Source: Blastococcus saxobsidens DD2
Lineage (GTDB): Bacteria > Actinomycetota > Actinomycetes > Mycobacteriales > Geodermatophilaceae
Reading direction: 5' to 3'
DNA length: 64,000 nt
Assembly: GCF_000284015.1 (NCBI RefSeq)
Contig: NC_016943.1
Location: forward strand, 1,963,541 to 2,027,540
The translations under genes were made by a program, and so were the position numbers. Of this stretch, positions 1 to 64,000 are shown piece by piece (position 1 is the first letter of the stretch; every line of letters starts with the position of its first letter). The notes below the pieces were generated by a model. That model did not search any database and was not told where the DNA came from. It worked only from the letters and a program-made list of their open reading frames with translations.

Positions 1-9
1 GGAGTTGCA

Positions 10-972
10 GTGACCGGAGTCCTGGCCGTCGGCCCGGTGGCCGTCTTCGTGCTGGTGGGTGTCGTGGTTCTGGTGGTGCTAGCAGCCACTGCAGTCAGAC
101 GCAGGCAACTGGCGCCTGCAGTTGCCGATGCCCGGCGGTACGGCCTGTCCACCAACGGGCTCTCTGTGGCATTGGGGGGCGTCGCTGGCGTTGCCGTTGC
201 CCTGGGAGACCTCGCCGGCCGTCTCGGATCGGGCGTGTCGATTGCGCTGGCACCGCTGGTGTTCGGCGTCGTGCACACCGCGGTCCTGGGTGTGGGCGAG
301 AAGCTGTGGCCCCGTCCCCGTGGCGCGGTGCGAACTGCGGGTCTCACTCCGCGGCGCTTCCCGTCCAGTGTCCGGTGGCTGCGAACGATCTATGGCTCGG
401 TGGTGCTGGTGGTCGTGGCAACGTGCGCCGCCGGTTGGTCCACGGCCGGCGCCGATGGTCGCTCGTTCACCACCACCCCGCCATCGCCTCCTGGACTGGA
501 CGTGGTCGTTGGCCCCAGCACCACCGGCCCCTATCCCGGAGACGTTTTTGCGCTGCCCGCCCTCATCGGGACCGGCCTGCTCGTACTGCTCACCTGGCTG
601 ACCGTGCAGGCTGCGCTGAATCGGTCGGCGGTGCCCGCCGACGAAGCGAGCGAGCGGACACTGCGGGGAGCCTCCATCCACCGCGTGCTGCGCGGCTCCA
701 CCTCGGCCCTGCTGCTCCTGCTGGCTGGGCTGTGGTTCGTGGCAGGGGCGGCGCTCCACACTGCCGCCCAGGACACCTTGGTGGGCATCGAGGGGGCCAC
801 CTACGTCATCGAGGGCGGGCCCGGACTCGAGGTGATCGGCGTTGCGGCGATGATCGCCGGGGGATTCGCCGCTGTCGCCGCACTGGTGCTGCTGCTCCTG
901 CCCGCCCCGCGACTGCGGCCGGCACCTCCGGCCCCGCCGGCTGCCCAGACACCGTCACCGGTGGTGGTGTGA
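10..972 (+). CDS. Polytopic membrane protein coupled to a GntR regulator
   Basis: This 320-residue hydrophobic protein has about seven likely membrane segments (roughly residues 5-27, 50-70, 75-97, 128-145, 185-203, 232-253 and 273-297) and no catalytic domain that I recognise. It starts with GTG, with GGAG at 1-4 as ribosome binding site. Its promoter lies outside the window. Its TGA overlaps the GTG of the next gene (969), so the two are translationally coupled. YtrA-type GntR regulators are often encoded beside the membrane or transport proteins they control, which suggests an envelope or transport role. The Pro-rich tail (about 300-320) is probably disordered. The function is not established. 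Confidence 0.75.
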   Translation: MTGVLAVGPVAVFVLVGVVVLVVLAATAVRRRQLAPAVADARRYGLSTNGLSVALGGVAGVAVALGDLAGRLGSGVSIALAPLVFGVVHTAVLGVGEKLWPRPRGAVRTAGLTPRRFPSSVRWLRTIYGSVVLVVVATCAAGWSTAGADGRSFTTTPPSPPGLDVVVGPSTTGPYPGDVFALPALIGTGLLVLLTWLTVQAALNRSAVPADEASERTLRGASIHRVLRGSTSALLLLLAGLWFVAGAALHTAAQDTLVGIEGATYVIEGGPGLEVIGVAAMIAGGFAAVAALVLLLLPAPRLRPAPPAPPAAQTPSPVVV

Positions 973-1376
973 CCGCCACCGACCCGGCACCGCTGACCCT
1001 TCGGATCGATGTCACCTCGGCGGTACCGGTCTACGAACAGCTGCGCACCCAGGTCAGCGCCCTCGTCAGTGCGCGGCGCCTTGTCCGCGGCGACCGGCTG
1101 CCCGCAGCCCGCGCGCTTGCCGCCGATCTTGGCATCGCCGTGGGAACCGTGGCACGGGCCTACCGGGAACTGGAGACCGGCGGGTGGGTCACCTCCCGCC
1201 GCAGGACCGGCACCGTCATCGCCGGACCGATGCAGACGAACGACCCCGCACCCAGCGGCGCAACGGCCTCGGACCAGGTCGAACGCGCCGCCGATCACCT
1301 CGTGCGAATCGGCCGGGCCACCGGCCTCGATGACGACGCCCTGCTCACCGCGCTGCGTGGTGCTCTCCTGCGCTGA
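969..1376 (+). CDS. GntR family transcriptional regulator, YtrA-like
   Basis: A 135-residue DNA-binding protein. Residues about 13-86 form the GntR winged helix: PVYEQLRTQV is the first helix, DRLPAARALAADLGI the turn into the recognition helix, and GTVARAYRELE follows. The rest (about 87-135) is a short tail without the large effector domain of FadR or HutC types, which fits the YtrA subfamily. The GTG start at 969 overlaps the preceding TGA, giving a 4-nt GTGA junction. It probably controls its own operon in response to an envelope or small-molecule signal; that part is inference. Confidence 0.85.
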   Translation: MTATDPAPLTLRIDVTSAVPVYEQLRTQVSALVSARRLVRGDRLPAARALAADLGIAVGTVARAYRELETGGWVTSRRRTGTVIAGPMQTNDPAPSGATASDQVERAADHLVRIGRATGLDDDALLTALRGALLR

Positions 1377-1734
1377 CACACCGGACTACTGATCAGGTCG
1401 GCTCACTGAGCTCCGCCCATGACACCCACCGAAGGCACGTGGGATGCCGCACCTTCAGGTGACCGCAGCAGGAGCGGGAATGTCTGGGCAGCATGGGGCG
1501 CTCGGCGGGGGCTGCGTCCGGTCAGCTGCCAGGTGCGGGGGTAGGTTCCAGCGCTGCAGCTTGTGGTCAGTCTCGCCCTCGTCCTCCAACTCGTCGGGGC
1601 CGATCGCACGCATGCGTCAGAACAGCAAGACGGTCATGAATCGCTCGTGCCGAGTGTCGGTGAGTGGACGCAATGGAACAAGAACGGCTCTCGACGGGCC
1701 ACCGTCGCAAGAGACGGCCGAGGGACCTCGGTGG
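1377..1734. other. Intergenic region without a supported gene
   Basis: This stretch carries only short open frames with unnatural composition (runs of Arg, Ser and Cys). I see no ribosome binding site, tRNA or clear terminator. It ends at the first 27-bp palindromic repeat at 1735. Confidence 0.5.
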
Positions 1735-1765
1735 TGTCCCTGAGCGCGCCGGCCGTTCTGGGACA
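1735..1765. repeat. Palindromic repeat, copy 1 (divergent)
   Basis: Outer arms TGTCCC (1735-1740) and GGGACA (1760-1765) are intact, but the interior is longer (19 nt) and only partly like the other copies. It lies 15 bp beyond the stop of the minus-strand gene at 1780. Confidence 0.6.
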
Positions 1766-1779
1766 CCGGCGGAGGTTCC

Positions 1780-2235
1780 TCAAAGCACGTTCGGCAAGGT
1801 GCGAACCACGAAGTGCTCGTCTACGAGTCGCCCGTCGCTGTAGAGCCGTAACCGGTAGAGCCCTGAGCCGTCGCCCTGCATCAGCGTCACCTTCTTTCGT
1901 TCGAAGTCCGCCCGCGCCTCCTCGGATGTCAGCCACCACGACTCTGACGGAGGTGGGCGCAGTCGGTGCGGAATGCGGACTTCGACGTGATGTTGTCCGG
2001 TCATCGAAGGCGGACCGTGCTTGGCGATACCGCCGCCGAGGCCTTCCAGGCGAGCGAGCCTCGGCCTACCGACGACATAGGTAACGCGCCCACGCTTGTC
2101 TTGCCGAACGCCGAGCCAGTCGTAGTGACCACTCTCGATCTTGGCGTACAACACCTTGGGACTGGCACAGAACTCGATGACGCCGTAGAGCTGCTGGCCA
2201 GGTCTCTTGTCCTCGTAGGACCGTTCCGAAGGCAC
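1780..2235 (-). CDS. Hypothetical accessory protein
   Basis: A 151-residue soluble protein that I do not recognise. The GTG at 2235 begins VPSERSYEDKRPGQQ, and credible protein follows (QQLYGVIEFC, then several charged and aromatic stretches such as SWWLTSEEARADFERKK). The frame stays open upstream to 2550, but that extension is Pro/Arg/Ser-rich and crosses a palindromic repeat, so I do not accept it. The gene lies between repeats at 1735 and 2300 and looks like one unit of a small accessory array. Ribosome binding is weak, so the start is uncertain. Confidence 0.5.
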   Translation of the reverse strand: MPSERSYEDKRPGQQLYGVIEFCASPKVLYAKIESGHYDWLGVRQDKRGRVTYVVGRPRLARLEGLGGGIAKHGPPSMTGQHHVEVRIPHRLRPPPSESWWLTSEEARADFERKKVTLMQGDGSGLYRLRLYSDGRLVDEHFVVRTLPNVL

Positions 2236-2299
2236 GCGGGCGACTCTGCCGCAGGTGGGCTGATGGTGGGCGCGAACTGACTGGCACGCCGCCGAAAGG

Positions 2300-2326
2300 T
2301 GTCCCTGAGTGGGCCGCCCAGGGACA
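2300..2326. repeat. 27-bp palindromic repeat, copy 2
   Basis: Outer arms TGTCCC and GGGACA enclose the core AGTGGGCCGCC. The two halves are nearly perfect reverse complements around a central G. This copy lies between two divergent genes (starts 2235 minus and 2429 plus), unlike the others, which follow a stop codon. A further GGGACA occurs at 2339-2344. Confidence 0.8.
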
Positions 2327-2428
2327 CAAGGTGCCTTTGGGACATCCGTCGCCAGGGCCGTCCCCTGCCCGAGTGGAGTTCGCGTGCGGATGCGGTCGTC
2401 AGGGGGATCGGTCGCTAGCGTCGGCTGC

Positions 2429-2611
2429 ATGTCGCGGCCCGCTGGCACTACCAGGCGCTTCTGGCTGCTCCTCGTCCTCTGGTCCGCCGTTGGAGCCGTC
2501 ATCGGCACTGTGCTCGGGCAACTGCTTGGGCTGGCCGGAGTCGGGGTCATCGTTGTTCTGCTCGCGGTCGGCGGGCTCGTCCTCTACCGGCATCAGCGAG
2601 GACGTCGCTGA
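2429..2611 (+). CDS. Small two-span membrane protein
   Basis: A 60-residue protein: a basic start (MSRPAGTTRR), two hydrophobic spans (about residues 11-33 and 35-53) joined by a short Gly-containing turn, and a basic end (YRHQRGRR). This is typical of small bacterial inner-membrane proteins. The ATG at 2429 is the last start that keeps both spans; the upstream extension of the frame has poor composition. It lies between palindromic repeats at 2300 and 2615, the second only 3 bp after the stop. No family assigned. Confidence 0.55.
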   Translation: MSRPAGTTRRFWLLLVLWSAVGAVIGTVLGQLLGLAGVGVIVVLLAVGGLVLYRHQRGRR

Positions 2612-2614
2612 CTG

Positions 2615-2640
2615 TGTCCCTTAAGTGGGCCGCTTGGGGT
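2615..2640. repeat. Palindromic repeat, copy 3 (one arm degenerate)
   Basis: The TGTCCC arm and the core AGTGGGCCGCT are clear, with one extra base between them. The right arm has decayed to GGGGTC. It lies between two convergent genes, 3 bp after one stop and 17 bp beyond the other, so it could act as a bidirectional terminator. Confidence 0.7.
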
Positions 2641-2657
2641 CGAGCCAGGCCTCAGGC

Positions 2658-3416
2658 CTATGAGCCGAAGGTATCCCACTCTGGCCCCGCGAAGGGATCA
2701 ACGCCGGCTGGCAGGGTGCCGTTCAGGCGGACAAGGAGTCGAAGATGTGGATTCGTCTCTACTCCGTTAGCGACCTCCACGGCGGCCGCCATCTCTTTGA
2801 GGGCATGGATATAGCCAGTCAGCGGCCGAGGTACGTAGCCCAGCAAGAGGCCGCCAGTGTCGTGGACACCAACGGCGAAAGGATCTGCGGGATTGCTCGG
2901 CTCTGGGGCCAAGGTCAGCGGCTCGCCAGTTGACAGGCGAGCGATTCGCTCACTCGCTGCAGACCCTCGGTAGCGCACACCATGCGCCATGAACAGTGCG
3001 CGCGTCGCTCCACTAGCGTCAATAACTGGCATTGGGACAAGTTCGATGTTGTCTCCGCGCCGGTGACCTCCAGAGTGGGTCAACACCTCAAGAGGTGTGG
3101 CGTCCTCGCCGAGATTCAGCGTCCGGAGATACTCCAGGCGATCCGGGCGGCGGGGACTGATCACTCGTTCGGCAAACAGCGGGAACAGATACGGCCGTTC
3201 GTACACCCGCTGGGTCTCCGGGAAGCCCAGCAGAGATATGAACCCGTCAGCTTCGACGGCTCGGCGTAGGTAGGCGAAGGAGTAACGCTCCGGCGTTGCG
3301 GTCAGGACTCCCACGGCTTGGTAGTCACCGTCCGGTCGCCGGACGGTGACGATCAGGCGTCCCGTGTCCCTGGCCTCACCAGAGGTCTCCGCGTCGGGGA
3401 GCAGGACAGACGTCAC
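2658..3416 (-). CDS. HIRAN-domain partner of a HipA-like kinase
   Basis: A 252-residue protein with two parts. Residues about 20-100 have the look of a HipA N-terminal or couple_HipA-like module (YSFAYLRRAVEADGF, then LFPLFAERVISPRRPDRLEY). Residues about 146-240 form a HIRAN domain (GVRYRG, NPADPFAVGV, LLLGYVPRPL), a fold known to bind DNA ends in other proteins. The GTG at 3416 overlaps the TGA of the kinase gene by 4 nt, so the two are translationally coupled. Together they resemble a HipA toxin split into separate polypeptides, with the HIRAN domain perhaps supplying DNA or partner recognition. Roles as toxin or antitoxin are inferred. Confidence 0.75.
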   Translation of the reverse strand: MTSVLLPDAETSGEARDTGRLIVTVRRPDGDYQAVGVLTATPERYSFAYLRRAVEADGFISLLGFPETQRVYERPYLFPLFAERVISPRRPDRLEYLRTLNLGEDATPLEVLTHSGGHRRGDNIELVPMPVIDASGATRALFMAHGVRYRGSAASERIARLSTGEPLTLAPEPSNPADPFAVGVHDTGGLLLGYVPRPLTGYIHALKEMAAAVEVANGVETNPHLRLLVRLNGTLPAGVDPFAGPEWDTFGS

Positions 3417-4336
3417 GACCGGATCCTCTCTTGGTTGATGGCCAGCAGGTTTGACACGAACGTACGTGTCGCCGGTGACAAGTTCGGGACTGCGTCCACC
3501 AGAGCATGACACCGATCAGCGCTCACGCTCGCGATGCGGCTGGTCCAGTAAGCCCGTGCGGGTGAACCGGCCCGCTGCAGCGCCTCCCGGGCGAACGCCA
3601 CCAGGGGAGTTCTGCCCATGTCCTCGAAGCGGTGCGCGAAGCCACGTTCGCACCAACGACGGAGCTGGCCGTGAGCGACGAGCTGCCCCCGGTTCTGATC
3701 CATGAGCCCCGATCCGAGCGCAGACCCGTGGTCGAACGTCGGCGCCAGACGGAGCTCACCGGCGGGACCATGCAGAACGGCCCAGTTGTACTCATGTCGG
3801 TCCGTGTTGGCGATCCACGCGTCGAAGAGAAGTAAGCCGGCGAACACGTCGAAGGCCGGCCAGTCGGTGTACTCGGTATGCGGAGGACCGTGCGCGTCGG
3901 CTAGGACTCGCTGGATGTTGTCGAGGTTGTGCCCGATCCGGTTGGGCCTCTTGTCTGCGCTATCGCGCGGGCGGTAGTTCTCGTCTACGCCGCCGATAAG
4001 CACGCCGCCGCCGTGCATGGCCCACTCCCACGGGCGCAAGTCGCGCGACATCGAGCCGCGCTGCCCGTCGAGCACGGCGAACTCCACCTGTGCCGCGGGG
4101 ATGCCGACGAAGGCGGCGAGTTCGGCGCTGAGCTTCTCGGCCCAATCCTCACCTCGTCGATACATCCTGACTAGGTCGGGCTGGTCCTGAGGAGGCTTCA
4201 GCGTCTTCACCGTAGGCGGCTTGTAGAGCCACCTGGTGTGCTCGCTGCGCGGATCGGTAAGCCAGACCTTGGCTTCGTCACCGCCGGGCTCAAAATCCTC
4301 CCGTGTCCAGTCCTGGACGTCGAGCAGGGCGAACAC
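3413..4336 (-). CDS. HipA-like Ser/Thr kinase (HipA_C domain)
   Basis: A 307-residue kinase of the HipA/CtkA type. Visible elements are the ATP-binding Lys in WLYKP (K39), the Gly/Ser loop GSMSRDL (about 94-100), the catalytic motif NTDRHEYN (N177, D179, R180, H181, N184) and the metal-binding D202 in FDHG. These match the HipA signature, so it is probably active. HipA kinases phosphorylate targets such as glutamyl-tRNA synthetase and cause growth arrest; the target here is unknown. The start is GTG at 4336 with a poor ribosome binding site. No HipB-type HTH antitoxin is next to it; the only partner is the coupled HIRAN protein. The pair lies between palindromic repeats at 2615 and 4471. Confidence 0.85.
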   Translation of the reverse strand: MFALLDVQDWTREDFEPGGDEAKVWLTDPRSEHTRWLYKPPTVKTLKPPQDQPDLVRMYRRGEDWAEKLSAELAAFVGIPAAQVEFAVLDGQRGSMSRDLRPWEWAMHGGGVLIGGVDENYRPRDSADKRPNRIGHNLDNIQRVLADAHGPPHTEYTDWPAFDVFAGLLLFDAWIANTDRHEYNWAVLHGPAGELRLAPTFDHGSALGSGLMDQNRGQLVAHGQLRRWCERGFAHRFEDMGRTPLVAFAREALQRAGSPARAYWTSRIASVSADRCHALVDAVPNLSPATRTFVSNLLAINQERIRS

Positions 4337-4470
4337 GCCTGAGACCGTAGTGAAGACGGCGGACCAGCTGCCCTGCGGCGCGCTGTACGGCTTCCTGCAA
4401 TCATCGCGGGGTCTGACCGCGTAAGCATCGGCGCCTGCTGGTCACATCGCACGGGCGACCCGCGGCTGCC

Positions 4471-4497
4471 TGTCCCTTAACGGCCCACTACGGGACA
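4471..4497. repeat. 27-bp palindromic repeat, copy 4
   Basis: Arms TGTCCC and GGGACA flank the core in inverted orientation (CGGCCCACT). It lies 19 bp beyond the stop of the minus-strand gene at 4517. A degenerate second copy (CCCTGAGTGCCCTGGG) follows at about 4501-4516, reaching the stop codon. Confidence 0.8.
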
Positions 4498-4516
4498 GTC
4501 CCCTGAGTGCCCTGGG

Positions 4517-4966
4517 TCAGCGACCGGACGGGCTCCACCGAACAGCGACGGCGAGCATGCCGATAAAGGCGACCACCGCGACGCAGCCCAGCACGACTGA
4601 CACCGCAGAGAGCCAGTTCAGCGTTTCCGCCAAGTCGGGACGCCACGCGAGGATGGCGTTCGGAATGATCGCGGCTCCCCAGGTGGTCATCGCTACGTCG
4701 GACAACTGTCTCGCGCGGCCTACTGAGGGCTCGTCCTTTACATCAGGGTCGGACCATGCCCTTCGCAGGAACCCGAGACCAATCAGGGCGAACACGAAGG
4801 CGCTGAGTCCGAGAACGGCCACGATGGTTTCGAGCCCGGTAGCGATGGCCGCACCGACAAAGACCATCAAGAGCACCAACGCTGCCATGCACAAGATGAG
4901 GCCAGTCCGACGCCACGCGCGCAGCGTCGGCAGCCCAACTGGCGCGGGCCCTTGCGCGGCGCTCAT
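4517..4966 (-). CDS. Four-span membrane protein, unknown function
   Basis: A 149-residue protein with four likely membrane segments in two pairs (about residues 20-40, 43-63, 92-112 and 120-142) separated by a charged cytoplasmic loop (RRAWSDPDVKDEPSVGRAR). The ATG at 4966 has a good ribosome binding site (GGAAGG, 6 nt upstream), which decides the start over the longer frame to 5071. It lies between palindromic repeats at 4471 and 5078. No family recognised. Confidence 0.65.
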   Translation of the reverse strand: MSAAQGPAPVGLPTLRAWRRTGLILCMAALVLLMVFVGAAIATGLETIVAVLGLSAFVFALIGLGFLRRAWSDPDVKDEPSVGRARQLSDVAMTTWGAAIIPNAILAWRPDLAETLNWLSAVSVVLGCVAVVAFIGMLAVAVRWSPSGR

Positions 4967-5077
4967 GTCGCCACCTTCCTGCTCAGGGGAACCGAGGGCC
5001 GAATGTACGAGCCTCTGCCCGAGGGGCGTCCCGTTCGCCGGCCGGATCACCCGAACAGGGTTTCCTCCCAACTCGGG

Positions 5078-5104
5078 CGCCCCTTAGCGGCCCACTATGG
5101 GACA
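5078..5104. repeat. 27-bp palindromic repeat, copy 5
   Basis: The right arm GGGACA is intact and the core AGCGGCCCACT is the exact reverse complement of the core in copy 3. The left arm is degenerate (CGCCCC). It lies 35 bp beyond the stop of the minus-strand gene at 5140. Confidence 0.75.
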
Positions 5105-5139
5105 AGCGCGAAGCGTGAAGATCGGGATCGCCGCGCTTC

Positions 5140-5601
5140 CTACGAGCGGCCTCCTAGCCAGTGGCGCAATTCCGTCGCTCGCTGCTCCAACTGTCGCCGT
5201 TGGCCAGGCACAGGCAACGTATCGGTGGCGACCAGGGGCAGTTGGGTTCCGTCCTTGAGCAGGAGTTCGAGTCGCCGCCAGGACCCGATCCCACCTTGGC
5301 GTCGCAGGATCACCCGGTCGACGTCGGAGCGCTGAAGCCGTCGGGTCGTCAGACGGTTCCGCACTTCGAGCAAGCCCTCAGGGCGCGCCCGGACGCGAGT
5401 AAACGCGGCCGCGACCACGGATCCGAGTGCGCCAACAGCGAGGGCCATAAAGGCGATTGTGAGCAACAGCGGAAACGGGACGGTAGGGACAAGGAACATG
5501 AGGAGGACGGCTGCGACCACGACGACGCCGTAGAAGGCTCGAGTCAGAGGCGGTGAACGAAGCTCAGGAAAGACGTCTGAGGAGGCCACGGTGCAGATCA
5601 T
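5140..5601 (-). CDS. PH-domain membrane protein (bacterial PH6-like)
   Basis: A 153-residue protein with two membrane spans near the N-terminus (about residues 23-42 and 44-66) followed by a small beta-rich cytoplasmic domain (GLLEVRNRLTTRRLQRSDVD, LELLLKDGTQLPL) ending in WLGGRS. This is the layout of bacterial PH-domain proteins seen widely in actinobacteria. I chose the ATG at 5601; the frame is open to a TTG at 5679, and neither has a strong ribosome binding site. The function is unknown. It closes the repeat-separated accessory block. Confidence 0.55.
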   Translation of the reverse strand: MICTVASSDVFPELRSPPLTRAFYGVVVVAAVLLMFLVPTVPFPLLLTIAFMALAVGALGSVVAAAFTRVRARPEGLLEVRNRLTTRRLQRSDVDRVILRRQGGIGSWRRLELLLKDGTQLPLVATDTLPVPGQRRQLEQRATELRHWLGGRS

Positions 5602-5714
5602 GGTGCGCCGTGCGGTGGACGTGGCCTTGGCCTGCGCCAAAGCACCCACAAGTGTCTCTGAAGCCGCCTTCAGGGCCAAAGTTTGCCGCTCGCGGCACTA
5701 GCGGCGAGAGGGCC

Positions 5715-6560
5715 TCAGCTCTGAAAACTCAGCGGCACGTCGACCGCCACCCGCAGCGGCCGATCGGGCTCTCGGATGATGCGCACTGCGCAGGTGAGCG
5801 GGAACCCGGCGGCGTGAGCCGCGAGCAGCGGCGGCAGAACCTCCGCGGCGCTCTCCACCCGGCCGACAGCATCACCGTCGAGTGAGAGCACCCCGTCCGT
5901 GGACAGCACGCCCACTCGGCGATGCACGAACCGCTTCGCGCGGCTCGGCATGGCCGCGTCCCACCGTGCCGGCCCGAGGACGCTCACCCGCGACCCGGTG
6001 TGCGGTGGCAGGAACGGCGCATCCGGCCCGGCGGCCGCAGGTTGGGCCGGCTGCAGCAGGGCCAGCCCGAAGTTGCGGGCACCGTCGCCGTCCCTCGTCT
6101 CGTCCCCGCCGAACAGGTCGAAGCTCAGCACCCCGCCCCCGCCGACGATCGCGGCCCGGCAGGTGGCCGGGAGGCCCTGCTCCGTGAGAGCAGCCACCAC
6201 CGGCCGGTAGGCCTCCACCCTGCCCGCGGGCACCGACCCGGCCCGACGCCCGGCCAGGTACACCCCCACCGCCCCGGCGTAGTCGCCGCTCTCCACCACC
6301 GCCAGCTGCACCGTCACCAGGTCCGCAACAGGTGACTGCGACCGGAGCTGGCGGTCGGTGTCGGCTAGCAGCCCCTGATGGAAGGACGTGCCGGCCACCG
6401 GGCGCTGTGCGCCTGCCTCCGCCAGCGTGGGCACGGCCAGCCAGCTCGTCGGGACCGCAGGGGGCGCAGTGGGCGCCTCGGCGGCGAGGTCGTCCACCGC
6501 CCCCGCCTGCTCGCGGCCAACGCCCGGTGCGGGCTTACGGAACCGATCGAACACGCTCAT
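5715..6560 (-). CDS. HIRAN-like accessory protein of the mobile element
   Basis: A 281-residue soluble protein. The start at 6560 gives MSVFDRFRKP with GAGAG about 10 nt upstream. Residues about 1-55 are low-complexity Ala/Pro. Residues about 85-150 (VESGDYAGAVGVYL, AGSVPAGRVEAYRPVVAAL, LPATCRAAIVGG) resemble HIRAN-type or related modules of actinobacterial proteins where a predicted backbone is scanned by position (AEAYRPVLxxL, CRAxIVGG). The C-terminal half has no family I know. Its position beside the relaxase suggests it belongs to the mobile element. The HIRAN link is moderate, from pattern memory only. Confidence 0.6.
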   Translation of the reverse strand: MSVFDRFRKPAPGVGREQAGAVDDLAAEAPTAPPAVPTSWLAVPTLAEAGAQRPVAGTSFHQGLLADTDRQLRSQSPVADLVTVQLAVVESGDYAGAVGVYLAGRRAGSVPAGRVEAYRPVVAALTEQGLPATCRAAIVGGGGVLSFDLFGGDETRDGDGARNFGLALLQPAQPAAAGPDAPFLPPHTGSRVSVLGPARWDAAMPSRAKRFVHRRVGVLSTDGVLSLDGDAVGRVESAAEVLPPLLAAHAAGFPLTCAVRIIREPDRPLRVAVDVPLSFQS

Positions 6561-6705
6561 GCCGCCACTCTCGTGGACACCGTACGGACTCGCCGCCCCA
6601 CCGCACCCCGCGCGACCGCTCAGGTCCTGTGACAGTCGGCCTGCCGGCCCTGGGGACCGGCCGGCCAGCCGCGGCCCGACGCCAGGCATCGCGCGCCCGG
6701 GTCGG

Positions 6706-7104
6706 TCAGCCTGTCCCGGCCTCCCGCCAGCCGTGCCCGCAGTCGCACACATGGTGTTGCTCGGCGGCTTCCGCCTCGTGGTCCGGCGCGGCCACGCACA
6801 GGTGTCCCCGCCATGGCCTCACTTCGCACGGGGACTCCTGCACCGTCGCACCGCAGTAGACGGCACCCGCGGCCTCAGCCACCTGCCGCCACCGCTCCGC
6901 CGTGTGCAGCAGCCTGCTTGCGGTCCCCCGGGAAATCTCGGCGGCCTGCTGCCACTTCCCTGCGGCCTGTTTCCACGCCATCGCTTCCGCCCGCCACCGC
7001 ATGACGGTGCGCTGGGACCCGATCAGCGCGGCCGTTAGCGCCGCAGCAGCGGCGCCGGCCACCACGAAAGGCCAGCCACCCCGCCCCGGCCACCCCCCGT
7101 CCAC
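6706..7104 (-). CDS. Small membrane-anchored protein of the mobile element
   Basis: About 132 residues. A Gly/Trp-rich start (GTG at 7104) leads into one membrane span (FVVAGAAAAALTAALIG, about residues 13-29). A helical, possibly coiled-coil stretch follows (RWRAEAMAWKQAAGKWQQA), then a Cys/His-rich tail (CGATVQESPCEVRPWRGHLC, then HHVCDCGHGW) that could bind metal. No ribosome binding site is evident and the frame stays open to 7404, so the start is uncertain. It lies divergent from the relaxase gene and is probably part of the mobilizable element. Confidence 0.5.
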   Translation of the reverse strand: MDGGWPGRGGWPFVVAGAAAAALTAALIGSQRTVMRWRAEAMAWKQAAGKWQQAAEISRGTASRLLHTAERWRQVAEAAGAVYCGATVQESPCEVRPWRGHLCVAAPDHEAEAAEQHHVCDCGHGWREAGTG

Positions 7105-7509
7105 AGCGTGAACGTAGACGCCCCGGCATCCTCGACAGTCCCCCCGTCCCCCTGGGGCGCCCCGGCGATCACGGGGAGAGAGCAAATGTTCATTGCGGGG
7201 TCCAGGTCCAGGCGCCGAGCAGAAGAACGGCCTACGGGCAGGGCTGCAGAGTGTCCCTAAGCGCCTCATCAGCCACCAATAGCCGGGCGGACGAGATATG
7301 CATTGCAGCCAACAATTTCCATAAACGACAAGCGGAATGAGGCCTGCAACGACTGACCGCCCGGAACTTCTAAGATCTCCCGCGCATGCCCAAGGCTTCA
7401 CCAAGGAGCGGCACGCATGCTACCAATAGCGGTAGATCGGGCCTCGCTTCGCGGGGCCCATCGCCGTTTCTGGGGGTGACGTGTTGACCATTATTGGGTG
7501 GCGCTGAAT
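7105..7509. other. Intergenic region upstream of relaxase, candidate oriT
   Basis: About 400 bp without a supported gene, and with clearly lower GC between 7280 and 7370 and around 7480-7515 than its surroundings. ATATGCAT occurs at 7296-7303 and again at 7508-7515. A truncated palindrome-like TGTCCCTAAG lies at 7252-7261. In MobF elements oriT commonly lies upstream of the relaxase gene, so this is the best place for it; no nick site can be named. Confidence 0.35.
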
Positions 7510-10500
7510 ATGCATGGCGGAATGAAGATCTACGCCGGCGCTGCTTCGGCGGCCCGCCACTACGTGGAAGCCGACCGAGGCCGGGCTGATGACTACTACC
7601 TATCCGAGGGAACCGGCATCGCGCGCCGCTACACCGCCGGCGACGGTCGGACGCAGGAGCTGGCGCCTCTGACCGGCGACGCCTACGAGGCATGGGTCGC
7701 GGGCCTGGACCCGGACACCGGAACGGCCCGCGGTTGGTTGCGGACCGACGGCCGCGCGGTGCGGTTCGTCGAGGTGGTGGTCAACGGCCCGAAGTCCTGG
7801 TCGCTGGCCGCCGCCCTGCACCCAGACGTCGCCGACGCCTACGACGCCGCGCAGGACCGGGCCGCGACTCAGGTCATCGGCTGGCTGACCGAGCACGCTA
7901 CGACGCGGGTGGGGCCGCGCGGCGGGCAGGTACAGGTGCCGGTGGAGGTGCTGGAGGCGGTGACGGTGCAGCACTACACCTCCCGGGCCGGAGATCCGCA
8001 CCGGCATCTGCACCTGCAGGTCAACGCCCGGGTGTTCGCCGCCGGGGGATGGCGCGGTCTGCATACCGTGGGCGTGCGCGACTCGCTGGCCGCGATCAAC
8101 GGCATCGGGCACGCCGCGGTGGCCTGCGATCCACAGTTCCAGGCCGCGCTGGCCGCGCACGGGTACACCCTGGACGGCACCGGAGAAATACGGGAGCTGG
8201 CCCAGTACGTGGGTGCCTTCAGCGCTCGGGCGGCGCAGATCGAACGCCACCGGGGCCGCTACGAACAAGAGTGGATCGCCGCGCACCCCGGCGAGGTTCC
8301 GGGGCCGGGGCTGCGGCGGGCGTGGGATGCGCGGGCGTGGGCCGAGGGCCGCCCGGACAAGGTCACCCCGCAGCCGGGTGCGGACGTCACGGCCCGATGG
8401 CTGGCCGAGCTGGCCGCCCTCGGGTATCGCGACACCGGACGTCCCGTCGACCTGATCCCGGTGCCGGTCGGCGGGGTAGACCGCGACGGTGCGGTTGACC
8501 GGGTGCTGAGCCTGCTGGCCGCCGAGCGCTCGGCGTGGAACGCCGCCGACGTCCGCGGCGAGGTCGAGCAGCTGATCGCCGCCGCGGGCGTCGTCGTCGG
8601 CGCCGCGGTCCGCCTTGAGCTGGCCGAGGACCTCACCGCCCGCACCATGGCGCGCTGTGTGCCGCTGCTTGACCGTGACGGCGTTCCTGAGCACATCCGG
8701 GCCTGGACCTCGCAGCCGGTGCTCGACGTCGAGGCCGACCTCACCGACCGGTTCGCCGCCCGCAGCGCTCGCTCCATGACCGATCACCAACGGGAGCCTG
8801 AGCTGCCGCTGGCCGCGCTCGCGCGGCTGGACGCCGGCCAAGCGGCTGCGGCCGCCTCCCTGGCCGGCGACCGGCCGCTGGTCGTCATCGAGGGTGCGGC
8901 CGGTGCAGGCAAGACCACCCTGCTGGCCGCCACCCGCGACCTGCTTGAGGCCCAGGGCCGCCGGCTGACGGTGGTCACCCCGACGCTCAAGGCGGCCAAG
9001 GTCGCCGCTGCCGAGGTGGGCACCGCCGCCGGCTCGGCTGCCTGGCTGGCCTTCCAGCACGGCTGGCGCTGGACCGACGAGGGGACCTGGAGCCGGCTGG
9101 CCGCCGGTGACGCCGAGCCGCGCACCGGAGGCGTCTACGCCGGGCCGGAGCCAGGGGCGAGCCTCATGCCCGGGGACCTGCTGGTGGTGGACGAGGCCGG
9201 GATGCTCGACCAGGACACTGCCCGCGCGGTGCTGACCCTCGCCGACGAGTACGGGATGCGCCTGGCGCTGCTCGGCGACCGGCACCAGTTGGCCGCGGTC
9301 GGCCGCGGCGGCGTGCTGGACCTCGCCGCCGGTCAGGTCGATCCGGCCGCGCACCTGACCCTGCAGACGGTGCACCGCTTCACCCGCACCGACCAAGCCG
9401 GCCGGACGACACCGGACGTCGAGTACGCCGACCTGACCCTGGCCATGCGCACCGGCGCCGAACCGGGCGCGGTCTTCGACACCCTGGCCGCCCGCGAGCA
9501 GATCCGCTTGCACGTCGATCCTGCGGCGCTACAGGAGGCGCTGGCCGAGGTTGTCGCCGAGCATCACCGCGATGGCGAGCGGGTGGCCGTGGTGGTCGAC
9601 ACCCGCGAGCAGGCCAGCGACCTCAACGCGGCCATCCGCGAGCGGCTGGTCGCCGACCGCCGCGTCGACGACGTCCGGGTCGCGGTCACCGGCGCCGGGC
9701 AGCGGATCGGAGTCGGGGACCGGGTCGCCACCCGCCGCAACGTCCGCGACTTGGGGGTGGCCAACCGCGACGTCTGGACCGTCATCGCCGTTGGCCCCGG
9801 CGGGGAGCTAACCGTCATCCCGGGCGATGTCACCCCGGCCGACGCCGTCCCTGCCGGTGTCACCCGGGTGAGGACGGGGGAGCGGGTGCTGCCCGCCGGC
9901 TACGTCACCTCCTATGTGGAGCTGGCCTACGCCAGCACCGCGCACGGCGCGCAGGGTGACACCGTCACCGCGGCACACCTGGTGGTCGGCGAGCACACCG
10001 GTGCGGCGTCGGCCTACGTCGGCATGACCCGCGGCCGCACCGCCAACACCGCCCACCTGATCGCCGCCGATCTGGCCGAGGCGCGCGGGCAGTGGATCGC
10101 CGTGTTCGGTCGCGACCGAGCCGATCTCGGCCCGGGCCATGCCGCCGCTCAGGCCGCCGCCGAAGCGGCCGGCTACGCCGCACCCCGCCCCCTGGAGCAG
10201 GTGCTGGCCGATCTGCGCGCGGCGTGGACGGTCGAGCAGCGCTGCTCCGATCGGCTGGCGGTCCTGGAGCCGTGGTGCGACGCCCTGCGCCAGGCCGTGG
10301 CGCTCGAGGCAGCCCACGGCGGCGAACTCACGCGGCTGGAAGCCGACCACGAACAGGCGACTCGCACCGCCCAGCGAGCGACACAGCGGGTCGAGGTCGC
10401 CGCTGCTGTCCTCGCCCAGGCAGCCGACCGGATCCGCGATGGACTGCTCGCCGCCTGGGACGGCGAGCGCGGCGCCGCCCGCGCCGCGGCCCGGGTGGTG

Positions 10501-11145
10501 CTCGACGGGCCCGGCCGGTGGGGACTCAAGCGCGCACCCGTCGCCCGCGCCAGTGAGCAACTGGCCGGCTGGGCCGATCGGTGGCGCCCGCACCTGCCCG
10601 ACCTGCCCACCGACGCCGAGCGGCTCGCCCGGGTGGCCGACCGGTTCGACGACCGGCCGGCGCTGTGGAGGGCGTTCGACACCACCGCCCACCGGGCCGC
10701 CGAACGGGACCACCACGAACGCCACTCACTGCACGCCGCGGCCGAAGCGGCTGGGCGGGTCGGTGAGCAGGCCCGTCTCGCACTGACCGACGCCCACCGC
10801 CGGCGCCAGGAACGGCTCGACCCGCTCGGGCCGATCGCTTGGGCACCCGATCCCGCAGGGCGGCTGGCCGACCTCGAGCGCCACGTCGCCACCGCACGGC
10901 ACGAGCTGGCTGGCGCACAGGCCCGCATCGGCCGACTCGCCACGGAGCCGGCCCTGCTGGGTCAGCCGCCCGACCGGCTCACCGTAGCCCGGAAGGCCTG
11001 GCGCGGACGCCGCGACACCGGGCATCACCGGCGCCCAGCAGTCACGCCGGGGCCGGCCGGCGACCGGTCGGGGGTCCCACGACCCGAGTCCGAGCGTTCC
11101 GGGCCGCGGGCCACGCCTGGTGCCGCCCCGGGCCTGGGGCGGTGA
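7510..11145 (+). CDS. MobF family relaxase-helicase (TrwC/TraI-like)
   Basis: A protein of about 1211 residues that would nick oriT and unwind the transferred strand during conjugation. The N-terminal TrwC relaxase domain (about 1-300) shows the tyrosine pair in DDYYLSEG and the metal-binding triad PHRHLHLQ (H164, H166, H168). A superfamily I helicase follows: Walker A GAAGAGKTT at about 462, Walker B VVDEAGML at about 559, GDRHQLAAVGRGG, and the late motifs STAHGAQGDT and YVGMTRGRT. The C-terminal 300 residues are Ala/Arg-rich and helical. I prefer the ATG at 7510 (GGGTGG 9 nt upstream); GTG 7498 and ATG 7522 are alternatives. The type IV secretion apparatus must come from elsewhere. Confidence 0.93.
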   Translation: MHGGMKIYAGAASAARHYVEADRGRADDYYLSEGTGIARRYTAGDGRTQELAPLTGDAYEAWVAGLDPDTGTARGWLRTDGRAVRFVEVVVNGPKSWSLAAALHPDVADAYDAAQDRAATQVIGWLTEHATTRVGPRGGQVQVPVEVLEAVTVQHYTSRAGDPHRHLHLQVNARVFAAGGWRGLHTVGVRDSLAAINGIGHAAVACDPQFQAALAAHGYTLDGTGEIRELAQYVGAFSARAAQIERHRGRYEQEWIAAHPGEVPGPGLRRAWDARAWAEGRPDKVTPQPGADVTARWLAELAALGYRDTGRPVDLIPVPVGGVDRDGAVDRVLSLLAAERSAWNAADVRGEVEQLIAAAGVVVGAAVRLELAEDLTARTMARCVPLLDRDGVPEHIRAWTSQPVLDVEADLTDRFAARSARSMTDHQREPELPLAALARLDAGQAAAAASLAGDRPLVVIEGAAGAGKTTLLAATRDLLEAQGRRLTVVTPTLKAAKVAAAEVGTAAGSAAWLAFQHGWRWTDEGTWSRLAAGDAEPRTGGVYAGPEPGASLMPGDLLVVDEAGMLDQDTARAVLTLADEYGMRLALLGDRHQLAAVGRGGVLDLAAGQVDPAAHLTLQTVHRFTRTDQAGRTTPDVEYADLTLAMRTGAEPGAVFDTLAAREQIRLHVDPAALQEALAEVVAEHHRDGERVAVVVDTREQASDLNAAIRERLVADRRVDDVRVAVTGAGQRIGVGDRVATRRNVRDLGVANRDVWTVIAVGPGGELTVIPGDVTPADAVPAGVTRVRTGERVLPAGYVTSYVELAYASTAHGAQGDTVTAAHLVVGEHTGAASAYVGMTRGRTANTAHLIAADLAEARGQWIAVFGRDRADLGPGHAAAQAAAEAAGYAAPRPLEQVLADLRAAWTVEQRCSDRLAVLEPWCDALRQAVALEAAHGGELTRLEADHEQATRTAQRATQRVEVAAAVLAQAADRIRDGLLAAWDGERGAARAAARVVLDGPGRWGLKRAPVARASEQLAGWADRWRPHLPDLPTDAERLARVADRFDDRPALWRAFDTTAHRAAERDHHERHSLHAAAEAAGRVGEQARLALTDAHRRRQERLDPLGPIAWAPDPAGRLADLERHVATARHELAGAQARIGRLATEPALLGQPPDRLTVARKAWRGRRDTGHHRRPAVTPGPAGDRSGVPRPESERSGPRATPGAAPGLGR

Positions 11146-11354
11146 GCGGGCGCCCCTTCCCGTGCGGCCGCTGCACTGCGCGGGAGGCGACTGGAGGGGA
11201 ACCGCAGCCTGCCGACCTACGGTGCGCCACCACCGGAGCCGGTCTCCTGCCGGACGCCATCACCGGGCCCCAAGCGCCAGGCCATGACCGCAGGCGCTCC
11301 CACCTCCTGAACGACCGGCGACAGGAGCGGAACGGGAGGAAGACAGGAGCCTGA
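11142..11354 (+). CDS. Small coupled ORF after the relaxase
   Basis: The GTG at 11142 overlaps the relaxase stop in a GTGA junction, the pattern of translational coupling used repeatedly in this window. The 70-residue product starts MSGRPFPCGRCTARE, has a CxxC knuckle and one more Cys (LRC), and ends in a basic, probably disordered tail. It could be a small zinc-binding accessory protein of the element or a chance frame. The coupling is the main argument. Confidence 0.4.
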   Translation: MSGRPFPCGRCTAREATGGEPQPADLRCATTGAGLLPDAITGPQAPGHDRRRSHLLNDRRQERNGRKTGA

Positions 11355-11451
11355 CCGGAGAAGTTGGCTGTGGGCTGTCACCAATGGTCACGAAATGGCG
11401 CCTTCTGCAGGTGGCGCCCCGCCCATGTCCGCCGAGCCCCCGGAGACCGCC

Positions 11452-11685
11452 ATGCCCGACCAGACCCCCGGCCGCGATCACACCGCCGAGCCACCGTCCG
11501 AGCTGCTCACCATCGCCGAAGCCGCTCAGCTGCTGCGCGCCCCGGTCGCCACCCTCCGGTACTGGCGCCACCTCGGCACCGGTCCGGCCAGCTTCCGCCT
11601 CGGCCGCCGCGTCCTTTACCGTTCCGACGACCTGCGCGCCTGGATCGACGCCCAGCACGGCCAGGACCGCGCCGGTCGATCTTGA
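11452..11685 (+). CDS. Excisionase-type helix-turn-helix protein
   Basis: A 77-residue DNA-binding protein of the HTH_17/MerR-like excisionase group: LLTIAEAAQLLRAPVATLRY forms the helix-turn-helix, RLGRRVLYRSDDLRAWI the wing and closing helix. I start at ATG 11452 because GGAGA lies 5 nt upstream; earlier ATGs at 11395 and 11425 add low-complexity sequence. Small HTH proteins encoded near an integrase usually act as recombination directionality factors or transcriptional regulators of the element. Either is likely here, with the integrase 650 bp downstream on the same strand. Confidence 0.8.
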   Translation: MPDQTPGRDHTAEPPSELLTIAEAAQLLRAPVATLRYWRHLGTGPASFRLGRRVLYRSDDLRAWIDAQHGQDRAGRS

Positions 11686-11696
11686 CGGATCCTGTT

Positions 11697-11972
11697 GTGT
11701 CCGACAATACTGGCGGCTTGGAGATCCGGTTCACCCAGTCGGCGCGCAAGCATCGCATCGGCCGGACCTCCGCCCGCCACGTCCTGGCTGGCACCCGGCC
11801 GACGCCGGTCACCGCCACCAGCGGGGCCGACGCCTGGCTCTACGTCGGCCTCGACGAACGGGGCCGGGAACTGGAGATCATCGCCGTCGAGGTGCAGCCG
11901 GCCGACGGCGGCCAGCACTACCTGCTGGTCATCCACGTGATGCCGACCCACCTCCGAGGAGACAGCCCGTGA
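11697..11972 (+). CDS. BrnT-like candidate toxin
   Basis: A 91-residue basic N-terminus (FTQSARKHRIGRTSARHVLAG) leads into beta strands (WLYVGLDERGRELEIIAVEV, LLVIHVMPTHLR). The size, the KHRIG motif and the strand pattern resemble the BrnT/RelE-like fold of type II toxins. The GTG at 11697 has no clear ribosome binding site and starts 11 nt after the HTH gene. Its TGA overlaps the GTG of the next gene (11969), as in toxin-antitoxin operons. Here the putative toxin comes first, as in BrnTA. Assignment is by pattern and context. Confidence 0.6.
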   Translation: MSDNTGGLEIRFTQSARKHRIGRTSARHVLAGTRPTPVTATSGADAWLYVGLDERGRELEIIAVEVQPADGGQHYLLVIHVMPTHLRGDSP

Positions 11973-12292
11973 CCGAGCGCACCCCGCCACCCATCACCTC
12001 CAGCACGCCGATCGGACCCGACGTCGACCTCGACCGGGACGACGTCCGACTGACCGACGGAACCCGGCTGACCGAGCAGAAGGCCGCGGACATCGTCGAC
12101 GAGGTCCGGCGCCGCGGCGGCCGGCCCTCCCTCACCGGCCGGGCCGCCGTCTCACCGCGCATCGCCTTCCGCGTCGACCCCCGCGTCCGGGACAGCGCCG
12201 CCCAGATCGCCGACCGAGAAGGCAAGACCATCTCCCAACTGGCCCGCGAGGCGCTCGAGGCGCGGGTCGCCGCAGAGCGATCGACCTCATGA
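11969..12292 (+). CDS. BrnA/CopG-like candidate antitoxin
   Basis: A 107-residue protein. The C-terminal part (about 65-103: RIAFRVDPRVRDSAAQIA, then GKTISQLAREALEARVA) has the pattern of a ribbon-helix-helix DNA-binding unit. The N-terminal part is acidic and probably disordered, suited to wrapping a toxin. The GTG at 11969 overlaps the preceding stop by 4 nt, with GAGGAG just upstream. It would neutralise the preceding protein and autoregulate the operon, if the toxin-antitoxin reading is right. Confidence 0.65.
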   Translation: MTERTPPPITSSTPIGPDVDLDRDDVRLTDGTRLTEQKAADIVDEVRRRGGRPSLTGRAAVSPRIAFRVDPRVRDSAAQIADREGKTISQLAREALEARVAAERSTS

Positions 12293-12338
12293 AGCTGGGT
12301 CGGTATCGCTCCGCCTGAGTTGCAGATCGGAGAGGCTC

Positions 12339-13484
12339 GTGGCTTTTCGCAGCATCCAGGACCGGTGGTACGTCATCGACCCGGCCACGGGGAAGCGTGT
12401 CCCGAGCGCCCGGCACGGGCAGGGGATGCGCTACCGGGCGCGATACAAGGACGCCGCGGGCAAGGAGGTCACCCGGGCGTTCCCCGACAAGGAAAAGTCC
12501 AAGGCGCAGCGGTGGCTCGACGAGGTCACGACCAGCCAGGTGACCGGCACCTACGTCGACCCCAAGACCGCCCGGACGACGGTCGCCGACTGGTGCGCGA
12601 CCTGGCTGGCCGGCTACACCACCCGCCGCCCGCGCACGGTGCGGCAGGCCCGGGTGCACGTCGCCCAGATCACCGCCGCGTTCGGTCCGATGCCGCTCTC
12701 GGCGGTGCGGCCGTCCTCGGTCCGCTCGTGGACGGTGGAGCTCAAAGCCGCCGGCCTGGCCGACAGCTACGTCTACGCGCTGCACTCGCGGCTGTCGCAG
12801 GTCATGAGCGACGCCGTGCACGACGGGCTGCTGGCGCGCAACCCGTGCTCGCGCCGCACCTCACCAGGGGCTGGCGGTCAGCGCCCCTACGTCGCGACGA
12901 CCGAGCAGGTGTGGGCGCTGCACGACGCGGTCGCCGACCACCTGCGCCCGGCGATCCTGCTCGGGGCGTTCGTCGGGCTGCGGACCGCCGAGGTCGTCGG
13001 GCTGCGGGTCTGGGACGTCGACTTCATGCGCGGCGTCGTGCGGCCGGTGCAGCAGGGCGACGGCGAGCCGCTCAAGAGCGAGACGTCCCGCACGCCGCTG
13101 CCCATCCCGCAGGAGCTGTCGGTGCAGCTCTCGGCGGCGGTGGCGCGATGGGGCGGGGACCACGTCGTCACCGACGGCGCCGGCCGGCAGACCTCGACCT
13201 GGGCGATCGAGCGCGCGATCCGCTCGGCCCGGACGACGATCCCCGGGCTGCCCGACGCCTTCCGCTTCCACGATTTGCGGCACTACCTGGCCTCGCTGCT
13301 CATCGGCAGCGGGCTCGACGTCAAGGTCGTCCAGCACCGACTTCGACACGGCAGCGCCAAGACGACGCTGGACACCTACGGCCACCTGTGGCCCGACAGC
13401 GACGAGTCCGCACGGGCCGCCGTCGGTGCTGTGCTGGCCGCTCGTGGGGACTGGCTGGGGACTGAGCGGGCTGACCTGCGGTAA
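12339..13484 (+). CDS. int: Tyrosine recombinase/integrase of the mobile element
   Basis: A 381-residue phage-type integrase. The N-terminal arm-binding region (about 1-60) leads to a SAM-like core-binding domain (about 70-160) and the catalytic domain (about 185-375). Catalytic residues visible: Arg in GLRTAEVVGL, Lys in PLKSETSRTPL, His and Arg in FHDLRHYLAS, and the His plus nucleophile Tyr in RLRHGSAKTTLDTYGHL. The GTG at 12339 has GGAGAGG upstream. The gene is the last of the element and ends 26 bp from the 3' end of glnA, which marks the junction of the element with the conserved block. Its stop codon lies inside a large hairpin. Confidence 0.95.
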   Translation: MAFRSIQDRWYVIDPATGKRVPSARHGQGMRYRARYKDAAGKEVTRAFPDKEKSKAQRWLDEVTTSQVTGTYVDPKTARTTVADWCATWLAGYTTRRPRTVRQARVHVAQITAAFGPMPLSAVRPSSVRSWTVELKAAGLADSYVYALHSRLSQVMSDAVHDGLLARNPCSRRTSPGAGGQRPYVATTEQVWALHDAVADHLRPAILLGAFVGLRTAEVVGLRVWDVDFMRGVVRPVQQGDGEPLKSETSRTPLPIPQELSVQLSAAVARWGGDHVVTDGAGRQTSTWAIERAIRSARTTIPGLPDAFRFHDLRHYLASLLIGSGLDVKVVQHRLRHGSAKTTLDTYGHLWPDSDESARAAVGAVLAARGDWLGTERADLR

Positions 13485-13503
13485 AACCGCACGTCAGCCC
13501 GCT
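13465..13503. terminator. Hairpin over the integrase stop, shared with glnA end
   Basis: AGCGGGCTGAC and TGCGGT pair with ACCGCA and GTCAGCCCGCT around an AAA loop, with one C:C mismatch. The integrase TAA forms part of the loop. It lies between convergent int and glnA, so it can serve both as a bidirectional terminator. No T-tract follows. It could also belong to the attachment region. Confidence 0.75.
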
Positions 13504-13510
13504 GTACAAC

Positions 13511-14947
<1,437 letters not shown>

Positions 14948-14981
14948 CGATCCTCCGGGTGTGGGCGGACTGCCGTTCGGC

Positions 14982-14987
14982 ACGCTA
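14982..14987 (-). promoter_or_regulatory. Predicted -10 box of glnA
   Basis: TAGCGT on the minus strand, about 35 bp before the glnA start, giving a short leader with a GGAGG ribosome binding site. The GlnR box ends 10 bp upstream, in the -35 zone expected for an activator. Confidence 0.6.
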
Positions 14988-14997
14988 CGAGGGGGGA

Positions 14998-15035
14998 GTT
15001 GCCCTGCCGTGTCCCGAGTGTTTCGGGGCGGTAAC
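14998..15035 (-). promoter_or_regulatory. GlnR binding box upstream of glnA
   Basis: On the minus strand: GTTAC, 6 nt, GAAAC, 6 nt, GACAC, 6 nt, GCAAC. The first pair matches the actinobacterial GlnR consensus (gTnAC-n6-GaAAC) exactly; the second pair matches in most positions with the correct 22-bp periodicity. It lies just upstream of the predicted glnA -10. Confidence 0.8.
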
Positions 15036-15115
15036 AACGCCTGCGGCGGGTCGCCGTGGGGGCGCTCTCACTCGTGGCCCGGGGGCCGGTCGGGCGGGGT
15101 CCTACGCTGGCGGTC

Positions 15116-15535
15116 ATGGTCAGAGATGTCGAACAACCCTCTCAGGCCCCGGTCCGCGGCGCCTCCCTGGGGTTGCCCGCCACGGGGCCCGGGTCGCTGG
15201 CCCCCTTCACCCGGCGGGTCGGTGGGTACCTCGTCGACGCGGTGGGCTCGGCGCTGATCGCCTGGGCGTTCACCGCCCCTGAGGGCCCGGGCAACTGGAG
15301 CCTGCTGGTGTTCGGCCTGCTCACCGTGGTCACGCTGATCGTCTTCGGCCAGAGCCCGGGGCACCGAGTCTTCAGCATGCGACTGGCTCATCCGACGCCC
15401 GGCGCGCGGCTGGCTCCCTGGCGTGCCGTCGTGCGCACCGCGCTGCTGATGCTGCTGGTACCGGCGCTCATCGTGGACGCCGACGGACGCGGGCTGCACG
15501 ACCGGCTGACCGGCACCGCCGTCGTCCTGGACTGA
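15116..15535 (+). CDS. RDD family membrane protein
   Basis: A 139-residue RDD-domain protein. Its signature is spread over RRVGGYLVDAVGSALI in the first span, a second span (about 63-80), GHRVFSMRLAHP in the loop, and the closing LLVPALIVDADGRGLHDRLTGT. The function of such short RDD proteins is unknown; they are proposed transporters or envelope proteins. An RDD gene is also next to glnA1 in mycobacteria, from memory. TACGCT at 15103-15108 ends 7 nt before the ATG, with no ribosome binding site, so the mRNA is probably leaderless. It is divergent from glnA. Confidence 0.88.
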   Translation: MVRDVEQPSQAPVRGASLGLPATGPGSLAPFTRRVGGYLVDAVGSALIAWAFTAPEGPGNWSLLVFGLLTVVTLIVFGQSPGHRVFSMRLAHPTPGARLAPWRAVVRTALLMLLVPALIVDADGRGLHDRLTGTAVVLD

Positions 15536-15586
15536 CGCTGCGGAACCCGGTGGACCGTCGGCGGCCGGGGACAGGACACTGCACCG

Positions 15587-15905
15587 GTGATCGTCCGTCG
15601 CGAGCGCCCCGAGGACCACGCGGCCGTGCAGGCGCTGCACCGGGCCGCCTTCGCCACCGACCCCGTCACCGGAGCCGTTCGCGCAGCGGACGACGTCCCC
15701 GAGGTCCGGCTGGTGGACAGGCTACGGGGCGACCCCGGGTTCCTTCCGCACCTGTCGCTGGTCGCCGTGGACGAGGGCGACGTCGTCGGCCACGGAATCG
15801 CGACCCGCGGCTGGCTGGAGCCGTTCGGGACGCCGGTGCTCGGGCTCGGACCCCTCGGTGTGCGCCCCGACCGTCAGGGCTGCCGTGTCGGCGCGGCACC
15901 GACAG
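15587..15905 (+). pseudogene. Truncated GNAT N-acetyltransferase
   Basis: The first about 105 codons (GTG at 15587) read as a GNAT acetyltransferase: MIVRRERPEDHAAVQALHRA, a central beta region with VAVDEGDVVGHGIA, and the start of the acetyl-CoA loop GPLGVRPDRQG. The next residues should continue as a pyrophosphate-binding loop and helix, but homology stops at about 15900, just where the 3' end of the convergent DUF4191 gene begins. The frame stays open to 16867 only because it is antisense to that gene. The C-terminal half of the enzyme is missing, so activity is unlikely. Confidence 0.7.
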
Positions 15906-15913
15906 GGGAGGGA

Positions 15914-16789
15914 TCAGCCGCGGCGGCGCACCTGGCGCTGGCTGACCGACATCTGGCGCCCGCCCGGGAGCGGGCCGCCGGGGACGGGCATCCGCGGGCC
16001 ACCGAGCGCGCTCATCCGGCGGCCCAGCGCGTTCACCTCGGCGGCGCTGAGGTTCCGCGGCAGCTTCATGACGTGGGTGCTCAGCTTCTTCAGCGGCACC
16101 TGGCCCTCGTCGTCGCCGACGACGACGTCGTAGATGGGGGTCTCGCCGACGACCCGGGCGATCTTCTTCTTCTCCTGCGCGATCAGGCCACGGACCCGGC
16201 CGGGCACTCCTTCGCCGACGAGGATGATCCCCGGCCGGCCCAGCACCCGGTGCACCGCGTCCATCTGCGGGGTGCCGGCCACGCCCGAGCTGACCCGCCA
16301 GTCCCCGCGCATGCCCTCGAGCACCCACGCGGCCGCCCCCGGCTGGCCCTCCACCTGCCGGTAGGCCGAGCCCTGGGCCCGGCGGCCGAAGACGATCAGC
16401 GCGGCCAGGGCGCCGAAGAGCACCGCCAGCGGGATGAACACGAACGGCGAGCTGAGCAGGATGCCGATGAGCTCGATGACGGCGGCGACCGCGACGAACC
16501 AGATCAGCATGATCCACGGGAGCTTGGGATCGTTCTTCCGCGTCAGGGTGTAGGCCTGCTTGATCATGCCAGCCTGGCTGCGGAGCTTGCGGATCCGGCC
16601 GACCTTGGGCTGCCCGTTCTTGTCCAGCTTGGGTGTCTTGCCGGCCTTGCCGGCCGGAGGCGCGGCCTTGCCGGCGGCGGTGGCCCCGGCCGCGGTGGCA
16701 CCGGAAGTCCGGCCGCGCCCACCGTCCTTCGGGGTGCGCCCGGCGCTGCCGCCCGGGGCGGTGGAGTCAGAGGACCTGCTGCGTGCCAT
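15914..16789 (-). CDS. DUF4191 membrane protein
   Basis: A 291-residue conserved actinobacterial protein. It has a basic, Ala/Gly/Lys-rich N-terminus (about 1-75), two membrane spans (about 93-112 and 118-136), and a soluble C-terminal domain (about 140-285) containing [19 protein letters not shown] and the basic end RQVRRRG. From memory Rv2219, next to lipA in M. tuberculosis, is the same family. It starts with ATG at 16789; TATCCT lies 6 nt upstream and no ribosome binding site is seen, so it is probably leaderless. The function is unknown; conserved linkage to lipA hints at a link to the lipoate or envelope gene set. Confidence 0.88.
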   Translation of the reverse strand: MARSRSSDSTAPGGSAGRTPKDGGRGRTSGATAAGATAAGKAAPPAGKAGKTPKLDKNGQPKVGRIRKLRSQAGMIKQAYTLTRKNDPKLPWIMLIWFVAVAAVIELIGILLSSPFVFIPLAVLFGALAALIVFGRRAQGSAYRQVEGQPGAAAWVLEGMRGDWRVSSGVAGTPQMDAVHRVLGRPGIILVGEGVPGRVRGLIAQEKKKIARVVGETPIYDVVVGDDEGQVPLKKLSTHVMKLPRNLSAAEVNALGRRMSALGGPRMPVPGGPLPGGRQMSVSQRQVRRRG

Positions 16790-16850
16790 GTCCCCAGGAT
16801 AGGGGCGGTCGACGGCGCTGCCTCGGACGCGCCGGGCGGAGTGGCGGTGA

Positions 16851-17837
16851 TCAGCCCTGGCGGGTGAGCCCCCGGGCCTCGATCGCCTGCTGGTACAGCC
16901 GGCCGGCACGGTAGGAACTGCGCACCAGCGGGCCGGCGAGCACGCCCGGGAAGCCGATCTTCTCCGCCTCGGCCTGGAAGCCGACGAACTCGTCGGGCTT
17001 CACCCAGCGCACGACGGGGTGGTGCCGCGGCGAGGGGCGCAGGTACTGGGTGATGGTGAGCAGGTCGCACCCGGCGTCGTGCAGGGCCTGCATGGTCTCG
17101 ACCACCTCGCTCGGCTCCTCGCCCATGCCGAGGATGAGGTTGGACTTGGTGACCAGCCCGGCTTCCCGGGCGGCCGTGATGACCGACAGCGAGCGCTCGA
17201 ACCGGAAGCCCGGGCGGATGCGCTTGAAAATCCGGGGCACGGTCTCGACGTTGTGGGCCAGCACCTCGGGCCGCGAGGAGAAGACCTCGGCCAGCTGCTC
17301 GGGGTCGGCGTTGAAGTCGGGGATGAGCAGCTCGACGCCGCAGCCGGGCAGTGCCGCGTGGATCTGGCGCACCGTCTCGGCGTAAAGCCACGCGCCGCCG
17401 TCGGGCAGGTCGTCGCGGGCGACGCCGGTGACGGTGGCGTACCTCAGCCCCATGGTGGCGACGCTCTCGGCGACGCGCCGCGGCTCGTCGGCGTCGAAGT
17501 CGGCGGGCTTGCCGGTGTCGATCTGGCAGAAGTCGCAGCGCCGGGTGCACTGGTCGCCGCCGATGAGGAAGGTGGCCTCCCGGTCCTCCCAGCACTCGTA
17601 GATGTTGGGGCAGCCGGCCTCTTCGCAGACGGTGTGCAGGCCCTCGCGGCGGACCAGCGACTTCAGCTCGGTGTACTCCGGGCCGGTCTTCAACCGGGTC
17701 TTGATCCACTCGGGCTTGCGCTCGATGGGCACCTGGCTGTTGCGCACCTCGAGGCGCAGCAGCTTGCGGCCGGCGGGCTCGATCCCGGAGTCCTCGACAG
17801 GGGACCGCTCAGGGATCCTCGGTGGCGCCTCGCTCAT
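16851..17837 (-). CDS. lipA: Lipoyl synthase
   Basis: A 328-residue radical SAM enzyme that inserts two sulfurs into the octanoyl chain on lipoyl domains. Both [4Fe-4S] cysteine sets are present: C71, C76 and C82 in [12 protein letters not shown] (auxiliary cluster), and C97, C101 and C104 in CTRRCDFCQ (radical SAM cluster). It ends with the typical [13 protein letters not shown] region. The ATG at 17837 follows TACCGT by 7 nt, so the transcript is probably leaderless. It works after LipB (23382-24035), and its substrates include SucB encoded in this window. DUF4191 follows 61 bp downstream. Confidence 0.97.
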
Positions 17838-17860
17838 GATCCCCACGGTACTCGCGCAGA

Positions 17861-17900
17861 CACCACCGCCCCCGTCGCGACGGCGACGGGGGCGGTGGTG
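17861..17900. terminator. Perfect 18-bp hairpin before lipA
   Basis: Arms at 17861-17878 and 17883-17900 are perfectly complementary around a 4-nt loop. It follows the stop of the minus-strand gene at 17917 by 16 bp. The -35 zone of the predicted lipA promoter falls inside the left arm. Confidence 0.85.
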
Positions 17901-17916
17901 GTGCTGCTGTGCGAGG

Positions 17917-18939
17917 TCAGACCTGCTTGTCGTCCGGTCCCGCGGTGGGGCCGGCGTCCGAGCCACCGCCGCTGGTGAACGGCTCGGGCGGGCCGGTGTG
18001 GCCGGTGGTGCTGCCTTCGTCGTCGCCCTCCGCGAGCTGGGCATCGCGGACGCCCATGTCGGACTCGGCCGGCGCGGAGTCGCTCGGCGTCCCCGTCGCC
18101 GTCGAGACGGTCTTGCCGGAGGTGCTGTCGGAACTGGGCACGGGGTCCTCTCGGTAGCTGGGCACCGGGCCGTCCCCGGCCGGTGCGGGCGTCCACGCGT
18201 CGGCCTTCTTGCGCCGCAGCAGGACGAACACGGCGGTACCCACGGCGAGGAGCGCGAACACCCACGGCCAGCGCGTCGGCTCGGGCTCCTGCCGGCGCTT
18301 CACCGTGTTGGCGGTCGCGAGCGCCGCCTTCTCGAACTCGCGGTGCTTCTTGCCGGCCCTCTTGCGCGCCTTCTTCGCCGCCTTGCGCGCCTTGCGGGAG
18401 GACTCCGCCGCCGCAGCGGCGAGTTCCGCCCGGCGGGCGTCGAGCTCGCTGCGCGCGCTGTCCACCCCGGCGAGCAGGGTCCCGCGGGCGCTCTCCAGCG
18501 CCGGCGACACGGCCTCGCGGGCCGCGGCCACGCGGGGCGTGGCGTAGGACAGCGCCGCGACCTGGGCTGCGGTGAGGCGAGGGGCGAGGTCGTCCCGGTA
18601 CGCCTTCTGCGCTGCCCCGCGGGCCGACTCCACCCGAGGGGCGAGGTCCGCCGCGGCGCGCGCGGCGGCCAGCTGCGCCGCGGTGACCCGGGGCGCAGCG
18701 GCTTCACGGGCGGCGTCCACGCGGTCGGCCAGGCTCTCGCGAGCGGTGGCCACGGCCGGCGCGGCCACCGCCGCGGCGGCGGCCACCTTGGGGGCGACGG
18801 CCCGCTGGGCCGCCTCCACGTGCGGACTCAGTTGTTCGGCGGCGGCGCGACCGGCCTCGGTCACCGCCGTCCCCAGGTGGGCGAGGCCCTCCTGCACTTC
18901 GGCGCTGATGATCTCGCCGCGCGTCTTCTTGTGGAACAC
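17917..18939 (-). CDS. Ala-rich amphipathic repeat protein with one membrane span
   Basis: A 340-residue protein. Residues about 20-190 are long Ala-rich helices with a loose repeat of the form AAxxAAPRVxAAxxAA (for example [20 protein letters not shown]), resembling apolipoprotein-like or phasin-like helical proteins. A very basic stretch ([20 protein letters not shown]) precedes one membrane span ([18 protein letters not shown]) flanked by RRKK, then an acidic disordered tail. I start at GTG 18939, which has GGAG 9 nt upstream; the frame is open to 18999. It may organise the membrane or nucleoid surface. No specific function is known. Confidence 0.7.
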
Positions 18940-19055
18940 GTGCTGCACCTCCGAGTTGATCGTCTGGCGGTCATCCTGCCCGGTCTGGCGCCCGCGCACA
19001 CCCTGAACCGGCAGGGGGATGCGTACGCAGGCGTCGTCCTGGTTACCGTCCGGCG

Positions 19056-19985
19056 GTGCAGCTGCGCATCTTCACCGAACCCCAGATGGGCGCCACCTAC
19101 GACGACCTGCTCGCCGTCGCGCGCCGCGCGGAGGAGACCGGCTTCGACGCCTTCTTCCGTTCCGACCACTACCTGACGATGGGTGGCGACGGGCTGCCCG
19201 GGCCCACCGACGCGTGGATCACGCTCGCCGGCCTGGCCCGCGAGACCAGCCGGATCCGGCTCGGCACGCTCATGACCGCCGGCACCTTCCGGCTGCCCGG
19301 CCCGCTGGCGATCTCCGTCGCCCAGGTGCACCAGATGAGCGGCGGCCGGGTCGAGCTCGGCATCGGCTCCGGCTGGTTCGAGCGGGAGCACAGCGCCTAC
19401 GGCATCCCGTTTCCTTCGCTGGGTGAGCGGTTCGACCGCTACGAGGAGCAGCTCGCCGTCATCACCGGCCTGTGGAACACCCCGGTGGGGGAGACGTTCG
19501 ACCTCGACGGCCGCCACTACCAGCTCTCCGGCTCACCGGCGCTGCCGAAGCCGGTTCAGGACGGCGGCATCCCGGTGCTGATCGGTGGCCGCGGGAAGCA
19601 GCGCACCCCGCGACTGGCCGCCCGGTACGCGGCGGAGTTCAACGTGCCGTTCATGTCCGCCGAGGACAACGCCCAGCTCTTCGCCGTGGTCCGGGAGGCC
19701 TGCGAGGAGACGGGCCGGGACCCGTCGTCCCTCGTGTACAGCTCGGCGCTCGTGCTCTGCGTCGGCAAGAACGAGGCCGAGCTCGCCCGCCGGGCCGCCG
19801 CGATCGGCCGCGACGTCGACGAGCTCCGGAAGCACGGCGTAGCCGGTACCCCGGCCGAGGCCGTGGACGTCCTGGGCCGGTACGCCGAGGCCGGCGCGCA
19901 GCGGGTCTACCTGCAGGTGCTCGACCTCACCGACCTCGACCACCTCGACCTGGTGGCAGGCGACGTGGCGCCGCAGCTGCGCTGA
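19056..19985 (+). CDS. LLM class F420-dependent oxidoreductase
   Basis: A 309-residue luciferase-like TIM-barrel protein. Motifs fit the F420-dependent branch: MQLRIFTEPQMGATY at the start, FRSDHYLTMGG, GTLMTAGTFRLPGPLA, GRVELGIGSGWFEREHSAYG and VLIGGRGKQRTPRLAARYA, with the C-terminal EAVDVLGRYAEAGAQRVYLQ. The substrate is not predictable. The GTG at 19056 follows TACCGT by 6 nt, so it is probably leaderless. It is divergent from the Ala-rich protein gene and stands alone. Confidence 0.9.
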   Translation: MQLRIFTEPQMGATYDDLLAVARRAEETGFDAFFRSDHYLTMGGDGLPGPTDAWITLAGLARETSRIRLGTLMTAGTFRLPGPLAISVAQVHQMSGGRVELGIGSGWFEREHSAYGIPFPSLGERFDRYEEQLAVITGLWNTPVGETFDLDGRHYQLSGSPALPKPVQDGGIPVLIGGRGKQRTPRLAARYAAEFNVPFMSAEDNAQLFAVVREACEETGRDPSSLVYSSALVLCVGKNEAELARRAAAIGRDVDELRKHGVAGTPAEAVDVLGRYAEAGAQRVYLQVLDLTDLDHLDLVAGDVAPQLR

Positions 19986-19995
19986 CGGCTCCGGC

Positions 19996-20235
19996 TCAGT
20001 ACCGGGCCGAACGTCCCGGGTCGAGCAGCGGGTGCCGCGGCCGCTCGAGCCAGAGCAGGAAGTTCCCGACCGACATCGGCCGGGCGATCGCGTAGCCCTG
20101 GGCGATGTCACAGCCCACCCGGCCCAGGGTGGCACCCACCTCCTGCAGATCGGATCCCGGAGCCCACGACTGCACGGCGGGCAGCGGGAACCGCTCGATC
20201 GAGGGAGGCGGCGCCGGAACGTACCCACGTCCCCG
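19996..20235 (-). pseudogene. C-terminal remnant of an EAL-domain protein
   Basis: About 75 codons on the minus strand resemble the end of an EAL (c-di-GMP phosphodiesterase) domain: LGRVGCDIAQGYAIARPM followed by a helix with WLERPRHPLLD. The EAL motif itself and the rest of the barrel are absent. The frame runs open upstream into the leuS leader, where protein-like composition stops. It is most likely a decayed gene fragment; a short unrelated gene is less likely. Confidence 0.55.
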
Positions 20236-20250
20236 CTGCGGGGCCCGGAG

Positions 20251-20256
20251 TAGGCT
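20251..20256 (+). promoter_or_regulatory. Predicted -10 box of the leuS leader transcript
   Basis: TAGGCT, 6 nt before the GTG of the leuS leader peptide. The spacing equals that of the other leaderless starts in the window, so the leader peptide would be translated from the first base of the RNA. Confidence 0.65.
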
Positions 20257-20262
20257 CTCCCC

Positions 20263-20298
20263 GTGACCGGGCGGCTCCTGCTTCACCGGCCGTGCTGA
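20263..20298 (+). CDS. leuS leader peptide
   Basis: An 11-codon ORF, MTGRLLLHRPC, with three consecutive leucine codons of three kinds (CTC, CTG, CTT). It starts 6 nt after a TAGGCT box and ends where a pause-like hairpin begins. A terminator with a T-rich tail lies 26 bp beyond its stop, and leuS starts 100 bp beyond. This is the classic layout of amino-acid attenuation: stalling on Leu codons when charged tRNA-Leu is scarce would favour read-through into leuS. Confidence 0.8.
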   Translation: MTGRLLLHRPC

Positions 20299-20349
20299 CC
20301 TGAGACGGTCAGACAGCACGGCGACCCCTCCTGCGTGAGGGGTTTCTTC
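20289..20349 (+). promoter_or_regulatory. Transcription attenuator of leuS
   Basis: Hairpin 1: GCCGTGCTG (20289-20297) with CAGCACGGC (20314-20322), overlapping the last leader codons. Terminator: ACCCCTC (20324-20330) with GAGGGGT (20337-20343) and then TTCTTC. A short alternative pairing of GGTC (20307-20310) with GACC (20323-20326) would break into the terminator stem and may be part of the antiterminator. Confidence 0.75.
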
Positions 20350-20399
20350 ATGTCCGCCGTCGGTACGGCACCACTGCACGGGACCCGGGAGCACCAGCG

Positions 20400-23306
20400 A
20401 TGAGCCAGACCGCCGACCAGCCGAACGTCGAGCAGGCGCCGGGTGGCGTCCCGCCGCACCGGTACACGCCGGCGCTCGCCCAGCGCATGGAGCTGGACTG
20501 GCAGGACCGGTGGGCCGCCGAGGGCACCTTCCACACGCCCAACCCCGTCGGCCGGCTCAGCGAGGGCTTCGAGAAGATCGCCGACCGCCCCAAGTACTTC
20601 GTGATGGACATGTTCCCGTACCCGTCGGGCGCGGGCCTGCACGTCGGGCACCCGCTGGGCTACCTCGGCACCGACGTCACGAGCCGGTTCCGCCGGATGG
20701 ACGGCGACAACGTGCTGCACCCCATGGGCTACGACGCATTCGGCCTGCCCGCCGAGCAGTACGCCGTCCAGACCGGTCAGCACCCGCGGATCACCACCGA
20801 GGCCAACATCGCCGCGATCAGGGCGCAGCTGCGGCGGCTGGGCGTCGACCACGACGACCGCCGCAGCTTCGCCACCATCGACCCGGCGTACTACAAGTGG
20901 ACCCAGTGGATCTTCCTGCAGATCTTCGGGTCCTGGTTCGACGAGACGGCCGACGGCGGCACGGGCAAGGCCCGCCGGATCGCCGAGCTGGTGGCCGAGC
21001 TGGACGCCGGCACCCGGGAGCCGGCGGCCGGCACGAACCCGTACGGCCGCCCGTGGGCGGAGCTGAGCGAGGCGGAGCGCGGCGCCGTCGTCGACGCACA
21101 CCGGCTGGCCTACCTGCACGAGGCCCCGGTCAACTGGTGCCCCGGGCTGGGGACGGTGCTGTCCAACGAGGAGGTCACGCCCGACGGCCGGTCCGAGCGC
21201 GGCAACTTCCCGGTGTTCCGGCGCCCGCTCAAGCAGTGGATGATGCGGATCACCGCCTACGCCGACCGGCTGCTCGACGACCTGGACCGGCTCGACTGGT
21301 CGGACTCGCTGAAGTTGATGCAGCGCAACTGGATCGGCCGCTCGACCGGCGCGAGGATCCGGTTCGTCACCGGTGACGAGACGATCGAGGTCTTCACCAC
21401 CCGGCCGGACACCCTGTTCGGAGCCACCTACATGGTGCTGGCGCCGGAGCACCCGCTGGTCGACGCGCTGACGGCGTCCGCCTGGCCCGAGGGCGCCGAC
21501 CCGCGCTGGACCGGGGGAGCGGCCACCCCGGCCGACGCCGTCCGCGCCTACCAGCGGCAGGCTTCCCGCCGCTCGGAGCTGGACCGCCAGGACGCCGGCC
21601 GGGAGAAGACCGGCGTCTGGCTGGGCGTCACCGCCGTCAACCCCGTGAACGGTCGCGAGCTGCCCGTCTTCATCGCCGACTACGTGCTGACCGGCTACGG
21701 CACCGGCGCGATCATGGCCGTGCCCGGCGAGGACCAGCGGGACTGGGACTTCGCCCGGGCCTTCGGGCTCGACGTGGTGCCCACGGTCGAGCGGCCGGCC
21801 GGCTTCGACGACAGCAGCGGCGCCTACACCGGCCCCGGCCGCATGATCAACTCGTCGAACGACGAGATCTCGCTGGACGGTCTGGACAAGGCCACCGCGA
21901 TCGCCACCGTCACCGACTGGCTGGTACGGCGGGGCGCGGGGGAGGCCACCACCACCTACAAGCTGCGGGACTGGCTGTTCAGCCGGCAGCGCTACTGGGG
22001 TGAGCCGTTCCCGATCGTCTACGACGCGAACGACCGGCCCGTCGCGGTGCCGGAGTCGATGCTCCCGGTGCTGCTGCCCGAGGTGGACGACTATTCGCCC
22101 AAGACGTTCTCCGACGACGACGCCGACTCCGCCCCGGAACCGCCGCTGTCCCGGGCCACCGAGTGGACGACCGTCGAGCTGGACCTGGGCGACGGCGTGC
22201 AGGAGTACCGCCGCGAGACCAACACGATGCCCAACTGGGCGGGCTCGTGCTGGTACTACCTGCGCTACCTCGACCCCGGCGACGACACGCAGATGGTCGA
22301 CCCGGAGCTGGAGCGGTACTGGATGGGACCGCGCGGCGAGGGCGACGTCGGCGGTGTCGACCTCTACGTCGGCGGCGTCGAGCATGCGGTCCTGCACCTG
22401 CTGTACGCGCGGTTCTGGCACAAAGTGCTGCACGACCTGGGGTACGTGTCCAGCGAGGAGCCGTTCCGCCGGCTGGTCAACCAGGGCTACATCTCGGCCT
22501 ACGCCTACACCGACGAGCGGGGCTTCTACGTGCCCGCCGCCGAGGTGGTCGAGAAGGACGGGGGCTTCTTCTTCGAGGGCGAGCCGGTCACCCGTGAGTA
22601 CGGGAAGATCGGCAAGAGCCTGAAGAACATGGTCACGCCCGACGAGATGATCGGCGCCTACGGGGCGGACACGTTCCGGGTGTACGAGATGTCCACCGGG
22701 CCGCTGGAGCAATCGCGGCCGTGGGAGACCAAGGCCGTCGTCGGGTCGCAACGCCTGCTGCAGCGGATCTGGCGGGTGGTCGTCGACGAGGAGACCGGTG
22801 CGGTCCGCGCGTCCGACGCCGAGCCGGCGGAGGAGACGCTGCGGACGCTGCACAAGGCGATCGACGGCGTCCGTGACGGCTACTCGACGCTGCGGTTCAA
22901 CATCGCGATCGCCCGGATCACCGAGCTGACCAACCACCTGACCCAGGTGTTCGGCGCGGACACCCCCGTGCCCCGGGCGGTGGCCGAGCCGCTGGTGCTG
23001 CTGGTGGCGCCGCTGGCCCCGCACCTTGCGGAGGAGCTGTGGTCGCGTCTCGGGCACCACGGGTCGACGGCCTGGACGCCCTTCCCCGAGGCCGACCAGC
23101 GCTGGCTGGTGGAGGACACCGTGCAGGTCGCCGTCCAGGTGAACGGCAAGGTGCGGTCGCAGGTGACGGTGCCGACCGACGCCGACGCCGCGGCGCTCGA
23201 GACCGCCGCCCGGGCGGACGAGAAGGTCGCCGGCTACCTGGACGGCGCGACGATCCGCCGCGTCGTCGCCGTCCCCGGCCGGCTGGTCAACTTCGTCCTC
23301 GGCTGA
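20400..23306 (+). CDS. leuS: Leucyl-tRNA synthetase
   Basis: A 968-residue class I synthetase that charges tRNA-Leu. The HIGH-type motif is HVGH (residues 81-84, in [16 protein letters not shown]) and the KMSKS-type motif is KIGKS at about 736-740. The CP1 editing domain lies between (about 330-520) and includes [20 protein letters not shown]. The C-terminal end carries the anticodon-binding helices and a small closing domain ([14 protein letters not shown]). The ATG at 20400 follows CGGGAG. Expression is probably controlled by the upstream Leu-codon leader peptide and terminator. It is convergent with lipB. Confidence 0.97.
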
Positions 23307-23348
23307 CCGAGGACCCGTCCTCCCCGGCCATCGCACGACGTGGTGGAG

Positions 23349-23385
23349 CTGACGTGGGTGCGCTGCGGGAACGCGGCCACGTCAG
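23349..23385. terminator. Convergent terminator of leuS and lipB
   Basis: CTGACGTGG (23349-23357) pairs with CCACGTCAG (23377-23385), with an extra inner GCG/CGC pair. The lipB stop codon (23382-23384) is inside the right arm. Confidence 0.7.
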
Positions 23386-24035
23386 GTGGCCGGCGCGCCG
23401 GAGAGGACTCCGCGCATGGCTTCCTCGACCGGGTCGAGCGCGTCGGCGACCGCAACATCCCGGCCGAGCTCGGCCGACAGCGAGGTGACGCCGGCGTCCG
23501 GGATCCCGCAGGGCACGATCGCGCCGAAGGCCCCCAGGTCGGGGTCGCAGTTCAGCGCGAAGCCGTGCATGGTGACGCCCCGGGCCACCCGGATACCGAT
23601 CGCGGCGACCTTCCGTTCCGGCCGGAAGCCCGCGCCGGGGGAGTCGGCGGGCAGCCAGACGCCGCTGCGCCCCTCGACGCGGCCGGCGTCCACCCCGAAG
23701 CCGGCGCAGACCTCGATCAGCGCACCTTCGAGCCGCCGGACGTAGGCGACGACGTCCACCGGGTCGGGCAGCGCGACGATCGGGTAGCCGACCAGTTGCC
23801 CGGGCCCGTGCCAGGTGATCTTGCCGCCGCGGTCGACGTCGATGACCGGTGTGCCGTCGAACGGCCGCTCGTGCGGCTCGGTGCGCCGGCCGGCGGTGTA
23901 GACCGACGGGTGCTCGAGCAGCAGCAGGGTGTCGGGGATCTCGCCGGCCACCCGCTGGGCGTGCAGCTCCCGCTGCCGGTCCCAGGCCTCCTCGTAGGGG
24001 ACGGTTCCGGCGCGCACCACCCGCAGTTCGCTCAC
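23382..24035 (-). CDS. lipB: Lipoyl(octanoyl) transferase
   Basis: A 217-residue enzyme that moves octanoate from acyl carrier protein to lipoyl domains, the step before LipA. The active-site Lys142 ([11 protein letters not shown]) and Cys176 (VPCGIPDAG) are in place, at the numbering of the mycobacterial enzyme, and the substrate loop [13 protein letters not shown] is intact. The GTG at 24035 follows TACGCT by 6 nt, so the transcript is probably leaderless; the frame is open to 24059. lipA lies 5.5 kb away on the same strand, separated by leuS, the LLM oxidoreductase and the helical membrane protein, an arrangement looser than the adjacent lipB-lipA of mycobacteria. Confidence 0.96.
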
Positions 24036-24194
24036 GGGCTCAGCGTATGCTCGCGTCACGCCAGGCGGCGCGGCTCGATGCGGATCTCCACGGCGGTGCC
24101 GTCGGGGCCCTGCTTCACCCGGTGAGCAGGCGTGCCGGGGCGCCGTGCGGCGAAACCCGTGCTGGGGGCCAGGATCGTCGGTGTGCTCCGGGAA

Positions 24195-25451
24195 TCAGCC
24201 GGCGCTCCGGTGGTCGGGTGGGCCGGGGCGGCGAAGCGCGCCCAGGGCGGCGCGTGCCGCCCGGGCGCCGCTGGCCATCGCGCCCTGGATGGACGGGGTG
24301 TCCCGGTGATCACCGCAGACGAACAGGCCGTTCCCGAGGTCGACCGGGCGGCGTAGCTGCAGCGGCGGCAGGGCGGCCGGCTGGGCGCCGCGCACCGTGA
24401 CCGTGGTCAGGTGCTCGAGGTCCGACGGCGACACGCCGTGGGCCGCCGCCACCTCGCCGCGCACCTCGGCCTCCGGCGTCGGGTCGAGGGTGGAGCTGGC
24501 GACCAGGGCCCGCCCGTCAGGGCTGTACCGAGGCTGGGCATCGGACACGACCGCGCTGTTGACCAGCCGGCCGCCCGGCTGGCCCAGCACGATCAGCGGC
24601 GTCGGCCAGGGCGACTCGGGCAGCACGTGCAGGTGCGTGGTGACCTGCCGGGGTGCGGTGGCGTCGACGGCAGGGAGCAGCCCGGCCGCCGTGACGGGGT
24701 CGGTGGCGACGACGACGGCGTCGGCCCGCCACGTGCCGTCGTCGGTGACCACCGATCCGGGGTGCACCGAGCGCACGGCGGTGTGCAGGTGCACCCGGCC
24801 GGTGCCGAGGCGGGCGGCCAGCTGTTCACCGATGGCCTGCATGCCGTCGGCGGGGAGCCCGGTGGCGCCCCGGACGAAGCTGCGCCAGAGCAGGTCCACG
24901 TACCGGCTGGAGGAGGCCAGCTGGTCCTCGAGCAGGACCCCGGCGAGGAAGGGCCGGAGGAAGCGCTCCACCGCAGCCGCCCCGACCCCGGCCGAGCGCA
25001 GCGCCCGCTCGGCCGTCTCCTCCGGTGCCCGGAGCAGAAAGCCGACGGGGGAGTAGCCGGCCCGGAGGGAGAAGGCGACCAGGGCGGCCTTCTCCCGGAG
25101 TGATCCCAGCGGTGCCGCCGCCGTGCCCAGCGCCGCGGTGGGGCGCTGCCGGGGATCGATCACCCGGTGTGCCCGGCCATCGACCCGGAGCACCGCCCCC
25201 CGCTCGAAGCAGCCCAGTTCCAGGGCGGGCAGGTCGAGGTCGGCCGCCCGGGGGTAGCCGGTGTTGAAGACCTGGAACCCGCGGTCGACGACGAAGCCGT
25301 CGATGCGCTCGCTCGCGACGCGCCCGCCGACGTGCCCGTAGGCCTCGAGCACCTGCACGTCCAGGCCGGCGTCGGCCAGCCGTGTCGCCGCCGACAGCCC
25401 TGCCAGTCCCGCCCCCACAACCAGGACCTCGGCCCGCAGCGGCATCGACAC
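24195..25451 (-). CDS. FAD-dependent amine oxidase-like oxidoreductase
   Basis: About 418 residues. An N-terminal Rossmann dinucleotide-binding motif ([21 protein letters not shown]) is followed by the second-Gly region [14 protein letters not shown] typical of the phytoene desaturase/amine oxidase group, and ends with the C-terminal FAD motif [20 protein letters not shown]. The substrate is unknown. I take GTG at 25451, 6 nt after TACCTT, in keeping with the leaderless pattern; ATG at 25445 is the next codon but one. It is divergent from the protein kinase gene (25570), with 118 bp shared between two back-to-back promoters. Confidence 0.88.
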
Positions 25452-25569
25452 CGCCCGAAGGTATCCGGCCGCCGGTGTGGCCAACCGCCGGGACGGAGCA
25501 CCGGGGACGGCGGGCGGGCCTGTGGACAGCCGCAGCGGCAGGTGTGCCGACCGCCCTACCCTCCCCGTC

Positions 25570-27183
25570 ATGTCCGCCGCCGTCCCGCCCGGAGAGCCGG
25601 GTGCCTGCCAGCCGCCCACCGTTCCCGGCTACACCCTCGAGGCGTTGCTCGGCCGGGGCGGCTCCGGAGAGGTGTGGCGGGCCGTTCCGCGGGAAGGCGG
25701 GACGCCGGTCGCGGTGAAGGTCCTGGTCGCCGGCGACCCGGAGCGGCAGGCACGCGAGGCAGCACTGCTCGGCGAGCTGGACCACCCGCACCTGGTCCGG
25801 TTGCACGAGGTCGTCCACCAGCCCCGCCGCGGCGGTGCGCCACGGGTCGCACTGGTGCTGGAGCTGCTCGCCGGGGGCAGCCTCGCCGACCTGCTCGGCC
25901 GGCGCGGCCGGTTGCGTCCGGGCGAGGTCGTGACGGCCATGGCCCCGGTGGCGGCGGCCCTCGCGCACGCGCACGCGCACGGCGTGGTCCACGGCGACCT
26001 CTCGCCGGGCAACATCGTCTTCACCGCCGAAGGACGCCCGGTGCTCACGGACCTGGGCGTCGCCCGGGTGCTGGGGGAGACCGCGGCCGCCGAGGTCACT
26101 CCCGCCTACGTCGACCCGGCGGTCGCCCGGGGCGGCGCACCCGGCCCTGCCTCCGACGTGTTCGGCGTCGCCGCGGCGGCCTTCCACGCGCTCACCGGGA
26201 TCGCACCGTGGAACGCCGCCACCCCGGCCGACACCCTCGCGGTGGCCGCCGCGGGCACCGTCCCCGACCTGGCCGAACTGGCCCCCGAGGCGCCACCGGA
26301 GCTGGTCGGGGTCATCTCCCGCGGGCTCGCGGCAGATCCCCTCGACCGGGGCAGCGCCGCAGCCTTCGCGCTGGACCTGCGGCGCGCGTGCCGGCCGGAA
26401 CCCGTGGCCCTGTCCGGAGCCGCCGGCGCGGTCGGCTCCGGTCGTCCCGACCCACGGGCCGAGCTCACCCACGTGGTGCCCGGCCGCCGCCCTCGGCCGG
26501 CCCCGGCCATCGTCGCCCCTCCGGCGCGGTCCCACCGCCGGGCGAGAGGTGTCTCGGCAGCCCGGACGACCGGTCCGCTGGCCCGGGTCCTGCTCGTCGC
26601 GTCACTCGTCCTCGCGGCGCTGGCCGTGACCGCATGGGCGGGCACCCGCTGGGCCGGGTACAGCGGTGCCCCGGGCACCTCCGTGGTCGCGGCCACGTCC
26701 GCCGCTCCCGCGCCGTCGCTGCCGGCGACCACGCCGGGCGTCGTCCCGCCTTCCCCGCCCTCCGTGGTCGCCGGCGTCCCGGATCCCATCAGCGCCGATG
26801 ACTGGCGCGTCCTGGTCACGCAGCTGTACGCCCGGCGGGCCGAGGCGCTGAGCGGCGATCCGGCGGCGCTCGGCGAGGTCTACGCCCAGGGCAGCTCACT
26901 GAAGGCAGCCGACGCCGAGCACGCCCGCACGCTCGCCGCCGCGGGGGAGCAGCTGGACGGGTTCGCCCCGGCAGTCGTCGAGCTCGCCGTCGTCTCCACC
27001 ACGGCGGAGCGGGCCGAGCTGCGGCTCACCGACCGCTGGCCGGACTACCGCGTGGTGCCGGCCGGCCGCCCGGACGGTGCCCCGCTGCGCACGGTGGCCG
27101 GCCGGCCGGACGCCGAGGTCCGGATGACGCTGGTGCGCACGCCATCCGGATGGCGGATCGAGTCCGCGCGCCGGCTGGCCTGA
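25570..27183 (+). CDS. Receptor-like Ser/Thr protein kinase, variant catalytic loop
   Basis: A 537-residue protein. The kinase domain (about 18-275) has the Gly loop [12 protein letters not shown], the ATP-binding Lys in VAVKVL (about 49), a catalytic loop HGDLSPGN instead of HRDxKPxN, and DLG in place of DFG. The catalytic Asp and Asn are kept, so activity is possible. A Pro/Arg-rich linker leads to one membrane span (about 340-362) and an external domain of about 150 residues with no PASTA repeats, rich in Ala and Leu helices then strands. It could sense an envelope signal. TACCCT lies 7 nt before the ATG at 25570. Confidence 0.85.
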
Positions 27184-27190
27184 GGGCAGG

Positions 27191-28099
27191 TCATCCTCGT
27201 CGAACGGCGGTGCGGAGGGCGCCCTCCAGAGAGGTCTCCGTGAACGTGTAGCCCGACTGCTGCAGTTGCGTGGGCAGTGCGCGCTGACCGCCGACGACGT
27301 TGCAGCGCCCGAAGTCGCGCAGCGCCAGGACGAGCGGGAACTCAGGCACGGGGAGAGGCGTGGGTCGGCGCAGGACCCGGCCGAGGGTGCGGGTGAATTC
27401 GGTGTTCGTCACCGGGTCGGGAGCGGTGAGGTTGACCGGACCGGCTACGTCAGTGGCGAGCAGGTGACGGATGGCGCCGATCTCGTCGGCCAGTGCGATC
27501 CAGGGCCAGTACTGCTGGCCGGACCCGATGCGGCCACCGAGGCCCAGGCGGAACACCAGCCCGAGCACCTTCATGAGTGGGGCGCCGCCGGCGATGACGA
27601 GACCGGTCCGGAGGAAGGCCACTCGGACGCCGGCCGCGCCGGCCGGTGCGGCCGCGTCCTCCCACGCCGCGCACATGCGGGCCATGAACCCGGCCCCCTG
27701 CGGGTCGTCCTCGGTGACCACCCGGTCGGCCGTGTCGCCGTAGTAGCTGATCCCCGACCCGGAGAGAAGGATCCGCGGGCGTCCGGGGTCGGCCGCGGCC
27801 GCCGCCGCCAGGGCTTCGCTGATCGTGGCCGTGCTGTCGACCCGACTGGTGAGCAGCCGCTCCTCGTAGGTGCGGGTCCACGGGCGGGGCGTGATCGACG
27901 CCCCGGCGAGGTTCACGACGGCGTCGACGTCGACCAGCACGGACGGGTCCATGCGGCGGTGCTGCGGGTCCCAGCGGTGCTCGTCGCCCGTCCGCGGGGT
28001 GCGCCTCACGAGCCGGATGACCTCGTGGCCGTCCGCCCGCAGCACAGGGACCAGTCGGCTGCCGATCTGGCCAGAGGCGCCGGTGATCGCGATCTTCAT
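27191..28099 (-). CDS. TIGR01777 family epimerase
   Basis: A 302-residue SDR-type protein. Its N-terminal NAD(P) motif is MKIAITGASGQIGSRLVPVL. Further features are HRWDPQHRRMD, AVVNLAGASI, the catalytic region SGSGISYYGD and the C-terminal DUF1731-like part (PLPVPEFPLVLALRDFG ... RALPTQLQQSGYTF). The substrate is unknown. The ATG at 28099 follows GGGAGAAG. From memory its mycobacterial counterpart Rv2216 lies between dlaT and lipB, as this gene lies between sucB and lipB. Its stop is 7 bp from the stop of the convergent kinase gene. Confidence 0.92.
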   Translation of the reverse strand: MKIAITGASGQIGSRLVPVLRADGHEVIRLVRRTPRTGDEHRWDPQHRRMDPSVLVDVDAVVNLAGASITPRPWTRTYEERLLTSRVDSTATISEALAAAAAADPGRPRILLSGSGISYYGDTADRVVTEDDPQGAGFMARMCAAWEDAAAPAGAAGVRVAFLRTGLVIAGGAPLMKVLGLVFRLGLGGRIGSGQQYWPWIALADEIGAIRHLLATDVAGPVNLTAPDPVTNTEFTRTLGRVLRRPTPLPVPEFPLVLALRDFGRCNVVGGQRALPTQLQQSGYTFTETSLEGALRTAVRRG

Positions 28100-28126
28100 G
28101 CGCTACTTCTCCCGTCTCGGAACGTC

Positions 28127-28160
28127 GCTCGGGGCCCCGGCAGATGCCGGGGCCCCGAGC
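28127..28160. terminator. Perfect 16-bp hairpin downstream of sucB
   Basis: Arms at 28127-28142 and 28145-28160 are perfectly complementary with a 2-nt centre (the real loop must open a few pairs). It lies 9 bp after the sucB stop and separates sucB-lpdA from the epimerase gene. Confidence 0.85.
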
Positions 28161-28169
28161 GGCTGTCGA

Positions 28170-30038
28170 TCAGGAGAGGCCGAGCTCCCCGTGGAACTGG
28201 CCGGCCTCGAGCCGTTCCCGCACCGTGGTGAGGAAGCGGGCGGCGTCGGCACCGTCGACGATCCGGTGGTCGTAGGTGAGGGCCAGGTAGATCATCGACC
28301 GGACCGCGATCACCTCGCCCAGCTCGGCGTCCTGGACGACGACCGGGCGCTTCACCACCGAGCCGGTGCCCAGGATGGCCACCTGCGGCTGGTTGATGAT
28401 CGGCGTGTCGAAGAGCGCGCCGCGGCTGCCGGTGTTGGTCAGCGTGAACGTGCCCCCGCCCAGCTCGTCGGGCGTCACCTTGTTCGTGCGGGTGCGCTCG
28501 GCCAGGTCATTGATCTTGCGGGCGAGCCCACCGATGCTCAGGTCGCCGGCGCCGTGGATCACCGGGACCAGCAGGCCCCGCTCGGTGTCGACGGCCACCC
28601 CGAGGTTCTCCGCGTCGTGGTAGGTGACCGTGCCGCCCTCGAGGTCGATCGACGCATTCACCGACGGGTGCTGCTTGAGCGCCTCGACGGCGGCCTTCGC
28701 GAAGAACGGCAGGAACGACAGCTTCACGCCCTCGCGAGCCTCGAAGCCGCCCTTCGCCTGCTGCCGCAGCTGCGCGATGCGGGTGACATCGGCCTCCACG
28801 ACGGTGGTCAGCTGCGCGCTCACCTGCAGCGACTCGACCATCCGCTTGGCGATGACCGTGCGGAGACGGGACAGCTTCTCCGTGCGGCCGCGGACCGACG
28901 TGTCCGGCGTGGCCGCCGGGGACGGGGTCCGGGTGCCGCCCGAGCTCGACGGTGCCGGGGCGGACTCGGCCGGGGCGGCGGACTTCTCCGCCGCCGCGAG
29001 CACGTCCTGCTTGCGGATCCGGCCACCGACGCCGGTACCCGAGACGGAGTTCAGGTCGACACCGTGCTCGGCGGCCAGACGGCGCACCAGCGGCGTGACG
29101 TACTGGCTGCCGCCGCCGTCGCCCGACGGGGCGGGGGCGGACGGTGCCTGGGGAGCCACCCGGGGCGCCGGTGCGGACGTCGGCGAGGCGGCCGGCTGGG
29201 CGCCGCTGGCGCCGTAGTCCCCACCGGGCTGCGCCGTCTCGGTCGTGGCCTGCTTGGCCTCCGGGGCGGCCTGGGGCTCCGGAGCGGCAGGAGCCTCCTC
29301 CGGGGCCTCCTGCTGCGGTGCCGGGGCGGGGGCGGAGCCGCCGCCGGCGGCACCGCTGCCGATGACGGCGAGCTGGGCGCCGACGTCGACGGTCTCGTCC
29401 TCGTTGACCGTGATCTCGAGGAGGGTGCCGCTGACCGGAGCGGGGATCTCGGTGTCCACCTTGTCGGTGGAGACCTCGAGCAGCGGCTCGTCGGCGGTCA
29501 CCTCCTCGCCCACGGCCTTGAGCCAGCGGGTGACGGTGCCCTCGGTGACGCTCTCGCCGAGCGCCGGCATGGTGACCGGGGTGCCCTCACCGCCACCGCC
29601 GCCGCCACCTTCGGAGCCGCCGCCGCCCCCCTCGGAGCCGCTGTCGGCCGCTGCCGGGGCGGGCTCCTCCTGCTGCTCCGCGGGCTGCTCCGGCTCCGCG
29701 GAACCGAGGTCGGCGTCCTCCACCTGCTGGTCAGGCGTCTGCGGTGTGGTGTCGGCGTCCTCGGCGGAGGCGGGCGGGGCGGCGTCGCCACCGTCGTCGC
29801 CGTCCCCACCTATGACGGCCAGCTCCGCGCCGACCTCCACGGTCTCGTCCTCGGCCACCAGGATCTTGGTCAGCACGCCGGCGGCCGGCGACGGGATCTC
29901 GGTGTCGACCTTGTCGGTCGAGACCTCGAGGAGGGGCTCGTCGACCTCGACCTGCTCACCCTCCTGCTTGAGCCAGCGGGTGACCGTGCCCTCGGTGACG
30001 CTCTCGCCCAGGGCGGGCATGGTGACGGAGGTCGGCAT
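28170..30038 (-). CDS. sucB: Dihydrolipoamide acyltransferase (E2), two lipoyl domains
   Basis: A 622-residue E2 of a 2-oxoacid dehydrogenase complex. Two N-terminal lipoyl domains (about 1-80 and 152-230) carry modified lysines K43 and K193, each in [12 protein letters not shown]. They are joined by acidic and Ala/Pro/Gly linkers. An E3-binding domain follows (about 311-347: [18 protein letters not shown]). The acyltransferase domain (about 395-620) ends with the catalytic [15 protein letters not shown]. The ATG at 30038 has AAGGAG upstream. The E3 gene lpdA is just upstream on the same strand. In mycobacteria the equivalent DlaT serves both pyruvate dehydrogenase and antioxidant functions, so the symbol could equally be dlaT. 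Confidence 0.95.
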
Positions 30039-30086
30039 CGGGGGAGGACTCCTTCGGGCGCGGTGCGGGATGGGGGAGTGGATCGA

Positions 30087-31466
30087 TCAGCCGTGCACGT
30101 GCAGGGGCTTGCCGGCCAGGGCCAGGTGCGCCTCGCCGAGAGCTTCGCTCTGGGTCGGGTGCGGGTGGATGAGGCTGGCGACGTCGTCGGCCTCGGCCTC
30201 CCAGTTGTAGATCAGCTGGGCCTCGGCGATGAGCTCGCCGACGTGGCCACCGACCATGTGGATGCCGACGACCGGACCGTCCGGGGCCTGGATGAGCTTC
30301 ACGGCGCCGGTGGTCTTGAGGATCTGGCTGCGGCCGTTGCCGGCGAGGTCGTAGGTGAGGGTCTTCACCTCGCCGTACTTCTCCTTGGCCTGGGCCTCGG
30401 TGAGCCCGACGGAGGCGACCTCGGGGTCGGAGTAGGTGATGCGCGGAACGCCCGCGTAGTCGATGGGGGCCGGCTCGAGCCCGGCCACCCGCTCGGCGAC
30501 GAGGATGCCCTCGCCGAAGCCGACGTGGGCCAGCTGCAGGGTCGGGACGAGGTCGCCGACGGCGGAAATCGTCGGGATGTTCGTGCGCATGTACTCGTCG
30601 ACGAGGACGTACCCGCGCTCCATCGCGACGCCGACCTCCTCGTAGCCGATGCCCGAGCTGACCGGCCCGCGGCCGACGGCGACGAGCACGAGCTCGGCCT
30701 CCAGCTCCTTGCCGTTCTCCAGAGTCACCTTCACGCCGTTCTCGGTGGTCTGCACGCCGGAGACGCGGCTGCCGAGCTCGAAGCCGATCTTGCGGCGGCG
30801 GAACGCACGCTCCAGGAGCTTCGAGGAGGACTCGTCCTCCAGCGGCACGAGGTGCGGCAGGGCCTCGACGATCGTGACGTCGACGCCGAAGGACTTCCAG
30901 GCACTGGCGAACTCGCAGCCGATGACGCCGCCACCCAGGACGATCGCGGAGCTGGGGACGCGGTCGAGCTCGAGGGCATCCTCGCTTGTGATGACCTTGG
31001 TGCCGTCCAGTTCGATGCCCGGCAGCGTGCGGGGGTACGAGCCGGTGGCCAGCAGGACGTGCTTGCCCTCGTAGCTCTGTCCGTTCACCTCGACGGTGGT
31101 CGGGGAGGTGAGCCGCCCCTCACCCTCCACGTAGGTGATCTTGCGTGCCTTCACCAGGCCCTGCAGACCCTTGTAGAGCTTGGAGACGACGCCGTTCTTG
31201 TAGTTGTTGACGCCGTCCATGTCGATGCCGGCCAGCGACGTCTTCACCCCGAACTGCTCGCCCTCGCGAGCCAGGTCGGCGACCTCGCCGGCGTGCAGCA
31301 GGGCCTTGGTGGGGATGCAGCCGCGGTGCAGGCAGGTGCCGCCGACCTTGTCCTTCTCGATGAGGACGACGTTCAGGCCCAGCTCCGAGGCGCGGAAGGC
31401 TGCGGCGTAGCCGCCCGAACCACCCCCGAGGATGACCAGGTCAGCGGGAGAGGCGGGTGCGGTCAC
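30087..31466 (-). CDS. lpdA: Dihydrolipoamide dehydrogenase (E3)
   Basis: A 459-residue flavoprotein that reoxidises dihydrolipoamide on E2 with NAD+. Its FAD motif is VILGGGSGGYAAAFRASELG, its redox pair C45 and C50 lies in GGTCLHRGCIPTKALLH, its NAD motif is AIVLGGGVIGCEFASAW, and its catalytic His-Glu pair is in HPHPTQSEALGE. The GTG at 31466 has GAGGAG 5 nt upstream. sucB follows 48 bp downstream on the same strand, so the two are probably cotranscribed. Confidence 0.97.
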   Translation of the reverse strand: MTAPASPADLVILGGGSGGYAAAFRASELGLNVVLIEKDKVGGTCLHRGCIPTKALLHAGEVADLAREGEQFGVKTSLAGIDMDGVNNYKNGVVSKLYKGLQGLVKARKITYVEGEGRLTSPTTVEVNGQSYEGKHVLLATGSYPRTLPGIELDGTKVITSEDALELDRVPSSAIVLGGGVIGCEFASAWKSFGVDVTIVEALPHLVPLEDESSSKLLERAFRRRKIGFELGSRVSGVQTTENGVKVTLENGKELEAELVLVAVGRGPVSSGIGYEEVGVAMERGYVLVDEYMRTNIPTISAVGDLVPTLQLAHVGFGEGILVAERVAGLEPAPIDYAGVPRITYSDPEVASVGLTEAQAKEKYGEVKTLTYDLAGNGRSQILKTTGAVKLIQAPDGPVVGIHMVGGHVGELIAEAQLIYNWEAEADDVASLIHPHPTQSEALGEAHLALAGKPLHVHG

Positions 31467-31621
31467 GGGTGCTCCTCAGGTGCGTCGGGCGGCGGCCCCG
31501 CTCGAGCGGGCGGGGGCTGTGCCCCATCCTGCCACTCCGGGAACGACCTGGCGGGAACCACCGTTGCTCTCGCGGGAGTCGGGGTGAACACCGGCGCCGG
31601 CCGAGGAGGACGGAGACGGGC

Positions 31622-31960
31622 ATGGGTCTGTTCGACCGATGGCGTGCGCGCCGGGCCGGGGGCGTCGTCGGCGGGCGGGCCACGCTGGACCGCGGGTCGC
31701 GGCGGGAGGATCTCCGGCACCTGGAGGAGTTCGTGGCCTCGCGCCGCGGCGTCGAGGGCTACGTCGAGCCTCGAACCGCCGTCACCGAGGCGACGATCGT
31801 GCTGGTCGCGGGCGACGGCGAGTGGACCCGTCGGCGGATCGGCGGCCCGGAGGTGGCCCGCCGGCTCTCCCGCGAGCTCACGATCCCCGTCTACGACGCC
31901 CAGGTCACCGGCTATCCCCAGCGCATGCGTGACTGGAACCTCCGGCAGAAGCCGGACTGA
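31622..31960 (+). CDS. Small conserved actinobacterial protein
   Basis: A 112-residue soluble protein beginning MGLFDRWRARR, with an acidic-basic middle (REDLRHLEEFVASRRGVEGY) and a C-terminal part with VTEATIVLVAGDGEWTRRRI and YDAQVTGYPQRMRDWN. It looks like a short conserved protein that often lies near the pepA-lpdA genes in actinobacteria and is sometimes labelled oxidoreductase without a basis that I can see. The ATG at 31622 follows GGAGACGGGC. It is divergent from lpdA and convergent with pepA. The function is unknown. Confidence 0.78.
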   Translation: MGLFDRWRARRAGGVVGGRATLDRGSRREDLRHLEEFVASRRGVEGYVEPRTAVTEATIVLVAGDGEWTRRRIGGPEVARRLSRELTIPVYDAQVTGYPQRMRDWNLRQKPD

Positions 31961-32054
31961 CCGGGCAAATTGCTACGCCTCGGCTGCGCCGAGCACCCAC
32001 CCGTTCCGGCTGACCGGAGCGCGGGATGCTTCGCATGCCGCGCCCGGTCAGTCC
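31954..32054. terminator. Long inverted repeat over two convergent stop codons
   Basis: GGACTGACCGGGC (31954-31966) pairs with GCCCGGTCAGTCC (32042-32054). Each arm holds the stop codon of one of the two convergent genes. The 75-nt interior has further short hairpins. Confidence 0.65.
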
Positions 32055-33559
32055 GCGATGAGGTCCTCGATGGTGGCGAGGAGGGTGCGTACGGGGACGC
32101 CGGTGCCGCCCTTCGGCGTGTAGCCCCAGGGCGCACCGGTGTTGTAGCTCGGCCCGGCGATGTCGATGTGCGCCCACGGCAGTCCGGACGGCACGAACTC
32201 CGCCAGGAAGTGGCCGCCGACGAGCATGCCGCCCAGCCGGTCGGCGGTGGCGTTGACGAAGTCGGCGACCGTCGAGTCCATGCCCTTGCGCAGCTCCGGC
32301 GGGAGGGGCATGGGCCACATGGCCTCACCGCTGCGCCGTGCGGCCACGATGACGGCGTCGCGCAGCTCGTCGCTGCCCATGACGCCGGCGGTGCGACCGC
32401 CCAGGGCGACCGTCTGGGCGCCGGTGAGCGTGGAGGTCTCCAGCAGGACGTCGGGGGCGTCCTCGGCCGCGCGCGCGATCGCGTCGGCGAGCACGATGCG
32501 GCCTTCGGCGTCGGTGTTGGTGATCTCCGCCTTCTTGCCGTTGCGGAACGTGACCACGTCGGCGGGGCGGTAGGCGGAGCCGCTGGGCAGGTTCTCGGCC
32601 ATGGGCACGGTTGCGGTGACCTCGACCGCCAGACCGAGCTGGGCGACGAGGCACACGGTGGCGATCACGGCGGCGGCGCCGGCCATGTCGCTCTTCATGT
32701 CCTCCATCTTCGCGGAGGGCTTGATCGAGATGCCGCCGCTGTCGAAGGTGATGCCCTTGCCGACCAGGGCGATCTTCTTGCGTGCTCCGGGGCCGGTGTA
32801 GGACAGGCGCAGCAGGCGCGGCTTGCGGGTGGAGCCGCCCCCGACGGCGAGGATCCCGCCGTACCCACCGGCCGCCAGCGCGTCCTCGTCGAGGATCTCG
32901 GCGGTCAGGCCCAGCTTCTCCCCGGCGGCGGCGCCGCGAGCAGCCAGCTCGGCGGGGAAGAGGTCGTTCGGCGGGGTGTTGACGAGGTCGCGCACCAGCG
33001 CCACCGCGTCGGCGACGGCGCGCACCCGGCGCAGGGCGGCCTCGGCAGCACCGGCGCCCGGGACGACGATGGTGAACTCGCTCGGCGGCGTGAGCCGGTC
33101 GGCGGGCAGCTGCGACTTGTAGGCGGTGAACTCGTAGGCCCCGAGCAGGGCGCCTTCGCCGACGGCGTGCAGCCGCTCGGCGTCCGGCGTGCCCCCCACG
33201 GCGGCCAGGAGGCTCACCACCGACCGGCGCCCGCGCAGCGCACGGCTGGCGGCGCCGGCGGCGCGGCGCAGCGATTCGGGCAGGTAGCCGCCGGACGGCT
33301 CGGGGGCGCCGAGCCCGACGACCGCGACGACCGGGAAGGGACCCTGCCCGAACGAGGGCAGCCGCGTGACCTCGTCCTGCGCGCCCCTGGCGCCCAGGTC
33401 GGCAAGCGCCGGGAACAGCCGGCCGCCGAGCAGCCGGTCGACGGCTTCTGCCCCGGGGGTGGGCAGCGGCCCGTCGGGGCCCTTGCCCACGGCGACGACG
33501 ACGGCGTCGCCGGTCAGCTTCTCGAGCGGGTGGTCGGTGGCGGAGATCGTCGGCGGCAC
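32048..33559 (-). CDS. pepA: Leucyl aminopeptidase (M17)
   Basis: A 503-residue two-zinc aminopeptidase that removes N-terminal residues from peptides. Catalytic and metal-binding stretches of the M17 family are intact: [28 protein letters not shown], and [13 protein letters not shown] with the [14 protein letters not shown] region. The N-terminal domain (about 1-170) is the usual Ala-rich macro-like domain. The GTG at 33559 follows TAGGAT by 6 nt, so the transcript is probably leaderless. Its promoter is back to back with that of gcvT. From memory the mycobacterial counterpart is PepB (Rv2213), also near gcvT. Confidence 0.96.
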
Positions 33560-33565
33560 CGCTCG

Positions 33566-33571
33566 ATCCTA
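33566..33571 (-). promoter_or_regulatory. Predicted -10 box of pepA
   Basis: TAGGAT on the minus strand, 6 nt before the GTG of pepA. The gcvT box starts only 10 bp away in the other direction. Confidence 0.6.
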
Positions 33572-33581
33572 GGGGGAGCGC

Positions 33582-33587
33582 TAGCGT
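33582..33587 (+). promoter_or_regulatory. Predicted -10 box of gcvT
   Basis: TAGCGT, 7 nt before the GTG of gcvT. Its -35 zone would fall within the first codons of pepA, and the reverse is true for pepA. Confidence 0.6.
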
Positions 33588-33594
33588 GCCTTGC

Positions 33595-34713
33595 GTGAGC
33601 CCGCTGACCTCCCCGCTCCAGGACCGGCACCTCGCTGCCGGGGCCAAGCTCGCCGATTTCGGTGGCTGGTCGATGCCGATCGAGTACGCCGGGGGAGGGG
33701 TGCTGGCGGAGCACGTCGCGGTCCGCCAGGGCGTGGGCCTGTTCGACGTCTCCCACCTGGGCACGGGGACGGTGCGCGGGCCGGGGGCCGCCGAGTTCGT
33801 CGACTCCTGCCTCACGAACGACCTGTCGCGCATCGGCCCGGGTCGGGCCCAGTACACGTTCTGCTGCGTGCCCGACGGCGAGGAGCAGGCCGGGGGCGTG
33901 GTCGACGACCTGATCGCCTACCTGCACGGTTCCGACGACGTCCTGCTGGTGCCCAACGCCGCCAACTCGGCCGAGGTGCTGGGCCGGCTGGCCGACGCCG
34001 CCCCCACGGGGGTGGTGGTGGAGGACCGGCACGCGGAGGTCGCCGTCCTCGCCGTGCAGGGGCCTCGGTCGCTCCAGGTGCTGGAACTGCTGGGCCTGCC
34101 CGGAGAGATCGGCTACATGTCCTTCGTCCGGGGCTCCGGGCGTGGCGGAGCGGAGGTGACCGTCTGCCGCACCGGCTACACCGGCGAGCACGGCTACGAG
34201 TTGCTGGTGGCCGCGGACCGCGCCGAGCAGCTGTGGGACGCCCTGCTCGAGGCGGGGCAGGACCTCGGCATCCGGCTGTGCGGGCTCGGGGCGCGGGACA
34301 CCCTGCGCACCGAGATGGGGTACCCGCTGCACGGCCACGAGCTGTCCCGCGACATCAGCCCCGTGCAGGCGCGGGCCGGCTGGGCGGTCGGCTGGCGGAA
34401 GCCGGCGTTCTGGGGGAGCGAGGCGCTGCGGGCGGAGCGGGAAGCCGGCCCGGCCCGCCTGTTGTGGGGCCTGCGCGCGACCGGCCGCGGCATCCCCCGC
34501 CCGGGCATGGCCGTCCTGGACGAGGCCGGCCGCCGGATCGGCGAGACCACCAGCGGGACGTTCTCCCCGACGCTGAGGACCGGCATCGGGCTGGCCCTGC
34601 TCGACGCGGCGGCCGCGGTGGGAGAGGGCACCGAGCTCGTCGTCGACGTGCGCGGGCGTCCGCAGACCGTGGAGGTCGTGACGCCGCCGTTCGTGCCGTC
34701 GCACGTGCGTTGA
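33595..34713 (+). CDS. gcvT: Aminomethyltransferase (glycine cleavage T protein)
   Basis: A 372-residue protein of the GcvT family, which transfers the aminomethyl carbon of glycine to tetrahydrofolate. The folate-binding fold is visible in [41 protein letters not shown] and [20 protein letters not shown], and the C-terminal domain in [19 protein letters not shown]. YgfZ-type proteins share the fold, but the length and [13 protein letters not shown] favour GcvT. The GTG at 33595 follows TAGCGT by 7 nt. It is divergent from pepA and stops 15 bp before the convergent YihY gene. Other glycine cleavage genes are not in the window. Confidence 0.92.
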
Positions 34714-34728
34714 GCCGGCAGCCTCCGA

Positions 34729-35874
34729 TCAGGGGGCGTTCTTGCGGGTCGGGTCGCCGTCGCCCTTCTCGGGTTCGGCCTTGGCGGGGAGCGTGTCGGC
34801 CTTCACCGCGTTCCGGCGTCCCATGGGCTGCGGCTCGCCCTCGGTCGTGTCGTGGGCGGTCTGGTGCTCGACCTCGGAGTTGATCTCCGCTCCCAGGAGG
34901 ACGAGGTAGCAGGTGAGGTACAGCCACAGCATCAAGACGATGACGCCGGCGATCGCGCCGTAGGTGGCGTCGTAGGAGCCGAAGTTGTTGACGTAGAAGG
35001 TGAAGCCCAGGCTGACCAGCGCCCAGACGACGGTGACGACGATCGAGCCGAGGCTGACCCAGCTGAGCCGGGGGGCGTCCCGGTCGGGGGCGGCCCGGTA
35101 CAGGACGGCCAGTGAGCCGGCGACGACGAGCAGCAGCGCCACCCACCGGGCGATCTGGGCGAGCACGGTGCCGACCGCGCCCAGCGGCAGTGCGTCGATC
35201 ACCACGGGCAGGACGGCGACGAGACCGATGGTGAGGATGACGAAGACGATGGCCCCGAGGGTGAGTGCGAGCGAGAGCGCCCGGAGCTTGACGAAGTTGC
35301 GGGTCTCCACCTCGTCGTAGGCGATGTTGACCGCCTTGACCAGGTTGCTCACCCCGCCCGAGGAGCTCCACAGAGCGGCCAGGATCGAGACGATCAGGCT
35401 CAGGGTGAGCGCGCCGCCGGCGTTCTCGGTGATCGCGGTGACCTGGTCCTCGATCAGGGTCTGTGCGCTCTCGGGCAGGCCGGCGGTGAAGGACTCCACC
35501 TGGGCGGCGGCCTGCTCGGCCGAGGCGACGAGCCCGTAGATCGAGATCAGCGCGAGCAGCGACGGGAAGATGGCGAGGAAACCGAAGAAGGCGACGCCGC
35601 CGGCGATGATCGGCATGTTGTCGGCGTTGTTCTCCGCCCACGCACGCTTGAGCGCCTGCTTCCAGCCGCGCCACGGGATGTCCGTGGGCTTCTGCGCGTG
35701 GATGCCGGGCAGCTCGTGCGGGGCGGGAGCGTCGGCGGGGAGCCGGTGGGGATCCCCGGCAGGGTCCTCACCGCCGGCCGCGGCCTGCGCCGCGGCGGCG
35801 CGCCGCGCGGCCTTCTCCTCGACCCGCCGGCGGATCCGGTCGGCTGAGCTCTCACGCGGCCGGGTGCCGGTCAT
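34729..35874 (-). CDS. YihY/BrkB family membrane protein
   Basis: A 381-residue polytopic protein. A charged N-terminus (about 1-75) is followed by six membrane spans (about 90-112, 145-165, 190-215, 225-245, 255-280 and 290-315). Family hallmarks are the motif NMPIIAGGVAFFGFLAIFPS and the end GVIVLMLWLYLTCYLVLLGAEINSEVE. Such proteins were once called RNase BN by mistake; the real function is unknown and probably in envelope transport. The ATG at 35874 has AGGGGG 10 nt upstream. It follows a small envelope cluster (holin-X, DUF3618, DUF4235) on the same strand, behind a terminator. Confidence 0.92.
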   Translation of the reverse strand: MTGTRPRESSADRIRRRVEEKAARRAAAAQAAAGGEDPAGDPHRLPADAPAPHELPGIHAQKPTDIPWRGWKQALKRAWAENNADNMPIIAGGVAFFGFLAIFPSLLALISIYGLVASAEQAAAQVESFTAGLPESAQTLIEDQVTAITENAGGALTLSLIVSILAALWSSSGGVSNLVKAVNIAYDEVETRNFVKLRALSLALTLGAIVFVILTIGLVAVLPVVIDALPLGAVGTVLAQIARWVALLLVVAGSLAVLYRAAPDRDAPRLSWVSLGSIVVTVVWALVSLGFTFYVNNFGSYDATYGAIAGVIVLMLWLYLTCYLVLLGAEINSEVEHQTAHDTTEGEPQPMGRRNAVKADTLPAKAEPEKGDGDPTRKNAP

Positions 35875-35930
35875 GGACGTGTACCCCCTGGGTGCTGGGC
35901 CGTCGTCCGGCCGCGGGATCGGATAGGGGT

Positions 35931-35959
35931 GCGGTGCCCGGGACGTGCCCGGGCACCGC
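35931..35959. terminator. Terminator of the DUF4235 operon
   Basis: GCGGTGCCCGGG (35931-35942) pairs perfectly with CCCGGGCACCGC (35948-35959) around a 5-nt loop, just beyond the stop at 35966. Confidence 0.8.
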
Positions 35960-35965
35960 GGGCGG

Positions 35966-36238
35966 TCAGTCGCCCGGCCACGTCCCGGTGAGCTTGGTGA
36001 AGCCGCGTGCGCCGGCGCGGTCGATGGCGGCCTTGGTGGCGGCGAACAGCGCGCCCTGGATGGCGGCGGCGATGACCACCTCACGCATCGGGTACTCGCT
36101 CTGGAGCGCGCCGGGGGCGTCGTCCTCCTTCGCGAGGATCCGCCACACCTGCTTGAACACCGCGCCGGAGACCAGACCGGCCGCGATGCCGCCCAGCAGG
36201 CCGATCGGCCGGTAGACGAGCTTGGCTTTCTTGCTCAC
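35966..36238 (-). CDS. DUF4235 small membrane protein
   Basis: A 90-residue protein. MSKKAKLVYRPIGLLGGIAAGLVSG holds the first hydrophobic segment and a C-terminal hydrophobic helix (VVIAAAIQGALFAATKAAID) the second. DUF4235 proteins occur in actinobacteria beside holin-X and DUF3618 proteins. The GTG at 36238 overlaps the stop of the DUF3618 gene by 4 nt and has GGAG upstream, so translation is coupled. Third gene of the cluster. Confidence 0.88.
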   Translation of the reverse strand: MSKKAKLVYRPIGLLGGIAAGLVSGAVFKQVWRILAKEDDAPGALQSEYPMREVVIAAAIQGALFAATKAAIDRAGARGFTKLTGTWPGD

Positions 36239-36732
36239 CGCTTGCTCCTTCTGAGGATGGTCCGACGGCGAGCGCGCTTGGCCGCCTTCTTGATCTGCCG
36301 GGCGTCACGGCGTCGCTGCTTCGCCAACCGCTGTGCCGCGGCGCGCCGCTCCTGCGCCCGTTCCTCGGCCGCCGCCCGCCGGGCGGCGGCGCGGACCTCG
36401 GCCGCCATCGCGGCGGTCGCCGCCCTCCTGGCTCTGCGCCGGCGCCGCGCGCGCCAGGTCAGCAGACCGAGCACGGCGGCGACCAGACCGGCGGCCCCGC
36501 CGGCCACCGCCGGCGGGCTCTCCCGGTAGGTCTCCACGGCGGTGTCGCGGGCGCGGAAGGCGCTCTCCTTCGCGCGCGCCGGGACGTCCAGCCGGTCGCT
36601 GAGCTCGTCCACCGTCCGTCCCAGCTGTTCCCGGGTCGCTTCGATGTCGGCCCGGATCGCGTCCGGGTCGGACGGCCCGCCCGCTTTCCCGTCGGGCCCG
36701 CCCTCGGGGCGGGAACTGCTCGGCGTGCTCAC
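36235..36732 (-). CDS. DUF3618 membrane protein
   Basis: A 165-residue protein. The conserved DUF3618 stretch is AIRADIEATREQLGRTVDEL (about 25-44), a helical segment before one membrane span (about 74-93). The C-terminal 70 residues are almost only Arg, Ala, Lys and Gln (AAEERAQERRAAAQRLAKQ), strongly basic and helical, perhaps binding lipid head groups or nucleic acid. The GTG at 36732 overlaps the stop of the preceding gene by 4 nt. Second gene of the envelope cluster; function unknown. Confidence 0.88.
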   Translation of the reverse strand: MSTPSSSRPEGGPDGKAGGPSDPDAIRADIEATREQLGRTVDELSDRLDVPARAKESAFRARDTAVETYRESPPAVAGGAAGLVAAVLGLLTWRARRRRRARRAATAAMAAEVRAAARRAAAEERAQERRAAAQRLAKQRRRDARQIKKAAKRARRRTILRRSKR

Positions 36733-37178
36733 CGGCGTGCACTCTCCTTCACGGTCGAGATGTCGGTCTTCACGCTGGAGATGGCCTCGGTGGGGATCGG
36801 CGGGGAGCCCTTCTGGACGTCCTTTTTGCCGACCAGCGCGAGCACCCCGGCGACGGCGAACAGGACGACCGCGACGATCAGGGCGGCCAGCCAGGCAGGC
36901 AGCACCAGGGCCAGGGCGAGGATCGCCGTGGTGATCAGCACGGCGAGGCCGAAGAAGGCGAACAGTCCCGCGCCGCCGAACAGGCCGGCACCGATGCCGA
37001 GCTTCTTGGCCTTCTGGGTCATCTCGGCCTGGGCGAGGCGGGCCTCGTCACGGACCAGGCGGCTGATCTGCTCGGTGAGCTGGCCGATCAACTGCCCGGT
37101 CGACGCGTTCTCGGATGCGGGTGGGTGGTCGGTGGCCCGGGTGGCGCCCGTGGTGGGCTGGGGCGTGGGTGCGGTCAT
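36729..37178 (-). CDS. Phage holin family protein (actinobacterial holin-X)
   Basis: A 149-residue protein of the putative actinobacterial holin-X superfamily III (DUF1469). The N-terminal helix TGQLIGQLTEQISRLVRDEARLAQAEM is followed by two membrane spans (about 62-85 and 92-115) and a short tail. Despite the name there is no sign of a prophage; these proteins are chromosomal and probably act in membrane organisation. The ATG at 37178 has a strong GGAGG 4 nt upstream, which decides the start over the frame open to 37211. First gene of a cluster with DUF3618 and DUF4235, each joined by 4-nt overlaps. Confidence 0.88.
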   Translation of the reverse strand: MTAPTPQPTTGATRATDHPPASENASTGQLIGQLTEQISRLVRDEARLAQAEMTQKAKKLGIGAGLFGGAGLFAFFGLAVLITTAILALALVLPAWLAALIVAVVLFAVAGVLALVGKKDVQKGSPPIPTEAISSVKTDISTVKESARR

Positions 37179-37306
37179 CGGTCCTCCGGTCGGCGGTCGA
37201 TGCAGGTCCATGCCCCTCCGGGGCCCCGGGTAATCCGCCGGTCCGTCACACCGGCGTCCGGACGGTCCGGGATGCCGACGGCGGGCACATCGCTAGCCTC
37301 GACCGC

Positions 37307-37519
37307 ATGAGCTGGCATTGGCGCTTGGAAGACCCGGCCGGAGCGGCCCTGGACCCGGCCGCGGTCGGGGTCGAGGTCCCGGAGGCGGACAACCAGGGCG
37401 ACGCCGAGTCGTGGCTGGGCGAGAACTGGCGCGAGCTGCTGGACCGCGGGGTCGCCCAGGTCACGTTGCTCGAGGACGAGCGCAAGGCCTACGGCCCGAT
37501 GGGCCTGTCGGCGACGTAA
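37307..37519 (+). CDS. Small acidic conserved protein
   Basis: A 70-residue acidic protein beginning MSWHWRLEDPAG and containing DNQGDAESWLGENWREL and VAQVTLLEDERKAYGPMGL. It is recognisable as a short conserved actinobacterial protein without known function. TAGCCT at 37294-37299 ends 7 nt before the ATG at 37307 and there is no ribosome binding site, so it is probably leaderless. It is divergent from the holin-X cluster. Confidence 0.8.
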   Translation: MSWHWRLEDPAGAALDPAAVGVEVPEADNQGDAESWLGENWRELLDRGVAQVTLLEDERKAYGPMGLSAT

Positions 37520-37524
37520 CCCTC

Positions 37525-37540
37525 AGCTCGAGGTCGAGCT
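37525..37540. terminator. Small convergent hairpin
   Basis: AGCTCGA (37525-37531) pairs with TCGAGCT (37534-37540), between the convergent stops at 37519 and 37555. It is short and weak compared with the other terminators. Confidence 0.45.
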
Positions 37541-37554
37541 TCGTGGGCCTCGCG

Positions 37555-38538
37555 TCAGCCGCGCGCGGTCTTGCTCGGATCGCGCTGCACGACGTCCCCG
37601 AGGACGTCGTCGATCCGGGTCAGGACGTCGGCGTCGAGGGTGACCCCGGCCGCCGCGACGTTGTCCTGCACCTGCTCCGGCCGGGTCGCGCCGATGATCG
37701 CGGCGGCCACGTTGCGGTTCTGCAGCACCCACGCCAGCGCGAGCTGGGCCATCGACAGGCCGAGGTCCTCGGCGATCGGGCGCAGCTGCTGGACGCGACC
37801 GAGGAGGTCGTCGCTCATGAACCGCTGCATCGACTGCCCGGCCTCGGGGTGCCCGCCCCGGCTGTCGGCGGGCGGCTGCTCGCCCGGGCGGTACTTTCCC
37901 GTGAGGATCCCCTGGGCCAGCGGCGACCAGACGATCTGGGACAGCCCCTCCTGCTCCGACGTCGGGACGACCTCCGCCTCGATCACCCGCCAGAGCATCG
38001 AGTACTGCGGCTGGTTGCTGATGAAGGGGATGCCGAGCTCGCGGGCGAGCGCCGCCCCGGCGGCGATCTGCTCGGCATTCCACTCGGAGACCCCGATGTA
38101 GAGGGCCTTGCCCGACCGCACCAGGTCGGCGAAGGCCGTCATCGTCTCCTCCAGCGGCACCGACGGGTCGTAGCGGTGTGCCTGGTACAGGTCGACGTAA
38201 TCGGTCTGCAGCCGGCGCAGCGAGGCGTGGCAGCTCTCGATGACGTGCTTGCGGCCGAGGCCGCGGTCGTTCCGGCCCGGCCCGGTGGGCCAGTAGACCT
38301 TCGTGAACAGCTCGATCGACTCCCGCCGCTGCCCGGCCAGCGCGGCCCCCAGCACCGTCTCGGCGCGGGTGCCGGCATAGACGTCGGCGGTGTCGAAGGT
38401 GGTGATCCCGGCGTCCAGGGCGGCCCGGACGCAGGCGTGCGCCGCGTCCTCCTCCACCTGCCCGCCGTGGGTGAGCCAGTTGCCGTACGCGATCTCGGAG
38501 ATGGTCAGGCCGGAACGGCCGAGGCGTCTGAATTCCAC
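37555..38538 (-). CDS. Aldo/keto reductase, Kv-beta-like
   Basis: A 327-residue NADPH-dependent TIM-barrel oxidoreductase. The tetrad is visible as Asp and Tyr in FDTADVYAGTRAE, Lys in ELFTKVYW and His in DLYQAHRYD. The cofactor region includes GVSEWNAEQI, WSPLAQGILTGKYRPG and IIGATRPEQVQDN. Sequence style fits the potassium-channel beta-subunit/YghZ branch. The GTG at 38538 follows TAACGT by 8 nt, so the transcript is probably leaderless; the long frame upstream is antisense noise. The substrate is unknown. Confidence 0.92.
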   Translation of the reverse strand: MEFRRLGRSGLTISEIAYGNWLTHGGQVEEDAAHACVRAALDAGITTFDTADVYAGTRAETVLGAALAGQRRESIELFTKVYWPTGPGRNDRGLGRKHVIESCHASLRRLQTDYVDLYQAHRYDPSVPLEETMTAFADLVRSGKALYIGVSEWNAEQIAAGAALARELGIPFISNQPQYSMLWRVIEAEVVPTSEQEGLSQIVWSPLAQGILTGKYRPGEQPPADSRGGHPEAGQSMQRFMSDDLLGRVQQLRPIAEDLGLSMAQLALAWVLQNRNVAAAIIGATRPEQVQDNVAAAGVTLDADVLTRIDDVLGDVVQRDPSKTARG

Positions 38539-38549
38539 GGATCGCGACG

Positions 38550-39359
38550 TTAGGCGCCGCGCGGGACGACCGCCCGGTCGGACCCGGCGACCAGCACCGA
38601 CCCGTCCTCGACCAGCCGGGCACCGTGGCTGCTCAGGCGCTCGGCCAGCAACGGGGCCGGCGGGTTGTGGTGGCTCAGGTGCACCGCCACGACGTCGGTG
38701 CCGGCGGTGACCGCACCGACGGCACGGAGCCGGTCGAGCTGCGCGGGGAAGGTGCTCAGGTCCAGGTGCCCGGTGTCGTGGCCGACGTGGTCGCCGAACG
38801 TCTGCTCCAACAGCACCACGTCGTACGCGGCCCCCCGTGCCGCCTCCACGGTCGCGGCGGGCAACGGCCCGGTGTCGGTGGCGTACAGCAACCGGGCGCC
38901 GTCGGGCCCCGTGACGTCGTAGAGCACGGTGGGGACCTCGTGGTCGCCGGCGAGGGCGCGGACGTCGTAGCCGGCCCGGTGCACCACCGCGCCGGCGGTC
39001 ACGGGCACCAGCTCCACCGGGTCCTCCGGGCCGAGCCAGGGCCGGACCGCCTCGAGCACGGGGGCGGGGCCGACCACGGTGAGTGGCTCGCTGCGGCGCA
39101 CCCACTGGCGTGCCAGCAGCAGCAGGGGCGCGCAGTGGTCGGGGTGGTCGTGGGTGACCAGCACGGTGTGCACGCCGGCCAGGCAGACGTCGACCGGTGG
39201 TGGCGCCGGTGCCAGGTCGAGCAGTACGGCCTCGTCCAGCAGGGCCGACGTCGGCCGGCGGAGCTCGCCGCGCCGGCGGGCGTCGGTGCACGACGCGCAG
39301 GTGCACCAGGGGTTGGGCCAGCCGTCGGCAGCGCCGGTGCCCAGGACGGTGACGCGCAT
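38550..39359 (-). CDS. MBL-fold metallohydrolase, PhnP-like
   Basis: A 269-residue metallo-beta-lactamase-fold hydrolase. Metal ligands are in VLVTHDHPDHCAPLLLL, with later ligands in the ATDTGPLP and VHLSHHNPP regions. The N-terminal MRVTVLGTGAADGWPNPWC and a CTCASC knuckle resemble PhnP, which acts on cyclic ribose phosphates, but C-P lyase genes are absent here and the substrate is unknown. The ATG at 39359 is 44 bp after the DUF3043 stop, so it may be cotranscribed with that gene; the aldo/keto reductase follows 12 bp downstream. Confidence 0.85.
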   Translation of the reverse strand: MRVTVLGTGAADGWPNPWCTCASCTDARRRGELRRPTSALLDEAVLLDLAPAPPPVDVCLAGVHTVLVTHDHPDHCAPLLLLARQWVRRSEPLTVVGPAPVLEAVRPWLGPEDPVELVPVTAGAVVHRAGYDVRALAGDHEVPTVLYDVTGPDGARLLYATDTGPLPAATVEAARGAAYDVVLLEQTFGDHVGHDTGHLDLSTFPAQLDRLRAVGAVTAGTDVVAVHLSHHNPPAPLLAERLSSHGARLVEDGSVLVAGSDRAVVPRGA

Positions 39360-39402
39360 CAGTCGTGCGACGCCGTCGCCCAGCGAGGCCGCCCGAGCCT
39401 GC

Positions 39403-40014
39403 TCAGACCTCTGCGCCGAGCGGGACCTCGGGCTTGGGGAAGCGCCACCGGCGGATCATGGTGGACCGGCTGATGCCGTACCAGACCAGGCCCTTCATCT
39501 TGTGGTCCTGGTCGGGGAACCGGTCGGCGACCGTGCGCTTGATCTTCCGGCCGAGCACGAACGAGTCGATGATCAGCACCATGAAGAAGGCGACGGCGAC
39601 GAAGCTCGTGTAGCTCTTCACCGCCATGCTCGGCACCAGGGTGCCGACGAGCATCACCGCCGCGAGCGCGAGGAAGAAGCTGCCCACGTTGCGGCGGCTG
39701 TCGACGATGTCGCGGACGAGCTTGCGGACCGGCCCACGGTCGCGGGCGGGCAGGTAGCCGTCGTCACCGCGGGCCATGCCCTGCCGTGTCTCCGTGCGGC
39801 GGGTGGCCTGCTGCGCGCGCATCCGCTTGTAGGCCTCCTTGCGCGTGGTGGGCGGCGGCGGGGGCGGGCCGGGCCGCTTGCCCTGGGCCACGTGGCGCTT
39901 CGGCGTCGGACGCCCCTTGCCGCCGGCCTTGACCAGCTGGTCGGTCAGCTCGCCGGTGTTCCCGGCATCGGACGTCTCGGTGTGGTCCCGGCGGCCGGGC
40001 AGGCGGAGCTTCAC
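39403..40014 (-). CDS. DUF3043 membrane protein
   Basis: A 203-residue actinobacterial protein. A basic N-terminal half with a proline run (about 45-56) and RKEAYKRMRAQQATRRTET leads to two membrane spans (about 117-137 and 142-160). The C-terminus has RKIKRTVADRFPDQDHK and GISRSTMIRRWRFPKP. The function is unknown; from memory its counterpart Rv2206 is near the ErpA-like gene in mycobacteria, as here. The GTG at 40014 follows TAGACT by 8 nt, so it is probably leaderless. It is divergent from erpA. Confidence 0.88.
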   Translation of the reverse strand: MKLRLPGRRDHTETSDAGNTGELTDQLVKAGGKGRPTPKRHVAQGKRPGPPPPPPTTRKEAYKRMRAQQATRRTETRQGMARGDDGYLPARDRGPVRKLVRDIVDSRRNVGSFFLALAAVMLVGTLVPSMAVKSYTSFVAVAFFMVLIIDSFVLGRKIKRTVADRFPDQDHKMKGLVWYGISRSTMIRRWRFPKPEVPLGAEV

Positions 40015-40070
40015 GGCCCGGAAGTCTACGTGTGTGAGCAATGCAGCCCCGGCGGACGAGCCCCGAGACG

Positions 40071-40076
40071 TACAGT
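40071..40076 (+). promoter_or_regulatory. Candidate -10 box upstream of the erpA-like gene
   Basis: TACAGT about 90 bp before the start codon, which would leave an 80-nt leader with a GGAGGGAGAGGA ribosome binding site. This contrasts with the leaderless neighbours. Confidence 0.4.
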
Positions 40077-40166
40077 GGGTGCGCACGGGAAGCGGAGCCG
40101 TTCCGGCGGCGTTCGTTCGCGACAGGACGCGCCTACGCGGACACCCCGGAGGGAGAGGACAGGAAT

Positions 40167-40514
40167 ATGACGGTGCAGGACACCACGGCCACCGGCGTCG
40201 TGCTCAGCGACCCCGCGGCCGCCAAGGTCAAGGCGTTGCTGGACCAGGAGGGCCGCGACGACCTGCGGCTGCGCATCGCCGTCCAGCCCGGTGGATGCTC
40301 CGGCCTGCGGTACCAGCTCTTCTTCGACGAGCGGTTCCTCGACGGTGACCAGACCTACGACTTCGGCGGCGTCGAGGTCATCGTCGACCGGATGAGCAGC
40401 CCGTACCTGGGCGGTGCGGTCATCGACTTCGTCGACAGCATCGAGAAGCAGGGCTTCACGATCGACAACCCGAACGCGCAGGGCTCCTGCGCGTGCGGCG
40501 ACTCGTTCAACTAG
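40167..40514 (+). CDS. erpA: A-type iron-sulfur carrier protein
   Basis: A 115-residue HesB/IscA-family protein that passes Fe-S clusters to target enzymes. The three conserved cysteines are in PGGCSGLRYQ (C40-region) and SCACGDSF near the C-terminus. Length and motifs are standard. The ATG at 40167 has GGAGAGGACAGG upstream. LipA, LpdA partners and the Rieske protein encoded in this window need Fe-S or related assembly, so the neighbourhood is sensible. The symbol is by similarity; it could equally be a general IscA homologue. Confidence 0.92.
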   Translation: MTVQDTTATGVVLSDPAAAKVKALLDQEGRDDLRLRIAVQPGGCSGLRYQLFFDERFLDGDQTYDFGGVEVIVDRMSSPYLGGAVIDFVDSIEKQGFTIDNPNAQGSCACGDSFN

Positions 40515-40626
40515 GACACCGCGATCCTCCGGATCGCACCGCGGCCAATTGCCGTCCCCGGACGCGTTGAGCCGCTTCGTCGTCCCTTCGCAGGAGACCC
40601 TCCGGGTCCCCACTAGGGACGACACG

Positions 40627-40660
40627 ACGGCCCGGCTCCCGTACGAGGGAGCCGGGCCGT
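40627..40660. terminator. Convergent terminator of erpA and asnB
   Basis: ACGGCCCGGCTCCC (40627-40640) pairs perfectly with GGGAGCCGGGCCGT (40647-40660) around a 6-nt loop, followed by TGTGGTT. Confidence 0.88.
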
Positions 40661-40684
40661 TGTGGTTGCTCGGAGACCCTCGCC

Positions 40685-42616
40685 CTACAACCGGACGGGG
40701 TAGACGGTCTCCGGGATGACCGGCTTGATCCGCTCCTCGACGAAGACCCCGTGCCACACCATGAAGACCAGGAGAGTCCACAGCTTGCGGGAGTAGTCGA
40801 CAGGTGAGCCGGCGCGCTGGTTCTGCCGGTGCGCCGCCAGCATGGCCAGGACCTGCCGCTTGTCCAGCCACTCGTCGGTCTGGCTCTCCTCGACGACCTG
40901 CCGCGCCCAGTCGTGCAGGTCCTCGGCCAGCCAGTGCCGGGTGGGTACGGGGAACCCGAGCTTGCGGCGGTTCAGGACGTGCGGCGGCACGATCTGCTCC
41001 AGTGCCCGACGCAGCGCGTACTTCGTCGTCTCCTTGGTCACCCGCTGGTCGACCGGGATGGTCGAGGCCACCCGGAAGACCTCCGGGTCGAGGAACGGCA
41101 CCCGCAGCTCCAGCGAGTTGGCCATGGTCATCTTGTCGGCCTTGACGAGGATGTCACCGCGCAGCCAGGTGAACAGGTCCACGTACTGCATGGCGGTGAC
41201 GTCGTCGTAGCCGGCCGCACGGGTCCGCTCGTACAGCGCGCGGGTGACGGCGACGTGCGAGAGGTCGGGGTCCCGCCTCTCGAGGAACGTCAGCTCCTCG
41301 TCCCGGAAGATCCGCGCGTTGCCGTAGTAGCGCTGTTCGAGCGGGATGGCGCCGCGGCGGAGCAGGTCCTTGCCGCGCATGCCGTCGGGCAGCTTCGTCG
41401 ACAAGGTGCCCAGCGCGCGGCGGAGGCCCCCGGGGAGCTTGTCGAAGGCGGCCAGCGACAGGGGCTCGCGGTAGATGTTGTAGCCGCCGAAGAGCTCGTC
41501 GGCGCCCTCACCGGAGAGCACCACCTTGACGTGCTTGCGGGCCTCGCGGGCCACGAAGTACAGCGGCACGAGCGCCGGGTCGGCCACCGGATCGTCCAGG
41601 TACCAGACCACGAGCGGGATGGAGTCGGCGAACTCCTCCGGCGTCACCACCTTGGTGATGTGCTCGACGCCGATGGCCGCCGCGGACTCGGCGGCGACGT
41701 CGATCTCGGAGAAGCCCTCCCGCCCGAAGCCGACCGTGAAGGTCATGAGGTCGGGGTTGTACCGCTTGGCCAGGGCCGCGATCGCCGTGGAGTCGATGCC
41801 GCCGGAGAGGAAGGACCCGACGGTGACGTCGGCGCGCATGTGCATCCGGACCGAGTCGTCCAGGACGTCGGCGATCCGGTCGTAGAGGGCCTGCTGCTCG
41901 TCCGTGGCGACCGGACGGACCGGGAAGGTCGGGTGGAAGTAGCGCTCGGTCCGTAGTTCGCCGTCGACGACGGTGAAGCTGGTACCGCTCTCGATCCGGC
42001 GGATGCCGCGGTGCAGCGTCGCGGGCTCCGGTACGTACTGGAGCGTCAGGTAGTGCTGCAGCGAGGCGCCGTCCACGCCGCCGGCGGCGGTGCTGCCGCC
42101 GAGCATCTCCAGCAGGGCCTTCTTCTCGGAGCTGAACACGAGCGCGCCGTCGGCCAGTCGTGCGGTGAACAGCGGCTTGATGCCGAACGGGTCGCGGGCC
42201 CCGAAGACCTTGTTCTCCTGGGTGTCCCAGATCAGGAAGGCGAACATGCCGCGCAGCCGGTGGACGACGTCCTCGCCCCACTGGTGGTACCCGGCGACGA
42301 TCGCCTCGGTGTCCCCCTCGGTGGCGAAGGTGGCCCCGGCGGCCGTCAGCTCCTCGCGGAGCTCCAGGTAGTTGTAGATCTCACCGTTGAAGACGATCCG
42401 GTAACGGCCGTCGGCGTAGGGCATCGGCTGGTGGCTGTGCTCGATGTCGATGAACGACAGCCGGTTGAAGCCGAACACCGCGCGCTCGTCCCACCAGGCC
42501 TCGTTCTCGTCGGGGCCGCGGTGGCGCAGGCAGTGCTGCGCTCCGCGGACGGCGGCGACGGTGGTGTCGGTGACGCGCTCGGCGTCGGTGGAGAAGTAGG
42601 CGAGCAGGCCACACAT
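40685..42616 (-). CDS. asnB: Asparagine synthase (glutamine-hydrolysing)
   Basis: A 643-residue two-domain enzyme. The N-terminal glutaminase domain starts MCGLLAYFSTD, so Cys2 becomes the nucleophile after Met removal, and shows RLSFIDIEHSHQPM and FNGEIYNYLELREEL. The synthetase domain has the ATP pyrophosphatase P-loop FLSGGIDSTAIAALA, GEGADELFGGYNIY and RVPFLDPE. The ATG at 42616 must be the start because Cys2 is required. In mycobacteria AsnB/LtsA is linked to amidation of cell-wall peptides and antibiotic resistance, and the gene is beside ctaC as here; a role in wall amidation is therefore possible. Confidence 0.93.
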   Translation of the reverse strand: MCGLLAYFSTDAERVTDTTVAAVRGAQHCLRHRGPDENEAWWDERAVFGFNRLSFIDIEHSHQPMPYADGRYRIVFNGEIYNYLELREELTAAGATFATEGDTEAIVAGYHQWGEDVVHRLRGMFAFLIWDTQENKVFGARDPFGIKPLFTARLADGALVFSSEKKALLEMLGGSTAAGGVDGASLQHYLTLQYVPEPATLHRGIRRIESGTSFTVVDGELRTERYFHPTFPVRPVATDEQQALYDRIADVLDDSVRMHMRADVTVGSFLSGGIDSTAIAALAKRYNPDLMTFTVGFGREGFSEIDVAAESAAAIGVEHITKVVTPEEFADSIPLVVWYLDDPVADPALVPLYFVAREARKHVKVVLSGEGADELFGGYNIYREPLSLAAFDKLPGGLRRALGTLSTKLPDGMRGKDLLRRGAIPLEQRYYGNARIFRDEELTFLERRDPDLSHVAVTRALYERTRAAGYDDVTAMQYVDLFTWLRGDILVKADKMTMANSLELRVPFLDPEVFRVASTIPVDQRVTKETTKYALRRALEQIVPPHVLNRRKLGFPVPTRHWLAEDLHDWARQVVEESQTDEWLDKRQVLAMLAAHRQNQRAGSPVDYSRKLWTLLVFMVWHGVFVEERIKPVIPETVYPVRL

Positions 42617-42666
42617 GAGGCGCGGGACTCCGTGGTCGAGGGGGCGGCGGCCGGGGGCCGCGGGGG

Positions 42667-43017
42667 TCAGACGCGCTCGCCGGCGCGCATCTTGCGGGTG
42701 ACGTTGCGCTCGGCGACGAACGACAGGAACGGGATCGTCCCCAGGACGAGGCTCACGATCGTGCCCTTGAGGCTCCACTTCGCCCGCAGCGCGAGATCCA
42801 CGGCGGACAGGAAGAACAGTGCGTAGAGCCAGCCGTGCGCGGTGCCGAGCACGGTCGAGGGCTCCGAGATGCCGGCGAGGTGGTTCAGCGGCACCGCGAC
42901 GCAGATCAGCAGGATCAGCAGGACGCCCACGACGTTGGCCATGACCCGGTACCGCTGGAGAGCGGCCCCGATGGCCTGCTCGGAGTCGCGGGCCGGCGCG
43001 GTGCGGTCAGCGGCCAC
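42667..43017 (-). CDS. DUF3817 membrane protein
   Basis: A 116-residue protein with three membrane spans (about 28-48, 60-78 and 86-104) and the family features RYRVMANVVGVLLILL, GTAHGWLYALFFLSAVDL and FVAERNVTRKM. DUF3817 proteins are common in actinobacteria; function unknown. The GTG at 43017 lies 11 nt inside the 3' end of the preceding gene, so the two are probably translated together; ATG 42942 is a less likely start because it cuts the first helix. Confidence 0.88.
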   Translation of the reverse strand: MAADRTAPARDSEQAIGAALQRYRVMANVVGVLLILLICVAVPLNHLAGISEPSTVLGTAHGWLYALFFLSAVDLALRAKWSLKGTIVSLVLGTIPFLSFVAERNVTRKMRAGERV

Positions 43018-43375
43018 TACCGGCGCTCCGCTGTCCCAGGGCCTTCTCGTTGAGCTCGGCCAGGTAGGCGTTGTAGGCGGCCAGCTCCGGGTCGCCGGTC
43101 GTGTCGATCCGCGGTCGCTGGTACAGCACCACGGCGTGTCCCGGCCGGTCCTCGTCCGGGTCGCGGTGCAGCTCGACCCGCACCATGCGCACGTAGAACC
43201 AGAGGCCCATGAAGCCGTAGAGCGGCCACTGCAGGGCGTAGCTCCAGTTGACCGCGCCGCCCCCTGCCTCGGCCTTGGACAGCTGCCAGTAGCCGAGGAA
43301 GAACGTGGCGACGAACAGGGCGACCACGAGCAGGTGCAGGAGCACCCATCTCGGGGTCAGGAGCCGGGTGAACAC
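43007..43375 (-). CDS. Small membrane protein near cytochrome oxidase genes
   Basis: A 122-residue protein. Two membrane spans (about 10-28 and 45-64) surround a short loop, and a cytoplasmic tail follows with DRPGHAVVLYQRPRID, DPELAAYNAYLAELNEKAL. The first span (VLLHLLVVALFVATFFLGYW) followed by QLSKAEAG resembles SURF1-type N-termini, but the rest does not. The function is unknown; being divergent from ctaC suggests an oxidase-related role. The GTG at 43375 follows TAGAGT by 7 nt. The longer upstream frame runs antisense to ctaC and is rejected. Confidence 0.82.
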   Translation of the reverse strand: MFTRLLTPRWVLLHLLVVALFVATFFLGYWQLSKAEAGGGAVNWSYALQWPLYGFMGLWFYVRMVRVELHRDPDEDRPGHAVVLYQRPRIDTTGDPELAAYNAYLAELNEKALGQRSAGSGR

Positions 43376-43630
43376 GCCCTCGACTCTAACCGCCGTCCCC
43401 GAGGCTCCGGCGTCTGCGACCGGCCGGAGCTCCGCGGCGACCGGTGCCCGCCGCTCGCCGAACCCCGGTGCCCGACCCGCCCGGCCGTCTCCGGTGGTCG
43501 GCCCCTGGGGCGGGTCGGCTAGTCTCGCCCCACACTGTGATCGGCGGGGATTCACTCTGCCGAGCACTGGTGGAGGACCCGCTGGAAGGACCGCCCGGGT
43601 GTCGGGCGGAGGACGAGGAGGCAGCGAGCA

Positions 43631-44533
43631 GTGGCTCGAGGCAGCAGGCTCGCGCGGCTGGCCGCGCTCGGTCTCCTGGGGGTCCTGACCCTCACCGGAT
43701 GCGACATCACCGACCGTGAGTTCTGGGTCGAGAACTTCGTCCGGTTCGGCTGGCCGGAGGGCATCACCGACGAGGCCGAGTCCATGCGCACGCTGTGGAT
43801 CTGGTCGTCCTACGCGGCCCTGCTCATCGGCGGTGTGGTGTGGGCGCTCATCGCCTACACGGTCATCGCCCACCGCAAGAAGAGCGACGAGCTGCCGCGC
43901 CAGACGGCGTACAACCTGCCGCTGGAGATCGTGTACACGATCATCCCGTTCGCCATCATCGCCGGCCTCTTCTTCTTCACCGTGGTGACGCAGAACGAGG
44001 TGCTGGACCGCGACGAGGAGCCCGACACCACGATCGCGGTCAACGCGTTCAAGTGGAACTGGCAGTTCGTCTACCCGGAGACTGCCGGGCCCGACGGCGA
44101 GCCTGTCGACACCGTGGGCACCAGCACGGAGATCCCGATCCTCGTGGTGCCCACCGATCAGACGGTGCAGTTCGAACTGGCCTCGGCCGACGTCATCCAC
44201 TCCTTCTGGGTGCCGGACTTCCTGTTCAAGCTGGACGTCATCCCCGGCAACGAGAACGGCCGGGACAACGTCTTCCAGGTGACCGTCCGCGAGGAGGGCG
44301 CCTATGTCGGCCGGTGCGCCGAGCTCTGCGGCACCTACCACGCCTACATGAACTTCGAGGTCCGTGCGGTGCCGGGCGACGTCTACGACGCCTACCTGGA
44401 GGCCCGGGAAGAGGGTCTGAGCACCTACGAGGCCCTGGAGGAGATCGGCGAGGAGGGCGTGGCGAGCACCACGACGCCCCTGGACCTGATCCAGACGAAG
44501 GTCGTCGAGCAGTTGCAGCCCGCCGGTGACTGA
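43631..44533 (+). CDS. ctaC: Cytochrome c oxidase subunit II
   Basis: A 300-residue lipoprotein of the aa3 oxidase, receiving electrons through the CuA centre. The signal peptide ends in a lipobox (VLTLTGC). Two membrane spans follow (about 55-77 and 98-120). The CuA domain has AVNAFKWNWQFVYPE and ligands in VIHSFWVPDF and GRCAELCGTYHAYM. The GTG at 43631 has GAGGAGG upstream. Subunit IV (ctaF) follows 51 bp downstream; subunit I (ctaD) is not in the window, which is also the case at this locus in mycobacteria, from memory. Confidence 0.96.
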   Translation: MARGSRLARLAALGLLGVLTLTGCDITDREFWVENFVRFGWPEGITDEAESMRTLWIWSSYAALLIGGVVWALIAYTVIAHRKKSDELPRQTAYNLPLEIVYTIIPFAIIAGLFFFTVVTQNEVLDRDEEPDTTIAVNAFKWNWQFVYPETAGPDGEPVDTVGTSTEIPILVVPTDQTVQFELASADVIHSFWVPDFLFKLDVIPGNENGRDNVFQVTVREEGAYVGRCAELCGTYHAYMNFEVRAVPGDVYDAYLEAREEGLSTYEALEEIGEEGVASTTTPLDLIQTKVVEQLQPAGD

Positions 44534-44584
44534 GGCCCTCACCCCCGTTTCCCGGACCGCACAGACGCACGAGGAGGCACGGCC

Positions 44585-44989
44585 GTGAAGGTCGAGGCAC
44601 TGATCTTCAACCTGATCGCGGTGTTCTGCTTCGTCTCCGCGGTCGTCTACGGATTCTGGTCGATGGAGCCCATCGGCACGACGGCCCTGGCGCTGTCCGG
44701 CGGGCTGACCCTGCTCATCGGCGGGTTCTTCTGGTTCGTCTCGCGCCGCATCGACGCTCGTCCGGAGGACCGCAAGGACGCAGAGATCGCCGACGGCGCC
44801 GGCGAGCTGGGCTTCTTCAGCCCGGCCAGCTACTGGCCGTTCGGCCTGGCGCTGTCCGTGGCGCTGACCGGCCTGGGCGTCGCCTTCTGGTACTACTGGC
44901 TGCTCCTCATGGGTGCCGTAGCCGTGGTGATCACCGTGGGCGGTCTGCTCTTCGAGTACTACGTGGGGCAGAACGCCCAGCAGAGCTGA
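44585..44989 (+). CDS. ctaF: Cytochrome c oxidase subunit 4, actinobacterial type
   Basis: A 134-residue membrane protein with four spans (about 5-25, 32-52, 80-98 and 100-122). It starts MKVEALIFNLIAVFCFVS and ends LLFEYYVGQNAQQS, which is the usual actinobacterial subunit IV pattern. It stabilises the aa3 oxidase in the bcc-aa3 supercomplex. The GTG/ATG context GAGGAGGCACGGCC precedes the ATG at 44585. It follows ctaC in the same operon and is closed by a strong terminator. Confidence 0.95.
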   Translation: MKVEALIFNLIAVFCFVSAVVYGFWSMEPIGTTALALSGGLTLLIGGFFWFVSRRIDARPEDRKDAEIADGAGELGFFSPASYWPFGLALSVALTGLGVAFWYYWLLLMGAVAVVITVGGLLFEYYVGQNAQQS

Positions 44990-45009
44990 TCTGCTCGGCA
45001 CCGAACGTA

Positions 45010-45047
45010 CGAGGGCTCCTTCCGCGGGTAGGTGGAAGGAGCCCTCG
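45010..45047. terminator. Terminator of ctaC-ctaF
   Basis: A perfect 14-bp stem: CGAGGGCTCCTTCC (45010-45023) with GGAAGGAGCCCTCG (45034-45047), 10-nt loop, 20 bp after the ctaF stop. Confidence 0.9.
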
Positions 45048-45689
45048 CCCGTTCGCGGCAGTGGTTGCCGGCGCGCGCGGGCTTCCCGGGAGGATCGGTC
45101 CGCGGGCGCCGGCGTCGGCTGGCCAGGGCAGCGGTTCCCGGCGCCGCCCCGTGTCCCAGGAGGACGCGGGCGCGGCCCACATCCGTTGTGTGGGCGCGCC
45201 CGTACGCGGGCCGAGCCGCGCCCGGGGGGTGACGTCGCCGTGCGCGCTCCGGACGGCGCGATGCGGGCTCCGGACGGGATCGCGCCGGCTCTTACCGTTC
45301 CGCGAGGGCGTCGCTGAGGCCTGCGGCCCGGCCTTGACCGTCGCGCCGCGGTAGACCGGCTGGAAAAGGTGGCGGACCGTCGCAGGTCTGGGACGGGTCC
45401 CTGGAGACGTAGGTCTGCGGACGTCAGGGTCGCTCTGCACGGACGAACGAAGCCGGGCGCTCACCGCGCGACGCGGGTGTGCAGGAGCGACGGGTAGGCG
45501 CCCGCCATGACGTGACGCCGCGGCGGGGGAGTGCCGCAGACAGCAAGGGCTCGACGCCGGCGTGACGTCGACGCCTGGCGCTGGTCGCGACCCGGCGCCG
45601 CACCCAGCGGTCAACTGTCGCTCGCCAGGCCCTTCGCTGCCGACCAGTGGCGACCGGCGAACACCCATCCCGACGGCCCGACAACCGCG
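45048..45689. other. Long intergenic region without a supported gene
   Basis: About 640 bp between two terminators. All open frames are short or Arg/Pro/Ser-rich shadows, without ribosome binding sites. There is a local tandem of GCTCCGGACGG near 45245-45280. From memory this place in mycobacteria holds small membrane protein genes (Rv2197c and an MmpS protein), which I do not find here. A non-coding RNA cannot be excluded. Confidence 0.5.
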
Positions 45690-45720
45690 AAGGGCCCCGG
45701 TGATGTCCACCGGGGCCCTT
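45690..45720. terminator. Terminator of the ctaE-qcrCAB operon
   Basis: AAGGGCCCCGGTG (45690-45702) pairs with CACCGGGGCCCTT (45708-45720) around a 5-nt loop, 15 bp beyond the qcrB stop on the minus strand. Confidence 0.88.
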
Positions 45721-45735
45721 GCGTGCCGTGCTCGA

Positions 45736-47421
45736 TCAGTCGCGCGGATCCTGTGGACGGCCGCCGTCGGACGGGCGGCCACCCTCGGAAGGACGCCCCG
45801 ATGTGGTCAGCTCGCGGCCAGGCTCGCCGGACGACAGACCTCGGCCTTCTCGCTGCTGCTCGAGCTCGACCGCGGTCGGCTCCTCCGTGGGGGAGAAGAA
45901 ACCCCGGATCGCCCGACGGGCGCCACCGGCCTGGTTCATCCGCTTGGGGACCGGAGCGCCGCCGTACGCGAGCTGGCCGTGACCGTGCTCGTCCACCGGT
46001 CCGAGCGGCTGGTGGACCTCGATGAACTCGCCATGCGGGAGCCGGCGGATGACACCGGTCTCGATCCCGTGCTCGAGGACCTCGCGGTCGTGCTGCTGGA
46101 GGCCCAGGCAGATCCGGTAGGTGAGCACGTAGGCGATCGGCGGGAGCACGATCAGCCCGATCCGCCCGGCCCAGGTCATCGCGTTCAGGCTGATGTCGAA
46201 CTTGTCCGCGACGACGTCGTTGCCACCGGAGACCAGCAGCACGACGTAGAAGGTGATCGCCATCATGCCCAGTGACGTCCGCACCGGGACGTCCCGCGGT
46301 CGCTGGAGCAGGTGGTGCGACGCCGTGTCGCCGGTCAACTTGCGCTCGATCATCGGATACAGCAGCAGCAAGGTGAACAGGATCCCCGGCAGGACGAGCG
46401 TCGGCCAGAACAGCGCCGGGATCGTGTAGTCACCGGGGAGGTTGATGTCCCAGGCGGGGAAGAGCCGCGTCGACCCGTCGAGGAACATGACGTACCAGTC
46501 GGGCTGGGACGCGGCCGAGACCATGGCCGGGTTGTACGGGCCCCACAGCCAGACGGGGTTGATCTGCACCAGACCGCCGAGTGCGGCGCAGACACCGAAG
46601 ACGACGAAGAGCAGGCCGGTGGCCTTGCCGGCGAAGGTGGGGAAGAGGCGGTTGCCGACGACGTTGTGCTCGGTGCGGCCCGGGCCGGGGAACTGGGTGT
46701 GCTTCTGCTTCACGAGGATGAGCAGGTGCGCCGCGATGAGCGCCAGCAGGATCGCCGGGATGAGCAGCACGTGGATGATGTAGAAGCGGCCGATGATCAC
46801 CTCACCGACGAAGTCGCCACCGAACACCGCCCAGTGCGCCCACGTCCCGATGACGGGGATGGCCAGGATGATGGCGCTGATGATGCGCAGCCCGGTCCCC
46901 GACAGCAGGTCGTCGGGGAGGGTGTACCCGGTCGCGCCCTCGAGGAGCGCCAGGATCATCAGCAGCACGCCGATGATCCAGTTCGTCTCGCGGGGGCGCC
47001 GGAACGCGCCGGTGAAGAAGATGCGCAGCAGGTGGACGACGATCGAGGCCACGAACAGCAGTGCGGCCCAGTGGTGCAGCTGGCGCATGAAGAGCCCGCC
47101 GCGGACGTCGAAGGAGATGTCCAGCGTCGAGGCGTAGGCGATCGACATGTCCAGGCCGCGCAACGGGTCGTAGGACCCGTCGTAGACGACCTCGACCATC
47201 GACGCCTGGAAGAAGAACGTGAGGTAGGTGCCCGACAGCAGCAGGATGATGAAGCAGTAGAGGGCGATCTCCCCGAGCAGGAACGACCAGTGGTCGGGGA
47301 AGACCTTGTTGAGCGTGCGCCGGACGGGCCCGGCGACGATCAGGCGGTCGTCGATCTCGTACGCGGCCTTGCCGAGCTTCGTGGTCGGGGCGCCCGGCGC
47401 CGAGGCGGTGCGAGCTGCCAT
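45736..47421 (-). CDS. qcrB: Cytochrome bc1 complex cytochrome b subunit
   Basis: A 561-residue cytochrome b of the actinobacterial bcc complex, which oxidises menaquinol. The N-terminal heme domain shows [20 protein letters not shown] and WAHWAVFGG, and the quinol site region [20 protein letters not shown]. Eight or more spans cover residues about 40-430. The extended cytoplasmic C-terminus (about 460-561, with [15 protein letters not shown]) is typical of actinobacteria. The ATG at 47421 shares its first base with the last base of the qcrA stop, so translation is coupled. Last gene of ctaE-qcrC-qcrA-qcrB. Confidence 0.97.
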
Positions 47422-48533
47422 CAGATGCGCTCCCGGTTCCAGTAGGTCGGGCCGACAGGCTCAATGTAGTCGCTGCGGGCGACGAAGAATCCTTCGTCGT
47501 CGACAGTGATCGGGAGCTGCGGCAGCGAGCGGGTGGCCGGCCCGAAGACCGGCTTGGCGCCCTCGGTCACCAGGAACTGCGACTGGTGGCAGGGGCAGAG
47601 CAGCCGGCCGGTCTCCTGCTCGTACAGCGACACCGGGCAACCGGCGTGCGTGCAGATCTTGGAGTAGGCGACGTAGTCGCCGTACCCGAAGCCCGACTGA
47701 CCCGCACGAGGCCGGTTCTCCTCGGTCTGCTCGGGCCGGAGCCGGATGAGCATGGTGGCGGCGTCGGACTCGAAGTTGCCACCGGGCACGGCCGGGAAGA
47801 CCGTCTCCAGGGAGCCGGGCTGCTGGTCGCCGGGGCGGACCGGGGAGCCGTCGATGCGCAGCAGCCGGACGCCCTCGGCCCACGAGGTGCGGCCGAGCGG
47901 GTTGCCGGTGTTCGGGTTCTTGATCAGGCCACCGAGCGGGGCCAGCAGCATGACGCCGACGGCCGCGCCCATGAAACCCAACGATCGGGTGATCAGCTTG
48001 CGCCGGGGCAGCCCGCTGTTGTGGTAGCCACCCACCAGCGTGGCACCCGTGGTGACGCGGTCGAAATGCGAGCCGTCGTGCTTGTCCTGCACCGCGGTCT
48101 CGTGCGGCAGCAGCTTCTTGGTGTAGAGCACCAGGCCGACGCCCACCAGGGTGAGCGACAGACCCATGAACAGCCCCAGGAGCGGGGTGAACAGCGCGCT
48201 CCAGACAGTGCCGTCCTCCGCCCACGACCACTCGGGGAGGAACCATCCGGAGCCGATGTAGACCACCAGGAACAGCAGGGCGGAGACGCCCGCGAGGGCG
48301 AAGCTCCAGCCGACCTGGCGGACCGCCCGCTTCTCGAGGCGCGAACCGGGTTCGGGGCCCGGGTCGACGTGGAGGACCTCCACGCCGTCGTACCGGGCAC
48401 CGAGCAGGTCGAGGTCCTCGCGGCTCATGGCGGAGAGCTGCTCGGGGGTGTAGTCCTCGTCCGGGCCGCCGTGCAACGGCCCCTCGATGTCCGCGCCGCC
48501 GGTCGAGCCGGGGCGGGTGTCGCGCGTGCTCAC
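47421..48533 (-). CDS. qcrA: Rieske iron-sulfur subunit of the bc1 complex
   Basis: A 370-residue protein. The acidic N-terminus has [20 protein letters not shown], three membrane spans follow (about 75-95, 108-128 and 180-200; the third precedes the Rieske domain, as in other actinobacteria), and the cluster ligands lie in [12 protein letters not shown] and [11 protein letters not shown] linker of about 60 residues sits before the Rieske domain. The GTG at 48533 has GAGGAGGAA upstream. It accepts electrons from menaquinol and passes them to QcrC. It lies 73 bp after qcrC. Confidence 0.96.
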
Positions 48534-48606
48534 GCTTCCTCCTCGCCGGCGGTCGTGAACAGCGACCGCGCAGCTGCCGTGTCGATCGATGAGCCCGCCA
48601 GCGTGC

Positions 48607-49449
48607 TCACGCCTTGCTCCCCATCCAGAAGATCCCGAACATCATGGCGCTGATCCCGACGACCCAGATGACCAGGCCCTCGGCGACCGGGCCCATGCGG
48701 CCGATGCCGGCACCGCCCGGGTCGGCCATGTTGTCGATCGTCTGGACGTAGGTGATGATCGCCCGCTTCTCCTCGGGGGTGAGCTGGTTGTCCCCGAACA
48801 CGGGCATGTTCGAGGGCCCGGAGAGCATCGCGGTGTAGATCTCCAGATCGTTCGAGCCCTCCAGGCTGGGCGCCGCCTTTCCGGAGGACAGGGCGCCGCC
48901 CTGACCGACGAAGTTGTGGCAGGACGAGCAGTTGAGCCGGAAGAGCTCACCGCCCTCGGCCAGGTCGCCGTTGCGGAGGTCGCCCGAGGGGAGGGTGGGG
49001 CCGCCGCCGTTGGCCTGGACGTAGGCCATCAGCTGGTCGATCTCCTCGTCGGAGAAGACCCTCGGCTTGTCCGGCGCGTCGGCCTCCTGGCGCACGAGCG
49101 GCATCCGCCCGGTGTGCACCTGGAAGTAGACCGAGGCCTCGCCGACGCCGATCAGCGACGGGCCCCGGTTCGGAACGCCCTCGAGGTTCTCGCCGTGGCA
49201 GCTGATGCAGCTGCGCTCGTACAGCTCGCGCCCGGCCGCCTCGGCGGCGGACTCGCTCGTGGTCTCGTCCGCGGCCTGGGCCGGGGCGAAGACGGAGTAC
49301 AGCGCGCCGGTCAGGACCAGCGAGGCCATCAGCCCGGCGACGTTGGCCAGGCGGCGGCGCTGCTTGGAACGGCGCCGTGCCCGGGCCCGGCCGACCGGGG
49401 AGCCGGCGTCGTCGAGCGGGGCTTCGGAGTGCGGGTTCGTGGTGGACAC
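48607..49449 (-). CDS. qcrC: Diheme cytochrome c subunit of the bc1 complex
   Basis: A 280-residue membrane-anchored cytochrome c with two heme sites, CISCH (81-85) and CSSCH (174-178), each in a domain of about 80 residues. Spans lie at the N-terminus (about 35-55, signal anchor) and the C-terminus (about 257-275, VIWVVGISAMMFGIFWMG). Two heme sites are the mark of the actinobacterial bcc complex, which passes electrons straight to CtaC without free cytochrome c. The GTG at 49449 is 7 bp after the ctaE stop, so the genes form one operon. Confidence 0.97.
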   Translation of the reverse strand: MSTTNPHSEAPLDDAGSPVGRARARRRSKQRRRLANVAGLMASLVLTGALYSVFAPAQAADETTSESAAEAAGRELYERSCISCHGENLEGVPNRGPSLIGVGEASVYFQVHTGRMPLVRQEADAPDKPRVFSDEEIDQLMAYVQANGGGPTLPSGDLRNGDLAEGGELFRLNCSSCHNFVGQGGALSSGKAAPSLEGSNDLEIYTAMLSGPSNMPVFGDNQLTPEEKRAIITYVQTIDNMADPGGAGIGRMGPVAEGLVIWVVGISAMMFGIFWMGSKA

Positions 49450-49456
49450 CGGTTCC

Positions 49457-50086
49457 CTAGCGGATCAGGTAGATCGTGGCGAAGAGCCCGACCCACACGA
49501 CATCGACGAAGTGCCAGTAGTAGGAGACCACGATCGCCGAGGTCGCCTGTGCCGGCGTGAAACGGCCCATGGTGGACCGGATGAGCACGTAGACGAAGGC
49601 GACGAGCCCACCGATGACGTGCAGGGCGTGGAAGCCCGTCGTGATGTAGAAGACCGAGCCGTACGTGGACGACGAGATGGTGGTGCCGTGCGCGACCAGC
49701 TCGCGGTACTCGTTCGCCTGTGCGAGCACGAAGACCAGGCCCATCACGAACGTGATGGTGAACCAGCGGCGCAGGCCGTAGACGTTCCCGTTCTCCGCCG
49801 CGAAGACACCGAACTGGCAGGTGACCGAGGAGAGCACGAGGATCACGGTGAAGAACGTGGCGTACGGCAGGTTCAGCTCGGTGGGTTCCGGCGGCCAGCC
49901 GCTCTCGGCGCCGGCCCGGGCTCGGGCGGTGAAGTACATGGCGAACAGGCCGGCGAAGAACATCAGCTCGCTGGCGAGCCAGATGATCGTGCCGACGCTG
50001 ACCATGTTCGGTCGGGTCAGGGAGTGCACCCGCGATGTGTCGAAGGTGCTGCTCGCGACGGGGGCCGTTGTCACGGGGCTCATCAT
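49457..50086 (-). CDS. ctaE: Cytochrome c oxidase subunit III
   Basis: A 209-residue protein with five membrane spans (about 32-52, 75-95, 108-127, 146-166 and 186-205). Family motifs are [36 protein letters not shown] and [20 protein letters not shown]. It is the first gene of the ctaE-qcrCAB operon, as in mycobacteria. Two adjacent ATGs at 50086 and 50083 are equal candidates and no strong ribosome binding site is visible. Confidence 0.96.
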
Positions 50087-50207
50087 GGCACCGGCATGCC
50101 CCCGTCACGACCGCGGGTGCGGTGGGCGTGGCGTCACCGTGACCGGCTCGATACCGACTTGCCGGAGTTGGCCTGCGACAACGGCCCGGGGCACTAGGCT
50201 CGGCCAC

Positions 50208-50636
50208 GTGAGTGCTGCCGAGAACTCCGCCGCGCCGGCGACCGTGCTCCTCTACAGCCACCGTCCCGAGGTGCGCGACGCCGTCCGGACGGCGGTGGGC
50301 CGGCGTCCGGCCGCCGACGTGGGGCCGATCACCTGGCTGGAGTGCTCGTCCGGTGACGAGGTCGTCGCCGCCGTGGATGCCGGCGGCATCGACCTCTGCG
50401 TGCTCGACGGCGAGGCGCAACCCACCGGAGGCCTCGCGCTGACCCGGCAGCTGGAGGTCGAGGTCGCCGACCGGCCGGCGATCTGCGTGCTCATCGCCCG
50501 GCAGCCCGACCGCTGGCTGGCGCACTGGTCCCGGGCCGAGGCGACCCTCGCGTTCCCCGTCGACCCGCTGGTCGCCCCCGAGGTGGTGGCCGATCTCCTC
50601 CGCAGCCACGCGCGGCGCGCCGCGGTCGGCCCGTGA
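50208..50636 (+). CDS. Atypical receiver-like protein coupled to trpD
   Basis: A 142-residue protein with the alpha-beta pattern of a response-regulator receiver: [45 protein letters not shown] and ATLAFPVDP. The phospho-acceptor Asp is kept (in CVLDGEA), but the acidic pair near the N-terminus is replaced (YSHRP), and the Lys before the conserved Pro is lost (AFPVDP). It may thus be a pseudo-receiver. No output domain is present. TAGGCT ends 7 nt before the GTG at 50208. The stop overlaps the trpD start by 4 nt, so the two are coupled; why is unclear. Confidence 0.75.
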
Positions 50637-51691
50637 CGCGGTCGGTGCCGTCCCCCGCACCGTCGTGGCCGGGGCTGCTCAACCGCCTCCTGGCCGGTCA
50701 GGACCTGTCCGCCGAGGACACGCGCTGGGCGATGCGTGAAGTGATGACCGGCGAGGCGACGCCGGCCCAGGTGGCGGGGTTCACCGTGGCCCTGCGCGCC
50801 AAGGGCGAGGCTCCTGAGGAGGTCGCAGGGCTGGCCACCGAGATGCTGGCCCAGGCGACGCCGGTCGAGCTGCCGCTGGACTGCGTCGACATCGTGGGCA
50901 CCGGCGGCGACGGAGCTCACACCGTGAACATCTCCACGATGGCCGCGGTGGTCACGGCTGCTGCCGGCGCGCCGGTGGCCAAGCACGGCAACCGCGCCGC
51001 GTCCTCGTCGTCGGGCGCGGCGGACGTGCTCGAGGCGCTGGGTGTGGTCATCGATCTGCCCGCGGCAGGTGTGGCGCACTGCGTCCGCGAGGCGGGCATC
51101 GGTTTCTTCTTCGCGCCGGTGTTCCACCCGGGCATGCGCTACGCCGGGCCCGCCCGGAGGGAGATGGGGATCGCCACCGTCTTCAACTTCCTGGGCCCGC
51201 TCACCAACCCTGCCCGGCCGGTCGCGGCGGCCATCGGCTGCGCCAACCTGCGGATGGCGCCGGTGCTGGCCGAGGTCCTGGCGGCGCGGGGAACCCGGGC
51301 GCTGGTCTTCCGTGGCGACGACGGCCTGGACGAGCTGACGACGGCCACGACCTCGGCGGTGTGGACGGTGCGGGACGGCGCGGTCGAGGCCGAGCGCCTG
51401 GACCCGTCGGCCCTGGGCATCGAGGTGCCCGGGCGCGATGCTCTGCGGGGCGGTGACGCGCGGGCCAACGCGGACGTGTTCCGTCGCGTGGTGGACGGTG
51501 AGCGCGGGCCGGTGCGGGACGCGGTGCTGCTCAATGCGGCGGCCGCCCTGGTGGCCTTCGACGAGCGGCCGGCACGGCTGCACGAGGCCCTCGCGGCAGG
51601 GTTGCAGAAGGCCGCCGCCGCAGTCGACGACGGTCGGGCGTCGGCCCTGCTGGACCGCTGGATCGACGTCAGCCGGGCCGCTCGGGGCTGA
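50633..51691 (+). CDS. trpD: Anthranilate phosphoribosyltransferase
   Basis: A 352-residue enzyme of tryptophan synthesis that joins anthranilate and PRPP. It has the PRPP loop [15 protein letters not shown], the anthranilate-site [15 protein letters not shown] and [22 protein letters not shown] and [10 protein letters not shown]. The GTG at 50633 overlaps the stop of the receiver-like gene. Other trp genes are not in the window, so this is an isolated trpD, as at the same place in mycobacteria (Rv2192c, from memory). Confidence 0.96.
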
Positions 51692-51710
51692 CGGAGGACC
51701 GGACGCCGCT

Positions 51711-51998
51711 TCAGTCGGCGCTGTCGACGCCGATGGAGAACGCGGCCTCCAGATCGTGCCGCGAGAAGGCGCGGAAGGCGATGTGCGTGTCGGTGTCCAC
51801 CACGCCCGGCACCTTGTTGATGCGGCCGGCGATGACCTCGGCGACCTGCTCGAACTCGCGGACGCGGACGATGGCGATCAGATCGGCATCACCGGCGACG
51901 GAGTAGACCTCGCTGACTCCGTCGAGCTCGGCGACGGCCTGCGCGACCTCCGCGATCGAGTCGGTGCTGGCGTCGATCATCACGATGGCGGTGATCAC
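51711..51998 (-). CDS. Lrp/AsnC ligand-binding protein without HTH
   Basis: A 95-residue RAM-domain protein: MITAIVMIDASTDSIAEVAQ, VSEVYSVAGDADLIAIVRV, then VPGVVDTDTHIAFRAF. It corresponds to the effector-binding half of an Lrp/AsnC regulator and has no helix-turn-helix, so it would bind amino acids or form octamers but not DNA alone. The GTG at 51998 overlaps the preceding nuclease stop by 4 nt, and TAGCAT lies 7 nt upstream inside that gene. It can thus be made by coupling or from its own leaderless RNA. It is convergent with trpD, 19 bp away. Confidence 0.85.
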   Translation of the reverse strand: MITAIVMIDASTDSIAEVAQAVAELDGVSEVYSVAGDADLIAIVRVREFEQVAEVIAGRINKVPGVVDTDTHIAFRAFSRHDLEAAFSIGVDSAD

Positions 51999-53776
51999 GC
52001 CGAGGATGCTATCCGTTCCGGCCGCGCGCGGGTGCCCAGCGACCGACCGTCGGCGAACGGGTCGCGGGCGTCGCGGCCGGTCTCCACGCGCGCGAGGAAG
52101 CCGCTGTAGGCGCCGGTGCCGGGTGCGGGGCTGGCCAGCGTCCCGGTGAGCTGCACCAGGCGGGTGCCGGGCTTCTCCAGCCAGCGGAGCACCAGTTCGG
52201 TCTCGTCCACCGACGTGGTCCGTTCGCCGTCCGCCCCGGCCACCGTCTCCGCCGTCGCCAGCAGCACCGGGAGGACGCTCCGGACCGTGGTCCCCCGGGG
52301 GGCGTTGCCGGCGGCCGCCAACCGTCCCAGCCGGACGACCGACAGCTCCCAGCCGCCGTCACCGTCGGGACGGGCCAGCACCAGCTCCGGGACGGCGGCC
52401 AGGGACGCCAGCCGCTGCCGCCGCCGCACGGCGCGGACGAGGACCGCGATCCGGTCGCGCAGCACGGCGGCGTCCTCGTACCGTTCCTCCCCGGCGAGCC
52501 GGTCCACCCGCGCGATCAGCGGGGCGAGCAGCGGCTGCGGATCGGAGGTGACCGCGGCGGCGAAGACGCCGGCGGCATCGGCGTACTCCAGGACCGACTG
52601 CGCGCCGGTGCACGGCGCACCGCAGCGGCCCATGCCGGCCAGCGCGCAGGCGCTGATCGGGGTCCGGGGGGACAGCCGCGCGGTGCACTGCCGCAACGGC
52701 AGGGCCTCGTGCACGGCGGCCACGGCCGCATCGGCCGCCCGGCGGTCGGGGAACGGCCCCAGGAACACCCCGGCGTCGGGTCGTACCCGCCGCACGACCG
52801 ACAACCGCGGGAAGGGCTCCTCGGTGAGCCGGACCCACAGTGCCCGCTCCGGGAAGCGGGAGCGGCGGTTGTACCGGGGCTTGTGCTGGGCGATCAGCCG
52901 GAGCTCGCGGACGGCCGCCTCAAGGGCGTGCGCGCAGGGAACGGCGTCCACCCGCTGGGCCAGGGCCACCATCTCGGTGATCCGGCTCCGCTGCTCCCCG
53001 GAGGTGAAGTAGCTGCGGACCCGGCTGCGCAGGTCGGTGGAGGTGCCGACGTAGAGCGGCTCGTCGCGGGGCCCGCGGAAGAGGTAGACACCGGGGCCGT
53101 GGGGGACGCCGTCGGCCAGGTCCCGCTTGCGCCGGCGCTCGGGGTCGACCTGACGGGTCAGCCCGGTGAGCTCCTCGAGCGTGGTGACCCCGAGCGGGCC
53201 GAGCCGCTCGAAGAGGCCGTGCAGGACGTCGACGGTGGCACGGGCGTCGTCGAGCGCCCGGTGGGTCGGCGAGGTGGTGGCGGAGAAGTACGGGGCGAGG
53301 GTGGCGAGTTTGCAGTTCGGGACCTCGTCGCGGCTGAGCAGCCGGCGGGCCAGGACGGCGGTGTCCACCGAGGCCGCAGCCGGCCAGGCCAGCCCGTTCT
53401 CCGCGCAGGCGGCCTTGAGGAACCCGAGGTCGAACGGTGCGTTGTGCGCCACCAGCACCGCGCCGCGGGCGAACTCGAGGAAGGACGGCAGGACCGAACC
53501 GATGCGCGGCGCCGCCGCGACCATGGAGGACGTGATCCCGGTGAGCACGCTGATGTACGGGGGGATCGCGTGGCCGGGGTCGACCAGGGTCTGGAACTCG
53601 CCGAGCACCTGGCCGCCGCGGACCTTCACCGCCCCGATCTCGGTGATCGCGCTGTCCTTGGGGGAGCCACCGGTGGTCTCCAGGTCGACGACGACGAAGG
53701 TGACCTGCGCGAGCGGCGTGCCGACCTCGTCGATGGTGACCTGCTGGTAGCGCGGTGATGCGGGGGAGGGTGGCAC
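51995..53776 (-). CDS. DEDDh exonuclease fused to a UvrC-like GIY-YIG nuclease
   Basis: A 593-residue two-nuclease protein. Residues about 25-190 are a DnaQ-type 3'-5' exonuclease with DLETTGG, HNAPFDLGFL and HRALDDARATVD. Residues about 215-300 are a GIY-YIG domain (GPGVYLFRG, PLYVGTSTDLRSRVRSYF), followed by a UvrC-like middle with a Cys cluster (CALAGMGRCGAPC) and a UVR-type helix (EERYEDAAVLRDRI). It lacks the UvrC C-terminal RNase H-like and HhH parts. Such fusions are a known actinobacterial family (Rv2191 from memory) related to Cho, with presumed repair function. The GTG at 53776 follows TAGCGT by 7 nt. Confidence 0.92.
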   Translation of the reverse strand: MPPSPASPRYQQVTIDEVGTPLAQVTFVVVDLETTGGSPKDSAITEIGAVKVRGGQVLGEFQTLVDPGHAIPPYISVLTGITSSMVAAAPRIGSVLPSFLEFARGAVLVAHNAPFDLGFLKAACAENGLAWPAAASVDTAVLARRLLSRDEVPNCKLATLAPYFSATTSPTHRALDDARATVDVLHGLFERLGPLGVTTLEELTGLTRQVDPERRRKRDLADGVPHGPGVYLFRGPRDEPLYVGTSTDLRSRVRSYFTSGEQRSRITEMVALAQRVDAVPCAHALEAAVRELRLIAQHKPRYNRRSRFPERALWVRLTEEPFPRLSVVRRVRPDAGVFLGPFPDRRAADAAVAAVHEALPLRQCTARLSPRTPISACALAGMGRCGAPCTGAQSVLEYADAAGVFAAAVTSDPQPLLAPLIARVDRLAGEERYEDAAVLRDRIAVLVRAVRRRQRLASLAAVPELVLARPDGDGGWELSVVRLGRLAAAGNAPRGTTVRSVLPVLLATAETVAGADGERTTSVDETELVLRWLEKPGTRLVQLTGTLASPAPGTGAYSGFLARVETGRDARDPFADGRSLGTRARPERIASSA

Positions 53777-53913
53777 GGGGCGGACGCTAGGTCGGGGTGC
53801 TGACAGTCGGGGGGACGCGCGCCGTCGGGGCCGGCGCCGACGACCCCCCGACCGGGCGGTTCCGGGCACCGCGCGGGCCTTTCACCTGGCGTTTCCCGCC
53901 TCGGGACGACACC

Positions 53914-55714
53914 ATGCGTGCCGGTGCTGGCGCCGTCGCTGCGTCCGCCGGTCGGACACGTGAAGGTGGTGCCATACTCGCCGGCCCCTGGCGGCGCCGC
54001 CGTGCGCGGGCGCGGTACCGCGTCGCGACGGCCGTGCTGGTGGCGTGCGTGGTCGCGCTGCTGCCCGGTGCAACGGCGTCGGCCGCCCCCAGCGGCCAGC
54101 CGGGCGGTACCTCCGGGGTGCTCGACAGCCGCGACCTCGATCGCCTGCAACGGCGGGCGGCGGAGGTGCAGGAGGGGCTGCGCGCCCAGCAGGCCGACGT
54201 GGTGGCCGCACGGGAGGCGCTGGCAGCGGCCCAGTCGGCGGTGGAGGCGTCGCGGCACGTCCTCGCCGACGCGCAGGGCGCGCTGGCGGTGCACCAGCGG
54301 GAGATCGCCGGGTACGCGCGTGCGATCTACCGCGACGGTGGCGCGCTCACTCCGCTGACGATCCTGCTCGGCGGGGGCGATCCCGGCGAGGTCGTCTCCG
54401 CCATGGGGTTCCTCGACGCCGTCGATGCGCACGCCGCAGAGGTCATCGCGGTGGCCGAGGGACACCGGCGGGCGGCCCTCGAGGAGCGACGACGGGCGCA
54501 GGCCGCCCTGGACCAGGCGCGGGCGCGGGCCGACGAGGTGGCCACCCGGGTGGCCGAGCTCGAGGCGGCCGCCGAGGCGGTGACCGCCGAGCTGGGCCAG
54601 GCGCTGGAGGTGGTGGATGGCCAGCTGGAGAGCCTGCAGCGGGAACAGGTGGCGGTCAACGAGCGGACCGCGGTCAACTGGCGGGCCTACGTCGAGCAGC
54701 TGACGGGGGCGGGGGTCGCCGCGCTACCGGCCGCGGTACTGCGCGACCCCGTGCGCACCCTGCCCGATCGGCTCGTGCCGGTCGCGGCGGCCGGCGGTGG
54801 CGCGCAGCGGGGCGTGGCCCAGTTGCCCGGCCGACCCAGCTCTCTGCTGGTGCTGCCCGCGGAGACCCTCACGGCGGTCAGCGCAGCGATGGAGGCGCTG
54901 GGGCGGCCCTACGCCCCCGGGACGGCCGGCCCCGATCGTGGGACTGCGGAGCTCTGGTGCAGGCGGCCTACCAGCGGGCCGGCGTGGCGCTCCCGGCCAG
55001 CCAGGGCGAGCTGTTCGCCCGGGTGGCGCCGGTCGCCCCTGCGGACGTGCTCCCCGGTGACCTGGTCTTCCTGGGCTCGCAGGAAGCGCGGCTCGGGCAC
55101 GTCGGGCTGGCCCTCGACCCGCGCACCATGCTCGCCGCGGACGCCCGGGCCGGTGCCGTGGTGGTGCGGTCGCTCCCCGGGGACCAGGTGCTGGCCGTCG
55201 GGCGCCCACCCCTCGGCCTGCGTGCTCCGGTACCCGTGCCGGCCCCGGCCGCCGGCGCGCTGCGCACCGAGTGCGGCACCACCGTCTACCCGCCGAGCTA
55301 CGACGGCGCCCGGTCCTGGGGTGGCTATCCCAACGGGCTGATTCCCCCGAGCGCGATGTGCTCCCTCGGCTCCGCCGGGCACGTGCTGCGCTGCGACGCG
55401 GCGGCCGCCTACCGGGCGATGTCGGCGGCCTACGCCGCGGCTCTCGGCGCTCCGATCTGCATCACCGACTCCTACCGGACCTACGCCGGCCAGGTGCGGT
55501 TGTACGGGCAGAAGCCGGCGCTCGCGGCGGTGCCCGGAACGAGCAACCACGGCTGGGGGCTGGCGGTGGATCTCTGCGGCGGCATCCAGGCGTTCGGCAC
55601 CCCCCAGTACGCCTGGATGGTGGCGAACGCCGGTTCAGATTCCTGCACCCCACGTGGGCTGATCCCGGCACCGGCCGCGAGGAGCCCTGGCACTGGGAGT
55701 ACGCGGGCAGCTGA
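53914..55714 (+). pseudogene. Peptidoglycan hydrolase gene split by two frameshifts
   Basis: Three adjacent frames read as one protein of about 600 residues: a signal peptide (VATAVLVACVVALLPGATASA), a long coiled coil (about 75-250), an NlpC/P60-like domain with WDCGALVQAAYQRAG, and a D-alanyl-D-alanine carboxypeptidase (VanY-like) domain with DSYRTYAGQVRLYG, GTSNHGWGLAVDL and WHWEYAGS. The frame shifts by -1 at about 54940 (after AGPDR) and by -1 again at about 55634 (after VANAG), each in a short G run. Without the shifts the gene would encode a wall endopeptidase with a carboxypeptidase. Either it is a recent pseudogene or the sequence has two errors. Confidence 0.75.
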
Positions 55715-55763
55715 GAGCGGCCCGGGTGCCGGCGGCCGCGGCGGAATTGTCGGTGCCTCCTCC

Positions 55764-55769
55764 TAGCGT
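55764..55769 (+). promoter_or_regulatory. Candidate -10 box before the CxxC protein gene
   Basis: TAGCGT about 30 bp before the ATG at 55799, leaving a short leader that holds the GGAGGAG ribosome binding site. Confidence 0.5.
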
Positions 55770-55798
55770 GCGGAACGACTCACGGAGGAGAAGAAGCG

Positions 55799-56116
55799 AT
55801 GCTCATCGACTGCGACACCTGCACCGCCCGGGGGACCGGCTGCGCCGACTGCGTGGTCACCGTCCTGCTCGGGGCCCCGCCGGGATGGCAGGGGGTCGAT
55901 CCGGTCGTGGTGCCGATGACCGGGCGCACCGGTGGTCCTGCACCGGTCACCGCCGAGGACGTCGTGCTCCCGCCGCCCGGCGTGGTGGTGGAGTTCGACG
56001 ACGTGGAGCGCCGGGCTGTCCGCGCGCTGGCCGAGGGGGGCCTGGTGCCCCCGCTGCGTCACCGCGACGGCGCCGACGGCCACGGCGGCGAGGGATCCGG
56101 ACGGCGCACGGGCTGA
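55799..56116 (+). CDS. Small protein with a CxxC double-knuckle start
   Basis: A 105-residue protein. CDTCTARGTGCADC near the start (C5, C8, C15, C18) looks like a zinc ribbon or iron-sulfur knuckle. The rest includes VVTVLLGAPPGW, VLPPPGVVVEFDDVERRAVRAL and a hydrophilic tail rich in Gly and His. It is a recognisable short actinobacterial type of unknown function, often near the NlpC/P60 genes. The ATG at 55799 has a strong GGAGGAG 7 nt upstream. A -10 box TAGCGT lies at 55764-55769. Confidence 0.78.
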   Translation: MLIDCDTCTARGTGCADCVVTVLLGAPPGWQGVDPVVVPMTGRTGGPAPVTAEDVVLPPPGVVVEFDDVERRAVRALAEGGLVPPLRHRDGADGHGGEGSGRRTG

Positions 56117-56144
56117 TCGTCCCGTGCCCGTCGGAGCGGCCGCA

Positions 56145-56166
56145 GATACACCCGTCCGGGTGTATC
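56145..56166. other. Perfect palindrome, terminator or operator
   Basis: GATACACCCG (56145-56154) pairs with CGGGTGTATC (56157-56166) over a 2-nt centre, 29 bp after a stop codon. The AT-containing outer arms and lack of a T-tract make it unlike the other terminators of the window; a protein-binding operator is equally likely. Confidence 0.55.
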
Positions 56167-56225
56167 CCGAGGTAGGCGCGCCGTACGGGGCGGGATGCCG
56201 TCCCACCCGTTCTCACCGTTCCCGT

Positions 56226-56255
56226 TTGTCACAGGCACATCAAGGTCGTTAGGGT
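56226..56255 (+). promoter_or_regulatory. Promoter of the riboswitch transcript
   Basis: TTGTCA (56226-56231) and TAGGGT (56250-56255) with an 18-bp spacer fit a housekeeping sigma promoter. Transcription would start around 56262, about 50 nt before the riboswitch. Confidence 0.65.
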
Positions 56256-56310
56256 CGTCGCCGTTCGGCCGGGTGGTCGTCACCCGTCGAGGGGTGGCCT
56301 CGACCGAACA

Positions 56311-56480
56311 CCGCCTAATCACCGCGCGGCGTGCAGTCCCGGCGCCCGGGGTGTACCGGGGACCCACCGCAGTTCTGGGGTGAGTTCTCCCGCGGCCGGC
56401 TCGCCGGTGCGTGGGGGATAGGGCCAGTCTTCCCAGCCCGAACCCGTCAGCTAACTCGGTCGGCGGTAGCTGAGGAAGAA
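56311..56480 (+). ncRNA. c-di-AMP riboswitch (ydaO-yuaA class)
   Basis: The stretch contains conserved blocks of this class as I know them from actinobacterial cell-wall hydrolase genes: CCGGGGACCCACC near 56357, TGGGGTGAG near 56376, and the 3' block CCCGAACCCGTCAGCTAAC near 56438-56456 followed by CGGTCGGCGG. It lies just before an NlpC/P60 hydrolase gene, the usual target. In this class c-di-AMP binding turns gene expression off. No obvious terminator follows, so control may act on ribosome access. Confidence 0.88.
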
Positions 56481-56497
56481 ACGGAGAGCCGCCGCAC

Positions 56498-57583
56498 GTG
56501 GCGACCCCAGACGCACCCCTGAGGCATGTCCGCGAACAGCGCCACACCGAACGCGAGGTGGCTTTCACGCGGAGTCCCCGCTCGGGGGCGTTGCGCTCCG
56601 GTCTCCTGGTCAGCGCCGTCGCTGCCGTGACCGTGACCCTGCTGCCGGCCACGGCGTCCGCCGTCCCCGATGAGGTCAGGACCGCCGACCAGGCGGCCGC
56701 CCGGGTGGCCGAGGCCAGCCACGAGCTCGAGGTCGTCTCCGAGCAGCTCAACGATGCACGGGTCGTCCTCGCCGGGCACCAGGCCGCGGCGACGACCGCC
56801 GGCGCGGCCGTCGTCGCCGCGGAGGGTCAGCTCGCGGCCCTCGACGGGCAGATCCGCCAGCTGGCCCGCAGTGCCTACACCGGCAGCGGCATGTCCCCGC
56901 TCGACCTCCTCCTGACCAGTGACTCGACCGACGAGCTGATCTTCTCCCTGGGCACCCTCGATGCGATCGCGGAGCACACCGACGAGGTGCTCACCGAGGT
57001 GGAGCAGGCGGCCGAGGTGGCCGACGAGTCGCGGGAGGCGGCGGCCGCCGCCACCGCCGCGGCGCAGGGCGTCGTGGACGAGATCACCGTCACGCGGCAG
57101 GAACTCGAGCGCAGGATCGCCGACTACCAGCGGCAGTACGACGCACTCACCGCCCAGCAGCAGGAGGAGGTGGCCCGCGCGCACGGAGGTGAGAGCCTCC
57201 CGGCGCCCAGCGGCGTGACCGCCCCCAGCTCCGCGGCGCAGGTGGCCGTCGACACCGCTCTCGCGCAGGCCGGCGACCCGTACGTGTGGGGCGCCGGTGG
57301 TCCGAACGCCTTCGACTGCTCCGGGCTGACGTCCTACGCCTACGCCGCGGCCGGGGTGATGCTGCCGCACTCCAGCCGGATGCAGTCGCAGATGGGTGTT
57401 CCGGTCTCCCGTAGTGAACTGCAGCCGGGCGACCTGCTCTTCTTCTACAGCCCGGTCAGCCACGTCGCCATGTACATCGGCAACGGGCAGATGGTGCACG
57501 CCTCGACCTCCGGCCAGCCGGTCAAGGTGGCGAGCGTGACAGCGATGGGCAGCTTCAACAGCGCCCGCCGCATCGTCGGCTGA
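56498..57583 (+). CDS. Secreted NlpC/P60 peptidoglycan endopeptidase
   Basis: A 361-residue secreted hydrolase that cuts peptide stems of peptidoglycan. The signal peptide region is about 22-52 (SALLSV-like hydrophobic core, TASAVPDEV cleavage zone), then a coiled coil (about 55-220), and the NlpC/P60 domain (about 250-361) with catalytic Cys274 in FDCSGLTSYAYAAAG, His322 in SHVAMYIG and a third His in MVHASTS. This matches the RipA/Rv2190c group. The GTG at 56498 has GGAGAG upstream. It is preceded by a c-di-AMP riboswitch and its promoter, so its expression is tied to c-di-AMP. Confidence 0.95.
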   Translation: MATPDAPLRHVREQRHTEREVAFTRSPRSGALRSGLLVSAVAAVTVTLLPATASAVPDEVRTADQAAARVAEASHELEVVSEQLNDARVVLAGHQAAATTAGAAVVAAEGQLAALDGQIRQLARSAYTGSGMSPLDLLLTSDSTDELIFSLGTLDAIAEHTDEVLTEVEQAAEVADESREAAAAATAAAQGVVDEITVTRQELERRIADYQRQYDALTAQQQEEVARAHGGESLPAPSGVTAPSSAAQVAVDTALAQAGDPYVWGAGGPNAFDCSGLTSYAYAAAGVMLPHSSRMQSQMGVPVSRSELQPGDLLFFYSPVSHVAMYIGNGQMVHASTSGQPVKVASVTAMGSFNSARRIVG

Positions 57584-57682
57584 CAGTCGCGGGAGCATCG
57601 CAGCGAGCGCCGGCGCCCTCTCCGGAGGTCACCGGCCCTCGTCGTCCCGGCGCCCGGTCCGACGCCGCCTAGGATCGGCCGG

Positions 57683-58948
57683 GTGAACGCTCGCCGGGCC
57701 GCCCTGGTGGCCGCGGCCGTCCTCGGGATCGCCGTCGTCGTGGTGATCGTCGTCCGCACCCCGTGGGACGTCCTCCCGGAGCCGCCGGGCGGGTACACCG
57801 AACCGGACCCCACCGCCGGGCTGGGCGCCGACCGGATCGAGCGCGCGGAGGCCTTCGCCGCCGCGCTGCGGCCGGCGTCCCTCGTCGCGATCGTGCTCGG
57901 GCTGGCGGTCTCGGCGGTCCTCGGGCTGACCCCGCTGGGTGGGCGGCTGGTGCGGGCCGTGGCGGCTCCGCTGGGCGGCCGATGGTCCACCCAGGTGCTG
58001 GTGGGGGTCCCCGTACTGGTCGCCATCGGGCGGCTCGTCACGTTGCCGGTGTCGGTCTACGCGGAGACGGTCCGGCACCGGTACGGCCTCTCCACCCGCG
58101 GCTGGGGGCTCTGGCTGCGTGACGTCGCCGTCTCGGTGGCCATCAGCGCGGTGCTGACGACGCTCGTGGTCCTGATGTTCCTGTGGCTGGTCCGCCGGGC
58201 CCCGCGCTCCTGGTGGGCGTGGGCCGCCGGTGCGACCGCGGCCCTGGTGGTGGTCGGCTCCTTCCTCTATCCGGTCGTGATCGAGCCGGCCTTCAACGAG
58301 TTCGAGTCGCTGCCGGTCGGCGAGCTCCGGAGCGACCTGCTGGCGCTTGCGGAGGAGAACGGCACGCCGGTCCAGGACGTCCTGGTCTCCGACGCCTCCC
58401 GGCGGACCACGGCGCTGAACGCCTACGTCTCCGGTTTCGGCGCCACCCGGCGGATCGTCGTCTACGACACGCTCCTCGGTGAGTTGCCGGACGAGGAGAT
58501 CGAGGCGATCGTGGCGCACGAGCTGGGGCACGTCGCCACCGACGACATCCTGACCGGCACGCTGATGGGCGCGCTGGGCGCCGGGGCGGCCGTGGCGCTG
58601 CTCGGCTGGCTGCTCAGCTGGATGCCGCTGCTGCGGCGGGCCGGGGCCGAGTCGCCCGGCGATCCCCGCGTGGCACCGCTGCTCCTGCTCCTCGTCACCG
58701 TGGGCACGCTCCTGGCCACTCCGGTGCAGAACCTGGTGTCCCGGCAGATCGAGGCGCGGGCCGACCTGCGCGCCCTGGAGCTGACCGGCGACGCGGAGGC
58801 GTTCATCGGCATGCAGCGACGGCTGGCGGCGACCAACCTGGCCGACCCCGATCCGCCGGCGGCGTGGCACTGGTACTTCGGCAGTCATCCCACCGCCGCG
58901 CACCGGATCGCCATGGCCGAGGACTGGCAGCGGCTGGAGGGCGGGTGA
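57683..58948 (+). CDS. M48 family zinc metalloprotease
   Basis: A 421-residue integral membrane protease. N-terminal spans (about 5-25, 70-90, 110-130, 150-175 and 185-205) come before the zinc site IVAHELGHVATDD (about 275-287), then two spans (about 295-318 and 335-352) and the third-ligand region RQIEARADLRALELTGD. This resembles CAAX-protease/Ste24-like M48 enzymes rather than short HtpX. The GTG at 57683 follows TAGGAT by 7 nt, so it is leaderless. The stop overlaps the start of the mannosyltransferase gene. The substrate is unknown. Confidence 0.92.
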   Translation: MNARRAALVAAAVLGIAVVVVIVVRTPWDVLPEPPGGYTEPDPTAGLGADRIERAEAFAAALRPASLVAIVLGLAVSAVLGLTPLGGRLVRAVAAPLGGRWSTQVLVGVPVLVAIGRLVTLPVSVYAETVRHRYGLSTRGWGLWLRDVAVSVAISAVLTTLVVLMFLWLVRRAPRSWWAWAAGATAALVVVGSFLYPVVIEPAFNEFESLPVGELRSDLLALAEENGTPVQDVLVSDASRRTTALNAYVSGFGATRRIVVYDTLLGELPDEEIEAIVAHELGHVATDDILTGTLMGALGAGAAVALLGWLLSWMPLLRRAGAESPGDPRVAPLLLLLVTVGTLLATPVQNLVSRQIEARADLRALELTGDAEAFIGMQRRLAATNLADPDPPAAWHWYFGSHPTAAHRIAMAEDWQRLEGG

Positions 58949-60081
58949 CCCGCACCCTCGTCGTCACGAACGACTTCCCGCCGCGGCAGGGCGGGATCCA
59001 GACGTTCGTCGCGGCGCTCCTGGAGCGCCGTCCGCCGGACTCCCTGGTGGTGCTGGCGTCGGACTCACCGGGATCCGCTGAGCACGACGCGGCCCTGCCG
59101 TACCCCGTCGTGCGCCGGCCCACCGGGATGCTGCTGCCCACGCGCGCCACCGCCCGAGCGGCCGTGCAGCTGGCGGACCGGTTCGGCTGCGACACCGCGT
59201 TGTTCGGCGCGGCCGCGCCGCTGGGTCTGCTGGCCCCGCGGCTGCGGGCCGCGGGCGTCCGGCACCTCGTCGGCGCGACCCACGGCCACGAGACCGGGTG
59301 GGTGGCGCTGCCGGGCAGCCGGCAGCTGATGCAGCGGATCGCCTCGGGTCTCGACGTCCTCACCTACATCAGCGAGTACACCCGCGACCGGCTGGCGCCG
59401 GCGCTGGGGGAGCGCACGCGGCTGGCCCAGCTCTCGCCCGGCGTCGACGTCGACCGGTTCACCCCGGACGTCGACGGGGCCGCCGTGCGGCGCCGGTGGG
59501 GCCTCGGGGAGGCGCCCGTCGTCGTCTGCGTGTCCCGCCTGGTGGCGCGGAAGGGGCAGGACGTCCTCGTCGCCGGCTGGTCGCGGGTGCTGGCCAGCCA
59601 CCCCGGGGCCCGGCTGCTCCTGGTCGGTGGCGGTCCCGCGGAGGCGTCCCTGCGTCGCGCGGTGACCGCCCGTGGCCTGCAGGACTCCGTGGTCCTCACC
59701 GGGCCGGTGGGCCACGACGAGCTGCCGCAGCACTACGCGGCGGGCGACGTCTTCGCCATGCCGTGCCGCACCCGCCGCGGGGGACTCGACGTCGAGGGGC
59801 TCGGGATGGTGTTCCTGGAGGCCGCGGCATGCGGGCGTCCGGTCGTCGCCGGCACCTCCGGTGGAGCACCCGAAGCGGTCCAGGACGGCGTCACCGGGCA
59901 CGTCGTCGACCCGCGGTCACCGGGCGCCGTGGCGGACGCGCTGAGCGGGCTGCTGGACGACCGCGAGCGGGCCCGTGCGATGGGCGAGGCCGGGCGCGCC
60001 TGGGTGGAGGCGCGCTGGTCCTGGACCACCATCGCGGCCGACTTCGCGCGCCTGCTGGAGCCCGGCTGCGACCAGGCATAG
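58945..60081 (+). CDS. pimB: GT4 mannosyltransferase, PimB-like
   Basis: A 378-residue GT-B glycosyltransferase of family GT4. It starts MTRTLVVTNDFPPRQGGIQT, which is the PimB' pattern, and has the nucleotide-sugar region VCVSRLVARKGQDVLV and the EX7E-type motif LDVEGLGMVFLEA. In mycobacteria this enzyme adds the second mannose to phosphatidylinositol mannosides, and the gene is beside fadD15 as here. The GTG at 58945 overlaps the M48 stop (GTGA). Exact specificity (second mannose or another) is inferred. Confidence 0.88.
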   Translation: MTRTLVVTNDFPPRQGGIQTFVAALLERRPPDSLVVLASDSPGSAEHDAALPYPVVRRPTGMLLPTRATARAAVQLADRFGCDTALFGAAAPLGLLAPRLRAAGVRHLVGATHGHETGWVALPGSRQLMQRIASGLDVLTYISEYTRDRLAPALGERTRLAQLSPGVDVDRFTPDVDGAAVRRRWGLGEAPVVVCVSRLVARKGQDVLVAGWSRVLASHPGARLLLVGGGPAEASLRRAVTARGLQDSVVLTGPVGHDELPQHYAAGDVFAMPCRTRRGGLDVEGLGMVFLEAAACGRPVVAGTSGGAPEAVQDGVTGHVVDPRSPGAVADALSGLLDDRERARAMGEAGRAWVEARWSWTTIAADFARLLEPGCDQA

Positions 60082-60129
60082 GAACCACTACCTACGTCGG
60101 TGGGCCCGGGGACGCAGGTAGTGGTTCCT
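60080..60129. terminator. Convergent terminator of pimB and fadD
   Basis: AGGAACCACTACCT (60080-60093) pairs perfectly with AGGTAGTGGTTCCT (60116-60129), with a 22-nt loop. The pimB TAG stop (60079-60081) reaches into the left arm. Confidence 0.88.
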
Positions 60130-60154
60130 CTGCCTACTGGTACGGAGTCGGCGC

Positions 60155-61948
60155 TCAGCGCGCGTACAGGGAGTCGACCTCGGAGCCGAACTCCTTCATG
60201 ACCACGTTCCGCTTGAGCTTCAGGCTCGGCGTCAGCATCCCGTTGTCCTCGGTGAAGTCGGTGCCCAGCACGGTGAACCTCTTGATCGCCTCGGCCTGCG
60301 AGACGGCCTTGTTGGCGTCCTTCACCGCGGCGTCGAGCTCGGCGAGCACCTCGTTGTCCTCGCGCAGCTGCGCAGGCGTCAGGCCGGCGTCCTTGCCCTT
60401 GGACGCCAGCCACTGCGGGAGCGCCTCCTCGTCGAGGGTGATCAGCGCCGCGATGTACGGGCGCTGGTCGCCGACGACGATGCACTGGCTGACGAGACGG
60501 TGGGCCCGGATCCGGTCCTCGAGGACAGCCGGGGCGACGTTCTTGCCGCCCGCGGTCACCAGGATCTCCTTCTTGCGGCCGGTGATCGTCAGGAAGCCGT
60601 CGTCGTCCAGCTCGCCGATGTCGCCGGTGCGGAAGAAGCCCTCGGCGTCGATGGCCTCCTTCGTGGCCTCCTCGTTGCGCCAGTAGCCGCGCATGACGAT
60701 GCCGCCCTTGATGAGCACCTCGCCGTCCTCGCCGATGCGGAACTCGACGCCGGGCAGCGGGCGCCCGACGGTGCCGATGCGCAGTGCCTCGTCGTGGTTG
60801 ACCGACGCGGCGGCGGTGGTCTCGGTCAGGCCGTAGCCCTCGAAGACGGTCACGCCGATACCGCGGTAGAAGTGGCCGAGCCGCTCGCCCAGAGGTGCGC
60901 CGCCGGAGATGGCGCCGAGGCAGCGCCCGCCGAGGGCGGCGCGCAGCTTGCCGTAGACGAGCTTGTCGAACAGCGCGTGCTGGGCGCGCAGGCCCAGCCC
61001 CGGGCCGCCGGTGTCCTGGGCGCGCGACCAGTCGATGGCCACCTGGGCGGCCTTGTCGAAGATCTTGCCCTTGCCGTCGCCCTCGGCCTTCGCCTTGGCC
61101 TGGTTGTAGACCTTCTCGAACACCCGCGGGACGGCGAGGACGAAGGTCGGCTTGAACTCGCCGAGGTCCTCGACCAGGTTCTTCACGTCCGGCGTGTGCC
61201 CGATGACGGTGCGGTTCTTGACCGCGCCGACCTGCAGGACCCGGGCCAGCACGTGCGCCAGCGGGATGAACAGCAGCAGCGAACCCTGCACGCCCATGAA
61301 GCGCTCGAGCAGCGTGATGCCGTTGCCGATCTCGAACAGGAAGTTCGCATGCGTCAGCTCGCAGCCCTTGGGCCGGCCGGTGGTGCCGCTGGTGTAGATC
61401 AGCGTCGCGAGGCTCTCGGCGTTCAGCGTGGCGCGACGAGCCGCGAGCTCGCTGTCCGGAACGTCCGCGCCGGCCGCGGTCAGCTGCTCGATCGCGCCGT
61501 CGTCGATGACGTGCACGGTCTTGAGGTCCGGCGCCTGGTCACGCACGGAGGCGATCGCCTCGGCGTGCTCGTCGCGTTCCACGACGGCGGCGGTGGCGCC
61601 CGAGTCGGCCAGGATCCAGGCGACCTGGTCGGCACTGGAGGTCTCGTAGATGGGGACGACGACGGCGCCGGCGGTCCAGATGGCGAAGTCGAGGACCGTC
61701 CACTCGTACCGGGTCTTGGCCTGCAGCGCGACCCGGTCACCGGCGGCCACGCCGGAGGAGATCAGCCCCTTGGCGACCCCGCGGACCTCCTCGCCGAACT
61801 GCTGCCAGGTGACGTCGGTCCACCGGCCGTCCACCTGACGGCGGAGGCCGACCTCGTCGCCGTGCTCGGCGACGTTGGTGGTGAGCATGTCGGTCAGGGC
61901 CTCGTCGGCTCCGACCCGGTAGGTCGCTGGAACGCTGAACTCGCGCAC
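60155..61948 (-). CDS. fadD15: Long-chain acyl-CoA synthetase, FadD15-like
   Basis: A 597-residue AMP-forming ligase that activates fatty acids. ATP/AMP motifs: YTSGTTGRPKGCELTH, FEGYGLTETTAAASV, GEVLIKGGIVMRGYW, FFRTGDIGELDDDGFL and the C-terminal GRKKEILVTAGGKNVAP. The N-terminus (FSVPATYRVGADEALTDML) and length fit the AMP-dependent synthetase group of FadD15. The GTG at 61948 has GGAGAGG upstream. A TAGATT at about 62019-62024 (minus strand) may be its -10. Placement next to pimB suggests a role in envelope lipid supply. Confidence 0.94.
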   Translation of the reverse strand: MREFSVPATYRVGADEALTDMLTTNVAEHGDEVGLRRQVDGRWTDVTWQQFGEEVRGVAKGLISSGVAAGDRVALQAKTRYEWTVLDFAIWTAGAVVVPIYETSSADQVAWILADSGATAAVVERDEHAEAIASVRDQAPDLKTVHVIDDGAIEQLTAAGADVPDSELAARRATLNAESLATLIYTSGTTGRPKGCELTHANFLFEIGNGITLLERFMGVQGSLLLFIPLAHVLARVLQVGAVKNRTVIGHTPDVKNLVEDLGEFKPTFVLAVPRVFEKVYNQAKAKAEGDGKGKIFDKAAQVAIDWSRAQDTGGPGLGLRAQHALFDKLVYGKLRAALGGRCLGAISGGAPLGERLGHFYRGIGVTVFEGYGLTETTAAASVNHDEALRIGTVGRPLPGVEFRIGEDGEVLIKGGIVMRGYWRNEEATKEAIDAEGFFRTGDIGELDDDGFLTITGRKKEILVTAGGKNVAPAVLEDRIRAHRLVSQCIVVGDQRPYIAALITLDEEALPQWLASKGKDAGLTPAQLREDNEVLAELDAAVKDANKAVSQAEAIKRFTVLGTDFTEDNGMLTPSLKLKRNVVMKEFGSEVDSLYAR

Positions 61949-62104
61949 GCCCGGTCCTCTCCTTCCCGCCGGCCGCGGGCACCGTCGCCCGCGGCCCCGG
62001 AGCGGGAACGTCGGGCGTCAATCTAGCGGCTCGTGCTACCGGGCAGTAGCTCAGCGCTGTACCGAGGAGGGCCCACCGGGCCCGGAGCGGATAGCCTGCT
62101 GCCC

Positions 62105-62536
62105 ATGGCGGACCAGTCCACCCAGTCGATCGTCATCGAGGCGCCTGCGGCGGAGGTCATGGCGGTGATCGCCGATTTCCCGTCGTACCCGCAGTGGGTC
62201 GCCGCCGCCAAGAAGGTCGAGGTGCTCGAGACGGGTGCGGACGGCCGGGCCCGCCAGGTGCACTTCGTGCTGGACGCCGGAGCCGTCAAGGACGACTACG
62301 TCCTCGAGTACACCTGGGACGACGACCGCCGGGTGGCCTGGACCCTGGTCCGGGGACAGATGCAGAAGCGCCAGGAGGGCTCGTACACCCTGGTCGAGAC
62401 CGGGGGCCGGACCGAGGTGACCTACTCGATCACCATCGACCTCTCCATCCCGATGCTGGGGATGATCAAGCGCAAGGCGGAGAAGGTCATCCTGGACACC
62501 GCGCTCAAGGAGCTCAAGAAGCGCGTCGAGGCCTGA
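62105..62536 (+). CDS. SRPBCC/polyketide cyclase-like lipid-binding protein
   Basis: A 143-residue START-like fold protein: IVIEAPAAEVMAVIADFPSYPQW, VHFVLDAGAVKDDYVLEY and a long C-terminal helix with KRKAEKVILDTALKELKKRV. These proteins hold hydrophobic ligands; from memory the mycobacterial counterpart is Rv2185c (TB16.3), near fadD15. TAGCCT at 62092-62097 ends 7 nt before the ATG at 62105, so it is probably leaderless. It is divergent from fadD15 and leads into the ArsA-like gene 5 bp downstream. Confidence 0.93.
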   Translation: MADQSTQSIVIEAPAAEVMAVIADFPSYPQWVAAAKKVEVLETGADGRARQVHFVLDAGAVKDDYVLEYTWDDDRRVAWTLVRGQMQKRQEGSYTLVETGGRTEVTYSITIDLSIPMLGMIKRKAEKVILDTALKELKKRVEA

Positions 62537-62541
62537 CCCGC

Positions 62542-63690
62542 GTGCGCACGCTGCTGGTCACCGGCCCCGGAGGTGCCGGGACGTCGACCGTGGCGGCGGC
62601 CGCCGCGGCCAGGTCCGCGCTCGGCGGGCGACGCACGCTGCTGCTCACGCGGCAGGATCTCCCGGTGCCCGGCCTCGACGGGGTGCCCGGGCTGCGTACC
62701 CAACGGGTGGGTGGCAGCCGCGCCGTCCAGGACCTGTGGGACGCGCACGCCGACGCCCTGGGCGCCCTGCTGCCACACCTGACCCTCCCGCCCGCCACCT
62801 CGGTGGTGCCGCTGCCGGGTGCCGACGCCCTCGCCCTGCTCGCCGCGCTCGGCACGGCCGATGCCGAGGTGGTGGTGGTGGACGCCGGGCCGCTGCGCGA
62901 CGGACTCGCCTTCGCGGCGCTCCCCGGAAGCCTCCGCTGGTGGCTCGACCAGGCCCTGCCCCCGACCGCGCGGGCGCTGGCGGCGGTCCGGACGGCGACC
63001 GTGGCCGCCGGCGCCGCCCGGCGCGGTCCGCTCGACGCCGTGCTGCACGTCGTCCCCGCGGTCGAGCGGCTGCTGGCGGCCGACCGGCTGGCCGACCCGG
63101 CCACCACGGCGGTCTGGCTCACCGCCGTTGCCCGCGAGGCCGCGGTTCCCGCGCACCGGAGGGCGGCGTCCGTGCTGGCTCTGCACGGGCTCCGGCCGGC
63201 CGCACTGGTCGCCCGGATGTTCCCCGCCGGGGGGACGGGGGAGTGGTGGGTGCGCCGGGCCGCCGAGCAGGACGCGGCGCTGGGCCGGCTCGCGGAGGTG
63301 GCCCCGCTGCACGCCGTCCCCGAGCTGCCGGGCACGCCGGCCGACGTGACCGACGCGGTGGCGTTGCTCGGCGGGCTGGACCTCCCCGAACGCGGCGGGC
63401 CGCCGGCCGCCACCCCGCAGCGGCGGCCGGGTGGGTGGCAGCTGACCGTGGCACTGCCCTTCGCCGACCGCGCGGAGGTGGGCCTGACCCGGTGGGGCGA
63501 TGACCTCGTGATCGGCGTGCGAGAGGATCGGCGTTCGCTGCGCCTGGACTCGTTGCTGCGCCGGTGCGAGGTGACGGGGGGCCGGATGGTCTCGCCCGGA
63601 ACCGCCGACGCGCGGCTGGAGATCAGCTTCCGCCCGGATCCGCAGCAGTGGCCGGCCGACCTCCTGGCGGCCGAGGGGAGGAACACATGA
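62542..63690 (+). CDS. ArsA-like ATPase with altered P-loop
   Basis: A 382-residue protein of the SIMIBI/ArsA type. The N-terminus MRTLLVTGPGGAGTSTVAAA has the P-loop of the ArsA group, but the Lys expected in GKT is Thr (GAGTST), so ATP hydrolysis may be lost or changed. Later parts, including VVVDAGPLRDGL and MFPAGGTGEWW, and a C-terminal beta domain (LTVALPFADRAEVGLTRWGD) match the actinobacterial Rv2184c-like group, from memory. The GTG at 62542 lies 5 bp after the SRPBCC stop, and its stop overlaps the next start (ATGA), so the three genes form one operon. Confidence 0.85.
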   Translation: MRTLLVTGPGGAGTSTVAAAAAARSALGGRRTLLLTRQDLPVPGLDGVPGLRTQRVGGSRAVQDLWDAHADALGALLPHLTLPPATSVVPLPGADALALLAALGTADAEVVVVDAGPLRDGLAFAALPGSLRWWLDQALPPTARALAAVRTATVAAGAARRGPLDAVLHVVPAVERLLAADRLADPATTAVWLTAVAREAAVPAHRRAASVLALHGLRPAALVARMFPAGGTGEWWVRRAAEQDAALGRLAEVAPLHAVPELPGTPADVTDAVALLGGLDLPERGGPPAATPQRRPGGWQLTVALPFADRAEVGLTRWGDDLVIGVREDRRSLRLDSLLRRCEVTGGRMVSPGTADARLEISFRPDPQQWPADLLAAEGRNT

Positions 63691-64000
63691 CCACGGGTGC
63701 CGACTGGCTCGACCAGGCCCGCCGCCTGTTCGACGCCGTCCGCGCCAGCGCGGAGTCCCGCCCGGAGGCGGCCGAGGGCGCCCACGGCGACGACTGCCGC
63801 TGGTGCCCGGTCTGCCAGGCAGCGGCGGTGCTGCGGGGCGAGCGTCCGGAGGTGACCGCGGCCCTGGCCGACGTCCTCGCGACGACGGCGGCCGCGCTCC
63901 GCACCTTCGCGGAGGGCTCCGACGCGGCGTCCCCCGCCGAGCCGGCGCCGGCGGAGGAGGAGCGTCCCGAGGGGCAGCCGGACGTGCAGCGGATCGACAT
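63687..64000 (+). CDS. Conserved actinobacterial protein, partial
   Basis: The gene runs off the right edge after about 104 codons. It has a helix (WLDQARRLFDAVRAS), a CRWCPVCQ knuckle (two CxxC-type cysteines), a second helical segment (ADVLATTAAALRTF) and an acidic Pro/Glu tail. It is typical of the short proteins beside ArsA-like genes in this locus (Rv2183c region, from memory). The ATG at 63687 overlaps the preceding stop by 4 nt and has GGGGAGGA upstream. Confidence 0.8.
   Translation, partial: MTTGADWLDQARRLFDAVRASAESRPEAAEGAHGDDCRWCPVCQAAAVLRGERPEVTAALADVLATTAAALRTFAEGSDAASPAEPAPAEEERPEGQPDVQRID

Follow-up and report, generated by a model that had tools for sequence, protein, structure and literature searches.

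Small accessory genes in Blastococcus saxobsidens DD2 and other Geodermatophilaceae lie in ordered arrays, separated by a 27-bp site, A (TGTCCCNNAGTGGGCCGCTNNGGGACA), with the array starts marked by a 26-bp site, B (TGTCCCTGAAGGCGGCTTCAGGGACA), and the units between these sites are exchanged among genomes with the cuts at the sites. The probable explanation, in our view, is that gene cassettes are captured through site-specific recombination between short duplex sites, by a system that is integron-like in its working but not an integron. The array was found in a stretch of 64,000 nucleotides (NC_016943.1, 1,963,541-2,027,540; hereafter the window) of the DD2 genome, labeled G000 here. Among the readings offered by the initial annotation, the data favor that of an attC-like recombination site belonging to an unknown gene-capture system. 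That annotation did not include the class B sites, the convergence of the arrays, or the recombinase described below.

Site classes, distribution, and array layout

Five 27-bp copies had been proposed in the window. Those at 2300, 4471, and 5078 are as described, in a window for which 0.01 matches to A are expected after shuffling; those at 1735 and 2615 are looser, the latter with a PWM score of 12.4 bits (Table 1). The related class B had been overlooked; one B site lies in the window and its partner just outside, and the two bracket the array. The B right half that follows the site at 2300 scores 4.2 bits, under the 5-bit threshold used for counting such halves. An Rfam search of the window at gathering scores returned a c-di-AMP riboswitch only.

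Table 1. Sites and units of the array (window coordinates unless a genome is named)
Feature	Position	Strand	Description
Class B site	G000 1963155-1963180	+	Left outer boundary of array; outside window, ~360 bp to its left
First interval, outer left B to 1735	10..1376	+	Two ORFs
320-aa ORF	10-972	+	No Pfam match
GntR-type regulator	969-1376	+	In first interval
Degenerate A-like site	1735..1765	- (by eye)	31 bp, TGTCCC-N19-GGGACA; arms intact, center different and lengthened
Unit: 166-aa ORF	1780..2280	-	No Pfam match
Class A site	2300..2326	+	1 mismatch; short composite with weak class B right half at 2327-2344
Unit: 59-aa ORF	2430..2611	+	No Pfam match; probably membrane protein (by eye)
Decayed class A site	2615..2642	+	One extra base; right arm decayed
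Central unit between A(+) and A(-)	2658..4336	-	HIRAN-domain protein and HipA_C protein
Class A site	4471..4497	-	1 mismatch; pattern and PWM scan
Unit: 184-aa ORF	4517..5071	-	DNA unit 70% identical in G034 (L166 7520-8053, ending at A+8030)
Class A site	5078..5104	-	2 mismatches; pattern and PWM scan
Unit: bacterial PH-domain protein	5140..5679	-	Called start overlaps B site; real start probably near 5603
Class B site	5653..5678	-	Right outer boundary of array

The sites are nonrandom and specific to the family. At up to 3 mismatches, the A pattern occurs in 77 of 112 Geodermatophilaceae genomes and its reversed control in 0 of 112. In a sample of the class, A was found in 7 of 394 genomes, namely, two family genomes and five with single 3-mismatch matches; this is chance level, the reversed control being found in 6 genomes. 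All 46 stretches returned by a scan of an 84,980-species collection carry Geodermatophilaceae names, and the viral contigs scanned held 0 exact A sites. Within G000 (4.875 Mb), A was found at 14 distinct places and its reversed pattern at none, both at ≤3 mismatches, and B occurs at 5 places in 4.9 Mb. Together these places fall at four loci, rather than being the many copies scattered between genes that are typical of REP/BIME elements.

Order and strand follow a strict pattern. For 81 B sites, the nearest A downstream was on the same strand in 66 cases and on the opposite strand in 2, with none within 3 kb in 13; in 40 regions ascertained by B (48 B sites), the corresponding counts were 25, 1, and 22. 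As in integrons, then, a distinct site stands at one end of the array, and from this layout B may be viewed as an attI-like boundary and a candidate entry point. Regions with A on both strands were convergent in 10 cases and not in 1; counter to this layout, one locus (L123) has two back-to-back arrays 6.6 kb apart. A B right half follows 41 of 152 A sites, compared with 1 and 2 in control stretches, and the 111 of 152 without a recognized B half count against our reading.

The sites are quasi-palindromic and close to stop codons, and one could imagine them to be passive repeats, either bidirectional terminators or REP-like hairpins, with units swapped by homologous recombination. We consider this very unlikely. 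A T-rich stretch is found downstream of 3 of 233 sites (leaving 230 without one) and on the other side of 2 of 233, unlike what is expected of intrinsic terminators, and none of the 13 arm pairs covaries in either class (145 unique sites for A, 72 for B). Given also that gene orientation is mixed, the earlier suggestion of a terminator carried with each gene fits poorly. So does a genome-wide mobile repeat of the REP kind, since copies are few and clustered and follow the B-then-A order. Also against passive repeats, the unit edges are cut at the 26- to 27-bp repeats themselves. A sequence PWM suffices to find the sites, the opposite of attC, which is variable in sequence and conserved in fold.

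Exchange of units between genomes

The annotation had looked to related strains for gain or loss of units cut exactly at the repeats, and differences between related genomes are indeed cut there. Homology between genomes ended within 15 bp of a site in 69 of 1,392 cases (15.3 expected; maximum of 36 in 500 shifts). One unit is common to three genomes (L133/L139/L146) at 95 to 97% identity, and at one locus in five genomes (L155, L247, L258, L259, and L246) both flanks are kept while the content differs. Arrays of single-gene cassettes exchanged by cuts at the sites are a property shared with integrons. In two comparisons (L111/L119 and L101/L108), the same left flank keeps the B left half through GGCGGC and the unit keeps the right half only, so that the break lies inside the site. 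From such comparisons, the junction would be placed at GC(Y)T|NN|GGGACA. Two cases count against this: in L095/L120, differences extend throughout the A site, beyond the proposed junction, and in L146, 40 bp lie between the end of the shared unit and an A site of the opposite strand.

Cargo is diverse. One gene was called in 96 of 161 units; the 42 in which our simple caller found none count against the cassette reading. Orientation is weak and mixed, with 58 genes along the array and 34 against it, which also weakens our reading. The 140 cargo ORFs match 80 Pfam families. Genes that presumably are of the DUF222/HNH type are found repeatedly close to arrays, in no constant arrangement.

We imagine that a cassette is a small gene starting with GGGACA (the right half of a site) and ending with TGTCCCNNAGTGGGCCGCT (the left part of A). 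Excision between two direct A sites would give a circle with one A, which a tyrosine recombinase may then join to an A of an array or to the boundary B. Strand exchange at the proposed junction would make left junctions B-like and right junctions A-like, and repeated insertion would build B-gene-A-gene-A. The arrays point inward, as B+ A+ A+ ... A- A- B-, and in three genomes a recombinase of about 300 aa is found where they meet.

A B...A unit might instead be a nonautonomous transposon, MITE-like or of the single-strand type, with A and B as its ends and arrays as tandem insertions. Units do have a left B and a right A end in fixed orientation, and junctions of A with B are also expected from tandem insertion. 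Moreover, 3 of 12 outer B pairs (L163, L286, and L314) share an 8- to 9-bp word in the outer 60 bp; in L163, this word is 0 and 3 bp away from the two sites. However, three such pairs are within the shuffled range (mean of 1.05, maximum of 5 in 500), no consistent target duplication was seen at the 12 pairs, and the break falls inside the site. No transposase family is prominent in the cargo (IS110 matches two and IS4 one of the 140 ORFs), and IS110-type elements interrupt A sites. Thus, we think a transposon origin unlikely.

The array recombinase and other candidate enzymes

Some arrays are linked to a tyrosine recombinase of about 300 aa, of the XerC/D and Brujita-integrase type. It matches PF00589, and its fold matches include lambda Int, IntI, and Xer; the Brujita integrase is among both its PDB sequence and fold matches. 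Across 55 sequences, R151 is invariant and K177, H240, R243, H266, and Y276 are at least 90% conserved; we take these residues to be the catalytic ones (R-K-HxxR-H-Y). A close copy (at least 59% identity) is present in 8 of 112 family genomes, compared with 77 that have A sites. Within 1.5 kb of it, A/B sites were found in 6 of the 8 genomes, or 5 of 7 when the discovery genome is set aside. In three loci (L165, L313, and L314; in the last, the gene is at 9350-10246), 4 bp separate its stop codon from A, and it lies between inward-pointing arrays, whereas the integrase gene of an integron adjoins the primary site. In all, 163 homologs of the recombinase were found. The central HIRAN/HipA_C unit of our window occupies the place that the recombinase has in three other genomes. 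Given this association, the recombinase presumably acts on the A and B sites. The type strain Geodermatophilus obscurus DSM 43161 has recombinase and arrays together (NZ_FOWE01000002.1; L059 is part of L313).

The association has exceptions. Two of the 8 genomes (G100 and G004) have no site near the recombinase, and a repeat search around it gave nothing site-like among the families listed (for G100, 20 of at least 60). In another (G124), the neighboring sites resemble B and face outward. Outside the family, 17 of 394 genomes have distant relatives of it (E < 1e-40; 34 to 44%); a palindrome-pair test around 15 of these gave no convincing result, but it also failed to recover the sites already known at L302 and L300.

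Could another enzyme do the work, with the array recombinase mere cargo? Host XerC/XerD, as proposed for Acinetobacter pdif, or an island integrase at the array edge might be considered. No close copy of the array recombinase is present in the genome of the window, beside most of the arrays read, or in most A-bearing genomes, and the size of the sites, with two inverted arms around a short center, resembles that of dif-like sites. Other tyrosine recombinases are also present at array edges, 12 of the 29 found being no more than 600 bp away from a site, on its outer side (four of them at the A end, L165 itself included), which makes another enzyme possible. We weighed those beside outer B sites (for example, L141, L165 427-1506, and L281) as the cassette integrase and rejected them; they are of several types, facing either way, and thus appear to be integrases of the islands in which the arrays are found. 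Also against another enzyme are the G+C-rich A and B sites, which seem unlike dif, the constant place of the array recombinase in three loci, and, for A. baumannii, a report that excision failed for the xrs cassettes tested (PMC11705084). Taken together, a different enzyme seems to us quite improbable.

Relation to known systems

Integrons consist of IntI, attI, and attC gene cassettes, and arrays without an integrase are known as CALIN. The arrays described here resemble integrons in having small accessory genes, each ending in a shared site, behind a distinct boundary site, in having a tyrosine recombinase gene with some arrays and none with most, and in having IS110-type elements in the sites; one study describes IS1111 members as targeting attC (PMC11187229). 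They differ in that the 26- to 27-bp sites are conserved in sequence, not structure, two inward-pointing arrays flank the recombinase, genes are in both orientations, and the outer boundary sites are far from the recombinase. The array logic, the attI-like boundary, and the cassette content would speak for a true integron whose IntI escaped detection and whose attC sites are unusual, but this is hardly credible. None of the 112 family genomes has a match to the IntI model TIGR02249 over its cut-off, though weaker matches occur in all 112 and in 14 of 14 controls; seven relatives of the array recombinase score 31 to 52 bits against a cut-off of 265, and the sites lack structural covariation.

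Certainly, other systems share features with these arrays. The pdif/xrs sites of Acinetobacter plasmids (XerC/XerD) are also short, two-armed, of similar size, and flank accessory genes, but our arrays are chromosomal, have G+C-rich sites and, in some cases, their own recombinase, and show two site classes in fixed order with unit exchange between genomes cut at the sites. Among phage proteins, the recombinase is closest (about 37% identity) to Brujita-type and related tyrosine integrases, those of Gordonia phage Howe and Arthrobacter phages. Phage integrases insert the phage genome at an attB, whereas here many copies of a short site border single genes. REP/BIME elements are likewise imperfect palindromes between genes, and the IS110/IS1111 family targets some REP as well (PMC11187229), but A and B copies are few, clustered, and ordered B then A, with units exchanged at their edges.

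With somewhat less assurance than for cassette capture itself, we lean toward a third cassette system beside integrons and dif modules, with convergent arrays, a small Brujita/Xer-like recombinase that is probably a domesticated minimal phage integrase, and short duplex A and B sites sharing an NN|GGGACA crossover, restricted to Geodermatophilaceae. For Actinobacteria, a large survey lists no complete integron, one In0, and a small number of integrase-less arrays (PMC9024848). If our reading is true, cassette capture arose again in Actinobacteria with other parts, namely, simple sites and a small recombinase, and the cassette principle would not be tied to IntI and a folded attC. The compact pair of site and recombinase might serve as a tool, and a named type strain with both recombinase and arrays makes the system directly testable. 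Such a system would also explain the exchangeable pool of accessory genes in these desert and stone actinobacteria.

Two classes of site and their order

The initial annotation had recognized five copies of a 27-bp near-palindrome, here site A. Three of the five fit the pattern with 1 to 2 mismatches, compared to 0.01 matches expected in a shuffled window; the copy at 1735 is instead a 31-bp relative, and that at 2615 is decayed. In the whole 4.875-Mb genome, of which the window is bases 1963541 to 2027540, the pattern lies at 14 distinct places at up to 3 mismatches (see table), and the reversed pattern gave no match at that threshold. Inspected by eye, the large array (L015) has one or two small genes in most of its intervals, and a transposase gene (IS4 type, by a single Pfam match) interrupts one interval.

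Site A appears to be a feature of the Geodermatophilaceae. At up to 2 mismatches, it was found in 29 of 97 relatives (29 of 57 within the family and 0 of 40 genomes from other families of the order); at up to 3, in 77 of 112 family genomes, with 0 of 112 for the reversed pattern. A class-wide sample gave 7 of 394 genomes, two of them from the family and the other five with a single 3-mismatch match each; since the reversed control gave 6 genomes, we take these as chance level. A 25-base form of A, sought across a collection of 84,980 species, matched 46 stretches, all with titles naming Blastococcus, Modestobacter, Geodermatophilus, or Geodermatophilaceae. No exact copy of A was found in viral contigs. 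The highest counts in the family, both strands combined, were 29 (G135) and 23 (G126).

Searching the fetched regions for the arms TGTCYC...GRGACA revealed a second class. Only two interior lengths were numerous, 15 bases (64 matches) and 14 bases (27 matches, with one copy entered twice in these counts because region L018 overlaps the window), compared to 1 match at each length in shuffled sequence. Class B, TGTCCCTGAAGGCGGCTTCAGGGACA at up to 3 mismatches, is present in 65 of 112 family genomes, and all five copies in the genome studied here lie at the edges of A arrays. With weight matrices built from 82 regions (1.29 Mb), shuffled sequence yielded a single A hit at 17 bits and no B hit.

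The two classes follow a consistent order. For 81 B sites, the nearest downstream A within 3 kb was on the same strand in 66 cases and the opposite strand in 2, with none in 13; any A upstream was seen for 9. Because the first regions had been chosen for A, we fetched 40 more around B (48 B sites; one of these regions, L289, is a near-duplicate of L118 at its edges), and there the downstream A was on the same strand for 25, opposite for 1, and absent for 22. Median spacing was 697 bp from B to A (n = 70) and 569 bp from A to A (n = 54). The right half of B follows A in 41 of 152 cases (controls, 1 upstream and 2 far), with a gap in the 29 strongest of either 1 to 2 bp (12) or 15 to 21 bp (17). 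Interior junctions are thus often A-spacer-B, and arrays start with B and end with A. Of 11 regions with A on both strands, 10 are convergent, 8 of them within 4 kb and two (L286 and L313) wider apart; the exception, L123, has two arrays back to back, 6.6 kb apart.

One earlier suggestion was that each gene carries a shared terminator. A T-rich stretch follows 3 of 233 sites and lies on the other side of 2, and none of 13 arm pairs covaries beyond shuffled columns in A (145 unique sequences) or B (72 unique), so that the terminator reading is not borne out. Judged from these alignments, the sites are not hairpin RNA. They avoid genes: calls from our crude caller take up 84% of the regions, but only 82 of 271 strong sites fall wholly or partly within one. 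By eye, some 60 bp just downstream of A look conserved between different loci (like GCCGCATCGGCAGGGCGAACGTTGGCGGCCGGGGTACTAG); candidate readings are a promoter, an attachment sequence, or a segment belonging to one family of cassettes. The 8-bp direct repeat outside two B sites of L163 may be chance or an insertion trace.

Exchange of units at the sites

The expectation that unit differences would be cut at the repeats held. Comparing all regions from different genomes yielded 366 homologous stretches, and of 1,392 homology ends, 69 were no more than 15 bp away from a site, where 15.3 would be expected (maximum of 36 in 500 random shifts). One unit is common to L133, L139, and L146 at 95 to 97% identity within unrelated flanks; homology runs from B to A in the first two and, in L146, begins at B and stops 40 bp from an opposite-strand A. 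At one locus in genus g7, both flanks are 93 to 95% identical in five genomes and the content differs.

The limits of these alignments point to the position of the junction. L111 and L119 share a left flank, and their identity extends to the end of TGTCCCTGAAGGCGGC, where they diverge; in L101 and L108, agreement reaches to the end of GGCGGCT. Where one unit stands behind different flanks, its copies match from GGGACA onward, and the right end of the L133/L139 unit agrees through TGTCCCTAGGTGGGCCGCT. In most compared pairs shown, the two positions preceding GGGACA differ; in one exception (L095/L120), A differs throughout. These comparisons set the junction at GC(Y)T|NN|GGGACA for A and B alike. 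We infer that a cassette may be excised between two direct A sites as a circle with one A site.

IS110-type elements, typed by Pfam for two of 140 ORFs plus one cluster, split A at T|TAGGGACA or at the mirror-image position of the opposite arm. These elements are a site-specific parasite of the array.

Cargo is varied. One gene was called in 96 of 161 units, two or three in 23, and none in 42; single genes run along the site direction in 58 cases and against it in 34. Among 140 of 147 listed ORFs, Pfam gave 80 families, with alpha/beta hydrolases, HxlR, glyoxalase-like, DinB, GNAT, Imm53, and AbiEii-like proteins among them; 61 families had a single ORF. The window's own cargo comprises HIRAN, HipA_C, a bacterial PH domain, a GntR regulator beside an ORF with no match, and three units with no Pfam match. 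The segment to the right of its array is a mobile island adjoining it. Genes resembling DUF222/HNH are found at several loci, no more than 300 bp from an array edge and on both the inner and outer sides.

Coordinates and layouts of sites, arrays, and neighboring features (interior B sites omitted from layouts)
Feature	Location	Content
A array (pattern search)	1044892-1051364	8 of the genome's 14 A places
Remaining A places (pattern search)	window; 3.927 Mb; 1.365 Mb	3; 2; 1
Window unit	window 4517-5071	70% relative in G034, ending at A site
Mobile island	window 7498-13484	TrwC-type relaxase, HTH_17 protein, phage-type integrase
c-di-AMP riboswitch	window 56302-56480	RF00379, 62 bits
Recombinase (int) locus	L313	B+ A+ A+ (weak A+) int A- A- A- A- B-
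Recombinase (int) locus	L314	B+ A+ x7 int A- A- B-
Recombinase (int) locus	L165	B+ A+ A+ int (split A-) A- x4 B-
G124 recombinase, split over two contigs	L316 17171; L319 380	two outward-pointing B-like sites alongside
g7 locus, both flanks kept	L155, L259, L258, L247	B plus one to four A sites
g7 locus, both flanks kept	L246	degenerate B, no A, other DNA
g7 locus, left flank only	L249-L252, L254	B absent
g7 locus, right flank only	L248, L253, L255-L257	A absent
IS110-type insertion	L097, from 8442	exactly at T|TAGGGACA
IS110-type insertion	L140, from 8940; L165, from about 6050	mirror image, other arm of A
About 60-bp stretch after A	L098, L099, L105, L106, L116, L124, L125, L170	
8-bp direct repeat	L163, outer B sites 6177 and 11755	0 and 3 bp outside the sites
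DUF222/HNH-looking genes (presumed)	L120, L128, L129, L133, L110, L166, L127	

A candidate array recombinase

The L165 array has a tyrosine recombinase gene with A(+) on one side and a split A(-) on the other. Of 112 family genomes, 11 have a relative at E < 1e-30, which in 8 of them reaches at least 59% identity; that search found none in the genome of the window. A or B sites lie within 1.5 kb of the gene in 6 of the 8 genomes (5 of 7 without the discovery genome); none was seen near it in G100 (19 kb read) or G004 (a 5.6-kb contig). At L165, L313, and L314, 4 bp separate the gene's stop codon from an A site, measured to the GGGACA end; L313 comes from the same DNA as the Geodermatophilus obscurus DSM 43161 record (L059). 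The G124 locus is unlike the others, and that genome has no A within 3 mismatches. The gene is frameshifted in G111, and the G098 copy is a fragment with a stop. Other tyrosine recombinases occur at array edges too: of 29 found, 12 were within 600 bp of a site, eight of these upstream of B and the other four, which include the L165 gene itself, downstream of A.

A protein search (7,998 candidates scored) gave 163 relatives at E < 1e-10; the organisms named among the 120 listed are Geodermatophilus and Blastococcus. Scored against the XerC and XerD equivalog models (cutoffs of 335 and 330), seven relatives reached 54 to 94 bits; against the IntI model (cutoff of 265), they reached 31 to 52 bits. 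Sequence matches in the PDB are XerD, XerA, a Xer-like archaeal protein, and Gp33, the Brujita integrase; the AlphaFold model (pLDDT, 84.6; pTM, 0.67) has a predicted fold resembling XerA, Brujita Int, lambda Int, and IntI. Among phages, 109 records matched at E < 1e-20, the best being integrases of Gordonia and Arthrobacter phages (about 37%); a single plasmid record matched, at 32%. The Brujita integrase is not known to have an arm-binding domain and uses simple sites, a simplicity that would suit 27-bp sites. That this recombinase is the enzyme acting on A and B is, in our judgment, likely.

Relation to known cassette systems

Integrons share the array logic, but their IntI, folded attC, and integrase beside attI were not found here; no match to IntI passed the cutoff in 112 family genomes, and weaker matches were present in all 112 as in all 14 controls. 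PMC11187229 describes IS1111 elements with attC or REP as their target. The other relative in principle is the pdif module; tested xrs cassettes were not excisable, according to PMC11705084. Our search of the literature, which covered neither subscription papers nor preprints, found no earlier account of such arrays.

The joint proposal, arrays together with this recombinase as their enzyme, is likely, slightly less so than the assignment of the recombinase by itself, because most arrays are without this gene. The arrays themselves stand on firmer ground: these are very probably cassette arrays with two classes of site.
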